Assembly: GCA_036001465.1 (NCBI GenBank)
Contig: DASYUH010000045.1
Location: forward strand, 1-43,951
DNA from: Candidatus Polarisedimenticolia bacterium
GTDB lineage: Bacteria > Acidobacteriota > Polarisedimenticolia > Gp22-AA2
Direction: 5' to 3'
DNA: 43,951 nucleotides
Part shown: positions 1 through 43,951 of the stretch, piece after piece
Numbering within the stretch: the stretch's first letter is position 1
How the letters are laid out: every line of letters starts with the position of its first letter
Program-made: the position numbers and the translations under genes
Notes under the pieces: generated by a model
Seen by the model: only the letters and a program-made list of their open reading frames with translations
Told to the model about the DNA's origin: nothing
Database searches by the model: none

Positions 1-384
1 GCCGTTGGCCCGGACGCCCGGTCCGGACGCCCGGAACTCGGCCGGGACGCGGTTCAGGGCGTCGTTCTTCTTCAGATTGATATGGCCGATGTTCGTGGAG
101 ATCAGCCCGCGCGGATCGCGCGCCTCGGCCGCCTTGAACCCCTTGCCGAACGGCGTCAGCCCCTCGGGCCGCGCCGTCGCGTTCAGGGGCGGGTTCCTGC
201 GCCTCCACTTCTCGACGGCGACCTCGTCCATGTGGGCGCCGCCACTCTCGGTCAGCACCTGGTTCTGCCGGCCACCACGGCTCGCCCAGTTGAATGCGGC
301 CGGAGCGACCAGCAGCAGGGAAAGCATCACGCCCGCGATCAGCACGCCACGGAGCGACCTGAAATAGGCACTTCGGCTCATCAT
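1..384 (-). CDS. Exported protein of unknown function, N-terminal part only (runs off the window)
   Basis: The reading frame opens at 384 with ATG-ATG-AGC and stays open to the window edge, giving 128 codons. A good ribosome site (GGGAGGTC) lies just upstream. The protein starts MMSRSAYFRSLRGVL and has a hydrophobic stretch at about residues 14-31 ending in AP-A-A, so it is probably a signal peptide or a single membrane anchor. The mature part begins WASRGGRQNQVLTESGG and reads on to LNRVPAEFRASGPG. I do not recognise the family, and the diagnostic part lies outside the window. It has its own strong promoter at 561-589. The coding call rests on the clean ribosome site, signal-like start and promoter. 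Confidence 0.7.
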   Translation of the reverse strand, partial: MMSRSAYFRSLRGVLIAGVMLSLLLVAPAAFNWASRGGRQNQVLTESGGAHMDEVAVEKWRRRNPPLNATARPEGLTPFGKGFKAAEARDPRGLISTNIGHINLKKNDALNRVPAEFRASGPGVRANG

Positions 385-761
385 GACCTCCCGAAATGGG
401 AAGAGGCGCCTGGCAGGAGCTGGAGGCGCCTGTTCATCGGTAAAGACTTTTGATTCCTCGTACGCCCTCGAAGACTCGTCACCCGGTCCTTGCATCCCTG
501 CGCCATCCGGGCCCGGCGGGACATGCCCACGGGCGCGGAGCCGCAGATATGAGTGGCCTATCTGTACGGTGGTACCGGGGGGTTGTCAACTTGATTCTTG
601 GTGGAGAACCCGCTGTTTCATGATGCGGATTGTTTTTACAGCAATCCGAACCATATCCGCGGAGCGATGATTTATGGACGTTTTATATGGGTCTTTGTCA
701 TAACGCCAATGCCGGAACGGCGCCCCGGATGGGGCACGAGGCACTCGGGGGGGCGCCTCGA
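385..761. other. Intergenic gap between the exported protein and the cyclodeaminase gene
   Basis: Apart from the promoter at 561-589, I see no gene here. Its middle (about 590-700) is clearly more AT-rich than the coding surroundings. No convincing terminator for the upstream minus-strand operon is visible. Confidence 0.5.
561..589 (-). promoter_or_regulatory. Sigma-70 type promoter for the gene starting at 384
   Basis: On the minus strand TTGACA (589-584, exact consensus) is followed after 17 bases by TACAGA (566-561). Transcription would begin near 554 and leave a leader of about 170 nt before the ATG at 384. The promoter sits in the most AT-rich part of the intergenic gap. Confidence 0.6.
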
Positions 762-1394
762 TCAGCGGCTGCCGGTGCGCAGGTAGACAGCCGTCAGGGA
801 CTCCTCGCGCAGCCTCTCCGAGTCGATCTCGAGGCGCCTCGCCCGGTCGCGGATCTTCGTCGCCCGGGCCTCGTCCGTCACGCCCTTGAGGTTGACCCGC
901 ACGCTCAAAATCGCCCCGCGCAGCCCGGCGTAGGCCAGGAGCGCTGCGGCCCCGACGTCGCTGACCGCATTGACGTTCCCCTTGAACGCCAGCTCCCCCG
1001 CCATCCCCATCAGGACGGCGCAGGCGTCCGCGATCGCCATCGGCGTCTCGATGGCGAACAGATTGGCCCGGCCCAGGGCGGCGGCGCGCGCGTCCTTCTC
1101 GGCCGGGGTCGACTTGGGGAGCCGCAGCGCCTTCACCACGCTGTCGTACGCCTCCGCGTCCCGGTCCACCAGCGCCAGGAGGTCCTTGCGCAGGCTCTCG
1201 GCCCGCCCCTTGATTCCCTGCACGGCCTCCTCGTGCGACCGGTACGCCTCCCTGCCCAGGGTGAGATCGCACATCATGCGGAGGAGGGAGGCGGCCGTGG
1301 CCCCTGCCAGGGCCGAAGCGCTGCCGCCGCCCGGCGTCGGCGTGGGAGCGGCCAGGGCCTCCACGAATTCCTCGACGGTCAGTCCGGTCAGCAT
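762..1394 (-). CDS. Cyclodeaminase/cyclohydrolase family protein (FTCD C-terminal domain)
   Basis: This 210-residue protein matches the formiminotetrahydrofolate cyclodeaminase domain, which converts 5-formimino-THF to 5,10-methenyl-THF and ammonia. The family signature TPTPGGGSASAL lies near residues 18-29. MCDLTLGR, NVNAVSDVGAAALLAYAGLRGAILSVRVNL and a helical tail follow, as expected for this all-helical fold. It stands alone, without the formiminotransferase half found in the animal fusion enzyme. It follows hutI, so a role in using the formimino group from histidine is plausible. I place the start at ATG 1394 (MLTGLTVEEF, GAGG upstream). The frame stays open to an ATG at 1490, but that adds an Arg-rich segment unlike the family. 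Confidence 0.85.
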   Translation of the reverse strand: MLTGLTVEEFVEALAAPTPTPGGGSASALAGATAASLLRMMCDLTLGREAYRSHEEAVQGIKGRAESLRKDLLALVDRDAEAYDSVVKALRLPKSTPAEKDARAAALGRANLFAIETPMAIADACAVLMGMAGELAFKGNVNAVSDVGAAALLAYAGLRGAILSVRVNLKGVTDEARATKIRDRARRLEIDSERLREESLTAVYLRTGSR

Positions 1395-1524
1395 GGCTCG
1401 TGTCCTCGTGGCTCCTGCCCTTGCCTCACCACGGAGCCGGCGCGCCAGCCGGTCGATGAGGCCCCTGAGCGCGCGGCCGACTCGTGGCATGGAAATCTAC
1501 GATCCTGTCTCCGGGGTGTCAAGG

Positions 1525-2853
1525 TCAGAAACCGCCGGAAGGCCTGTCTGTCGCGCCATTCCCTGGAGTGCCCGGCGCGGTCCCGGCGATGGCACCGTCC
1601 TCCACCACCACGCGTCCCCGCTTGACCACGGTGCGGCAGTGGTTGACGCCGAAATGGTAGACCAGGTGAAGGTGGTTTGGAACGTCGAGCACCTGGACGT
1701 CCGCCTCCTTGCCCGGCTCGAGGCTCCCGACCCGCCCGGCCAGGCCGAGGGAGTGGGCCGCATTCAACGTCGAGGCCACGATCGCCTCGGCCGGCGACAG
1801 ACCGCCCTCCATGCAGGCCAGGGGCAGGATGGCGGACATCGCCTCGGTCGGGCAGGTCCCGGGGTTGAAATCGGTCGCCAAGGCCACGGCCACGCCCGCG
1901 TCCACCAGGCGACGCCCGAGCCCCGGGGCGCCGCGCCCCATGAAGAAGGCGGCCCCCGGCAGGAGGACGGCGTCGGTGCCGGACTCGGCGAGCGCCCGAA
2001 TCCCCTTCTCCCCCGCGTGCTCGAGATGGTCGGCCGAGGCCGCGCCGAGGCGCGCCGCCAGGGCGGCCCCCCCGCCGTCGCGCAGCTGATCGGCGTGCAC
2101 CCTCAGCCCGAGTCCGTGCCGGGCCGCCTCCGTCAGGACGCGCTCCGCCTCTTCGATCGTGAACGCGATGTCATCCACGAAGACGTCGCAGAAACGGGCC
2201 AGCCCCTCCCGGGAGACCTCCGGGATCATCCGATCGACGATCTCGCGCACGTAGGCCTCGCGCTCCCGCCGTCTCTCCGGGGGGACGGCGTGCGCCCCCA
2301 GGAAGGTCGGCACCAGGTCGACCGGATGGATGGCGTCCAGCGCCCGCACCACGCGCAGCTGCTTGATCTCGTCCTCGAGCGTCAGGCCATAGCCGCTCTT
2401 GGCCTCGGCGGTGGTCGTGCCGTGCAGAAGCATGCGGTTCAGGCGCCCCTTCCCCATCTCGATCAGGGCGTCGTAGGACGCCTTGCGGGTCGCCTCGACC
2501 GTGGACAGGATGCCGCCGCCGCGGGCGGCGATCGCCTCGTAGGACGAGCCCCGCAGGCGTTCCTCGAATTCGCGCTCGCGACTCCCGGCGAACGGCAGGT
2601 GGGTGTGGGGGTCGACGAAGCCCGGCAGGACGGTCCGCCCGGTGGCGTCGATCTCAACGCCGCTGCGCTCCAGCCGGACTTGCCGGCGGTACTCGCGCTC
2701 GTCCCCTATGAAGACGATCCGGCCGTCCTTCGCCGCCAGGCAGCCGCGCTCGAGGACGCCGAGATCGCCCTGGGCCGCGCCTCGGCGCGGCGCGGCGCCC
2801 GCCAGGGTGACGAGCTCGGCGGCATCGACGATCGCCAGGTCGGCGTCGATCAT
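1525..2853 (-). CDS. hutI: Imidazolonepropionase
   Basis: HutI hydrolyses 4-imidazolone-5-propanoate to N-formimino-L-glutamate, the third step of histidine degradation. The 442-residue protein is slightly longer than the family's usual 400-420. It shows the amidohydrolase metal site (PGFVDPHTHLPFAG near residue 95), the substrate loop AKSGYGLTLEDE, HADQLRDGGG, the second metal region SADHLEH, the catalytic ATDFNPGTCPTEAM and the closing LGSLEPGKEADVQVLDV. It lies 34 bases after the DivIVA-domain gene and upstream of the cyclodeaminase gene. No hutH or hutU is in the window. The C-terminus carries about 20 poorly conserved residues. Confidence 0.95.
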   Translation of the reverse strand: MIDADLAIVDAAELVTLAGAAPRRGAAQGDLGVLERGCLAAKDGRIVFIGDEREYRRQVRLERSGVEIDATGRTVLPGFVDPHTHLPFAGSREREFEERLRGSSYEAIAARGGGILSTVEATRKASYDALIEMGKGRLNRMLLHGTTTAEAKSGYGLTLEDEIKQLRVVRALDAIHPVDLVPTFLGAHAVPPERRREREAYVREIVDRMIPEVSREGLARFCDVFVDDIAFTIEEAERVLTEAARHGLGLRVHADQLRDGGGAALAARLGAASADHLEHAGEKGIRALAESGTDAVLLPGAAFFMGRGAPGLGRRLVDAGVAVALATDFNPGTCPTEAMSAILPLACMEGGLSPAEAIVASTLNAAHSLGLAGRVGSLEPGKEADVQVLDVPNHLHLVYHFGVNHCRTVVKRGRVVVEDGAIAGTAPGTPGNGATDRPSGGF

Positions 2854-2887
2854 CGTGACGGATCCCGAGGGACCGGGCCCCGGCCGA

Positions 2888-3394
2888 TCAGACCTTCTCC
2901 CCGGCGGAAGGCTTCTTCATGAAGCGCAGCCGGTCCTCGATCTCCTCTTCCTTCTTGTGCATGTCGAGCAGGCGCAGGTGCTGCTCGACCGCCGAGCGGA
3001 CGCGCTGCTCGAAGGCGTCGCGCTCGACCCTCAGGTTCTGGATCATCCCCTCGATCTGGCCCGCCTTGCGCGCCGCCTGATCCAGGAGCTGTCCTCCCTT
3101 GATCTCCGCCTCCTTGATGACCAGCTGGGCCTCCTTCCGGCCCTCCTCCTTCATGTCCTGCGCCAGCTTCTGGGCGGTCAGCAGGGTCTCCTTCAGGATC
3201 CGCTCGCGCTCCTTGAAGTCGGCCATTCCCGACTTGAGCTGGGCCAGCTCCTCCTTGAGAGCGTTGTTCTCGATGACCAGCCGCTCGAACTCCCCCGCCA
3301 CCAGGTTCAGGAACGACCGGACCTCCTCGGGGTCCAGGCCGCGCATCTTCTTCGCGAAACGGTGGCTGCTGATGTCGATCGGGGTGATCTTCAT
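2888..3394 (-). CDS. DivIVA-domain coiled-coil protein
   Basis: This 168-residue protein begins MKITPIDISSHRFAKKMRGLDPEEV, the short N-terminal lipid-binding domain of the DivIVA/GpsB family. A long, charged coiled coil follows (about residues 28-155). Family members mark curved membrane such as the division site or cell pole and recruit cell-wall or division proteins. The gene follows yggS by 15 bases and precedes hutI by 34. The yggS-divIVA order matches the division-gene neighbourhood of many bacteria, where YggS, SepF, YggT and DivIVA cluster. SepF and YggT are absent here. Start at ATG 3394 with a GGAGGAGG-type ribosome site. Confidence 0.88.
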   Translation of the reverse strand: MKITPIDISSHRFAKKMRGLDPEEVRSFLNLVAGEFERLVIENNALKEELAQLKSGMADFKERERILKETLLTAQKLAQDMKEEGRKEAQLVIKEAEIKGGQLLDQAARKAGQIEGMIQNLRVERDAFEQRVRSAVEQHLRLLDMHKKEEEIEDRLRFMKKPSAGEKV

Positions 3395-3409
3395 GCTCCT
3401 CCTCCTTCT

Positions 3410-4150
3410 TCAGTTCCCGGCCGCGACCGGCGGGCCGGCGCGGCGCTCTCCGAACAGGGCGCGGCCGACCCGGACCATCGTCGCGCCCTCCTCGATGGCC
3501 ACCTCGAAGTCCTCCGTCATGCCCATCGACAGCTCCCTCAGGTCGAGCCGGGGGTGGCGCCGGCGCGACTCCTCGAGGATGCCGCGCAGGCGGCGAAAGT
3601 GCGGACGGCTCCTCTCCGGATCGGGATCGTAGGGCGGCAGGATCATGAGGCCCGTGACCCGCATGGACGTGCACGTCTCCGCCCGGTCGAGCACGGCATC
3701 GAGGCCGTCCACAGGAACTCCGAACTTGGTCGCCTCGCCCGCCAGGTCGACCTGGGCCAGCCCTTCGATCGACCGCCCTTCACGGGCGGCCGCCTGGTCC
3801 AGACGGGAGAGGATCTCGACGGAGTCGATCGAGTGGATCACCTCGAACAGCCGCGCCGCGTGGTTCGCCTTGTTGGCCTGCAGATGGCCCACCAGGTGCC
3901 AGCGCACGCTCCGCGGGATCCGCGGCGCCTTGTCGCGCGCCTCCTGCACCCGGTTCTCGCCGAGATCGTGGAGCCCCGCCGTGACCGCTTCCATGATCCG
4001 CTCCGCCTCCACCGTCTTGCCCACACCCACCAGCACGATCGAGCCGGGATCCCGGTTCGCGCGGCGGGCCGCCGCCGCGATCCGCCCGCGGAGGCGCGTC
4101 AAGTTGGCTGCGATCGATCCCGCCGCGGCCGGCCCCTGTGCCATAGGCAA
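3410..4150 (-). CDS. yggS: YggS/PLPBP family pyridoxal-phosphate homeostasis protein
   Basis: Proteins of this family bind pyridoxal 5'-phosphate without a known catalytic reaction and help balance vitamin B6 and amino-acid pools. The 246-residue product has the single-domain alanine-racemase-like barrel. Markers are IVLVGVGKTV with the PLP lysine (more often AVSKT), LGENRVQEARDK, WHLVGHLQANKAN, IHSIDSVEIL, LAGEATKFGVP, GLMILPPY, LSMGMTEDFEVAIEEGATMVRVGRALFG. The PLP motif with Gly-Lys-Thr is a mild variant. Two starts are possible, ATG 4150 or ATG 4144, and both leave the domain intact. It lies 64 bases after the RNase HI gene in the same direction. Confidence 0.92.
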   Translation of the reverse strand: MPMAQGPAAAGSIAANLTRLRGRIAAAARRANRDPGSIVLVGVGKTVEAERIMEAVTAGLHDLGENRVQEARDKAPRIPRSVRWHLVGHLQANKANHAARLFEVIHSIDSVEILSRLDQAAAREGRSIEGLAQVDLAGEATKFGVPVDGLDAVLDRAETCTSMRVTGLMILPPYDPDPERSRPHFRRLRGILEESRRRHPRLDLRELSMGMTEDFEVAIEEGATMVRVGRALFGERRAGPPVAAGN

Positions 4151-4214
4151 TCAATATAGCGGGGGGACGGGGCCTGTCAAACCGTCGCCGCCCGGCTTTC
4201 GCTGCCCGGCTCCC

Positions 4215-4724
4215 CTACGGGAGTCGGGGCTGAAACGGGAGCGGCGGCAGATCGCGCAGGACCCGGGGGAGCGGGCCGGAGCTTTCCCGCAGGTCCATGG
4301 CGCGATTGGCGAGCGCGTCGGCCGCGCGGTTCTGCTCGCGGCGCACATGCTCGACGACGACCGACGGCAGGCCGCTCATCAGGCGGCGGGCGGCGCCGTG
4401 CAGGACCTGGAGGCCCGGGTGCTTCACGCGGTACTCCCCCTTGATCTGCCGCACCAGGAGCTCCGAGTCGGACAGGATGCGCAGCGACGGGGGGGCGGCG
4501 GCGACGGCGTATTCGAGGAGGGCCAGGAGGGCGGCATACTCCGCCGTGTTGTTGGTGGCGACCCCGAGGTAGCCGTAGAGATCCGCCACCGGTCGGCCCT
4601 CCCCGTCCTGGATGCTGACGCCGTAGCCGGCCGGCCCGGGGTTTCCGCGCGCGCCGCCGTCGATGTGGGCGACCAGGCCTGGAGGCGCGGGCTTCGACCG
4701 GCGCCGGGCCGGGCGCGGCGTCAC
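4215..4724 (-). CDS. rnhA: Ribonuclease HI family protein
   Basis: RNase HI cleaves the RNA strand of RNA-DNA hybrids. The four acidic active-site positions are visible: Asp in AHIDGGARGNPGPAG, Glu in NNTAEYAAL, Asp in ILSDSELLVRQI and Asp in RREQNRAADALAN. I prefer GTG 4724 as start, because it overlaps the stop of the zinc-ribbon gene as GTGA. That gives 169 residues and implies translational coupling. The frame is open further upstream to an ATG at 4766. It has the short N-terminal extension and compact domain of RNase HI proteins often found beside C4 zinc-ribbon genes. The final 25 residues are Pro-rich and unconserved. Confidence 0.92.
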   Translation of the reverse strand: MTPRPARRRSKPAPPGLVAHIDGGARGNPGPAGYGVSIQDGEGRPVADLYGYLGVATNNTAEYAALLALLEYAVAAAPPSLRILSDSELLVRQIKGEYRVKHPGLQVLHGAARRLMSGLPSVVVEHVRREQNRAADALANRAMDLRESSGPLPRVLRDLPPLPFQPRLP

Positions 4725-5470
4725 GACGGAGTGGTCTCGGCGCCCGCCGCGTCGGAGCGGGCCCAATCGTCCGGGACGTAGAGGTAGCGCTTGCAGGAGT
4801 CGCAGGCGATGAGGCCGGTCGCCCGGCGCACCATCTGGATCAGCTTCGGCATGACACGGACATGGCAGCCGCCACAGCGCTCATCCTGGACCGCGACCAG
4901 GGCGAGCCCCTTGCGCTGCCTGGCCACCTTCAGGAACGGCTCCAGGACCGCGGGCGCGATGGCCCCCGACATCTGGCGGCGCTCCGCCTCCAGGGCGGCG
5001 ATCCGGGCCTCGAGGTCGCGGGTCTCGGCGTCGAGGCGCGACTTGCCATCGGTCGTCTCGCGCCGCCGGCGCTCCAGCTTCTCCCCCAGGGCGCGGACGG
5101 CGGCGTTGCGCTTCTCGCTCTCCTCCATTTCGACCAGGATTTTCTCGTCCAGGGCCGCGCGCTCGGATTTGCAGGCCTCGATCTCGTGCAGCATCGCCTG
5201 GTATTCCTTGTTGGTCTTCACGTCGAGGAGCTGGCCCTGGTACTTGGTGATCTTCGTCTCGACTCCCATGAGCTCCATCTCGAGACGGCGCCGATCCTTG
5301 TTCAGCTCCTGCACGCGGGAGCTCTCGCTCTCGATCTCCTTCTGAGCGGCGATCAGGTCCTTCTCCAGGCGCGCCACCTCGGCGGGGATCGCGGCGATCT
5401 TCTCCTGCAGGCCCTCGATCGCGCTCATGACCTCCTGGAGGCGGACGAGCCTGCGAAGATCCTCCATCAT
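4721..5470 (-). CDS. C4-type zinc-ribbon coiled-coil protein (DUF164/CT398-like)
   Basis: The 249-residue protein has a long antiparallel coiled coil (about residues 5-185, rich in E/K/R/L heptads). A C-terminal zinc ribbon follows, with two Cys pairs: DERCGGCHVRV and ACDSCKRYLYVPDDW. This is the CT398/zf-RING_7 family. Its function is unsettled, though it is widely found next to an RNase H gene, as here. I take ATG 5470 (MMEDLRRL) as start. The same frame is open to a GTG at 5623, but that would run through the leader hairpins. It is the first gene of a six-gene minus-strand run ending at 762. Confidence 0.88.
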   Translation of the reverse strand: MMEDLRRLVRLQEVMSAIEGLQEKIAAIPAEVARLEKDLIAAQKEIESESSRVQELNKDRRRLEMELMGVETKITKYQGQLLDVKTNKEYQAMLHEIEACKSERAALDEKILVEMEESEKRNAAVRALGEKLERRRRETTDGKSRLDAETRDLEARIAALEAERRQMSGAIAPAVLEPFLKVARQRKGLALVAVQDERCGGCHVRVMPKLIQMVRRATGLIACDSCKRYLYVPDDWARSDAAGAETTPS

Positions 5471-5649
5471 GGCGCGACTCCCCAGGACATAAAAAAAGAG
5501 GTGCTTCCTTGCGGAAGCACCCCGGGGGCCGCGCACCCGCGGGACCGGCCCGGCGATCGGCCGGGCCAATGCCTCACATTCATCATGAGATCGTCGATCG
5601 GCGGATACGGCTTCACGCGACACCCTTGAGGAGCCTGCCTGCCCGAAGG
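5471..5649 (-). ncRNA. Candidate leader RNA / attenuator of the zinc-ribbon operon
   Basis: Transcription from the TATAAT box at 5656-5661 would begin near 5649 and run into the terminator at 5491-5521, giving an RNA of about 155-160 nt. A second perfect hairpin precedes the terminator: GGCCCGGC, loop CGATC, GCCGGGCC. I could not match it to 6S RNA, SRP RNA, RNase P RNA, tmRNA or a riboswitch class I know. What is seen is the promoter-hairpin-terminator layout; a regulatory role is inference. Confidence 0.4.
5491..5521 (-). terminator. Strong intrinsic terminator inside the leader of the zinc-ribbon operon
   Basis: On the minus strand GGTGCTTCC (5521-5513), a GCAA loop and GGAAGCACC (5508-5500) make a perfect 9-bp stem. 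TCTTTTTTT (5499-5491) follows. It ends about 20 bases before the ATG at 5470 and about 130 bases after the TATAAT box at 5656. It would therefore stop transcripts before the operon, which suggests attenuation or a short stable leader RNA. Confidence 0.8.
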
Positions 5650-5655
5650 GGCGCG

Positions 5656-5675
5656 ATTATAGCACGCGCGTGCTA
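5656..5675 (-). promoter_or_regulatory. TATAAT -10 box overlapped by a 16-bp perfect palindrome
   Basis: An exact TATAAT lies on the minus strand at 5661-5656. Immediately upstream of it, 5660-5675 is the perfect palindrome TAGCACGCGCGTGCTA. The palindrome fills the -10/-35 spacer, where a dimeric repressor would block the promoter. No good -35 box is present. The symporter gene starts divergently at 5752, so one regulator could act on both. Confidence 0.5.
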
Positions 5676-5751
5676 CCATCCGGCGCCCGTCGCGCCCCGC
5701 GGTCCCCGGCGATCCCGGGTGGCCGGGCGCCGGCCGGCGCCCGGAGATTCC

Positions 5752-7068
5752 TTGGCCGACGTCCCCGCTCCTCGCCGCGCACCCCTTGGGCGCCGCCGCC
5801 TGCCGCTGCACTTCAGGATTTTCCTCGGCATGTTCATCGGGGCCGTTCTCGGACTGGCCGCCAACCTGGCCATGGGGGACAGCCCCCTCCTGGGCGGGTT
5901 CGTCGCCAACGTGACGAGACCGGTCGGCCAGATCTTCCTGCGCCTCATCTTCATGGTGGTCATCCCCCTGGTCCTGGCTGCGATCATCCTGGGGGTCGCC
6001 GAGCTCGGCGATCCGCGGCATCTCGGGCGCGTCGGGCTGAGGACGCTGTTCTTCACCCTGGCCCTGAGCAGCCTCTCGGTCATCATCGGCGTCACCCTCG
6101 CGAACGCCATCCGGCCCGGCGCCGGGCTGTCCGACAGCTCGCGCGCCAAGCTCCTCCAGGTGATGAGCGCGAACGCCTCCGCCGTGAAGGCGCCGCCGCC
6201 TCCCAAGACCGGGCTCCGGATCCTGGTGGACCTCATCCCCGAGAACCCGGTGAAGGCGATGGTCGGCGCCCTGGACGGCGAGATGATCGCCGTGATGGTG
6301 TTCGCCCTGGTGATCGGCGTCGCCCTCACCCTGGTCGACAGGAGGACGGTCGAGCCCCTGCTGCTCTGGCTGCAGGCGGTCTACGAGGTCGTCCTCAAGG
6401 TGATCGGGATGGCGATGCAGCTGGCGCCCTACGGCGTCGCGGCGCTCCTGTTCAGCGTCACGGCCACCGCCGGCCTGGACGCCCTCACCGCCCTGGCCTG
6501 GTACGTCGTGACCGTCCTTCTGGGGCTGGCGATCCACCAGTTCGTGACCTACTCGCTGCTCGTGAAGTACTACGCGCGCTACTCCCCCTGGCTGTTCTTC
6601 AGCCGCATCCGCGAAGTGATGCTGACCGCCTTCTCGACCTCCTCGAGCAATGCCACGCTGCCGGTGACCCTGCGCGTGGCGGAATCGGAGCTCGGCATCC
6701 CGCGACCGATCGGCGGCTTCGTCCTGACGCTCGGCTCGACGCTCAACCAGAACGGCACCGCCCTGTACGAGGGGATCACCGTCCTGTTCCTGGCGCAGTT
6801 CTTCGGCGTCCCGCTGACGCTCCAGGCGCAGATCACGGTGGTGCTCCTGTCGATCCTCTCGGGAATCGGCACCGCCGGGGTCCCCGGCGGGTCGCTCCCC
6901 CTGGTCACCGCCCTCCTGGTCACCATCGGCGTCCCGTACGAAGGGATCGGCATCATCGTCGGGATCGACCGCCTGCTCGACATGTGCCGCACGGTGCTGA
7001 ACGTCACCGGAGACGTCACGGTCGCGGCGTGCGTCGCCCGCTCCGAAGGCCACATCCTGAAACCCTGA
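5752..7068 (+). CDS. Dicarboxylate/amino acid:cation symporter (DAACS family)
   Basis: This inner-membrane transporter of the GltP/DctA type imports dicarboxylates or acidic amino acids with H+ or Na+. The 438-residue product has about eight membrane segments starting at residue 20. Family motifs are FMVVIPLVLAAIILGVAEL, the serine-rich hairpin FSTSSSNATLPVTL, LGSTLNQNGTALYEG (the NMDGT region), SGIGTAGVPGGSLPLV and GIDRLLDMCRTVLNVTGD. I chose TTG 5752, because CCGGAGATTCC gives a good ribosome site. The upstream open frame is leader sequence of the divergent operon. It is followed after 89 bases by two FAD oxidoreductase genes, so the substrate may be an amino acid, but this is inference. 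Confidence 0.92.
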   Translation: MADVPAPRRAPLGRRRLPLHFRIFLGMFIGAVLGLAANLAMGDSPLLGGFVANVTRPVGQIFLRLIFMVVIPLVLAAIILGVAELGDPRHLGRVGLRTLFFTLALSSLSVIIGVTLANAIRPGAGLSDSSRAKLLQVMSANASAVKAPPPPKTGLRILVDLIPENPVKAMVGALDGEMIAVMVFALVIGVALTLVDRRTVEPLLLWLQAVYEVVLKVIGMAMQLAPYGVAALLFSVTATAGLDALTALAWYVVTVLLGLAIHQFVTYSLLVKYYARYSPWLFFSRIREVMLTAFSTSSSNATLPVTLRVAESELGIPRPIGGFVLTLGSTLNQNGTALYEGITVLFLAQFFGVPLTLQAQITVVLLSILSGIGTAGVPGGSLPLVTALLVTIGVPYEGIGIIVGIDRLLDMCRTVLNVTGDVTVAACVARSEGHILKP

Positions 7069-7131
7069 GCGACAGGGCGAAACGCCGTGCTATCCTTCGC
7101 TCTCCGATTGAATCGGCCCGTGTCTCGATCG

Positions 7132-7153
7132 CGCCCTGAAGGAGGGCGTTTTT
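7132..7153 (+). terminator. Intrinsic terminator that also hides the next gene's ribosome site
   Basis: CGCCCT (7132-7137), loop GAAGG and AGGGCG (7143-7148) are followed by TTTTT (7149-7153). This is a short but complete intrinsic terminator 64 bases after the symporter stop. The Shine-Dalgarno sequence AGGAGGG of the gene starting at 7158 lies in the loop and 3' arm of this hairpin. Confidence 0.6.
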
Positions 7154-7157
7154 CGTC

Positions 7158-8339
7158 ATGTCTCGCACCGCGGACGTGGTGATCATCGGCGGCGGCATCC
7201 AGGGGGCTTCGATCGCCTACCACCTGACGCTGCGCGGCCAGAAGAACGTCGTGGTCCTCGAGAAGGACACCCTGGCCTCCGGCTGCAGCGGCCGCACCGG
7301 CGGCATGATCCGGCAGCACTACTCGACCGGCCTGGTCACGGAGATCGCCCGGCAGGGGCGCGACTTCTTCTCCACCTTCGACCGGGTCGTCGGCGGCCAC
7401 TCCGGGTGGGTGCAGTGCGGCCTGGTCTACATGGTGACCGGCAAGGACCGGGAGGCGCTGGAGCACAACATCGCCCTCGGCCGGAAGCACGGCGTGCCGA
7501 CGCGGCTGATCGACGCGCGCGAGGCCCGGGAGCGCGTGCCCGGCCTCAACACGGAGGGGGCGGTCGCCTTCGGATTCGAGGAGAACGCCGGCTACGGCGA
7601 CGGCTACGGCACGACCGTCGCCTTCGCCGACCGCGCCCGGGAGCAGGGGGCGACCATCCTGCAGGCCACCCCGGCCACGGGCATCCGGCTCGACAACGGC
7701 CGCGTCACCGGGGTCACAACACCGAAGGACACGATCGCCACGCGCACGGTCGTGAACGCCGCCGGTCCCTGGGCCGACCGGATCGGCCGGATGGTCGGCC
7801 TCGATCTGCCGCTCAAGCTCGAGCTGATCGAGGAGGCGGTCATCCGCGTGCAGGCGCCCGATACCTATCCGATCGACACGCCGAGCGTGTACGACTTCGT
7901 GAACGGCCTGTCGTTCCGGCCCGAGGGGACCGGCCACACGGTGGTGGCCGAGGGGAGCTCCTATTTCAAGGGGGACCTCGACGCCGACGGCTACCCCACC
8001 CGCCCTTCCGATCGCTACATCGAGGACGTCTCGGAGCGGCTGGCCAAAGCGATGCCGCGCCTGGCCAGCGGCACGCCCCGCGGCGGCTGGGCCGGCCTGC
8101 TCGAAGGGACCCCCGACTTCCATCCGATCATGGGGCGGGCGCCCGGGGTCGAGGGATTGCTCCTGTGCTACGGCTTCTCCGGCCACGGATTCAAGGAGGC
8201 CCCGGTCACCGGCCGGCTGATCGCCGAGCTGATCCTCGACGGCAGGACCAGCCTCGACATCGCCCCCCTCGGGTTCGAGCGCTTCGCGAAGGGGGAGCTC
8301 CTGAGATCAAAATACAAAGACGACCCGGTCATGGCATGA
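7158..8339 (+). CDS. FAD-dependent amine/amino-acid oxidoreductase (DAO family)
   Basis: The 393-residue enzyme starts with the dinucleotide fold ADVVIIGGGIQGASIAYHL, has LEKDTLASGCSGRTGG (FAD contact) and TVVNAAGPWADRIGRMVG, and ends with PDFHPIMGRAPGVEGLLLCYGFSGHGFKEAPVTG. This is the layout of glycine/sarcosine/D-amino-acid oxidases and dehydrogenases, closest by eye to sarcosine oxidase beta-like proteins. No covalent FAD signature can be claimed. The ATG at 7158 has AGGAGGG upstream inside a hairpin. Its stop overlaps the next gene as ATGA, so the two oxidoreductases are translated together. The substrate is not predictable from sequence alone. Confidence 0.88.
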   Translation: MSRTADVVIIGGGIQGASIAYHLTLRGQKNVVVLEKDTLASGCSGRTGGMIRQHYSTGLVTEIARQGRDFFSTFDRVVGGHSGWVQCGLVYMVTGKDREALEHNIALGRKHGVPTRLIDAREARERVPGLNTEGAVAFGFEENAGYGDGYGTTVAFADRAREQGATILQATPATGIRLDNGRVTGVTTPKDTIATRTVVNAAGPWADRIGRMVGLDLPLKLELIEEAVIRVQAPDTYPIDTPSVYDFVNGLSFRPEGTGHTVVAEGSSYFKGDLDADGYPTRPSDRYIEDVSERLAKAMPRLASGTPRGGWAGLLEGTPDFHPIMGRAPGVEGLLLCYGFSGHGFKEAPVTGRLIAELILDGRTSLDIAPLGFERFAKGELLRSKYKDDPVMA

Positions 8340-9940
8340 ACGCCTGCGATGCTGTCGTCATCGGCGGCGGGCACAACGGGCTGGTGACCGCCGGCTTCCT
8401 GGCCCGCGCCGGGCTCAGGGTCGTCGTCCTCGAGCGGCGCACTCTCGTCGGCGGCGCCTGCGTCACCGAGGAGATCGCACCGGGCTTCCGCGCCTCGACC
8501 GCCGCCTACATCGCCAGCATGATGCGCCCCGAGGTCATCCGCGACCTGGGGCTCTCGAAGTACGGCCTCCGGATGACGCCGTGCGATCCGATCCTGTTCG
8601 TCCCGAGCCGCACCGGCCGCGCGCTCTTCATGCACCAGGACCCCCGGCGCACGGCCGCCGACATCGAGGCCTTCTCGCCGAAGGACGCCCGCGCCTTCCT
8701 GCAGTTCGACGCCGAGATCAAGCGGCTGGCGGCCTACCTCGAGCCGTTCTTCATGGAGCCGCCGCCCGCCCTCAACGGCGGCCTGGCGTCGCTCCGGGAC
8801 CTGGCGCGCCTCGGCCTGCGCCTGCGCCGCCTCGACGACGAGGATGCCGGCCGCCTGACGCAATTCCTGACCGCCAGCGTCATGGACCTGGTGGACGGAC
8901 GCTTCGAGTCGCCCGAGGTGAAGAACCTGATCGGCTCCTCCAACGTCCTCGGGGCCCACAACGGGCCGATGACCCCGTGCTCGGCCTCCGGCCTCATGTT
9001 CCACAGCCTGTCGGGCGGGGACGAGCTGTCGCAGGGGTACATGGGTCACGTGCACGGCGGCATGGGGACGATCTCCGAGGCGCTGGCCTCCGCCGCGCGA
9101 TCGTTCGGCGCGGTCATCCGCACCTCCGCCGAGGTGGCGCGCATCCTGGTCGAGAAGGGACGCGCCGCGGGCGTCGTGCTCGCGTCGGGGGAGGAGATCC
9201 GGGCGCGGGTGGTGGCGAGCAACGCCGACCCGAAGCGCACCTTCCTGAGGCTCCTCGAGCCGGGCCAGCTCGAGGGGAGGTTCCTCGAGGACATCGCGCG
9301 CATCAAGATGGCCGGGCCCTGCGCCAAGATCAACTACGCCCTGTCCCAGCCCCCGGTCCTGACGCAGTGGCCGAAGAACCGGACGCTCTCGCCGGCGGAC
9401 AAGTCCGACTTCACCGTCTGCCACGGGCTCGAGTACCACGAGCGCGCCTGGGACGAGTGCAAGCACGGCCGGGCCTCGACCGAGCCGTACGTCGACTGCG
9501 TCGTCCCGACCCATATCGACCCGACCCTGGCGCCGCCGGGTCGCGCCGTCCTGACCGCCTTCGTGCAGTACGCCCCCTACCACCTCGCGGAAGGGACCTG
9601 GACGGTCGAGCGGGAGAAGCTGGCCGACCGCGTCACCGACACCATCGAGGAGGTCGCCCCCGGATTCCGGACCTCGGTTCTGGCGCGCGACATCCTGTCG
9701 CCGGTCGACCTCGAGTCGCGCTTCGGCCTGACCGAGGGGAACATCTTCCACGGCGACCTGAACCTCGGGCAGCTCTTCCTGGGGCGCCCGGTCCCCGGCT
9801 GGGCGCGGTACCGCACGCCGATCCGGGGCCTCTACCTCTGCGGCGCAGGCGTCCACCCCGGCGGCGGCGTCACCGGCGCCCCCGGCTTCAACGCGGCGCA
9901 GCAGATCCTCAGAGACTGGAAGGCGAAGCAGCTGCGCTAG
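8336..9940 (+). CDS. Phytoene-desaturase-like FAD oxidoreductase (PYROXD2-like)
   Basis: The 534-residue protein opens with CDAVVIGGGHNGLVTAGFLARAG and VGGACVTEEIAPGFRAS, and closes with YLCGAGVHPGGGVTGAPGFNAAQQIL. It is thus an NAD(P)/FAD-dependent oxidoreductase of the CrtI superfamily, most like the PYROXD2 subgroup. No other carotenoid genes are near, so a true phytoene desaturase is unlikely. It begins at ATG 8336 inside the stop of the preceding oxidase (ATGA overlap). Its own TAG at 9938-9940 shares a CTAG tetramer with the stop of the convergent gene. Confidence 0.88.
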   Translation: MNACDAVVIGGGHNGLVTAGFLARAGLRVVVLERRTLVGGACVTEEIAPGFRASTAAYIASMMRPEVIRDLGLSKYGLRMTPCDPILFVPSRTGRALFMHQDPRRTAADIEAFSPKDARAFLQFDAEIKRLAAYLEPFFMEPPPALNGGLASLRDLARLGLRLRRLDDEDAGRLTQFLTASVMDLVDGRFESPEVKNLIGSSNVLGAHNGPMTPCSASGLMFHSLSGGDELSQGYMGHVHGGMGTISEALASAARSFGAVIRTSAEVARILVEKGRAAGVVLASGEEIRARVVASNADPKRTFLRLLEPGQLEGRFLEDIARIKMAGPCAKINYALSQPPVLTQWPKNRTLSPADKSDFTVCHGLEYHERAWDECKHGRASTEPYVDCVVPTHIDPTLAPPGRAVLTAFVQYAPYHLAEGTWTVEREKLADRVTDTIEEVAPGFRTSVLARDILSPVDLESRFGLTEGNIFHGDLNLGQLFLGRPVPGWARYRTPIRGLYLCGAGVHPGGGVTGAPGFNAAQQILRDWKAKQLR

Positions 9941-10824
9941 GACGCCGCACGGCGCAGGAGCGGCCGCGTCAGGCAGGTGGGGCCGCCGCACCCCTTCGCG
10001 GAGATCTCGCCCCCCTCGTAGGTCTTCACCTCGCAGCCGGCTTCGCTCAGGAGGCGGGCCGTCCCCGGGTTTCCTGCGAGCATCACGCAGCAGCGGGGCT
10101 CGACGGCGAGGACGTTGCACCCCATCGTGTCGAACTCCCCGTCCGGGACCTCGAGCAGCTGGAATCCGCGGCCCAGCAGCCACCGCCGGAACGGCGCCGG
10201 CAGGAGGCGCGAGCGGACCAGGAGAAGATCCCGATCGATCGGGCTCACGAGCGACATCAGATGCAGAACGTCCTCGGGGCCGTTCCAGTGCGGCAGCGGG
10301 ACCGCGACGATCTCGTCGATGTCGCCGGCCAGGATGAGCCGGAGCTGCCGGATCCCCTCGGCGTTCGTGCGGTACCCCTCTCCCACCGCGGCGGTGCGCG
10401 CGTCCAGGAAGACGACGTCCCCCCCTTCCAGGCGGCCCTCGCCCTCGATCCGCCCGGCGATCGGAATGTCAGACCGCGCGAAGAAGCGGCCGGCGGCCTC
10501 CGGCTCGCCGCGCCGTGCGGCCTTCCCCATGCTGCAGAGAATCGCCCCGCGCCCCGAGATGACGACGGGATCGTGCGTGTAGATGGAGTCGAGGCCGGTG
10601 TCGGGGTCGTGGGGCAGGAAGCTGATCTCCGTCCCCGGCCGACGCACCAGGTCCACGAAGCGCTCGTACTCCTCGAGCGCCTTCCCGAGGTCGGGTGGGC
10701 CGGTGAAGCGCAGCTCGCGCCACTGCGCCTCGACCTGTCGCCGGTCGACCCAGGCGTCCTTCGGATGCTTGAGGAGGAGGCGCCGGATGGGCGCAATCTC
10801 GGACTGGCTGCCAATCTCGGTCAC
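9937..10824 (-). CDS. Dimethylargininase / arginine deiminase-like amidinohydrolase
   Basis: Enzymes of this guanidine-modifying (beta/alpha propeller) superfamily hydrolyse arginine, methylarginines or related guanidines. Markers in the 295-residue product are YTHDPVVISGRGAILCSMGKAARRGE, EGEGRLEGGDVVFLDARTAAVGEG, the catalytic histidine region EDVLHLMSLV and the C-terminal cysteine in ISAKGCGGPTCLTRPLLR. Size and spacing fit DDAH better than full-length arginine deiminase (about 400 residues), but the substrate cannot be fixed. I use GTG 10824 (VTEIGSQSEIAP). Upstream codons in the same frame run into the tRNA gene. It ends tail-to-tail with the + strand oxidoreductase. Confidence 0.85.
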   Translation of the reverse strand: MTEIGSQSEIAPIRRLLLKHPKDAWVDRRQVEAQWRELRFTGPPDLGKALEEYERFVDLVRRPGTEISFLPHDPDTGLDSIYTHDPVVISGRGAILCSMGKAARRGEPEAAGRFFARSDIPIAGRIEGEGRLEGGDVVFLDARTAAVGEGYRTNAEGIRQLRLILAGDIDEIVAVPLPHWNGPEDVLHLMSLVSPIDRDLLLVRSRLLPAPFRRWLLGRGFQLLEVPDGEFDTMGCNVLAVEPRCCVMLAGNPGTARLLSEAGCEVKTYEGGEISAKGCGGPTCLTRPLLRRAAS

Positions 10825-10850
10825 GCCGCCCGCCTCCCGGGAGATCGCGG

Positions 10851-10925
10851 TGGGCCCACCTGGATTCGAACCAGGGACCAACTGATTATGAGTCAGCTGC
10901 TCTTACCAGGCTGAGCTATGGGCCC
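10851..10925 (-). tRNA. tRNA with CAU anticodon (Ile2 more likely than elongator Met)
   Basis: The 75-nt cloverleaf is complete. Acceptor GGGCCCA pairs with TGGGCCC and A73 is the discriminator. The D arm is GCTC/GAGC. The anticodon stem GCTGA/TCAGT has loop CTCATAA, so the anticodon is CAT. The T arm is CCTGG-TTCGAAT-CCAGG. The genome does not encode the full CCA, as CCG follows A73. Pairs C4-G69 and C5-G68 with A73 are features used by TilS to recognise tRNA-Ile2, which favours Ile(k2CAU) over Met. This cannot be settled by eye. Confidence 0.93.
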
Positions 10926-10929
10926 GCGC

Positions 10930-10957
10930 GATGCCGCCACGCGGCGGCATCATTATA
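10930..10957 (-). promoter_or_regulatory. tRNA promoter -10 box followed by a 9-bp inverted repeat
   Basis: On the minus strand an exact TATAAT (10957-10952) lies within an alternating AT run. GATGCCGCC-GCGT-GGCGGCATC (10951-10930) follows, ending five bases before the tRNA. No clear -35 box is seen. The repeat spans the expected start point (about 10945) and could form a hairpin in the tRNA precursor or act as a binding site. Confidence 0.5.
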
Positions 10958-11111
10958 TATAGGCGGGCCCGGCCGGGGAGCCGGCCCCTGAGCGCGGCCC
11001 GGCCGAATACCTCGGACACCCTCCCGGTCCTTGTTGAGGGCGGGTCCGGTGTGCAAGGATACGCGGCGCCGGGAGCCGGTCCGGGCATCCGGCCGGGTGG
11101 GGAGGGACGAG

Positions 11112-12548
11112 ATGGAGAACCGCCGCAAGACCTCAGGCGAGGACCTCAACCTCTGGAACATCGTCGGCCGGCAGTTCGACAAGGCGGCCGCCACGCTCGA
11201 CGTCCCGCGGGGGCTCCTGGACCAGATCAAGGCCTGCAACGCGGTCTACTACATGCAGTTCCCGGTACGGATCGGCGAGAAGTACGAGATCTTCGAGGGC
11301 TGGCGCGCCGAGCACTCGCAGCACCGCAAGCCGACCAAGGGCGGGATCCGCTACAGCGAGATGGTGACGCAGGAGGAGATCATGGCGCTCGCCGCCCTGA
11401 TGACCTACAAGTGCGCCATCGTGGACGTGCCGTTCGGCGGGTCGAAGGGGGGCATCAACCTTTCTCCGAAGAAATACACGCGGGAGCAGCTGGAGAGGAT
11501 CACCCGGCGGTACACGGCCGAGCTGGTGCGCAAGAACTTCCTCGGCCCCGGGATCAACGTCCCCGCGCCCGACCTGGGGACGGGCGAGCAGGAGATGGCC
11601 TGGATCGCCGACACGTACGAGGCGCTCTCACCCGGCCAGGTCGACTCGCTCGCCTGCGTGACCGGCAAGCCGGTCACCCAGGGGGGGATCCGCGGGCGGA
11701 AGGAGGCGACCGGGCGCGGCGTGCAGTTCGGCATCCGCGAGGCGTTCAAGCACAAGGCCGACCTCAAGAAGTTCGGCCTGTCGGGAGGGCTCGAGGGGAA
11801 GCGCGTCGCCATCCAGGGGTTCGGCAACGTCGGCTACCACGTGGCGAAGTTCCTGTCGGAGGAGGACGGCTGCAGGATCGTCGGCATCGGCGACGTGGCC
11901 GGCGGGTCGATCAACCCCTCGGGGCTGAACATCAACCACCTGTCGGAATACCGCGACATGACCGGCGGCCTCAAGGGGTTTCCCGGGGGGAAGGACCTCG
12001 CGGGGCCGCGGGACGTCCTCGAGGTGGAGTGCGACATCCTGGTCCCGGCGGCGCTCGAGAACCAGATCACCCTCGAGAACGTCGACCGGGTCCGGACGAA
12101 GATGATCGCCGAGGCCGCCAACGGCCCGACCACGCTGGGGGCCGACGACGCGCTGAACCGGCGCGGCGTCATGATCATTCCCGACATCTACCTGAACGCG
12201 GGGGGCGTCACCGTCTCCTACTTCGAGTGGACCAAGAACCTGTCGCACATCCGCTACGGCCGGATGGAGAAGCGCCTCGACGAGATCTACCGCGACAAGC
12301 TGGTGCTCACGATCGAGCAGGTCACCGGCAAGACGGTCCCCGAGAAGCAGCGGCGCGAGCTCCTGCGGGGGGCCGACGAGGTGGACCTGGTGAACTCGGG
12401 CCTGGAAGGGTCGATGCAGAACGCCTACCGGGAGATCCGCGACGCGCTCATGGCCGACGCGCGCCTGGCCGACCTGCGCACCGCGGCGTTCGCCGTCGCC
12501 ATCACCAAGGTGGCGCGCAGCTACATGGAGATGGGCGTCTTCCCGTAG
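11112..12548 (+). CDS. gdhA: Glutamate dehydrogenase (Glu/Leu/Phe/Val family)
   Basis: This enzyme interconverts glutamate with 2-oxoglutarate and ammonia. The 478-residue protein carries HRKPTKGGIRYSEMVTQEE (substrate lysine region), VDVPFGGSKGGIN (catalytic lysine loop), PAPDLGTGEQEMAWIADTY, VTGKPVTQGGIRGRKEATGRG and the nucleotide fold KRVAIQGFGNVGYHVAKFL, and ends near NAGGVTVSYFEWTKN. Length is slightly above the usual 410-450. ATG 11112 follows GGGGAGGGACGAG, a good ribosome site. The frame is open upstream, but those residues are unlike the family. In this window it would receive glutamate from the histidine and arginine degradation enzymes. Cofactor choice (NAD or NADP) is not evident. 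Confidence 0.93.
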   Translation: MENRRKTSGEDLNLWNIVGRQFDKAAATLDVPRGLLDQIKACNAVYYMQFPVRIGEKYEIFEGWRAEHSQHRKPTKGGIRYSEMVTQEEIMALAALMTYKCAIVDVPFGGSKGGINLSPKKYTREQLERITRRYTAELVRKNFLGPGINVPAPDLGTGEQEMAWIADTYEALSPGQVDSLACVTGKPVTQGGIRGRKEATGRGVQFGIREAFKHKADLKKFGLSGGLEGKRVAIQGFGNVGYHVAKFLSEEDGCRIVGIGDVAGGSINPSGLNINHLSEYRDMTGGLKGFPGGKDLAGPRDVLEVECDILVPAALENQITLENVDRVRTKMIAEAANGPTTLGADDALNRRGVMIIPDIYLNAGGVTVSYFEWTKNLSHIRYGRMEKRLDEIYRDKLVLTIEQVTGKTVPEKQRRELLRGADEVDLVNSGLEGSMQNAYREIRDALMADARLADLRTAAFAVAITKVARSYMEMGVFP

Positions 12549-12579
12549 GAGCGTGGCCGCTCGGCCGGCCGCGGCCTCC
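12548..12579. terminator. GC hairpin between convergent genes
   Basis: GGA (12548-12550), a short bulge and GGCCGC (12555-12560) can pair with GCGGCC and TCC (12571-12579). It lies in the 37-base gap between the stops of glutamate dehydrogenase (+) and the TPR gene (-). No T-run follows on either strand, so termination is only inferred from position. Confidence 0.3.
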
Positions 12580-12585
12580 CGCGCG

Positions 12586-13077
12586 TCAGTTGACGCTGCC
12601 CGGCGCCGGATCGTCCTCGGCGGCGCCGGCCTGCCGCTCCAGGGTCTGCTGGATGAACAGCGCCTGCTGCAACTCGCGCTGCGCCCGGTCGAGCTCCCCG
12701 AGCTTCAGGTAGACCCGGTACAGGTTGAGGTAGGGGAAATGGCGCGGCTCGTAGCGCGTGGCCTTCTTCGCCAGCTCCAGCCACGGGATCGCCTGATCGA
12801 TCCGCCCGAGGTGGATCAGGTAGGAGCCGATGTCGTTGTACGGGTTGCCGAAGTTGGGATCGATCCGGATGGCGATCTTGCACTGATCGATCGCCTCCTC
12901 GTAGCGCCCCTGGAATGAAAAGGTCCAGCCGAGGAACGTGTGGGCCTCGGCGGTCGGGTGCTCGTCGATCGACGCCCGATAGAGCCGGATGGCCTCGTCC
13001 AGCTCCCCTTTCGTCTGCCTCTCGTAGGCCTTCTGCATGAGGAGCACGGCGCGCTCGATCCGGTCTTCGTCGCTCAT
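12586..13077 (-). CDS. TPR-repeat protein
   Basis: The 163-residue protein has about three tetratricopeptide repeats spanning residues 10-140: KGELDEAIRLYRASIDEHP, AHTFLGWTFSFQGRYEEAIDQCKIAIRIDP and YNDIGSYLIHLGRIDQAIPWLELA, plus a weaker LYRVYLKLGELDRAQREL. TPRs mediate protein contacts; no enzyme domain or signal peptide is present, so it is probably a cytoplasmic scaffold. ATG 13077 follows GGAGATC. The acidic C-terminal 25 residues are low-complexity. It faces glutamate dehydrogenase tail-to-tail and diverges from the DUF885 gene. Confidence 0.82.
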   Translation of the reverse strand: MSDEDRIERAVLLMQKAYERQTKGELDEAIRLYRASIDEHPTAEAHTFLGWTFSFQGRYEEAIDQCKIAIRIDPNFGNPYNDIGSYLIHLGRIDQAIPWLELAKKATRYEPRHFPYLNLYRVYLKLGELDRAQRELQQALFIQQTLERQAGAAEDDPAPGSVN

Positions 13078-13225
13078 GATCTCCCGGCCTCCGCCGGCCC
13101 GCGTGCCGGCCAGTCCCCGCGATGGATCCTAACGGCGCCCGCGGCAATCGTCAACGCCGCCGGAAGCGGGTCCCGGTATTCGCCCGGGCTCCTGCTAAGA
13201 TAGGCGCTCTCGAACGGAGGCGACG

Positions 13226-15154
13226 ATGACGACCGCATCCTCTCACGCGCGACGACTGTCCGGACGCTTCGCAGTCTTCGTGACGCTGTGCCTGACCGCC
13301 GGCCTCGCCGCCGGGGCCTGCGGCCGCAGGCCGGCGCCGCGGGGCGGCACGGAGGAGCCGCGGGACGGGACGGGCGCCTCGACGGACCGGGGCGCCGCCC
13401 GGGATGGCGACCGCGTCGGCGCGCGCTTCGCCGCCTTCGCCGAGCGCTTCACGCGCGGCTCCCTGGCGCTGTCGCCGCCCGCCGCGACTCTGGCCGGCCT
13501 GCACCGGTACCGCGATCCGGACGGCGGCGAGGATTTCGATCTCGATCGGGAGCTCGACGACTTCTCCCCGGCCGGCGAGGTCCGGCGCCTGCGCTTCTAC
13601 CGGGACACGATCGCGGCCCTCGATCGGGACTTCCCCGCCGGCGCGCTCGGGGCGCAGGAGCGGATCGATCGCGACATCATCGCCGCGCAGTGCCGCCTGG
13701 CGCTCCTGGACCTGGAGCAGGTGCGCTCGACCCAGACCAATCCGACGGCGGCGGTCGAGTCGATCGGCACGGCCCTCTTCTTCCCGGTCGTCTTCGAGTA
13801 CGCCCCCGCCGCGGATCGCGCCGCCGACGTCATCGCCCGCCTGGAGAAGACCCCGGCGTTCGTCGATCAGGCGATCGCCGCCCTCCGGACGAGCGCGCCG
13901 ATCTACACCGATGTGGCGATCGAGGAGAACGACGGGAACCGCGACGTGATCCAGAACGCCCTGCCGGCGCTGTTTCCGAAGGGATCCGACCTGGAGGCTC
14001 GCTACCGCGCCGCGCGCGGTCCGGCGCTCGCGGCGATCGACCGGCTCGGGTCCTTCCTGTCTCAAGACCTGAAGCCGCGCTCGACCGGCGACTGGCGGCT
14101 CCGGGCCGGCCTCTACGGCGACAAGTTCCGGGCCTATTTCCAGGGCGATCTCGACCCGATGGACGTGCTGCGCGACGCGGAGGCCGGCGTGCGGCGCGTG
14201 CGGTCCGAGATGCTGGCGCTGGCGACCCCGCTGCACGACCAGTGGTTCCCGGCCCACGGGAACCATTCCGCCGTGAAGGACCCGGAGGCCAGGACCAACA
14301 CGATCGTCCGCGAGACCCTCGACCGGATCGGCCGCGAGCGCCCGGCGCGCGACCGTCTCTTCCAGACGATCGAGGCGGATCTGCTCGAGATCGCCGCCTT
14401 CCTGGAGAAGGAGCCGATCGTCTCCATGACCCGGCACGACAACCTGGCGGTCATCGAGACGCCGCCGTTCTTGCGCGGCATCTACAGCGTCGCCGGGCTC
14501 AACGCCGCGCCCCCCCTCGAGCCGGGCCTCAAGTCGCTCTACTACGTCACGCCGATCCCGAAGGAGTGGCCCGACGAGAAGGCCGATTCGAAGCTGCGCG
14601 AGTACAACCGCTACAAGTTGCTGCTGCTCTCCATGCACGAGGCGATGCCAGGCCACTACACGCAGCTCGAATACGCCAACCGGGTGCAGCCGGAATGGCG
14701 CCGCGTGCTGCGCAGCGTGTATGGCAACAACGCCTACATCGAAGGCTGGGCGCAGTACGCCGAGCAGGTGATGCTCGAGCTCGGCTTCCACGACGGGAGC
14801 GATCCCCGGATGGTCCTCACCTTCCGGAAGGAGGAGCTGCGCGTGCTCGCCAACGCCATCCTCGACGTCCGCCTGCACGTCCTCGGCATGACGGACAAGG
14901 AGGCGCTCGACCTGATGATGAAGAGCACGTTCCAGGAGAAGACCGAGGCGGAAGGGAAGCTCCGGCGGGCGAAGCTCTCGTCCACGCAGCTGCCGACCTA
15001 CTACGTCGGCTGGCGGGCCTGGCGCGACCTGCGGCGCGACGCGGAGGCGCGGCGTGGCGCCTCTTTCGACCTGCGCGCCTACCACGACGAGGTCCTGGCA
15101 TACGGGGCCATCCCGATGGAGGCGCTGCGACGGCAGGTCCTGGGGAGCGAGTGA
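13226..15154 (+). CDS. DUF885 family lipoprotein, putative metallopeptidase
   Basis: The 642-residue product starts with a lipoprotein signal whose lipobox is LAAGAC (Cys about residue 32), so it is probably anchored to a membrane facing the periplasm. The DUF885 core follows. Its signature is MHEAMPGHYTQLEYANR, where the His-Glu...His arrangement resembles a zinc site, then NAYIEGWAQYAEQVMLELG. Family members are predicted peptidases or hydrolases with few characterised cases. GGAGGCGACG precedes the ATG. The stop overlaps the next lipoprotein gene as GTGA, so the two are made together. Confidence 0.88.
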   Translation: MTTASSHARRLSGRFAVFVTLCLTAGLAAGACGRRPAPRGGTEEPRDGTGASTDRGAARDGDRVGARFAAFAERFTRGSLALSPPAATLAGLHRYRDPDGGEDFDLDRELDDFSPAGEVRRLRFYRDTIAALDRDFPAGALGAQERIDRDIIAAQCRLALLDLEQVRSTQTNPTAAVESIGTALFFPVVFEYAPAADRAADVIARLEKTPAFVDQAIAALRTSAPIYTDVAIEENDGNRDVIQNALPALFPKGSDLEARYRAARGPALAAIDRLGSFLSQDLKPRSTGDWRLRAGLYGDKFRAYFQGDLDPMDVLRDAEAGVRRVRSEMLALATPLHDQWFPAHGNHSAVKDPEARTNTIVRETLDRIGRERPARDRLFQTIEADLLEIAAFLEKEPIVSMTRHDNLAVIETPPFLRGIYSVAGLNAAPPLEPGLKSLYYVTPIPKEWPDEKADSKLREYNRYKLLLLSMHEAMPGHYTQLEYANRVQPEWRRVLRSVYGNNAYIEGWAQYAEQVMLELGFHDGSDPRMVLTFRKEELRVLANAILDVRLHVLGMTDKEALDLMMKSTFQEKTEAEGKLRRAKLSSTQLPTYYVGWRAWRDLRRDAEARRGASFDLRAYHDEVLAYGAIPMEALRRQVLGSE

Positions 15155-16197
15155 GCCACCGGTCGCCCGACCGGCGCCGCGAGGCCCGCGTGCGGGCCCT
15201 GATTCTCGCCCTGCCGCTCCTCCTCGCACTGCCTTCGGCCTGCGGGGGGCGGCCCGAGGCGATCGACGAGAGACGGCCGTCGCTTCTGGTCTCCGACCGG
15301 AGCGGGGCGCTCCGGATCTACGAGGAGAGCGGCGACGGGGGCGCGCGCCTTCTGGGACGCCGTGGCCTGGGCGATCGCTCCACCCGGGACATCATGCCGG
15401 CGCGACTGCCGGACGGGCGGATCGTGTTCGTGTCGGACCGCGACGGGAACCCCGAGATCTACATCGCGGCCTCGGACGGCGAGGCGAGACGCCTGACGGT
15501 CGATCCGCCCGATCGACCGGCGGTCGATTCCGGCCCGGAGCCGCTCGGAACGGATCGGATCGTGTTCGCGAGGACCGCGCCGGGCGAGCCGGACGCGCCG
15601 GCGGGGACGCGCGACCTCTTCGTGCTGCGGCTCGACGGGACGGGCGAGAAGCGCCTGACGCACCATCCCGCGGACGACTGGGCGCCTTCGGCTTCCGCCG
15701 ACGGGCGGTCGGTCGTCTTCGTGTCGGACCGGACCGGCACCCCGCGCATCCACATGATTCCCGACGTCGAGGCCGCCGACTTGGAGGCGTCAACGGTCTG
15801 CCTGTCCGACTTCGAGCTGCCCCGCACGTCGCCGGGGCCGGGCGGGCGCGCTTCAGCGGACGGCGCGCCGGCGTTCCTGCCGGACGGGTCGATCGTGTTC
15901 AGCCGCACGCCGTTCGAGGGGGTGCCCCATCTCTACGTCATGGGAGGGAGGGGCGCGCGGGACGGACTGAGGCAGATCACCGAGTCGCTCACCCTGCCGT
16001 TCGGGGCGGCGGAGCCGGTGGTGCTGGACGCGCGGACCCTTCTGTTCACGACCGGTCCGATCGTGGACCGAGGTCGTCCGGGAAGCCCGGCCCGATTCGC
16101 GGTGTACCGGATTGCCCTGGGAGGATTCAACCTGACGCGGGTGACGCGCAGTCAGGCCCCCTACGCCGACTTCGCGCGGCACCTGGACGACCGCTGA
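15151..16197 (+). CDS. TolB/PD40-type beta-propeller lipoprotein
   Basis: Starting at GTG 15151, which overlaps the DUF885 stop as GTGA, this gives 348 residues. A second GTG about 13 codons later would also give a proper signal peptide. The lipobox is LPSAC. The rest contains PD40-like blades: ARLPDGRIVFVSDRDGNPEI, ASADGRSVVFVSDRTGTPRI and AFLPDGSIVFSRTPFEGVPH, the pattern of TolB C-terminal propellers. It lacks the TolB N-terminal domain and no tol-pal genes are near, so it is a propeller lipoprotein rather than TolB itself. Its partner is probably the coupled DUF885 protein. Confidence 0.82.
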   Translation: MSHRSPDRRREARVRALILALPLLLALPSACGGRPEAIDERRPSLLVSDRSGALRIYEESGDGGARLLGRRGLGDRSTRDIMPARLPDGRIVFVSDRDGNPEIYIAASDGEARRLTVDPPDRPAVDSGPEPLGTDRIVFARTAPGEPDAPAGTRDLFVLRLDGTGEKRLTHHPADDWAPSASADGRSVVFVSDRTGTPRIHMIPDVEAADLEASTVCLSDFELPRTSPGPGGRASADGAPAFLPDGSIVFSRTPFEGVPHLYVMGGRGARDGLRQITESLTLPFGAAEPVVLDARTLLFTTGPIVDRGRPGSPARFAVYRIALGGFNLTRVTRSQAPYADFARHLDDR

Positions 16198-16208
16198 CGT
16201 CGCGGCCC

Positions 16209-16232
16209 ACTGACGGCGTGTTCGGCGTCAGT
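16209..16232. terminator. Inverted repeat between convergent genes
   Basis: ACTGACG (16209-16215) and CGTCAGT (16226-16232) form a 7-bp stem with a 10-base loop. It lies 11 bases after the propeller lipoprotein stop (+) and overlaps the cold-shock gene's stop (-). The position suits a bidirectional terminator, but no T-run follows. Confidence 0.35.
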
Positions 16233-16452
16233 TCGCGGCGGCGCTGCTGCCCGGCGCGCTCCTCACGTTGGCCGCGCGCAGTCCCTTCGGCCCCTTTTCG
16301 ACTTCGAAATCGACGACCGCGCCCTGCTCGAGCTCGTCGAAGTTCATTCCGATGAGGCCCGATCGGTGGAAGAAGACCTCCTTGCCGTCGTTTCCCCGTA
16401 TGAACCCGAACCCGCGATCGCGAACGACCTTGGCAACTGTTCCCCGAGCCAT
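16228..16452 (-). CDS. Cold-shock domain protein (CspA family)
   Basis: The 74-residue protein is a single cold-shock domain: MARGTVAKVVRDRGFGFIRGNDGKEVFFHRSGL with RNP1 (GFGFI) and RNP2 (VFFHR), then the acidic middle FDELEQGAVVDFEVEKGPKGLRAANV. These small proteins bind single-stranded RNA and DNA and melt RNA structure. It is typical in length, with a short Ser/Ala tail. ATG 16452 follows GTGGGGACTTGT. The promoter at 16602-16631 implies a leader of about 143 nt, long as in known cspA mRNAs. Confidence 0.95.
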   Translation of the reverse strand: MARGTVAKVVRDRGFGFIRGNDGKEVFFHRSGLIGMNFDELEQGAVVDFEVEKGPKGLRAANVRSAPGSSAAAN

Positions 16453-16601
16453 ACAAGTCCCCACACGAAAGTCCGATGCATGCGGCGGTCGTGTTGCAAG
16501 CCTGGCTTGCGATTCTCAGCCCTGGCCTCGAAGGCCAGCCCCTCCCGGCTTCCGACCGCCCGACGCCTGTGGAAAGGAATGCCGGCAGCTCCCAAACGAA
16601 G

Positions 16602-16631
16602 ACTGTAGAAAGCGCCGTGACGAAGTGTCAA
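16602..16631 (-). promoter_or_regulatory. Sigma-70 type promoter of the cold-shock gene
   Basis: On the minus strand TTGACA (16631-16626, exact) is followed after 18 bases by TACAGT (16607-16602). Transcription would start near 16595. It lies just past the end of the upstream thioredoxin-domain gene. Confidence 0.6.
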
Positions 16632-16646
16632 GACTCCGGAGAGGCA

Positions 16647-16664
16647 TTAGGGTGAAGACCCTAA
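16647..16664 (-). terminator. Small hairpin overlapping the stop of the thioredoxin-domain gene
   Basis: TTAGGGT, loop CTTC, ACCCTAA is a perfect 7-bp hairpin containing the TAG stop (16663-16661). No T-run follows. It sits between the gene end and the cold-shock promoter and may insulate the two. Confidence 0.35.
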
Positions 16665-18778
16665 CGGCCTTCCGGGGCCTCGAGACGGAGATCGGCGGGT
16701 GAGACGACCGGGGGGCGGCAGGCGCCCCCCTCGCACAGATAGGCGGCGGCGCGGCCTTCGACGGGAGACTTGCCTTCGAGCAGGGGCACGAGGCGTGCGG
16801 CATCCGGGGCGCCGGGATCGGCGAGGGCGACGACGGCGTTCGGATTCCAAGAGTCGCGCAGAGCCTGCAGAAACGAACGCAGCCCGGGATCGTCCCTGCG
16901 GGCCGCCAGGACGACCTGCCGCACGCCGGCAAGGTGCTGATCGAGGGCGCACAGCATCATGCCGAAGGCGGCGGGAAAGCGCTCGATCCGATCGCGATAG
17001 AGCCGGAGCGTCTCCTCGGCCCTGCGGGCGAAGCCGTCGTCGAGGGTGAGCGCCGCCAGGCGAGGCAGCGCGAGCGCGGCGACCGACGCGCCCGCCGGGA
17101 CGGCGCCGTCGTTCCCCTCGCGGGTGCGGGCGATGAGCGACTCGTGATCGCGCGCGGTGAAGAAGAAGCCCGGGACGTTCTCCTCTCCGAACCGATCGAT
17201 CATCCGGGTCGCCATGGCGCACGCCTCGCCGACCCACGCGGGGTCGAGCGTGGCCTCGTACAGATCGAGGAACGCCGCGACCAGGAAGGCGTGGTCGGTG
17301 AGGTAGGCCGGGTGACGCGCCTGCCGGTCCATGTACGAGTGCAGGAGCCGGCCGTCCAGGACCATGCGATCGAGCACCAGCCGGGCGGCGCGGGCCGCGG
17401 CGTCGGCGTAGCGCGGCTCGTCCAGGACCCGCGCCCCGTACGCCAGGGCGGAGATCATCAGGGCGTTCCAGTCCGCCAGGATCTTGTCGTCCCGTCCCGG
17501 CCGCGGCCGGCCCTCGCGTGCCTTCAACAGCCGGGAACGGGCGGACGCCATCCGCAGCCGCAGCTCCCCCTCGTCCATGCGCAGGTCGGCGGCGATCCGC
17601 GCCACGGGGACCTCGAGGTGCAGGATGCTCCGGCCGTGCTCGAAGTTGCCGCCCCGCACGGCGCCGTAGACGCTGCAGAAGAGGCCGGCCTCCTGGGCCC
17701 CGAGAACGGCGGCGATCTCGTCGAGCGTCCAGACGTAGAACTTCCCCTCTTCCCCTTCGCTGTCGGCGTCCAGGCTGGAATAGAAGCCCCCTTCGGGCGA
17801 GGTCATCTCGCGCAGCACCCACTCGAAGGTGTCGCGCGCCACCTCCTTGAAGAAGGCGGCGGGGACGGCGCCCCCCTGGGGAAGCGCCGGCGAGACCGGC
17901 AGCCGTCCGACGGCCTGCGCCGCCTCGAGGTAGGAGCGCGCCAGCAGGGCGTTGTCGTAGAGCATCTTCTCGAAATGGGGGACGAGCCATCGCGCGTCCA
18001 CCGAGTAGCGGTGGAATCCGCCTCCCAGCTGATCGCAGATGCCGCCGCGCGCCATCTTCTCCAGGCTGAGGACCGCCATGCGCAGCGCCTCGGGATTGCC
18101 GGTGCGCCGGTGATAGCGCAGGAGGAACGACACGTCCATGCTGTGCGGGAATTTCGGCGCCCCGCCGAACCCGCCGTCGTTGTTGTCGAAGCGCCCCGCC
18201 AGGTCGCCGAACGCCCGGTTCAGGATCGCGGGGCCCAGGGCCTGCTTCGAGGCGGTCATCTCGGACAGGCGCTGGATCTGTCCGGCGATCTCCTGCGCGA
18301 CGCGCACGACGTCGTCCTTCTTCCCCCGCCAGGCTTCCGACACGCCGACGAGCAGGTCCGGAAAGCCCGGGCGGCCGTGCCGCGACTCGGGCGGGAAATA
18401 CGTCCCGGCGAAGAACGGCTTCAGGTCGGGGGTCAGGAAGACCGAGTTGGGCCAGCCCCCCTGCCCGCTGAGCATCTGCGTGGCGGCCATGTAGATCTCG
18501 TCGAGATCGGGGCGCTCCTCCCGATCGACTTTGATGTTGACGAAGCGCTCGTTCATGATGGCGGCGATCCGCTCGTTCTCGAACGATTCGCGCTCCATCA
18601 CGTGGCACCAGTGGCACGAGGAGTAGCCGATCGACAGGAAGATCGGCCGGTCCTCCTCCCGGGCGCGGCGCAGCGCCTCCTCCCCCCACGGGTACCAGTC
18701 GACCGGATTGTGCGCGTGCTGCCTGAGGTACGGGCTGTTTTCCCGCGCCAGCCGGTTCTCCCGCTGTCCGGTCGTCAC
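16661..18778 (-). CDS. Thioredoxin-domain protein of the YyaL/SPATA20 family (DUF255)
   Basis: From GTG 18778 the protein is 705 residues. It has an N-terminal thioredoxin-like domain, [29 protein letters not shown], with the CxxC site [20 protein letters not shown], then [15 protein letters not shown] and [26 protein letters not shown] long helical barrel like those of N-acyl-glucosamine epimerases follows, with [29 protein letters not shown]. The biochemical role is poorly known. The frame is open to ATG 18838, but those 20 residues are His-rich and outside the family. It is transcribed alone, downstream of the structured element at 18919-19080. Confidence 0.9.
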
Positions 18779-18918
18779 GGCCGTGCCTTCGCGCGCATGG
18801 TGTGAATCGTGTGCATGCGTGAAGGCTACAGGAGCCATGGGTCAGGCGCAAGGCAAGTGTTTCGCAAGGAACCCGGCGCGGCGCGGACCGGTTGGCGAGT
18901 GACGGGTGGGTAGCCGCA
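18779..18918. other. Intergenic stretch upstream of the thioredoxin-domain gene
   Basis: I see no gene or strong promoter here beyond a possible longer N-terminus of the thioredoxin-domain protein. With the structured element at 18919-19080 it fills the 318-base gap between the two minus-strand genes. Confidence 0.4.
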
Positions 18919-19080
18919 GGGTGAGGCGCCCTGCCCTGAGGAGCCGGGCCGTGTGAGACCGTGCGCCGGGGCCCCATCGCGCGTTTTCATGCGCGATGGG
19001 CGGCGCACGGCGAACCGAGGGGAGGCTCGCGCCAGCGAGCCGGACCCGTGCCCGGATCCCCAGGGCAGGGCGCCTCACCC
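18919..19080. ncRNA. Structured 162-nt element closed by a 20-bp perfect inverted repeat
   Basis: 18919-18938 is the exact reverse complement of 19061-19080. Inside, 18941-18949 can pair with 19050-19058 with one mismatch. A long hairpin lies at 18961-19008 (7 bp, small internal loop, then 10 bp closed by GTTTTCAT) and another at 19024-19041 (GGCTCGC, GCCA, GCGAGCC). Together they draw a three-way junction. No T-run flanks it, so a simple terminator is unlikely. It begins 17 bases past the FHA stop on the minus strand. It could be a structured RNA, a 3'-end element or a small mobile repeat; no target duplication is visible. Confidence 0.5.
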
Positions 19081-19096
19081 GGGGGTTGGGCGCCAG

Positions 19097-19774
19097 TTAC
19101 TTTTCGACGGGAACGGGTCCGTCGAACACCGTAAACCTGAGGGTGCAGTTGCCGATCCGGATCAGATCATTGTGCTGGATGTTGCGGCGTGTCAGGCGGA
19201 CGCCGTTGACGAAGGTGCCGTTTCGGCTGGCGAGGTCCTGCACGGAGTACTTGTCGGCCTGGACGATGATGATGGAGGCGTGCTTGCGCGACACCTTCTC
19301 GTCCTCCAGCACGATGTCGCAGTCCCGGCGGCCCATGGTGTAGGTCCCCAGGCCGGTGATGTCGAACGACTTCCCCTTCAGGTCCCCTTCGATCACCGTC
19401 AGGTAGATCGACTTTCCGCCGAGCGCCGACGGTCGGCGCAATACTTTTTGGACCGGCGACTCGAGGGAGGTCTCGTCGATCGCCCCGCCGCCGGCCGGCC
19501 GCGGGGCGACGCTCGAGGGGACGCCGACCGCGCCCGGCGCGCCGGGATCCGTCCCGGTCGCGCGGGTCGCCGGGCGCCGGGCGCCGTCCGTGCCCGGGCA
19601 GATCATGGAGCCGCCGGCGGCGGTCCCGCCCGGGGCGTTGATCCCTCCTGGGGCGGGCGGGCGCGCGGGGGGTTTGGACGGAGGAAGCGGCTTCTCCTTG
19701 CGGATCAGCCACGCGCCGGTGGAATGGCGCATCCTGGGGATCGGGTCGCCTGTGCGTGGGGTCGATGTGCTCAT
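19097..19774 (-). CDS. FHA-domain protein
   Basis: The C-terminal 100 residues are a forkhead-associated domain, which binds phosphothreonine: TYTMGRRDCDIVLEDEKVSRKHASI, then SVQDLASRNGTFVNGVRL and LIRIGNCTLRFTVF. They contain the conserved Gly-Arg, Ser-Arg-Lys-His and Asn-Gly-Thr. The first 115 residues are low-complexity, rich in Pro, Gly, Ala and Thr, with threonines that a kinase could modify. I prefer ATG 19774 (GGAG six bases upstream, 225 residues). ATG 19786 overlaps the kinase stop as TGATG and is equally in frame. It is almost certainly the partner of the upstream kinase. Confidence 0.9.
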   Translation of the reverse strand: MSTSTPRTGDPIPRMRHSTGAWLIRKEKPLPPSKPPARPPAPGGINAPGGTAAGGSMICPGTDGARRPATRATGTDPGAPGAVGVPSSVAPRPAGGGAIDETSLESPVQKVLRRPSALGGKSIYLTVIEGDLKGKSFDITGLGTYTMGRRDCDIVLEDEKVSRKHASIIIVQADKYSVQDLASRNGTFVNGVRLTRRNIQHNDLIRIGNCTLRFTVFDGPVPVEK

Positions 19775-19785
19775 CGTGCGCTCCA

Positions 19786-21624
19786 TCAATGAGGGACCTT
19801 CCAGTCGAGCTCGAGCTCCTTGCGCGATGCGTTCGGCTGCTCGCCCTTGAGGAGGGCGATTTCGTTCTGTTTCACGACTCCGGTGATCTTCGACCGGGAT
19901 GCGATCTGGCCCTTGTCGGCCAGGAGTCGCACCTCGACGCCATGGCGGCCGGCCGGGACGGAGAGCACGTGCGTGACCGTCCCCGATTTCCCCTTGGTCG
20001 CATCGAACGGCTTCGACAGCACCGTCTTGCCGTCCACCAGGACCAGGAGGCGGCCGGAGCGCATCTTGTGCTTCACCTCGACCCGGAGGCGGCCGTTCGG
20101 TCGCTCGACCGGCCGGGAGGAGCGCACGGAACCGGGCCGAGGATGGCGTGCCGCCTCGATCGCGTGGGCGATCTCGACCGGGCCGGCGTACGTCATGGCG
20201 CACACCGCCTGGATCGGCCGATCGGAATGGATCGCGTCCTGCCCGCCCTCGTCGGCCGCCGCGCGCGCCGCCTCGATCCCCCCGCGCGCCCCTTCCAGCG
20301 AACCGCTCGGGGAGGACGCTCCGGAGGGGCTGCGCCCCGGCGGCGGCGGGACGCTGGTCCCGGCGATCGAGACGACGCCGCGGGGCGAGCGGTGCACGAC
20401 GACCCGGCCGGACGGCGGCGCCTGCTCCTCCTGCGACTGCACCGCGCGCCCGAGCGGCCCGCGGAACAGCTGGCTGATGGCCATGTTCACGCCCACCAGC
20501 GCCAGGACGAGCACGCCGACCAGGGCGCCGAGGCGCCACTGGCTGGTGAGCGTGAACCAGGGAGAGGGCGTGAGCGGGACGACGGCATCGAGCTCGTCCG
20601 CCTCGGGCGACGCGGCGTCCTCGGACCGGACCTCCGTCCCGTCCCCCGCCGGCGCGGCCTCCTCGACCGGATCAATCTGAAGGCCGCCGAGAGGCGCCAG
20701 GACGGCGATCATCTCGTTCCCCGTCTGGAACCGGCTCGCCGGGTCCTTCGCGAGGGCCTTCTCGAGGACACGGTCGAAATCCGGGGAGACGTTGGGGTGC
20801 GCCTCGCTCGGCGGCTCGGCCGGCTGCGTCGTGATGCGGTACAGGACCTCCGAGACGGTCTCCCCCTCGAACGGCGCCTTGCCGGTCAGGAGCTCGTAGA
20901 GGATGACGCCGAGCGAGAACAGGTCGGCGCGGCCGTCGACCGGCGCCCCCTTGAGCTGCTCGGGCGACATGAAGCCCGGCGAGCCGACGAACTGGTCCGA
21001 CCGCGTCAGGTCCGACCCGGGGAGCCGCGCCACGCCGAAGTCGGTGATCTTCACCTTCCCCTGGTCGGTGATCAAAATGTTGGCCGGCTTGATGTCACGG
21101 TGCACGATGCCGCGCCGGTGCGCGTAGTCGAGCGCCTGGGCGATCTGCACGACGACGCCGACCGCCTCCTCGGGCTGGAGCGGCGCCCGCGACAGGATGA
21201 CTTTCTTGAGATCGCGACCGGGGACGTGCTCCATGACGATGTAGGGGCAGCCGCTCGCCGCGTCCTGGCCGATGTCATGCACCGACACGATGTTCGGGTG
21301 AATCAGCGCCCCGGCCGCCTGGGCCTCGCGCAGGAAGCGCTCGCGGTACTGACGCGCATCCTCTTCGGAGAGGTCGGGCCGGATGGTGATCACCTTCAGG
21401 GCGACGTTGCGGCCGATGACCGGATCGCGCGCCAGGTACACCTTCCCCATGCCGCCCTGACCGAGCTCCGACTCGATGGTGTAGCGGCCGATGCGGGTGA
21501 TGGTGCCTTCGGAGGCCGCCCTCTCCTCCGGGGCGTCGGCCTGGTCCGGGGCATCCGCGGGCTTGCCGGCCGCGGAAACCTCCGCGCGCTTCCTGGATGA
21601 CTTGCGTCGCTTTTTCCCGAGCAC
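19786..21624 (-). CDS. Transmembrane Ser/Thr protein kinase with C-terminal PEGA-like domain
   Basis: The 612-residue kinase has a basic N-terminus and a catalytic domain at about residues 42-300: ELGQGGMGKVYLAR, VALKV (ATP lysine), IVHRDIKPANIL, ITDFGVARL and GFMSPEQLKG. One membrane helix follows (GALVGVLVLALVGVNMAI). The outer segment is rich in Ser/Pro/Arg and ends in a PEGA-like beta domain (LVLVDGKTVLSKPFDA, then VPAGRHGVEVRL). This is the PknB-like architecture with an external sensor or anchoring part. GTG 21624 has GGGGGAACGC upstream and a promoter at 21681-21709. The FHA gene follows with overlapping or near-overlapping starts. Confidence 0.92.
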   Translation of the reverse strand: MLGKKRRKSSRKRAEVSAAGKPADAPDQADAPEERAASEGTITRIGRYTIESELGQGGMGKVYLARDPVIGRNVALKVITIRPDLSEEDARQYRERFLREAQAAGALIHPNIVSVHDIGQDAASGCPYIVMEHVPGRDLKKVILSRAPLQPEEAVGVVVQIAQALDYAHRRGIVHRDIKPANILITDQGKVKITDFGVARLPGSDLTRSDQFVGSPGFMSPEQLKGAPVDGRADLFSLGVILYELLTGKAPFEGETVSEVLYRITTQPAEPPSEAHPNVSPDFDRVLEKALAKDPASRFQTGNEMIAVLAPLGGLQIDPVEEAAPAGDGTEVRSEDAASPEADELDAVVPLTPSPWFTLTSQWRLGALVGVLVLALVGVNMAISQLFRGPLGRAVQSQEEQAPPSGRVVVHRSPRGVVSIAGTSVPPPPGRSPSGASSPSGSLEGARGGIEAARAAADEGGQDAIHSDRPIQAVCAMTYAGPVEIAHAIEAARHPRPGSVRSSRPVERPNGRLRVEVKHKMRSGRLLVLVDGKTVLSKPFDATKGKSGTVTHVLSVPAGRHGVEVRLLADKGQIASRSKITGVVKQNEIALLKGEQPNASRKELELDWKVPH

Positions 21625-21680
21625 GCGTTCCCCCGCAGCCAGCGACTTCGGTTTGCGGCGTGAAGCCGGGAGCCGTTCGC

Positions 21681-21709
21681 AATATAAGGACCTGCCCGGC
21701 GGGCGGCAA
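21681..21709 (-). promoter_or_regulatory. Sigma-70 type promoter of the kinase-FHA operon
   Basis: On the minus strand TTGCCG (21709-21704) and TATATT (21686-21681) are 17 bases apart. The start point would be near 21674, leaving a leader of about 50 nt before GTG 21624. Confidence 0.5.
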
Positions 21710-21864
21710 GGCAGAAACCCGCGTCCGACAAGGCATTCCACGCGAAGGGCGCTTACAGAATCGTGCGCCGTCAAGGGCCTGGCGGGACCGGGGAGCGGCC
21801 CCCCGCTGGCGTTCCATAGTGTGAAGTTGTACGATGGGAGTTGATCCCGATCCGGAGGCTCCGC

Positions 21865-23916
21865 ATGGCCGTCAGGAAGCTGCCCTCGGAACGCCCACGC
21901 CCGAAATCGGTCGCTCCGAGCGTCAAGCCCGATCTGTATCTCAAGCTGTACGAGCGCATGCTGCGGGCGTATTACGTCGAGGAGCAGTGCCGGGTTTTCG
22001 TGCGCGCCGGGAAATGCTCCTTCTACGCCTCGGCCCGCGGCCACGAGAAGATGCAGATCCTGGTGGCCCTCCTGCTGCAGCCGGGGAAGGACTGGTTCTT
22101 CCCCTACTATCGCGAGAAGGCGCTCATGGTCGGGCTGGGCATGCCGCTCGAGCACATCTTCCAGGGGATGCTGTCGCGCGAGGGGGACCCCAATTCGCTC
22201 GGCCGCAACATGTCGGAGCACTTCTCGTCGAAGGAGCTGCGGGTGGTGTCGCCCACCGCCTGCACCGGGACCGAGTTCCTGATCGCCGTCGGCATGGCCA
22301 AGGCGGTCAAGGCGGCCGGGGGGGACGAAATCGTCTACGTCTCCGGCGGGGAAGGGTCGACCTCGGAGGGGGAGTTCTTCGAGGCGCTCAACAAGGCGCA
22401 GCACGATCTCCTGCCGGTCCTGTTCCTCATCCAGAACAACGGCTACGCCATCAGCGTGCCGCAGCAGCAGCAGACCTCCTCCGAGCTGGCCGACGTGGCG
22501 CGCAGCTTCGGCATGCGCTCGGTGCGCGTGGACGGCACGCGCTTCACCGAGGCTCATCACACGCTCGAGCCTTTGGTCCGGGAGCTGCGGCAGGGCCGCG
22601 GGCCGCTGTTCGTCGAAGGGATGGTGGTGCGGTTAGACTCCCATTCCTCCTCGGACGATCAGACCAAGTACCGCGCCCCCCAGGACATGGAGGAGGCCCG
22701 CCGCAAGGACCCGCTGGCCCACACGGAGATGCGCATCCGGGAGATGGGGATCCTGAGCGACCGCGAGATGGAGGAATGGCGCGAGCGCGCCCGTGTCGAG
22801 GTCGAGGAGGCCGCCCGCAAGGTGGACACCCTCCCCTACCCCGATCCGGCCTCCGCCACGGCCGACATCTTCAGCGCCGACCGCGTGATCCTGGAGGAGA
22901 CCGAGCCGGCCTACGTCTCGGACAAGCCGATCACGATGGTCGAGGCGATCAACCGCGGCCTCAAGGAAGAGATGGCGCGCAATCCGAAAATCATCATGTG
23001 GGGCGAGGACATCCAGGACCCGAAGGGGGGCGTGTTCGGCGTGACCCGCGGCCTGACCGAGGCGTTCCCGGGCCGGGTCGAGAACTCCCCTCTCGCCGAG
23101 GCGACGATCGTCGGCGTCGCGCAGGGGATGGCGATCGGCGGATACAAGCCGGTGGTGGAGATCCAGTTCGGCGACTACTCCTACCCGGCCTACATGCAGA
23201 TACGCAACGAGATCTCGACACTGCGCTGGAGGAGCGCGGGAGCCTGGACCTCGCCGATCGTGGTGCGCGTGGCGGTGGGGGGCTACATCCGTGGCGGGCC
23301 GTTCCACTCGCAGACCCCCGAGACCCTCTACGCCCACACGCCGGGCTGGTACCTCGCCTACCCGAGCAACGCTGCCGACGCCAAGGGGCTGGTCAAGACC
23401 GCCTGCCGGATGGACGACCCGATCCTCTTCTTCGAGCACAAGGGGCTGTACCGGCAGGTGTACACCAAGACCCCCGAGCCCGGCCCCGACTATCTCATCC
23501 CGTTCGGCAAGGCGCGGACCGTGCGGCGGGGGGACGACCTGACCGTCGTCGCCTGGGGACGGACGGTGCACATGGTGCAGCAGGCCCTCAGCCAGGTGGC
23601 CGAACGGGCGGGGGGGGAGCCGTCGGTCGACCTGATCGACCTGCGGACCATCGTGCCGATGGACGTCGACGCCGTGCTGCAGTCGGTGTCCCGGACCGGA
23701 CGGGCGCTGGTCGTGCACGAGGCGCCGCTGTTCGCCGGCATGGGGGCCGAGGTCGCCGCCCTCATCGCCGACCGGGCGTTCGAGTTCCTCGACGCCCCGG
23801 TCCGGCGCGTGGGGGCGCGGGATTCCTTCGTGCCGTTCGCTCCCAATCTCGAGGCGGCCGTTCTGCCGAGCGTCGAGCAGGTCGCCCGGGCGATCCAGGA
23901 GATCCTCGAGTACTAG
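21865..23916 (+). CDS. 2-oxoacid dehydrogenase E1, alpha and beta subunits fused
   Basis: The first half (about residues 20-330) is the thiamine-diphosphate alpha subunit: FYASARGHEKMQ, then VSGGEGSTSEGEFFEALNKA with NNGYAIS (the GDG...NN cofactor motif). The second half (about residues 350-680) is the beta subunit: TMVEAINRGLKEEM, GEDIQDPKGGVFGVTRGL, ENSPLAEATIVGVAQG and the C-terminal transketolase-like domain DLIDLRTIVPMDVDAV. This matches branched-chain 2-oxoacid or similar dehydrogenase E1 proteins that occur as one fused chain. E2 and E3 are not in the window. ATG 21865 follows GGAGGCTCCGC. The fused form and single-gene context leave the substrate open, with branched-chain acids most likely. 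Confidence 0.9.
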   Translation: MAVRKLPSERPRPKSVAPSVKPDLYLKLYERMLRAYYVEEQCRVFVRAGKCSFYASARGHEKMQILVALLLQPGKDWFFPYYREKALMVGLGMPLEHIFQGMLSREGDPNSLGRNMSEHFSSKELRVVSPTACTGTEFLIAVGMAKAVKAAGGDEIVYVSGGEGSTSEGEFFEALNKAQHDLLPVLFLIQNNGYAISVPQQQQTSSELADVARSFGMRSVRVDGTRFTEAHHTLEPLVRELRQGRGPLFVEGMVVRLDSHSSSDDQTKYRAPQDMEEARRKDPLAHTEMRIREMGILSDREMEEWRERARVEVEEAARKVDTLPYPDPASATADIFSADRVILEETEPAYVSDKPITMVEAINRGLKEEMARNPKIIMWGEDIQDPKGGVFGVTRGLTEAFPGRVENSPLAEATIVGVAQGMAIGGYKPVVEIQFGDYSYPAYMQIRNEISTLRWRSAGAWTSPIVVRVAVGGYIRGGPFHSQTPETLYAHTPGWYLAYPSNAADAKGLVKTACRMDDPILFFEHKGLYRQVYTKTPEPGPDYLIPFGKARTVRRGDDLTVVAWGRTVHMVQQALSQVAERAGGEPSVDLIDLRTIVPMDVDAVLQSVSRTGRALVVHEAPLFAGMGAEVAALIADRAFEFLDAPVRRVGARDSFVPFAPNLEAAVLPSVEQVARAIQEILEY

Positions 23917-23941
23917 GCCCGAGTACCAGGAAGGAGGCGTC

Positions 23942-24946
23942 ATGCCCTCGCGCGCACTTCCGACGCTCCCGTCACCCAGCCCGCTCGAGTTCTCCCGCGA
24001 CGAAGGACCGTTCGACATCATCGGGGACGTGCACGGCTGCGCCAACGAGCTCGTCCGGCTGCTGCGCCGGCTCGGCTACCGGAGGCCCTCGCCGCGCCGG
24101 GCGTTCCGCCACCCCCGTGGCCGCCGCGCCGTGTTCGTCGGCGACCTGGTCGATCGCGGCCCCGGCGTCGTGCAGGCCATGCGCATCGCGATGCGCATGG
24201 TCGACGAGGGGAGTGCCCTGTCGGTCTCCGGGAACCACGAGGTGACGGTCCTCCGCGCGCTCGAGACCGGGGCACGCAACGGCAGCGCCGGAACGCTGAA
24301 GACCATCCGGCAGATCCGGGCGCTCCCGGCCCGCTCGCGGCGGCGCTTCGTCGACCGGTTCCGCGCGTTCGTGGCCGGCCTCCCGCCCCACCTGGTCCTC
24401 GACGGCGGCCGCCTCGCGGTGGCGCACGCCGGGATCAGGCCCGAGCACCTCGGGACCGACTCGGCCGAGGGGCGGCGCTTCTCCATCCACGGGGAAACCA
24501 CCGGCGAGACCGATCGCTACGGCCTGCCTGTCCGGGTGAACTGGGCGGCGGACTACTCGGGGAAGGCCCTGGTGGTGTACGGCCACACGCCGGTGGGGCG
24601 CCCGGAGTGGATCGGAAGGACCGTGAACATCGACACCGGCTGCGTCTATGGCGGCAGCCTGACTGCGCTGCGCTATCCCGAGATGAAGCTGGTCCGCGTC
24701 AAGGCGGCGCGCGCCTACTACCGTCCACGCCGTTCGCTGCCCGGCGGCGTGGGGCTGCGCGCGGAGACCCGGGCCCGCCCCGGCACAGGCCTCAGTGTGA
24801 CGCCGACGGGTCCTGCGGCCGCGGAGCGCCCTCTTTCTTTCGGGCGTGCTGCGCCATCGCCCGGCGGACCTCCTCGATCGAAGTCTGCCCATCGAAGCGC
24901 GCCACGTCCCGACCTTCCGGGTCGTACAGAATGGAGTAGGGAATAG
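23942..24946 (+). CDS. Calcineurin-like metallophosphoesterase (PrpE/PP-type)
   Basis: Metal-binding motifs stand in order: FDIIGDVHGCANEL, VFVGDLVDRGPGVVQ, SVSGNHEVTVL, VAHAGIRPEH and VVYGHTPVGRPEW, then NIDTGCVYGGSLTALRYPE. This is the pattern of Ser/Thr-type phosphatases and symmetrical dinucleoside tetraphosphatases of the PrpE group. The conserved domain ends near residue 250 of 334. The rest is low-complexity Arg/Pro/Ser and overlaps the convergent thioredoxin gene by 155 bases. ATG 23942 has AAGGAGGCGTC upstream and lies 25 bases after the E1 gene. Confidence 0.85.
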   Translation: MPSRALPTLPSPSPLEFSRDEGPFDIIGDVHGCANELVRLLRRLGYRRPSPRRAFRHPRGRRAVFVGDLVDRGPGVVQAMRIAMRMVDEGSALSVSGNHEVTVLRALETGARNGSAGTLKTIRQIRALPARSRRRFVDRFRAFVAGLPPHLVLDGGRLAVAHAGIRPEHLGTDSAEGRRFSIHGETTGETDRYGLPVRVNWAADYSGKALVVYGHTPVGRPEWIGRTVNIDTGCVYGGSLTALRYPEMKLVRVKAARAYYRPRRSLPGGVGLRAETRARPGTGLSVTPTGPAAAERPLSFGRAAPSPGGPPRSKSAHRSAPRPDLPGRTEWSRE

Positions 24947-25430
24947 ACCCGGGAAGCCGGAACCCCTCGAGCAGCGGGTCCTGGTCACCCGTGTACACCA
25001 CGTTCGGATAGGAGACGCCGGCCGAGGCCAGGGCCTTCCGGACCTTGTCGCCGGTCTCCGTCCCCTCTCCCGTCACCCAGGAGTCGAGCGAGATCCCGAG
25101 GAAGGCCATGTTCTCGCCGCCCGCCTCGCGAGCCAGCGCCGCGAGATCGGGAAGCTCCTCCATGCAGGGGGCGCACCAGGTCGCCCAGAAGTTCAGGAAC
25201 ACCGGCTTCCCCTTGAGCGCGGCCAGATCGGCGCGCACCCGATCCATGTCGCCGAACGAGACCGTCGCGACGGGGGCCGCCTCCAGGGGGGCGGCTGCGT
25301 CCGAGGCCACGCCCGCTGCGGGGGCGTACCCCGCCGCCGCTCCGGCCTCGCTCCGGGGGGCCGCCCGGCCGCAGGCCTGCAGCACGACGGCCGCGGCGAT
25401 CAGGGCGGGGACAGGTCCCGGGAGCTTCAT
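24792..25430 (-). CDS. TlpA/ResA-like thioredoxin lipoprotein
   Basis: The 212-residue protein starts MKLPGPVPALIAAAVVLQACGR, a lipoprotein signal with lipobox LQAC, and then has an Ala-rich linker. The thioredoxin-like domain shows KGKPVFLNFWATWCAPCMEELPDL with the redox CxxC, ISLDSWV and the cis-proline region LPGSIPYSILYDPEG. Such proteins act outside the cytoplasmic membrane as thiol-disulphide reductants, often for cytochrome c or envelope proteins. It overlaps the end of the convergent phosphoesterase by 155 bases and diverges from the ureohydrolase, sharing a gap of only 67 bases. Confidence 0.9.
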   Translation of the reverse strand: MKLPGPVPALIAAAVVLQACGRAAPRSEAGAAAGYAPAAGVASDAAAPLEAAPVATVSFGDMDRVRADLAALKGKPVFLNFWATWCAPCMEELPDLAALAREAGGENMAFLGISLDSWVTGEGTETGDKVRKALASAGVSYPNVVYTGDQDPLLEGFRLPGSIPYSILYDPEGRDVARFDGQTSIEEVRRAMAQHARKKEGAPRPQDPSASH

Positions 25431-25462
25431 GGTCCCGCCATCATAGTTCGGGCGGCGTGTCC

Positions 25463-25491
25463 TTCCAAACGCCATCGATCGAGCCTAGAAT
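25463..25491 (+). promoter_or_regulatory. Promoter for the ureohydrolase gene, predicting a leaderless mRNA
   Basis: TAGAAT (25486-25491) ends six bases before GTG 25498. With usual spacing the RNA would start at or one base before the GTG, so the mRNA would have no leader. TTCCAA 17 bases upstream is a weak -35 box. Confidence 0.45.
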
Positions 25492-25497
25492 GCCGCG

Positions 25498-26523
25498 GTG
25501 ATCCAACGCCACCCATGGGGCGGGCTCGCGGTGCCGGGGCTCGAGCTGCCTCACGACGTCGTCATCCTCGGCCTCCCCTATGACGCCGGCGCCTGCTGGC
25601 GGGGCGGAGCGTCCCAGGCGCCACGCCGCCTGCGCGACATCTCCGGGACGTCTCCGGCGATCTCCGAGGAGGGTTACGTCGTCGATCCGCAGATGCTGCG
25701 GCTGCGCGACGCCGGGGACGTCGCGCCCGAGGGGGCGTCCGGGGCGTCCGCGCTCGCCGCGCCGCGCCCGGGCAGCCCGGCGGCCGACGCGGCGCGGCAG
25801 GCCTACTTCGCGCGCGTCGAGCAGGCGGTCGTGCAGATCTTCAAGACGGGGGCCATGGCCGGGAGGGATTCCTTCCTGTTCTCGATCGGCGGCGACCACT
25901 CGGTCAGCATTCCCCTGGTGCGGGGGTTTGCCAGCCGCTTCCCGGAAGGGTTCGGCCTGGTCTCGCTCGACGCCCATCCCGACCTGTTCGACCGCTACGA
26001 GGGGTCGCCGCTGTCGAACGCCTGCCCGATGCGCCGGGCGCTCGACGGCAGCCGTCTCAAGCCGGAACACCTCCTCATCCTCGGGACGCGCTCCTACAAC
26101 CAGGTGGAGCTCGATTACATGCAGGAGAAGGAGATCCGCTTCGTGCCGGCCAAGGAGATCGAACGGATCGGCATCCGGGGGGCGATCGAGGTCGCCCGCG
26201 AGAGGATGGCCGGCGTCGGCAACATCTACCTGAGCATCGACATCGACGTGGCCGACCCGTCCTGCGCCCCCGGGACCGGCGCCCCGGTCGCCGGCGGCCT
26301 GTCCAGCCGGCAGCTGATCGATCTGACGCGCGGCCTCGTGCAGCACCTGCCGGTCCGCGCCATGGACCTGGTGGAGATTGCCCCGCCCCTCGATCCGACC
26401 GACGCCACCCTGTTCCTGGCGCTGCAGATCGCCTTCGAGACCTTCGCCGTCCTGGCGGAGAAGCGCCGGCCGAATACTCGGACAGGCTCCTCGCGCTCCG
26501 AGGCTTCGAGCTCGAGGATATAG
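25498..26523 (+). CDS. Ureohydrolase (agmatinase/formimidoylglutamase family)
   Basis: The binuclear manganese site is complete: FSIGGDHSVSIP, SLDAHPDLFDRY and LSIDIDVADPSCAPGTG. The enzyme therefore hydrolyses a guanidino or formimino group, as in arginase, agmatinase or formimidoylglutamase. The 341-residue length and sequence are most like agmatinase-family proteins. HutG (formimidoylglutamase) belongs to the same superfamily and would complete the histidine route begun by HutI, but the genes are 22 kb apart, so this is speculation. GTG 25498 lies directly after a TAGAAT box, without a ribosome site. The last 20 residues are Ser/Arg-rich. Confidence 0.88.
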   Translation: MIQRHPWGGLAVPGLELPHDVVILGLPYDAGACWRGGASQAPRRLRDISGTSPAISEEGYVVDPQMLRLRDAGDVAPEGASGASALAAPRPGSPAADAARQAYFARVEQAVVQIFKTGAMAGRDSFLFSIGGDHSVSIPLVRGFASRFPEGFGLVSLDAHPDLFDRYEGSPLSNACPMRRALDGSRLKPEHLLILGTRSYNQVELDYMQEKEIRFVPAKEIERIGIRGAIEVARERMAGVGNIYLSIDIDVADPSCAPGTGAPVAGGLSSRQLIDLTRGLVQHLPVRAMDLVEIAPPLDPTDATLFLALQIAFETFAVLAEKRRPNTRTGSSRSEASSSRI

Positions 26524-26595
26524 CGGAGATTCATCGTACCACGCCGCTCCGGCGCGGGCAGGTCGTCGCCGGATCGTGCCCCGGTGATTCGGGGC

Positions 26596-27636
26596 TCAGC
26601 GGTTCGGGAACTTCTTCGCGTCGAGGTCCCCGGGGGACGCGACCAGCCGTGTCGACGCCGGCATGCTCTCGAGGCTGTAGGCCGTGCCGTTCCAGGCGAC
26701 CAGGGCGGTCACGATCCCGCCGGGGGCCGGGACGAATGAGCCGTACGGGTACCACGCCGGCAGCTGGACCAGCGGGCCGGGCGGGATGCCCTGAAAGATG
26801 ACATCGTCGGGGCGCGGGGTCGGGCGATCGTTGAGGATCTGATCCTCGTTCCGATCCTCGACGTACGGGAAAATCAGGGGGAAATCCACGGCGAACTGGG
26901 CGTCCCGCGTGTCCAGGTGACCGTTCCCGTTCCGATCCTCTCCGACATCCAGAATCCCATTGTGGTTCCTGTCCTCGTCGATGTAGTCCAGGCGGCGGTC
27001 ACCATCCTTGTCCTCTCCAGGATCCAGGGCGCCGTTGTAGTTCAGGTCCTCCCAGAACAGGTCCACGTGGCCGTCGCAGTCGACGTCCTCGCGCGCTTCC
27101 CCTTCGCATCCGTCGGGAGGGGTGAGACGGCCGTCGCCGTCCCGATCCTCGCCGGGATCGACCCGGCCATTGCGATTGAGGTCCTCGAAGACGTCGAACT
27201 TGCCGTCGCCGTCGAGATCCTCCCGCTCGTGCCGGATCTCCAGGACGAGCGGCGGGCGGGGCGGAACGAGAGTCGAGGGGCAGCCCACGGTGCGGGGATC
27301 CCCCCAGCCGCCCGGCCCCTCGCCGGGGGCATCGATCCGATATTCCGGAATGCCGTCGCCGTCGAGGTCCCCCAGGTTGACCAGCCAGGCGGAAGGCGGA
27401 AGCGAGCCGCTGTGCGCGCGGCGTTCCGCGCCCAGGACGAAGAACGAGGCGGTCGGGGCGCCTCCCAGATTGCCGAAGAGGACCGGCGAGCGGCCACCCG
27501 GCGACCCCGAGGTGATCGGGTTCGACTGGCCCGCGGGACACGCGGCGTCGATCGGCGAGGCTGTCAGCAGAGCGCCAAGAACGATCGCCGTGGCGCTCGC
27601 GAGCGGGCGCGAGGAATACCGAGGCGGGGTCTTCAT
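26596..27636 (-). CDS. Secreted protein with Asp/Asn/Gly-rich calcium-type repeats
   Basis: The 346-residue protein has a signal peptide (MKTPPRYSSRPLASATAIVL, cleavage near SPIDA-AC). In its middle (about residues 90-250) stand repeated DxDxDG and DxNxNG loops: DLDGDGIPEY, DLDGDGKFDVFEDLNRNG, EDRDGDGRL, DVDCDGHVDLFWEDLNYNG, DKDGDRRLDYIDEDRNHNG and DRNGNGHLD. They resemble thrombospondin type 3 or dockerin/EF-hand calcium loops. It would act outside the cell, perhaps stabilised by calcium. The ribosome site is AAGGAGACCTG before ATG 27636. The C-terminal 90 residues match no domain I recognise. Confidence 0.82.
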   Translation of the reverse strand: MKTPPRYSSRPLASATAIVLGALLTASPIDAACPAGQSNPITSGSPGGRSPVLFGNLGGAPTASFFVLGAERRAHSGSLPPSAWLVNLGDLDGDGIPEYRIDAPGEGPGGWGDPRTVGCPSTLVPPRPPLVLEIRHEREDLDGDGKFDVFEDLNRNGRVDPGEDRDGDGRLTPPDGCEGEAREDVDCDGHVDLFWEDLNYNGALDPGEDKDGDRRLDYIDEDRNHNGILDVGEDRNGNGHLDTRDAQFAVDFPLIFPYVEDRNEDQILNDRPTPRPDDVIFQGIPPGPLVQLPAWYPYGSFVPAPGGIVTALVAWNGTAYSLESMPASTRLVASPGDLDAKKFPNR

Positions 27637-27781
27637 CAGGTCTCCTTTCGCACCGGAAGGTACCGCGGGGGGGGTCGGTGCGAGGGGGGCCGGACGGCCG
27701 GCTCCGCGTCTCGTGCTCCGCATCGCGCGCTGAGTGATCGCCGCGCGGGGACATGATGAAACACCCGAGGGGCCGGCGGGC

Positions 27782-28234
27782 CTACTTCTTCTTGAACAGC
27801 GCCTCGAAGGCGGCTCGACCGGGGCTGACCTTCGCGGCGGCGGTGGCGGCCGCCGGCGCGGGGGTGGCGATGCGCCGGCCGGTGGCGTCGAGGACGGTCT
27901 CGGGACGGAAGGACTCGCAGGTGTTGGCGGCGGTCTTGGAGTCGAAGCGCTTCGGGATCGGCTGGCGGCACTCGAAGCGTGCGCCGGGATCGAAGTGGAC
28001 GCAGTTGCGGCAGCAGTGCTGGGCGGCGCGGCACTTGGGGCAGAGGGCGTTCGTCGGCAGGCTCTCCGGCGACGGCTCCTGGTGGCCGCACTGGTAGCAG
28101 CGGGTCACGACCCGCGCCTCGCGCGCCATGCCGCGCGGCTCGCGCGGCCCGCGAGGGCCCAGGTCCTCCTTCTTTCGTTTCTCGCGCTCTTCCTTGTACT
28201 CGCTGTCGCGGTATCCGGGCTGTCGGTACTTCAT
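27782..28234 (-). CDS. Small Cys-rich zinc-binding protein, function unknown
   Basis: This 150-residue protein has a highly charged N-terminus (Lys/Glu/Arg to residue 42). CYQC (46-49) and CPKC (65-68) make a zinc ribbon. A second cluster has Cys at 74, 75, 78, 89 and 106 (HCCRNC, FEC, NTCESF). It lacks a signal peptide, so it is probably cytoplasmic. The C-terminal 45 residues are Ala-rich and end in FKKK. The downstream neighbour is the calcium-repeat gene 145 bases away; the metalloprotease gene diverges upstream. Confidence 0.75.
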   Translation of the reverse strand: MKYRQPGYRDSEYKEEREKRKKEDLGPRGPREPRGMAREARVVTRCYQCGHQEPSPESLPTNALCPKCRAAQHCCRNCVHFDPGARFECRQPIPKRFDSKTAANTCESFRPETVLDATGRRIATPAPAAATAAAKVSPGRAAFEALFKKK

Positions 28235-28307
28235 CGGGGCATGCTCCTGCTGCCGGGGGTTTGTCTTGGGTGGAGGGCATTGTACCCCGTCAGGGCCATT
28301 TTCGGGT

Positions 28308-28313
28308 AGAATC
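28308..28313 (+). promoter_or_regulatory. Possible -10 box (TAGAAT) of the metalloprotease gene
   Basis: TAGAAT at 28308-28313 matches the -10 form seen before other + strand genes here. No -35 box at normal distance is convincing. A start near 28320 would leave a leader of about 80 nt. Confidence 0.3.
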
Positions 28314-28398
28314 CTGCACTTCCGGTGCGACTGGTATCGTCCGCCGCCTGCCGCGGCGGATCCATTCCACGATGGTCATGGGGCACGAGGTGCCGACG

Positions 28399-31284
28399 AT
28401 GATGACCCCCCGCAACGCTCTTTCCCTGTCCGCTCGAGTCTTCCTGGCACTGGCCTGGCTCGCCCTGCCGGCCTTTTCCACCAGCGCCCCCGAGGCCCGC
28501 GAGCACAAGCCCAAAGGGGAGGCGGCGACCACCGACGGCGGCGACTCCAAGGACAAGAAGGACGAGAAGAAGGACGACAAGGACGCTCCGAAGGAGCCCG
28601 CATTCGACAAGGTGGTCAAGGGGACCAAGGAGCTTCAGGGGCTGTTCCGCGTCTACTTCAAGGAAGACGACGCGAAATACTTCCTGGAGATCGCCCCCGA
28701 CCAGCTCGACGTGCCGTTCCTGCTGAACCCGACGCTGGTCTCCGGAATCGGCCAGGGGTTCATCTACCCGAGCGACATGCTGCCGGAGTACGTCGTCGCC
28801 TTCCATAAGAGCGGCAAGACGGTGCAGCTCATCCACCGGAACACGTTGTTCCGCGCCGACGAGTCGTCCACCCTCAGGAAGCCCGCGACCCTCGCCGCTC
28901 CCGACGCCATCGTCGGGCAGGCGAAGGTCGAGAGCCAGCCGCATCCGGATCGCAAGAGCGTCCTGATCGACCTGGGGTCGATCGCCGTCGGCGATCTCGA
29001 AGGGTTGACCCAGCCGCTGAAGCAGGTGTTCGAGTCCCCCTACCAGCTCGACCGGGACGGCAGCACCCTGGCGTTCGCGAAGAACTTTCCGGACAACCTC
29101 GACTTCGAGACCGTCCTGCACTTCAAGACTCCCGAGATCAAGAAGCCGGCGGTGTACGCGGCCGATCCCCGGAGCATGCTGGTCCGCTTCCACTACTCGC
29201 TGTCGCGGCTGCCCCAGACCGGCTTCCGTCCGCGCCTGGCGGACGATCGCGTCGGGCATTTCCTGGCGATGATGGGGGACTACACCGACGACCGGCCGGA
29301 CGTGCCGACGGTGCGCTACGTGACCCGCTGGCAGATGGAGAAGAAAGACCCCGCGGCGGCGATCTCCGAGCCGAAGCAGCCGATCGTCTTCTACCTGGAA
29401 GACTCGATCCCGAAGGAGTACCGCGAGGCGGTGCGCCAGGGGGTGCTCGGCTGGAACCCGGCCTTCGAGAAGATCGGGTTCAAGAACGCCCTGGTCGTGA
29501 AGGAGCAGCCCGACGATCCCGACTGGGACGCGGCGGACGTGCGCTACTCGACGCTCCGCTGGATCGTGGCGCCGAACGCCGGGTTCGCGCAGGGGCCGTC
29601 GCGCATCAATCCGTACACCGGGCAGATCTTCGACGCCGACATCCGCTTCAGCGCCGACATGCTGCGCAACATCCGGCACGAGTACGAAGAGCTGGTCGCG
29701 CCAATCGCCGCCCGGCCTGGAGACGGCTCCGTCCCCGCGGAGACGGCCGCCCTGCTGCGGACGCTGTCCGGCTGGACGGCGTCCCTGGGGCCCTTCCCTC
29801 TCGACTCGCTGATCGGGGCCCTCGACGGGACGCCCGGAGCGCCCGCCGGACGGGCGGTCCTGGGCGCCGGCTCCCGGCCCGGGGTTCCCCCGGCCTCCCT
29901 GGGCTACTGCGACTACGCCACCGGCCTGGCGCACGAGGCGGCGCTCGGCTGGAGCATCCTGCAGGCCCGGGGCGGCCTGGACGAGAAGGCGCAGCAGGCC
30001 TACATCGACGATTTCATCGTGTCCGTCACCCTGCACGAGGTCGGCCACACCCTGGGGCTGCGCCACAATTTCAAGGCGAGCAACTCCCTGCCGTTCGAGA
30101 AGCTGCAGGACGCCGCCCTCACCTCGCGCGCCGGCATGACCGGGTCGGTCATGGACTACACCCCGGTCAACCTGGCCCCCGAGGGGAAGCCGCAGGGCGA
30201 GTACTGGCAGAGGAACATCGGCGCGTACGACTTCTGGGCGATCGAGTACGCCTACAAGCCGATCGACGCCCCCTCCACCGCGGCCGAGAGGCCCGAGCTC
30301 GATCGGATCGCCTCGCGCGTCAGCGAGCCGGGCCTGGCGTACGGCACCGACGAGGACACCTTCACCGGCTCCCCCAAGGGGATCGACCCGACGTCGAACA
30401 TGTGGGACCTCGGCAGCGACATCCTGACCTACTACTCGTCTCGGGCCGGCCTGGCGCGCGAGCTGATCGGGAAGATGGAGGACCGCTTCAACGAGCCGGG
30501 GCTGCGCTACCAGAAGCTGCGCGTGGTCTTCGCCCAGGCCGTCGGCGAGCTCGCGCCGGCGGCGCTGAACGTGCCGAAGTACATCGGCGGCATCCGGCAT
30601 TACCGCGACCACATCGGCGATCCGAACGGCCGCCTGCCGTACGACCCGGTGCCGGCACCCGAGCAGCGCGCCGCCCTGGCCTTCCTCAACCAGGAGATCT
30701 TCGGTCCGGATGCCTTCAAGCTGCCCTCCCGCCTGTTGAACAAGCTGGCGGTCGAGCGCTTCCCCGACATCGAGGGAAACTTCTGGACCCTGGAGCGGAT
30801 CGACCTGCCGATCCACACGGTCGTCCTGGCCCTGCAGTCGATCCCGATGGACCGCCTGTACCACCCGATCGCGCTGGGCCGCCTGCTCGACATCGAGGAG
30901 CGCTACGACGGGAAGGACAAGGCGTTCACCATGTCCGAGATGTTCTCCTCGGTGCGCCGGGCCGTCTGGAGCGAGCTCGACGGCCGCGCGAGCATCAACT
31001 CGTTCCGCCGCAACCTGCAGCGGAAGCATCTGCAGACCCTGATCGGCCTGGCGGTGGGCTCTGAGCCCTCCACACCAGAAGACGCCCGCACCCTGGCGCG
31101 CGCCGACCTGATGGCGATTCGCCGCGGCATCGACGCGGTCCTCGGACGGGTCGAGGGGCCGGCGCCCCGGGTCGACGTCATCACCCGGGCGCACCTGGAC
31201 GAGACCCGGGCGCGGATCACCGCGGCCCTCGACGCCGGCATCCAGCGGCAGCTGCCGCAGGCCACGCAGCGGCCCCAGGGATAG
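28399..31284 (+). CDS. Large secreted zinc metalloprotease (DUF4953/DUF5117 type)
   Basis: The 961-residue protein has a signal peptide (MMTPRNALSLSARVFLALAW, cleavage near STSA). A Lys/Asp-rich linker and a DUF5117-like region (about residues 80-290) follow. The catalytic domain has the metzincin zinc site HEVGHTLGLRHNF (starting at residue 546: HExxHxxGxxH) and a Met-turn SVMDYTPVN about 30 residues later. The C-terminal third is helical. These large proteins are abundant in secreting, peptide-eating phyla; few are characterised. I use ATG 28399 because GAGG stands eight bases upstream. ATG 28372 and 28378 are also in frame. It is followed by the DsbA-like gene, which has its own promoter. 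Confidence 0.9.
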   Translation: MMTPRNALSLSARVFLALAWLALPAFSTSAPEAREHKPKGEAATTDGGDSKDKKDEKKDDKDAPKEPAFDKVVKGTKELQGLFRVYFKEDDAKYFLEIAPDQLDVPFLLNPTLVSGIGQGFIYPSDMLPEYVVAFHKSGKTVQLIHRNTLFRADESSTLRKPATLAAPDAIVGQAKVESQPHPDRKSVLIDLGSIAVGDLEGLTQPLKQVFESPYQLDRDGSTLAFAKNFPDNLDFETVLHFKTPEIKKPAVYAADPRSMLVRFHYSLSRLPQTGFRPRLADDRVGHFLAMMGDYTDDRPDVPTVRYVTRWQMEKKDPAAAISEPKQPIVFYLEDSIPKEYREAVRQGVLGWNPAFEKIGFKNALVVKEQPDDPDWDAADVRYSTLRWIVAPNAGFAQGPSRINPYTGQIFDADIRFSADMLRNIRHEYEELVAPIAARPGDGSVPAETAALLRTLSGWTASLGPFPLDSLIGALDGTPGAPAGRAVLGAGSRPGVPPASLGYCDYATGLAHEAALGWSILQARGGLDEKAQQAYIDDFIVSVTLHEVGHTLGLRHNFKASNSLPFEKLQDAALTSRAGMTGSVMDYTPVNLAPEGKPQGEYWQRNIGAYDFWAIEYAYKPIDAPSTAAERPELDRIASRVSEPGLAYGTDEDTFTGSPKGIDPTSNMWDLGSDILTYYSSRAGLARELIGKMEDRFNEPGLRYQKLRVVFAQAVGELAPAALNVPKYIGGIRHYRDHIGDPNGRLPYDPVPAPEQRAALAFLNQEIFGPDAFKLPSRLLNKLAVERFPDIEGNFWTLERIDLPIHTVVLALQSIPMDRLYHPIALGRLLDIEERYDGKDKAFTMSEMFSSVRRAVWSELDGRASINSFRRNLQRKHLQTLIGLAVGSEPSTPEDARTLARADLMAIRRGIDAVLGRVEGPAPRVDVITRAHLDETRARITAALDAGIQRQLPQATQRPQG

Positions 31285-31293
31285 ACCCGCCCT

Positions 31294-31322
31294 TTGACCG
31301 CCGGGGCTTCCGGGGGTAGAAT
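31294..31322 (+). promoter_or_regulatory. Sigma-70 type promoter of the DsbA-like gene
   Basis: TTGACC (31294-31299), a 17-base spacer and TAGAAT (31317-31322) form the best + strand promoter in the window. Transcription would begin near 31329, 54 bases before the ATG at 31383. Confidence 0.65.
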
Positions 31323-31382
31323 CCCCCCCGAACCCTGAAGAACTGTCCCGAACTCGACCGCAACGAACGCGAAGGAGGCGTC

Positions 31383-32447
31383 ATGCAGCACCGCAACAAA
31401 CAGGTCCTTTACCTCGCCGCGCTGGTCAGCGCCGCGACCGTCTTCGCCTGCGCCGCCGCCACGGGCGATACCGCCAAGGAAGGCAAGGGGAAGAAGGGCG
31501 CCGCGAGCGCCGCCTCGGATTCCGCCGCGGCCGTCATCGGCGACAAGACGATCACCATGGCGGAGCTCGACGCCAAGGCGGCCGGAGCCCTGGTGAAGGT
31601 CCGGCAGGACGAGTACGAGGCCCGGAGGCAGGTCCTGGAGAGCCTGATCAACGACGAGATCATGGCGAAGGAGGCCGCCGCCAAGAGCAAGACCAAGGAG
31701 GAGCTGACGAAGGCGGAGATCACCGACAAGGTGCCCGAGCCGGCGCAGGCCGACGTGGACGCCTTCTACGAGCAGAACAAGGCCCGCTTCGGCGCCCAGA
31801 CGAAGGAGCAGCTGGCGCCGCAGATCACCGCCATGCTCAAGAACCAGAAGATGGCGGACACCCAGCGGGCGTATTACAAGTCGCTGCGCGACAAGTACGG
31901 GGTGAAGACGATGCTCGAGCCGCCCCGCGTCCAGGTGGCGCTGGACGACGACCCCGTGAAGGGACCGGCCAAGGCCCCGATCACCATCGTCGAGTTCTCC
32001 GATTACCAGTGCCCGTACTGCAGCCGCGCCGAGACCACGGTCACCGAGGTCCTGAAGAAGTACGGCGACAAGATCCGGCTGGTGTACCGCGACTACCCGC
32101 TGTCGTTCCATCAGAACGCCAACGTCGCCGCCCAGGCCTCGGAGTGCGCCGAGGAGCAGGGGAAGTTCTGGGAGATGCACGGCGCCATGTTCGCCAACCA
32201 GTCGAAGCTGGCGGCGACCGACCTGGTCGAGACCGCGGCGACGATCGGCCTGGAGAAGGACAAGTTCAAGGCCTGCCTCGACAGCGGCAAGTACAAGGAC
32301 GAAGTGCAGAAGGACTTCGAGGACGGCCAGAAGGCCGGGGTGACCGGGACCCCCACCTTCTTCATCAACGGCATCCCGATGGTCGGCGCGCGCGACGTCA
32401 ACTCGTTCGCGGAGATCATCGACACCGAGCTCGAGCGCAGCAAGTAG
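31383..32447 (+). CDS. DsbA-like thiol oxidoreductase lipoprotein with N-terminal chaperone-like region
   Basis: The 354-residue product has a lipoprotein signal (TVFAC). A SurA/PpiC-like helical region follows at about residues 50-165 (ITMAELDAKAAG, VLESLINDEIMAKEA, VDAFYEQNKARFG). The DsbA/thioredoxin domain at about 180-354 has PITIVEFSDYQCPYCSRAE with the C210-P-Y-C213 site and the cis-proline region VTGTPTFFINGIPM. It should form or isomerise disulphides in exported proteins. The strong ribosome site GAAGGAGGCGTC is identical to that before the phosphoesterase gene at 23942. It follows the large metalloprotease, which may be among its clients. Confidence 0.9.
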   Translation: MQHRNKQVLYLAALVSAATVFACAAATGDTAKEGKGKKGAASAASDSAAAVIGDKTITMAELDAKAAGALVKVRQDEYEARRQVLESLINDEIMAKEAAAKSKTKEELTKAEITDKVPEPAQADVDAFYEQNKARFGAQTKEQLAPQITAMLKNQKMADTQRAYYKSLRDKYGVKTMLEPPRVQVALDDDPVKGPAKAPITIVEFSDYQCPYCSRAETTVTEVLKKYGDKIRLVYRDYPLSFHQNANVAAQASECAEEQGKFWEMHGAMFANQSKLAATDLVETAATIGLEKDKFKACLDSGKYKDEVQKDFEDGQKAGVTGTPTFFINGIPMVGARDVNSFAEIIDTELERSK

Positions 32448-32466
32448 GCGCGCAGCCAGGTCCAGT

Positions 32467-32505
32467 GCCGGCCCCCCGTGCCGCTCCGGCGCGCCGGGGG
32501 CCGGC
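32467..32505 (+). terminator. GC-rich hairpin after the DsbA-like gene
   Basis: GCCGGCCCCC (32467-32476) pairs perfectly with GGGGGCCGGC (32496-32505) around a 19-base loop, 20 bases after the stop. The following bases are pyrimidine-rich but not a T-run, so termination efficiency is uncertain. Confidence 0.45.
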
Positions 32506-32797
32506 CTCTCCCCCGACTCCACCCTGCCGCGATTTCCCGACACCTCCCCACGGTGATGCACGCCCCTTGGACACTCCCCTGAACCCAGCCTGACACAGGG
32601 ACTTGAAGCGCGATGATGCGGGCAGGCCTGGCTCGACGCCCGGCCGCGTGTCCGGAGCATGGTCAGACGCAGCCGCCGCGCCGGCGCACTGACGCCGCGC
32701 GTGATGCGCTGACGGAAGGTCGTGATCCTCTGCAGCCTCTTGCCGGGGCAGGGCTTCCGCCCTCGAAGCTGACCCGTCCTGCCGCCTGTCGGACCCC
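32506..32797. other. Gene-free stretch before the sigma-54 promoter
   Basis: I find no convincing coding region or RNA in these 292 bases. Activator binding sites for the sigma-54 promoter would be expected here, but no clear tandem repeat or palindrome stands out by eye. Confidence 0.4.
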
Positions 32798-32813
32798 TGG
32801 CACTTCGCTTGCT
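32798..32813 (+). promoter_or_regulatory. Sigma-54 (-24/-12) promoter
   Basis: TGGCAC (32798-32803), five bases and TTGCT (32809-32813) match the sigma-54 consensus TGGCACG-N4-TTGCW except that T replaces the G after TGGCAC. The GG and GC doublets are 12 bases apart, as required. Transcription would begin near 32823, directly in front of the riboswitch aptamer. It would need an enhancer-binding ATPase, which is not encoded in the window. Confidence 0.6.
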
Positions 32814-32830
32814 CTTGCCAAGGGTCGTTT

Positions 32831-32906
32831 GACAGCGCCAAACCACTCGTGAGGGTGGGACGGAAAGCCGACGGGTCTCCTGAGAGAGACGGCCGGGTTG
32901 CCAGCG
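32831..32906 (+). promoter_or_regulatory. GEMM-I type (cyclic-di-GMP-I) riboswitch aptamer
   Basis: AGCGCCAAACC (32834-32844), hairpin ACTC-GTGA-GGGT (32845-32856, a GNRA tetraloop), GGGACGGAAAGCC (32857-32869), ACGGGTCTC...GAGAC (32871-32890) and GGCCGGGTTGCC (32891-32902) reproduce the order and core sequences of the GEMM-I aptamer. The guanine equivalent to G20 (32837) and cytosine equivalent to C92 (32894), which contact the ligand, are kept. The pair usually G21-C46 is C-G here (32838 and 32863), an apparent compensatory change. The 3' strand GGGTT can alternatively pair with AACCC next to the ribosome site (about 32930), suggesting translational control of the protease gene at 32946. 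Confidence 0.75.
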
Positions 32907-32945
32907 GGATGGCCGCAGCCAGCTCGTTGAACCCTTGGAGGCCCG

Positions 32946-35549
32946 ATGACGCTGAGCCACGCGGATCGCCGTCCCCCCGAAGCTGCCCAGCCCCCCATCC
33001 GGCGTTCCGCTCTCCACTTCATCTGCCGGTCGCTCCTCGTCCTGTTCGTGGTTCTCGGCGTGTCCCCGGCCTCCGCGGCCGCCGCTCCCAGCCAGAGATC
33101 CAAAGTGGCTCCCGATCTGGTGGAGGAGGCCCGGAAAGGCTCGCCGTCCCGGACGGTCCGCCTGGTGGCCACGCTGGAAGGGGCCGATGCGGATGGCCTC
33201 GCCCGCGAGATCGCCAGGCTGGGCGGCAGGGTCCGCGGGAACTTCCGTCATGCCGGAGCCATGGCATTCGAGGCGCCGCTCGACGCGGTCGAGGCGCTGG
33301 CGGCCACGCCGGGCGTCCGCTACATCGCGCCCGACCGCGAGGTGAGCGCGCTCGCCAGCCAGGTTGGGATGACGACCGGAGCCGATCTCGTCTACCCGGG
33401 GATGCTCTCCCTGGCAGGCGATGCGGAGACGGTCGTCGCGTCGCCGGTCGTGGTCGACGCCCGCAGCAGCGCGGCCGGTCCGGGCACCAACGGCACGACC
33501 CTCGCCTGGCCCCACACGATCGGCTCGGGGCCGGACCGCTTCCTGGTCGTCGGCGTGTCGCTGCGCGACGGGAACACTTCGGTGACCGGCGTCACTTACG
33601 GCGGGGCGGCGCTGACGCGCATCGGCTTCCAGAACGCGGGCGGGAGCCAGAACCGCACCGAGATGTGGGAGCTGCCCGCCCCCGCGACGGGCACCGCCGA
33701 CGTCGTCGTCACCCTGTCGGCGGCCAAGAAGCTGGTGGGCGGCGCCGTATCCTTCTTCCACGTCGATCCGACCGCGCCTCATGGTCCTTTCGTGTCCGCG
33801 ATCGGATCCACCAAGACGGCCTCGGTGACCGTCCCGAGCGGCAGGGGACAGCTGGTCGTCGATACCGTCAGCACCAACGGCGACGCGAATTCCCTGACCG
33901 AAAGCGCGGAGCAGGCCGCGCAGTGGGACACCTTCAGCGGCAAGGGTGACGCCGGGAACGCCCGTGGCGGCGGGAGCCTCGAGACCGGAGCATCCTACGT
34001 CACGATGTCCTGGGCGCTCGGCGCGGGGAAGCCATGGTCGGCGGGCGCCGTGTCCCTCAAGCCGGCGGGGGCGCCGGCGTTCGGAGGCTTCGACGGAACG
34101 GGCGTCACCGTGGCCGTGATCGACTCCGGCATCGCGCCCCAGCACCAGGACCTGATCCGTGGCGGCACGACCGAGTCGCGGGTCGTCCTGGGCGTCGATT
34201 TCACGGGCAAGGGAAAGACCGACGACCTCTTCGGCCACGGCACGCACGTGGCCGGCATCATCGCCGGGGACGGCGGCGCCTCGCACGCGTTCGGGCGCGA
34301 CTACATGGGGATCGCTCCCGGCGCCACCCTGGTCAATCTCAGGGTGCTGGACGATTTCGGTCACGGCTACGTCAGCAGCATCGTCGCGGCCATCGACCGC
34401 GCCATCGCCGTCCGGACCCTCTACAACATCCGGGTCATCAACCTGTCCCTGGCGGCGCCGCCGATCGACTCCTATGTCGACGATCCGATCTGCCAGGCGG
34501 TGGCCCGCGCCACGAGCGCCGGGATCGTGGTCGTGGCCTCGGCGGGGAACTTCGGCCAGGACCCGACGTCGGGCGAGGAGGCGTACGGCAGCATCACCTC
34601 GCCGGGGAACTCGCCCGCGGCCATCACCGTCGGCGCGGTCGACGGCCGTGGCACCGCCCCCCGCTCGGATGACCAGATCGCCCGCTTCTCCTCTCGCGGG
34701 CCGACCCTCTCCCATTCGATCGATCCCGTGACGGGCGCCGCCGTTCCTGACCTGCTGGCGAAGCCCGATCTGGTCGCCCCGGGCGGCCGCATGGTGTCGC
34801 TGGAACGGGACGACAATTACCTGGTCAAGACCTATAAGGAGCTGGACGTCGACGGCTCCAAGCCGAATGCCCGCTACATGATGCTGAGCGGCACCTCGAT
34901 GTCGGCGGCCGTGGTCTCCGGGGCCGCCGCCCTGATGCTGCAGGCCAACCCGTCCCTGACGCCCAACATGGTCAAGGCGATCCTCATGTACTCGGCGCAG
35001 ATGATGGACGGGCCGGACCTGTTCGAGCAGGGCGCCGGGCTTCTGAACATCGAAGGGGCGGTGCGGCTGGCGGCCACTCTGCGCCAGGACGCAGGCACCC
35101 TGCCGGTCGGATCGACGCTCGCCGACCTGCCCCTGCCGCAGCCCGTGAGCACCATCTCGGGGGAAACGGTCGCGTGGAGCCAGGGGCTCATCTGGGGATT
35201 CGGCGGGCTCCAGGGCATGGCCATGCTCACCACCCGGCAGGAGGCGTACTCGCAGTCGCTGATCTGGGGCCTCGGACGTCTCGACGCATGGGGCGCCGGC
35301 GTCACGTACTACGACGGGCTCTACTCGCAGAACTATGTCGCCTACGGCCAGGACAACGAGTGGTGCGGCGTCACCTGGGATTCGGGGACGAGCACCTCCT
35401 CCGGCCTGATCTGGACCCGCCCGATGGACGCCTCCGGCCCCATCTGGACCAACCGGGTGATCTCGAGCGACTTCTTCGACCCGTCCTCCTCGAGCCTCAT
35501 CTGGGGTATCAACAATTACGATGCCGGTCTCATCTGGGGGGGGTTCTGA
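32946..35549 (+). CDS. Secreted subtilisin-family (S8) protease with inserted beta domain and LIWG-repeat tail
   Basis: The 867-residue protein has a signal peptide (hydrophobic residues about 24-46). An I9-type propeptide follows (RTVRLVATLEGADADGLARE to VRYIAPDREV, about 65-135). Residues about 155-375 are an inserted beta-rich domain (VTGVTYGGAALTRIGFQN, RTEMWELPAPATGTADVVVT). The catalytic domain has Asp393 (AVIDSGI), His431 (GHGTHVAG) and Ser651 (SGTSMSA), with VASAGN between. The tail from about 745 carries six copies of a (S/G)-x-I-W-(G/T) motif, mostly LIWG, ending in GLIWGGF. GGAGG precedes the ATG. The leader contains the GEMM-I aptamer and a sigma-54 promoter. A membrane protein gene follows after one base. 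Confidence 0.93.
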   Translation: MTLSHADRRPPEAAQPPIRRSALHFICRSLLVLFVVLGVSPASAAAAPSQRSKVAPDLVEEARKGSPSRTVRLVATLEGADADGLAREIARLGGRVRGNFRHAGAMAFEAPLDAVEALAATPGVRYIAPDREVSALASQVGMTTGADLVYPGMLSLAGDAETVVASPVVVDARSSAAGPGTNGTTLAWPHTIGSGPDRFLVVGVSLRDGNTSVTGVTYGGAALTRIGFQNAGGSQNRTEMWELPAPATGTADVVVTLSAAKKLVGGAVSFFHVDPTAPHGPFVSAIGSTKTASVTVPSGRGQLVVDTVSTNGDANSLTESAEQAAQWDTFSGKGDAGNARGGGSLETGASYVTMSWALGAGKPWSAGAVSLKPAGAPAFGGFDGTGVTVAVIDSGIAPQHQDLIRGGTTESRVVLGVDFTGKGKTDDLFGHGTHVAGIIAGDGGASHAFGRDYMGIAPGATLVNLRVLDDFGHGYVSSIVAAIDRAIAVRTLYNIRVINLSLAAPPIDSYVDDPICQAVARATSAGIVVVASAGNFGQDPTSGEEAYGSITSPGNSPAAITVGAVDGRGTAPRSDDQIARFSSRGPTLSHSIDPVTGAAVPDLLAKPDLVAPGGRMVSLERDDNYLVKTYKELDVDGSKPNARYMMLSGTSMSAAVVSGAAALMLQANPSLTPNMVKAILMYSAQMMDGPDLFEQGAGLLNIEGAVRLAATLRQDAGTLPVGSTLADLPLPQPVSTISGETVAWSQGLIWGFGGLQGMAMLTTRQEAYSQSLIWGLGRLDAWGAGVTYYDGLYSQNYVAYGQDNEWCGVTWDSGTSTSSGLIWTRPMDASGPIWTNRVISSDFFDPSSSSLIWGINNYDAGLIWGGF

Positions 35550-35550
35550 C

Positions 35551-36315
35551 ATGAACGCTCAGGTGAGCATCCAGCCGGCCACGCCCGCGGCACGCGACAC
35601 CAGGGCGCGCCTGTTCATCGCGGCGGTGGTGGCGGCCGGCGCCGTCGTCCTGGCGGCGAGCCTGCGGCAGATTCTCGCGGCGGGGCTCGACGCGCGGCAC
35701 CTCGCGTGGCTCGGACTCGCGGCCCTGACGATCGGCGTGGGCCGGCTCTCCGTGAGACTCCCGGGGCCGAGCTGCAAGGTCTCGCTCTCGGACGCTTCCA
35801 TCTTCCTCTCGCTCCTGGCCTTCGGTCCGCACCTGGCGACGGTGACGGCGGCGCTCGACGGCTTCGCCGCATCGACACGCAGGAAGGGCGCCTGGCACAA
35901 GGTGGCGTTCAACACGGCCGGCATGGCGATTTCCATGTCGATGTCATCCCGGGTCTTCACCCGACTGGTCCCGCCGAGCGGGCTCTCGGGTCCCAGGCTT
36001 TCCGTCTCCAACCTCGTCGTTCCGATCGTGGCCCTCGTGCTCGTCCAATACCTCGTGAACACGGCTCTCGTGTCGACCGTGATGGCCCTCAAGGATGGCG
36101 TCTCCCCCCTGACGGTCTGGCAGGATGCATCGCCGTGGGCCGGCGCCGCGTATGTCGCGGGCTCGGTGGCGGCCACCCTCGTCTTTCTGATCGTTCGCGA
36201 GCTCGGAGCGCTCTCGGTCCTGGGGGTCCTGCCGTTCCCGGCGATCCTCTATCTCGCCTACCGCGCCTGTCTCAATCGGCTGGTCAGGCTGAAGGGGACC
36301 GCGCCCGCCGCCTAG
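35551..36315 (+). CDS. Stand-alone multi-pass membrane sensor-like domain
   Basis: The 254-residue protein has about seven membrane helices from residue 20 on and no soluble domain. The stretch VRLPGPSCKVSLSDASIFLSLLAFGP...ATVTAALDGFAASTRR is, from memory, the type of N-terminal membrane sensor region that precedes GGDEF or HD-GYP domains in many environmental bacteria. Here the protein simply ends after the last helix (LNRLVRLKGTAPAA). ATG 35551 comes one base after the protease stop, so the two are surely co-translated. It could be a sensor, protease anchor or export helper. Confidence 0.75.
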   Translation: MNAQVSIQPATPAARDTRARLFIAAVVAAGAVVLAASLRQILAAGLDARHLAWLGLAALTIGVGRLSVRLPGPSCKVSLSDASIFLSLLAFGPHLATVTAALDGFAASTRRKGAWHKVAFNTAGMAISMSMSSRVFTRLVPPSGLSGPRLSVSNLVVPIVALVLVQYLVNTALVSTVMALKDGVSPLTVWQDASPWAGAAYVAGSVAATLVFLIVRELGALSVLGVLPFPAILYLAYRACLNRLVRLKGTAPAA

Positions 36316-36343
36316 GAATGTGTCGGAGTCTCCGGACCCATTC

Positions 36344-37336
36344 TTAGTTCTCGTCGATTCCGGGCAGCTCGATCCCGAAGCGCTCCGCCAGGCCGACCAC
36401 GTCCCACTGCAGATCGTCGAACGCGGCGATGAACGCCTCCTGCTTCGCCTCGACGGCGTCGTCCCAGGCGCGTGACGCGCGGGCGTGGAGCGCCGCGAGG
36501 ACGGCGGTCGCGCGCTCGCGATCCTCGGGCGACTGCGGCGGGTTCTTGATGAGCCGCGCCTCCTCCTGGTCGAGCGCCGCGAGGATGTCCTGGCGCACCG
36601 ACTCGGGATCGGCGCCCGGGCCACCGCCGGCGCCCGGTTCGGCGGCCGCGAGGCGCCCGCGCCGACCGGCGCGCTCCGCCACCTCGCTCCGCAGGCGATC
36701 GATCTCGTCGGCGGCCTGGCGGGCCTCCGTCTCGTCGGTGACGTCCTTCAGCGCCTTCTCGGTCTTCTCGATCCAGAAGGCCACGTCGTCGTAGCGCCCG
36801 GAGGCCATGAGCGCCCAGGCGGCCCGGAGCGGCACCCAGGGATCGTCCGGGAGGGCGTTCGCCGCCCGCCGGAACAGGTCGAGCCCCTGGTCCACCCGGC
36901 CGCGCAGGACCAGGATCTCCGCGCGGCGCTCGTCGCAGCGGCCGCGCAGGCCGGGGTCGAGCCTCGACACCTGATCGATCACCCCGGCCGCCTCGTCGTA
37001 GTCCCCCCGGTCCTTCAGGCGCTCCGCCAGGCGCAGCAGAATGACCGGGTAGTCGAGAGCAGGGTGGCGCGACTTCGCCGCGGCGATCCGCTTCAGGAGC
37101 GCCATCGCCTCCTCGCCGCGCTCCAGCTCCTCGAACGCCTGCGCCGCCGCCCACAGGACGTAGTCGCCGGCGGCCGTGAGATCGAGCTCCTCCAGATCTT
37201 CTGCTTCGATCTCGTCGAGGAGGTGCATGTGGACGCGATACTCCTCGGCAGGCAGCTCCCGCTCCTGGCGCGCGAAGTCCCAGGCGTACCCCTCGGGCGG
37301 CTCGTCGTCGGAGGGGTCGTCGTCCACGATGCTCAT
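36344..37336 (-). CDS. TPR-containing cytoplasmic protein
   Basis: The 330-residue acidic protein has degenerate tetratricopeptide repeats between about residues 50 and 190 (DYVLWAAAQAFEELERGEEAMALL, LRLAERLKDRGDYDEAAGVI, AEILVLRGRVDQGLDLFRRA, AWALMASGRYDDVAFWIEKT). A Glu/Arg-rich helix and a C-terminal helical bundle (FIAAFDDLQWDVVGLAERFG) follow. There is no signal peptide or enzyme motif. It begins 31 bases after the upstream peptidase-fusion gene on the same strand and is probably co-transcribed with it. ATG 37336 has AAAGGAGCG upstream, with rather long spacing. Confidence 0.78.
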   Translation of the reverse strand: MSIVDDDPSDDEPPEGYAWDFARQERELPAEEYRVHMHLLDEIEAEDLEELDLTAAGDYVLWAAAQAFEELERGEEAMALLKRIAAAKSRHPALDYPVILLRLAERLKDRGDYDEAAGVIDQVSRLDPGLRGRCDERRAEILVLRGRVDQGLDLFRRAANALPDDPWVPLRAAWALMASGRYDDVAFWIEKTEKALKDVTDETEARQAADEIDRLRSEVAERAGRRGRLAAAEPGAGGGPGADPESVRQDILAALDQEEARLIKNPPQSPEDRERATAVLAALHARASRAWDDAVEAKQEAFIAAFDDLQWDVVGLAERFGIELPGIDEN

Positions 37337-37367
37337 CGTCCCGGCGCTCCTTTCGCAGATGGTCGTC

Positions 37368-39365
37368 TCACAGGCTTTCCTCGTATCTGTGCCAGGCGGT
37401 CTCGAGCGCCGCGAAGTCCCGGCCGAACAGCCCGGCGAAGGTCTCGATTCCCCCCTCCCCGGCCGCCTCGGCGCGCGCGTACTCGAGGAAGGGCGCCTTG
37501 TAGCGCCCCTTGTCGCCGTGCAGCAGGAAATGCACCAGGGTCCAGGAGGCGTTGTACGCCAGGTCCCCCCGGCCGCCGCTCCAGAAGGGATCGCCGGCGC
37601 GCGCGGTGAGAAGCGGGCGCAACGGGATCGCCCCCTCGTCCCGTATCCTCTTCAGATAGTCGTTCAGCGGGGAGCGCGGGTCGAACTGCAGCATCACGTC
37701 CCCGGCGACGATCGTCCCCGATCGCCTGATGCTCCCCGGCTCGATGCTCAGCTGCCCGCCGATCTGCGAGTAGCCGAAGTAGGTCGCCAGCCCCTCCTCG
37801 AACCATTTCGACGGCCGGACGCCCGCCTGGTAGGTCCTCTCGTAGTTCAGCATGTGGATGGCCTCGTGGATCAGGATCGGGATCGGCAGGTGCCCGCGCA
37901 TCGCCTCGCACGGCACCGACAGGATGCGCGAGGCGGGGATGTACTCGCCGGCGTAGCTCCAGATCTCCGGCTTGCGGCCGGGGGCCCAGAGGCGGTGCAG
38001 GCGATCGTGGTCCCCCTGCCGCGCCCAGGCGAACACCAGGACCTGCTGGTTGAACGGGCGCAGCGGGACGAGGGGGGACCAGAACGCCTCGTGCGCGCGC
38101 ACGGCCGCCTCGACGACCTGTCCGAGCCGATCGATCTCCCGATCGTCGAGGACGTCGGTGTGGACCAGGAGCTGCCCGATCTCCTTCCGCACCTGGCGCA
38201 TCCCCATCTGCCGGGCCGCCTCGTTGACGTACGACTGGCGCCGGGTCTCGGCGAGGTAGTCGGCGATGTCCCCTTCGACGGCGAGCCGCAGGGCCTCGCC
38301 CGGGGGGGCGTTGCGCTGGTGCACGATCTGGTAGGACGTCTCGGCGTCCGGGCGCGGGCGCAGCGCGTAGTAGATCTCCCCCTTCTTCAGGAAGAGGTAA
38401 TGCAGGCCTTCCGCCGAGACCGGCCCGGCGTAGCCGCCGACCGGAGCCTCATGCAGCGCCTTGCGCGCCGCCGCCGGCAGGGTGGCCGCGGACACGAAGC
38501 CCCAGTCGCCGCCCCCCAGGACCGAAGGCCCCGACGCGAGCGCCTCGAACGCCTCCCCGGCCTCGAGGCGCACCCGCGCCTCGTCCACCACCCTGCGGTC
38601 TTCCGAGACGATCGCCTCGACGTGGAACAGCGCCCGGTGGATCCAGTTGCGCGATTCGGGAGGCAGCCCGGTGAAGACGAGGTCGATGGGCGTGAAGCTG
38701 GTCACCGGGAGACCCCGGAGGCGGGCCGGCAGGAAGCGCCAGCGCAGCGCCGCCTCGCTCGCCGCGCGGCGCATTCCGAGATCGGGATCGGGGCCGCGCA
38801 GCGGCCTGGTCCGAAGCGGCTCCCCCGAAGGGGGGACCTGCACCAGGAGCTCCACGCGCGCCTCGCCGATGAGGCGCGCCCGTCCCGCCTCCTCCGGATA
38901 CTCGGGCCGGCTGTCGCGGGTCACCTGGGGCGGGGTGATCAGGCCCAGCGGCGTCTCCGGACCGGTCTCCGTCCCCGGGTTGGCCGCGGGCGGGGCCAGC
39001 CCCCCCTCCGCCGCCTTCCTGCGGGACGCGTCGAGCGCCGCGCCGAGCCGCTCCGGCTCGGCCTCGAAGCCGCCCGCGACCTGCCACACCCCGTCCCTCT
39101 CCCGCGTCTCGAAGACGCCTTGGAGGCGGCGCGCCGTGTCGCCGCACGGGATGTCGTAACGCGCCATCAGGCCGCCGGCCCACTTCTCGACGATGCGGAT
39201 GCCCGCGGGGGGGCCGCAGCCGTCCCCGGCCGGATGCGCCCAGCCCAGGAATTCGGTCAGCCGCTGGACTTCGGCCTCGCCGGAAACGCCGAAACTCTGA
39301 CGCGCCGGACCGGGAGGGGCGGCGAGCGCCAGGATCAGCGGCACGATCACACTCCTGAGGTGCAT
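37368..39365 (-). CDS. Exported TonB-C / parvulin / HExxH-peptidase fusion protein
   Basis: The 665-residue product starts with a signal peptide (MHLRSVIVPLILALAAPPG). A TonB C-terminal-like domain lies at about residues 145-235 (RPEYPEEAGRARLIGEARVELLVQV, AASEAALRWRFLPARL). A parvulin (PpiC/SurA-like) domain follows at about 245-355 (RRVVDEARVRLEAGEAFEALA, GGGDWGFVS, VGGYAGPVSAEGLHYLFL). A gluzincin-type domain carries HEAIH at 500-504 (peptidase MA-like), then WFEEGLATYFGYSQIGG with the likely third zinc ligand Glu. It is an envelope protein combining docking, prolyl isomerase and protease parts. GGAGAGTGA precedes ATG 39365. Confidence 0.82.
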   Translation of the reverse strand: MHLRSVIVPLILALAAPPGPARQSFGVSGEAEVQRLTEFLGWAHPAGDGCGPPAGIRIVEKWAGGLMARYDIPCGDTARRLQGVFETRERDGVWQVAGGFEAEPERLGAALDASRRKAAEGGLAPPAANPGTETGPETPLGLITPPQVTRDSRPEYPEEAGRARLIGEARVELLVQVPPSGEPLRTRPLRGPDPDLGMRRAASEAALRWRFLPARLRGLPVTSFTPIDLVFTGLPPESRNWIHRALFHVEAIVSEDRRVVDEARVRLEAGEAFEALASGPSVLGGGDWGFVSAATLPAAARKALHEAPVGGYAGPVSAEGLHYLFLKKGEIYYALRPRPDAETSYQIVHQRNAPPGEALRLAVEGDIADYLAETRRQSYVNEAARQMGMRQVRKEIGQLLVHTDVLDDREIDRLGQVVEAAVRAHEAFWSPLVPLRPFNQQVLVFAWARQGDHDRLHRLWAPGRKPEIWSYAGEYIPASRILSVPCEAMRGHLPIPILIHEAIHMLNYERTYQAGVRPSKWFEEGLATYFGYSQIGGQLSIEPGSIRRSGTIVAGDVMLQFDPRSPLNDYLKRIRDEGAIPLRPLLTARAGDPFWSGGRGDLAYNASWTLVHFLLHGDKGRYKAPFLEYARAEAAGEGGIETFAGLFGRDFAALETAWHRYEESL

Positions 39366-39402
39366 TCACTCTCCTCGCAACTTGACGGGCTTCGGGCTTG
39401 AC

Positions 39403-39419
39403 CGGGAATTATATTCCCG
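39403..39419. promoter_or_regulatory. Palindromic divergent promoter core (CGGGAAT-TAT-ATTCCCG)
   Basis: The 17-base palindrome contains TATATT on the + strand (39410-39415) and an exact TATAAT on the minus strand (39413-39408). It could thus serve as the -10 region for both divergent genes and as an operator. The + strand start would fall near 39421, about five bases before ATG 39426. The -35 boxes are poor (TTGACG at 39382-39387 is too far). Confidence 0.45.
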
Positions 39420-39425
39420 ACCGTC

Positions 39426-40832
39426 ATGCACATCCCGTCGTCCACTCTGGCCGTTCTCCTCGTCGCGTCCTCGCTCGCATCCGTGGTCCCCAAACCGGAT
39501 CGGGACACGATTCCGGAAGAGGTCGCGGCGGCGTTCGGCGCCATCGTCAGCGTGCGCGTCCGTGAAGTGGTGAAGGTCCCGGTGTTCCGCGGCGGCCGCT
39601 TCCTTCGTGAGCCGATCGAGGGGCTGGGAGCCGGCTCGGGCGTGATCGTGTCCGCGGACGGCCTCATCCTGACGAACGCGCACGTCGTGGCCGGCAGCAC
39701 GCAGGTGACGATCGCCGCGCTCGACGGCCGCGAGGTGGGCGCCCGCGTCGTCTCGATCGACGAGGCGTCCGACCTCGCCCTCCTGCGCGCCGAAGGGGGT
39801 CCCTACAAGCCGATCGCCTTCGCCCCCGACCGCCTGCCGGGGCCCGGCGCGCCGCTGTTCGTCCTGGGGAACCGCGGCGACCGCGGGATCGAAGTGGGCT
39901 GGGCCAGGATGGGAGCGCACGCGCGCCTGCGCGCCGGCACCCGGCCGCTCGAGTTCTGGGCCGAGGTCCTCGCGCCGATCGGCCCCGGCAACTCCGGCGG
40001 CGCCCTGGTCGACGAGGCCGGGCACCTGGTCGGCATGCCGAGCCTCCTGATCACCTACACCGAGGAGGCGACCGCCGCCTCGCGCCAGGCCTCCGGCCTG
40101 TTCGTCCCGGCCCGCCACCTGCGCCGCGCCATGCAGAAGATGATCGCGGGCCGCGCGCCGGCCTGGCCGTGGATCGGGATCCTGATGGACGACCCGCTCA
40201 TCGCCCAGAGCGAAGGGCGAGGCTGGGACCCGCAGCGCGGCGCCACCGTGCGCCGGGTGTACTCCGGCAGTCCCGCCGCGGAGGCCGGCCTGCGCCCCGG
40301 AGATCGCGTCGTGTCGGTCGGCACCGTCCCGACACCCGACAACTACGCGGCGCTCGATGCCGTCCTGGACCTGGGCCTCGGCAAGGAGACGACCGTCACG
40401 GTCGAGAGGACGGGGCAGAAGCTCCTCCTCGCCGTCGTGCCGGCGCCCCGGCCGCCCGATCCGCGCCCCGAGCCCCTCGACGACTTCGCGCTGCACACGG
40501 GATTCCGGCTGCAGCCCCGATCCGCCGGCAAGGAAGGCCGGGACACTCTCGCTCTCGCCGGCATGTCCCCGCTGACCCGCAAGGGTCTGCCGGAGTTCGA
40601 GGCGGTCCTGTTCGACGAGCGCCCCGCCCTGGTCTCGATCCTCCCCGGACAGAACGCGCTCGAGGGACAGACGCGGCGCCTGCCGGCTTTGTCGGCTACA
40701 GACCTCGAGTCGATCATCGGGCGCTGTTTCGTCGAAGAGCAGTTCGTCGCCCTGGCGCACTGGGACTTCGACGGCCGCAAGACGCTGGATCGCGCTCACG
40801 TCCATCGCAAGGTGTACCCAGTCGTCCTATGA
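39426..40832 (+). CDS. HtrA/Deg-like trypsin-family protease with PDZ domain
   Basis: The 468-residue exported protein has a short signal peptide. The trypsin-like catalytic triad is His86 (LTNAHVV), Asp116 (ASDLALL) and Ser190 (GPGNSGGAL). A PDZ domain follows at about 255-340 (GATVRRVYSGSPAAEAGLRPGDRVVSVG). The last 120 residues (from DDFALHTGFRLQ) match no domain I recognise and replace the usual second PDZ. HtrA proteins degrade or refold damaged envelope proteins. There is no ribosome site before ATG 39426 and the promoter is only a few bases upstream, suggesting a nearly leaderless mRNA. An intrinsic terminator follows at 40885-40912. Confidence 0.9.
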   Translation: MHIPSSTLAVLLVASSLASVVPKPDRDTIPEEVAAAFGAIVSVRVREVVKVPVFRGGRFLREPIEGLGAGSGVIVSADGLILTNAHVVAGSTQVTIAALDGREVGARVVSIDEASDLALLRAEGGPYKPIAFAPDRLPGPGAPLFVLGNRGDRGIEVGWARMGAHARLRAGTRPLEFWAEVLAPIGPGNSGGALVDEAGHLVGMPSLLITYTEEATAASRQASGLFVPARHLRRAMQKMIAGRAPAWPWIGILMDDPLIAQSEGRGWDPQRGATVRRVYSGSPAAEAGLRPGDRVVSVGTVPTPDNYAALDAVLDLGLGKETTVTVERTGQKLLLAVVPAPRPPDPRPEPLDDFALHTGFRLQPRSAGKEGRDTLALAGMSPLTRKGLPEFEAVLFDERPALVSILPGQNALEGQTRRLPALSATDLESIIGRCFVEEQFVALAHWDFDGRKTLDRAHVHRKVYPVVL

Positions 40833-40884
40833 GATGACCGGTTCGACCAACGCAGTCTCACGGTTTCGCATGCGGTCCGGCTTC

Positions 40885-40912
40885 TGAGATCGCGTCGTAT
40901 CTCATTTTTTTT
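40885..40912 (+). terminator. Intrinsic terminator after the HtrA-like gene
   Basis: TGAGAT (40885-40890), an eight-base loop and ATCTCA (40899-40904) are followed by eight T (40905-40912). An outer GCATGCGG/CCGCATC pairing may extend the structure. It lies 52 bases after the stop. Confidence 0.8.
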
Positions 40913-41265
40913 CCGCATCTTGAACGACTGTCACAACCCCAATCGCCAGTTTTTGACAGTCTCAATTTCCCGGGTTGAGACCGGCCACCGCACGGTTCCG
41001 CAATCGGACGGAATTCCTTAAGTCCTTGAAACAGAAAGGCGTTGGATTTTCGCCGCGGGCGGTGAATCGATCGGCGGCATGCTCGTTGCAGACGACGGCG
41101 CGGAGATGTCTTTGAGTGGGGGTGGAGTGTCGCGCCGCCTCCAGCAAGTGGCGCGTCCGGCTCCTGCGATGGAGACTGGCCATCCTTCTCTGTCGTGACC
41201 CCATCGTCCGCCGTCCATCTCACCCTCCCGGGCATCCGGGGATGGACGGCGGGCGCCCTTCTCCT
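40913..41265. other. Gene-free, relatively AT-rich stretch with two inverted repeats
   Basis: No plausible gene is seen; the open frames on the minus strand have no ribosome site and unnatural composition. Two inverted repeats lie close together: GACTGTCA/TGACAGTC (40926-40933, 40954-40961) and GTCTCAA/TTGAGAC (40959-40965, 40975-40981). They share three bases, so the two hairpins exclude each other in part. The first 120 bases are unusually rich in A and T for this window. Confidence 0.45.
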
Positions 41266-41295
41266 TTGACCTCTATCCCCCCGACCGCATAGAAT
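41266..41295 (+). promoter_or_regulatory. Sigma-70 type promoter predicting a near-leaderless mRNA
   Basis: TTGACC (41266-41271), an 18-base spacer and TAGAAT (41290-41295) give a start near 41302, about five bases before ATG 41307. No ribosome site fits in that space. Confidence 0.6.
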
Positions 41296-41306
41296 CCGGG
41301 CCTGCC

Positions 41307-41957
41307 ATGCGAGGAACGGTCTTCTGGGATGTCGATACTCAGTACGATTTCATCATGCCGGACGGCAAGCTCTACATCCAGGGAGCGGAGACCATCCTGC
41401 CAAGGCTCGCGGCGTTGACCGGTCTCGCCCGTGAGAAGGGAGTCCCGCTCCTCGGCTCGGTCGACTACCACAGCACGGAGGATGCCGAGATCTCGGATGC
41501 GCCGGATTACAAGGACACCTACCCGCCGCACTGCCTGGCCGGCACGGCGGGTCAGGAGCGGGTCGAGGCGACGCGCCCGCGGAAGCCGCTCTGGATCGAC
41601 AGCGCGCCGGAACAGAAAGAGGCGCTGAAGACGAAGGTGCGCCGGCATCTCGAGGGCGGGGGAGAGGTCATCTTCCGGAAGCAGCGCTTCGATGTCTTCA
41701 GCAACCCGAACGTCGACACCGTCCTGGAAGCGGTCCGGCCGGATCGCATCGTCGTCTACGGCGTGGCGCTCGACGTCTGCGACCGCTTCGCCGTCGAGGG
41801 GCTTCTGGCGCTGCGGCGCTACCGGGTGACGCTCGTCGAGGACGCCACGCGCGCCATCCGCCCGGAGGAGGGGGAGAGGCTGGTCCGGGACTGGACGGCG
41901 CGCGGGGTCTCGATCCTGACGACCGGCCAGATCATCGGAGGAGCGCTCGGAGTCTAG
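41307..41957 (+). CDS. Isochorismatase/nicotinamidase family cysteine hydrolase
   Basis: The 216-residue protein has the three catalytic positions of the family: Asp10 (DVDTQYDF), Lys125 (VIFRKQRFDVF) and Cys158 (YGVALDVCDRFAVEGLL). The metal-type loop near residue 50 (GSVDYHSTEDAE) and SNPNVDTVLEAV also fit. Members hydrolyse nicotinamide, isochorismate, ureidoacrylate or similar amides. The cis-peptide region VYGVALDVC is typical. Without neighbours of NAD, siderophore or pyrimidine pathways the substrate stays open; nicotinamide is a fair guess. The mRNA seems to lack a leader. The helicase gene follows 24 bases later and is probably co-transcribed. Confidence 0.88.
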   Translation: MRGTVFWDVDTQYDFIMPDGKLYIQGAETILPRLAALTGLAREKGVPLLGSVDYHSTEDAEISDAPDYKDTYPPHCLAGTAGQERVEATRPRKPLWIDSAPEQKEALKTKVRRHLEGGGEVIFRKQRFDVFSNPNVDTVLEAVRPDRIVVYGVALDVCDRFAVEGLLALRRYRVTLVEDATRAIRPEEGERLVRDWTARGVSILTTGQIIGGALGV

Positions 41958-41981
41958 GAGTTCCAGGAGCCTGTCGCCAGG

Positions 41982-43694
41982 ATGGTAGACGCCCCCAGGA
42001 AGACCGGACGGATTCGGCAGATGCGCGTGGTGGCGATCCGCCCGCGCGGCACGCCGCGCGACGAGCCCCCCCCGATGCCGGTGCGCGCCGCGGGGACCGA
42101 GTTGTCCGCCTTCCCCGAGGTCCCGGTGCCGTTCTCGACGCTCGACCTCCCCGAGCCGATCCTGAAGTCCCTCCAGGCGATGGGGTACGGGCAGGCGACC
42201 GACGTGCAGGCGCGCTCCATCCCCCTGGCGCGGGCCGGCCGCGATCTCATCGTCGAGTCGCGCACCGGGACCGGCAAGACGACCGCCTTCGGCATCCCGA
42301 TCATCGAGAAGGTGGACGCCACGAAGCCCCGGGTGCAGGCGCTGGTCCTCTGCCCGGCGCGCGAGCTGAGCATCCAGGTCTCCGAGGAGCTCGGCCGGCT
42401 GGGGCACCATTCGGGGGTGCGCGCCCTGACCATCTACGGCGGCGATTCGATGTCGCGGCAGCTCGACGGCCTGCGCCGCGGCGCCCACGTCGTGGTCGGC
42501 ACGCCCGGGCGCGTCCTCGATCACCTGCGCCAGGGGACGCTGAAGCTCGACGCCGTGCGCTTCCTCGTCCTCGACGAGGCGGACCGCATGCTCGACATGG
42601 GGTTCGAGAAGGAGGTGCGGCAGATCCTCGACCAGGTGCCGAAGGACCGCCAGACGCTCATGTTCTCGGCCACCATCCCGTCCGCCATCGAGGCGATGGC
42701 CAGCCGCTACCAGCGCGAGCCGGAGCGCCTGATGCTGTCGCAGGACGCCCTCTACGTCACCGACGTGCAGCACCTGTTCTGCATCCTGTCGCGCATGGAC
42801 AAGACGGGGGCGCTGTACCGCCTGATGGAGTACGAGGCCCCCTCCTCGTCGATGATCTTCTGCAACACCCGGGCCGAGACGCGGCTGGTGCAGTCGTACC
42901 TGGCGCTCCGCGGGCTTCCGGTCGCCATGATCTCCTCCGACCTGCCGCAGAAGAAGCGCGAGCAGGTCATGCGCCGCTTCAAGAGCAAGACGCTCAGGCA
43001 CCTGGTCGCCACCGACGTCGCGGCGCGCGGCATCGACATCGAGGACCTGTCGCACGTCTTCATCTATTCGACGCCCGACTCGTCGGACCAGTACATCCAC
43101 CGCGCCGGCCGCACCGGCCGGATCGGCAAGACCGGCCGGGTCATCTCCCTGGTCTCCGCGTTCGACCTGATGAACTTCAACCGGCTGGTGCGGGCCAACC
43201 ATCTGAAGGCCTACGAGATCGACGTGCCCTCCGACGAGGAGGTGGCGCGCCGGAAAGTGAGGCGGATCGTGGACACGCTCAAGGAGCTGGCGGCGAAGCT
43301 CACCACCGCGGAGCGCGCCGAGTACGAGGCGATGGCGCAGGGGATCCTGGACGATGCCGACAAGCTCGCCATCGTCGGTTATCTCTTGAAGACCCACTTC
43401 GAGGAGGAGGCGAAGCGCGGCGTGCTGGACGATGGGGCCGGCGCGGCCGACGAGGATGCCGGCGGCCCGGCAGCCCCCGCGGAGCACTCCCACGGTGCGG
43501 GCGGGCACCATGCTTCCCACGGCGGGCACGGCTCCGGCGGCCATGGCGCAGGCGGCCACGGCGCAGGCGGCCACGGCGGGCCGAGCCAGGGGGGCGGAAC
43601 CACGGGGACGCCGGGGTCGGGCCGCAGGCGCCGGCGCCGCAGGCGCCGCGGTGGTGGCGGTCCTGGAGGAGGCGGCTCGGGGGGCGGCTCGTAG
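41982..43694 (+). CDS. DEAD-box RNA helicase with His/Gly and Arg-rich tail
   Basis: All helicase motifs are present in 570 residues: Q motif (FSTLDLPEPILKSLQAMGY...TDVQ), SRTGTGKT, PARELS, GTPGRVLDHL, LDEADRML, FSATIP, FCNTRAE, ATDVAARGID and YIHRAGRTGRIG. Both RecA-like domains are complete (about residues 50-400). A charged helical region to about 495 follows. The tail has alternating GGHGAGGHG repeats, nine consecutive Arg in GRRRRRRRRRGG, and Gly/Ser at the end, as in RNA-binding tails of RhlE/CsdA-like proteins. It unwinds RNA or remodels ribonucleoproteins. The start at ATG 41982 is probable; ATG 42021 is a shorter option. It follows the hydrolase gene by 24 bases. Confidence 0.93.
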   Translation: MVDAPRKTGRIRQMRVVAIRPRGTPRDEPPPMPVRAAGTELSAFPEVPVPFSTLDLPEPILKSLQAMGYGQATDVQARSIPLARAGRDLIVESRTGTGKTTAFGIPIIEKVDATKPRVQALVLCPARELSIQVSEELGRLGHHSGVRALTIYGGDSMSRQLDGLRRGAHVVVGTPGRVLDHLRQGTLKLDAVRFLVLDEADRMLDMGFEKEVRQILDQVPKDRQTLMFSATIPSAIEAMASRYQREPERLMLSQDALYVTDVQHLFCILSRMDKTGALYRLMEYEAPSSSMIFCNTRAETRLVQSYLALRGLPVAMISSDLPQKKREQVMRRFKSKTLRHLVATDVAARGIDIEDLSHVFIYSTPDSSDQYIHRAGRTGRIGKTGRVISLVSAFDLMNFNRLVRANHLKAYEIDVPSDEEVARRKVRRIVDTLKELAAKLTTAERAEYEAMAQGILDDADKLAIVGYLLKTHFEEEAKRGVLDDGAGAADEDAGGPAAPAEHSHGAGGHHASHGGHGSGGHGAGGHGAGGHGGPSQGGGTTGTPGSGRRRRRRRRRGGGGPGGGGSGGGS

Positions 43695-43951
43695 AGCGCC
43701 TGCGCCCCGGAACCCGCCCGCAGGACCGGAGTCCGGATCCGCTCGAGCCGCGTCCCGCCGCGGCGCATGTTCCAGATTGAATCGGCCCACCTGCTCCGAT
43801 CCGATACACCCGCCGCGCCATCCCTGACGCACTCCCACGGCCCCATCTTCCGATCCGCCTTGATCTTGGAGCGCACGGCGCGTGTCGATGATCCGATCGG
43901 GCACGGGACTTGCTGTGGGGAGCGCCGACGTGGCCGGCCGCCGGAGCGAAG
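43695..43951. other. Right-end stretch without an assigned gene
   Basis: I see no terminator, RNA or coding start that I can defend in the last 257 bases. Open frames on the minus strand here run back through the helicase tail and look like shadows of its Gly/Arg codons. Confidence 0.4.

Follow-up and report, generated by a model that had tools for sequence, protein, structure and literature searches.

Described c-di-GMP-I (GEMM-I) riboswitches include the Vibrio cholerae elements Vc1, an ON element for gbpA, and Vc2, in whose numbering the ligand is contacted by G20, A47 and C92 (PMC4744006); Vc2 further has a G45-C22 pair, the joining segment J2-3 (A47-A49), a C44-G83 pair and G14-C93 topping P1 (PMC3764141). 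In the ZmpI/PPEP-1 and CD2831 circuit of C. difficile, a secreted protease and the surface proteins that it targets are tied to c-di-GMP riboswitches (PMC6366702). The acidobacterial locus described here resembles the V. cholerae elements in its full-length model match, its ligand-contact residues and its interhelical C-G pair, and in lying in the 5'-UTR before a protein predicted to be exported. It departs from them in a short P3 lacking the usual UAA-type tetraloop-receptor segment, in a GUGA/GCGA loop in place of GAAA, in a C-G rather than a G-C pair next to the binding site, and in beginning at the predicted +1 of a sigma-54 promoter. With the C. difficile circuit it shares the link of an exported protease to a c-di-GMP riboswitch, although the protease there is a metalloprotease and here a subtilase, C. 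difficile is Gram-positive and the promoter is different. The promoter, TGGCAC-N5-TTGC with distant paired upstream sites, is like those used by sigma-54 with bacterial enhancer-binding proteins, and differs from the usual ones in having a riboswitch at +1. In the open-access literature we found no published case of a sigma-54 promoter combined with a c-di-GMP-I riboswitch, or of a c-di-GMP-I riboswitch combined with a subtilase; the aptamer class is already known, and the sigma-54/riboswitch/protease wiring is apparently new.

The stretch of DNA analysed (the window, 43,951 nt) belongs to a genome of 4.58 Mb in 114 contigs (G000) from subdivision 22 of the Acidobacteriota. Scanning the whole window with cmscan returned a full-length match to RF01051 (model positions 1-87, 52.1 bits, E = 1.9e-7; gathering threshold 35 bits), and the sole other Rfam match was a tRNA. 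An earlier note on this DNA had proposed that a secreted subtilisin-family protease has a GEMM-I riboswitch in its leader, and had staked the proposal on a significant cmscan match; this score and the conserved pairing of aptamer and protease described below bear it out. The core motifs stand in the order it gave: CCAAACC (32838-32844), a P2 capped by the GNRA loop GUGA (32843-32858), GGGACGGAAAGCC, ACGGGTCTC and GCCGGGTTGCC. CCAAACC alone is uninformative (four occurrences in the window vs. 2.1 expected), so the covariance-model score is what counts. The aptamer does lie upstream of the protease ATG, across a gap of 40 nt, although its true start is 4 nt earlier than had been claimed.

The equivalents of the ligand contacts in the window (G20 = G32837, A47 = A32864, C92 = C32901) all fit c-di-GMP, and in an alignment of 16 aptamers the same G, A and C were found in all eight that precede proteases. 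The equivalents of the interhelical C44-G83 pair are C32861 and G32892, both in columns invariant among the 16. The C-G pair adjacent to the binding site, G-C in the model, is a compensated change common to the eight protease-linked aptamers. P3 is short and the tetraloop-receptor segment of the model is deleted, though the GUGA loop is present; docking of a GNRA loop into a P3 receptor is common, not universal, and so was not used as a defining criterion. Within the alignment a GAAA loop and a CUAA segment co-occur only in the C21-type aptamers, and a GYGA loop and a short P3 co-occur in the remaining aptamers of the family. The window element is a member of the c-di-GMP-I class, in a short-P3 subgroup without the tetraloop-receptor segment, and its predicted ligand is c-di-GMP.

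Features of the riboswitch-protease locus in window coordinates, with a related gene at other loci
Feature	Position	Strand	Evidence or remark
Upstream site 1, TGGACAC, putative enhancer-binding-protein half-site	32568..32574	+	~-255
Upstream site 2, GTGTCC, inverted relative to site 1	32648..32653	+	~-175
Sigma-54 (-24/-12) promoter, TGGCAC-N5-TTGC	32798..32812	+	exact match; 8 of 8 loci; RpoN in genome
Predicted transcription start	32823..32823	+	from -24/-12 spacing
Aptamer helix P1, 5' strand	32825..32831	+	
c-di-GMP-I (GEMM-I) riboswitch aptamer	32827..32905	+	Rfam RF01051, 52.1 bits; alignment of 16 aptamers; residue numbering from PMC4744006 and PMC3764141
P3 5' strand CGGGUCUCC, in the window also a perfect 9-bp anti-Shine-Dalgarno	32872..32880	+	sequence, folding; full extent window-specific
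Pre-Shine-Dalgarno hairpin CAGCGGGaUGGC-cgca-GCCAgCUCGUUG, 5' base = P1 3' strand; putative expression platform	32902..32929	+	-15.3 kcal/mol, z -2.5
Shine-Dalgarno GGAGG	32937..32941	+	sequence
S8 subtilase, predicted to be secreted, 867 aa: signal peptide, prodomain, extra module (153-380), catalytic domain (384-698), C-terminal SLIWG-type repeats	32946..35549	+	PF00082, E = 2.3e-53
Multi-TM membrane protein, 254 aa; probably shares an operon with the protease	35551..36315	+	starts 2 nt past the protease stop
HD-GYP/GAF/GGDEF gene	L061:2162-4357	-	promoter 4404-4418; also L064:7100, L066:6683, L030:40

We compared riboswitch and protease coordinates in 60 relatives and then read the loci. 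An aptamer lies ~40-50 nt ahead of the start codon in all eight proteases of the clade with assembled 5' ends, which come from six genomes (the window, G000:C94, G001:C13, G003:C108, G004:C197, G004:C315, G005:C51 and G006:C42); a ninth (G002) was left out, its 5' end being cut off by the contig end. The window's genome has four c-di-GMP-I riboswitches in total, and one of the three others is that before the paralogous protease on C94. More distant subtilases had no aptamer at the loci searched. A scan of the wider genome-contig collection that was queried with the window protein alone gave no matches; among 80 loci from that collection, an aptamer was present only at two gp22 loci and three from Burkholderiales. 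In the Burkholderiales homologues (L126, L137 and L146) the protease is preceded by a strong c-di-GMP-I aptamer (~71 bits); the leader is different and the matching place has no sigma-54 element. At least two phyla have therefore either retained the link between aptamer and subtilase or made it anew, and this recurrence suggests that control of the subtilase family by c-di-GMP is under selection. Riboswitches at the subtilases of L113 and L134 were rejected, as the matches were weak and unconfirmed by Rfam.

The subtilase S8 catalytic domain carries the D/H/S triad, and its D/H/N/S motifs (among them DSG, HGTH and GTSM) are intact and conserved; prodomain and catalytic domain are both matched by a solved subtilase. 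Export is predicted from an N-terminal sequence that reads as a signal peptide followed by the prodomain. The module between prodomain and catalytic domain (33402-34085) occurs in the window protease only, among close relatives, and stretches resembling it are found in other large proteins of the family, such as a 4046-aa ORF at G000:C37. Subtilase homologues at L113, L126 and L137 end in lineage-specific short repeats (SLIWG, VVLSEG, GVITGDG), which suggests a fast-changing tail. The probable operon partner matches no Pfam family; homologues lie near the protease in six further loci, and a domain paralogous to it shares a 905-aa ORF with a GGDEF domain. The partner is also found near other subtilases that have no riboswitch; the loci noted for these occurrences and for the paralogous domain are G000:C97:7734-8417, G000:C10:23260 and G000:C30:34967.

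Upstream of the aptamer, the sigma-54 element is in place at every one of the eight riboswitch-protease loci, with one CGGCAC and one TGGCAT variant, and the GG of its GG-N10-GC core lies 25-29 nt before the aptamer throughout. RpoN was present in six of six genomes tested. The predicted RNA start (~32823) makes the aptamer the 5' end of the transcript, and the predicted 5'-UTRs measure 121-128 nt at all eight loci. Further upstream an inverted pair of sites, 80 bp apart, is in register at seven of the eight when one mismatch per site is allowed; shuffled sequences reached at most two of eight (n = 500), a count that is not a probability because the loci are related. The strict pair stands at this place in G000, G001, G003 and G005, and the sequence between the two sites is by eye largely unalike across loci. 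It is the combination of the GG-N10-GC core, RpoN in the genome and the paired upstream sites on which we base the sigma-54 assignment. The earlier note, right about the leader riboswitch, had overlooked this promoter with its paired sites, as well as the partner gene in the operon and the conservation across the family. An NtrC-type response regulator gene elsewhere in the genome (L187:1539, G000:C92), with its own strict sigma-54 site and TGGACAC at -262, is a candidate activator.

Between aptamer and start codon, GGAGG stands 4-8 nt before the start in seven of the eight leaders, and in most leaders a hairpin precedes the Shine-Dalgarno sequence. An uninterrupted helix begins exactly at the C93 equivalent in five (the window, C94, C197, G001 and G005), so that the base of the hairpin is the 3' strand of P1; G003 has the same hairpin with a one-base bulge. 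In most leaders the hairpin ends 7-8 nt before the Shine-Dalgarno sequence, and its own sequence varies with the pairing kept; eight leaders do not suffice for a formal covariation test. The 5' strand of P1 recurs in the hairpin as its 3' strand (GUUG in C197 and G005, GUCG in C94). Two leaders, G004:C315 and G006, fit neither the hairpin nor the strand exchange cleanly, and in several leaders P1 is weak or has interruptions. The layout is one often used for strand exchange, the likely switch here, with P1 in the ligand-bound state and the hairpin in the free state.

In the window, CGGGUCUCC is also perfectly complementary, over 9 bp, to GGAGGCCCG at the ribosome site, and when the aptamer was forced in folding calculations Shine-Dalgarno accessibility rose from 0.01 to 0.60, which 1% of shuffles equalled. 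Over all eight leaders the mean change was 0.15, vs. 0.035 ± 0.064 in shuffles, that is, less than 2 sd; opening upon aptamer formation was clear in the window only and weaker in G003 and C94. Simple sequestration of the Shine-Dalgarno sequence, not being significant over the eight leaders, was rejected as a family-wide mechanism and kept for the window only. The switch that had been suggested earlier, in which AACCC pairs with GGGTT of the aptamer's 3' strand, did not hold up: both strings exist (32930-32934 and 32895-32899), but the pairing is complete in the window only, and two other pairings fit better: most leaders allow the P1 3' strand to be exchanged, and the window has the CGGGUCUCC/GGAGGCCCG pairing.

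We propose that sigma-54 supplies transcription and that c-di-GMP gates translation, probably in the ON direction; judging from sequence, the timing of protease synthesis is probably set by two distinct signals. A putative enhancer-binding protein at the -255/-175 pair would turn on transcription of an mRNA for the protease and its membrane partner, and c-di-GMP would then gate translation. In the ligand-free leader the P1 3' strand would be locked in the long hairpin before the Shine-Dalgarno sequence and, in the window, the P3 5' strand would be able to pair with that sequence; upon ligand binding P1 and P3 would form, the hairpin would lose its base and the Shine-Dalgarno region would open, so that high c-di-GMP would turn the protease ON. 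Computation shows the aptamer with its contact residues, the conservation, the promoter element, the site pair and where the hairpin lies; the ligand, the transcription start, the activator, and both the level and the direction of control are elements that we infer. The ~18 GGDEF domains in the genome count in favour of gating by c-di-GMP.

That the ligand is instead 3',3'-cGAMP, as for GEMM-Ib, or another dinucleotide seems very improbable to us. The variant family c-di-GMP-I-GGC (RF03167), which has the same short P3 architecture, is the reported best match for many relatives, and many exceed its threshold, so the subgroup is not a textbook aptamer. But membership in RF03167 takes a gathering score of 59 and G at the A47 position, and we rejected it for the window, which is not reported under that family and has A, not the model's G, at the A47 equivalent. 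A change of G to A at position 20 gives cGAMP preference, and GEMM-Ib was rejected on finding G there in all eight protease aptamers. It is likewise very improbable that the sigma-54-like element is a coincidence and that the gene is read from another promoter, for which there is a sigma-70-like match at 32590-32617. The strict sigma-54 pattern occurs 17 times genome-wide vs. seven for a reversed-pattern control, so single sites are insecure and make weak evidence; positional conservation is strong, however, the element lying at nearly equal distance at eight of eight loci together with a positionally conserved site pair, and the riboswitches of other classes in these genomes had no strict element at that position.

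Riboswitches for c-di-GMP of both signs, ON and OFF, are known, and the same aptamer and ligand could turn protease synthesis off if the ligand-free hairpin kept the ribosome site clear and ligand-bound P1 freed the blocking strands. We regard this as possible, if rather doubtful: the hairpin alone leaves the Shine-Dalgarno sequence free, and folding over the family does not clearly separate ON from OFF, yet forcing the aptamer lowered Shine-Dalgarno accessibility in no leader, and the 9-bp pairing of the window must break when the aptamer forms. Action on transcription, through Rho-dependent or other termination, in place of translation is unlikely; a stable hairpin does stand between aptamer and start codon, and another aptamer, that of G003:C115 in a relative, has a terminator-like hairpin and a T run behind it, but no intrinsic-terminator-like site was found in 32440-32990, and in none of the eight leaders does a T run follow the hairpin. 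Gating of translation in the ON direction is accordingly the reading that we favour, the direction being a lean and not a result because the family-wide folding effect is below 2 sd.

At the C94-type loci a second strict sigma-54 site lies ~1.1 kb downstream of the protease, before a gene for an HD-GYP/GAF/GGDEF enzyme, and is accompanied by a TGGACAC-like site at ~-245. The enzyme is predicted to make or degrade c-di-GMP, and the same activator may control both this gene and the C94-type protease operon. We tentatively raise, as a possibility that we would not count as probable, an AND gate in which one sigma-54 activator drives the riboswitch-protease operon and, through the neighbouring promoter with its similar site pair, this enzyme; it would in that case determine how much mRNA is supplied and also how much messenger there is to gate translation through P1 strand exchange with the hairpin before the Shine-Dalgarno sequence.

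If the favoured circuit holds, sigma-54 transcription with translation gated by c-di-GMP, an uncultured soil lineage would have a secreted protease under the control of c-di-GMP, and a riboswitch set at +1 of a sigma-54 promoter would be a simple design for merging transcriptional and second-messenger signals. The genome has riboswitches of three classes, each preceding a large protein that appears to be exported; together they sketch what may be an acidobacterial counterpart to the extracellular c-di-GMP programme of C. difficile.

At the C85-type (L059, L062, L065 and L070) and C21-type (L060, L063 and L073) loci, the other two riboswitch classes, the aptamer is followed by a large protein of ~1000-1200 and 1700 aa, apparently secreted. 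C85-type leaders seemingly form a local CCUCC/GGAGG hairpin over the ribosome site. A C85-type paralogue (L190:1479, G000:C99) has a sigma-54 site, behind which a riboswitch was searched for and not found; the riboswitch-bearing C85 gene is its mirror image, without a strict sigma-54 site. In G004 a single C85-type gene is preceded by two c-di-GMP-I aptamers ~400 nt apart (L068:415-494 and 878-958), of which the upstream one is weak (36.6 bits) and perhaps degenerate. The G003:C115 aptamer (L067:3796-3885), with its GC-rich hairpin and T run, is apparently a transcriptional version, and a further c-di-GMP-I aptamer (L077:3891-3969, G029:C4) lies just before a protein with cytochrome-like CxxCH motifs.
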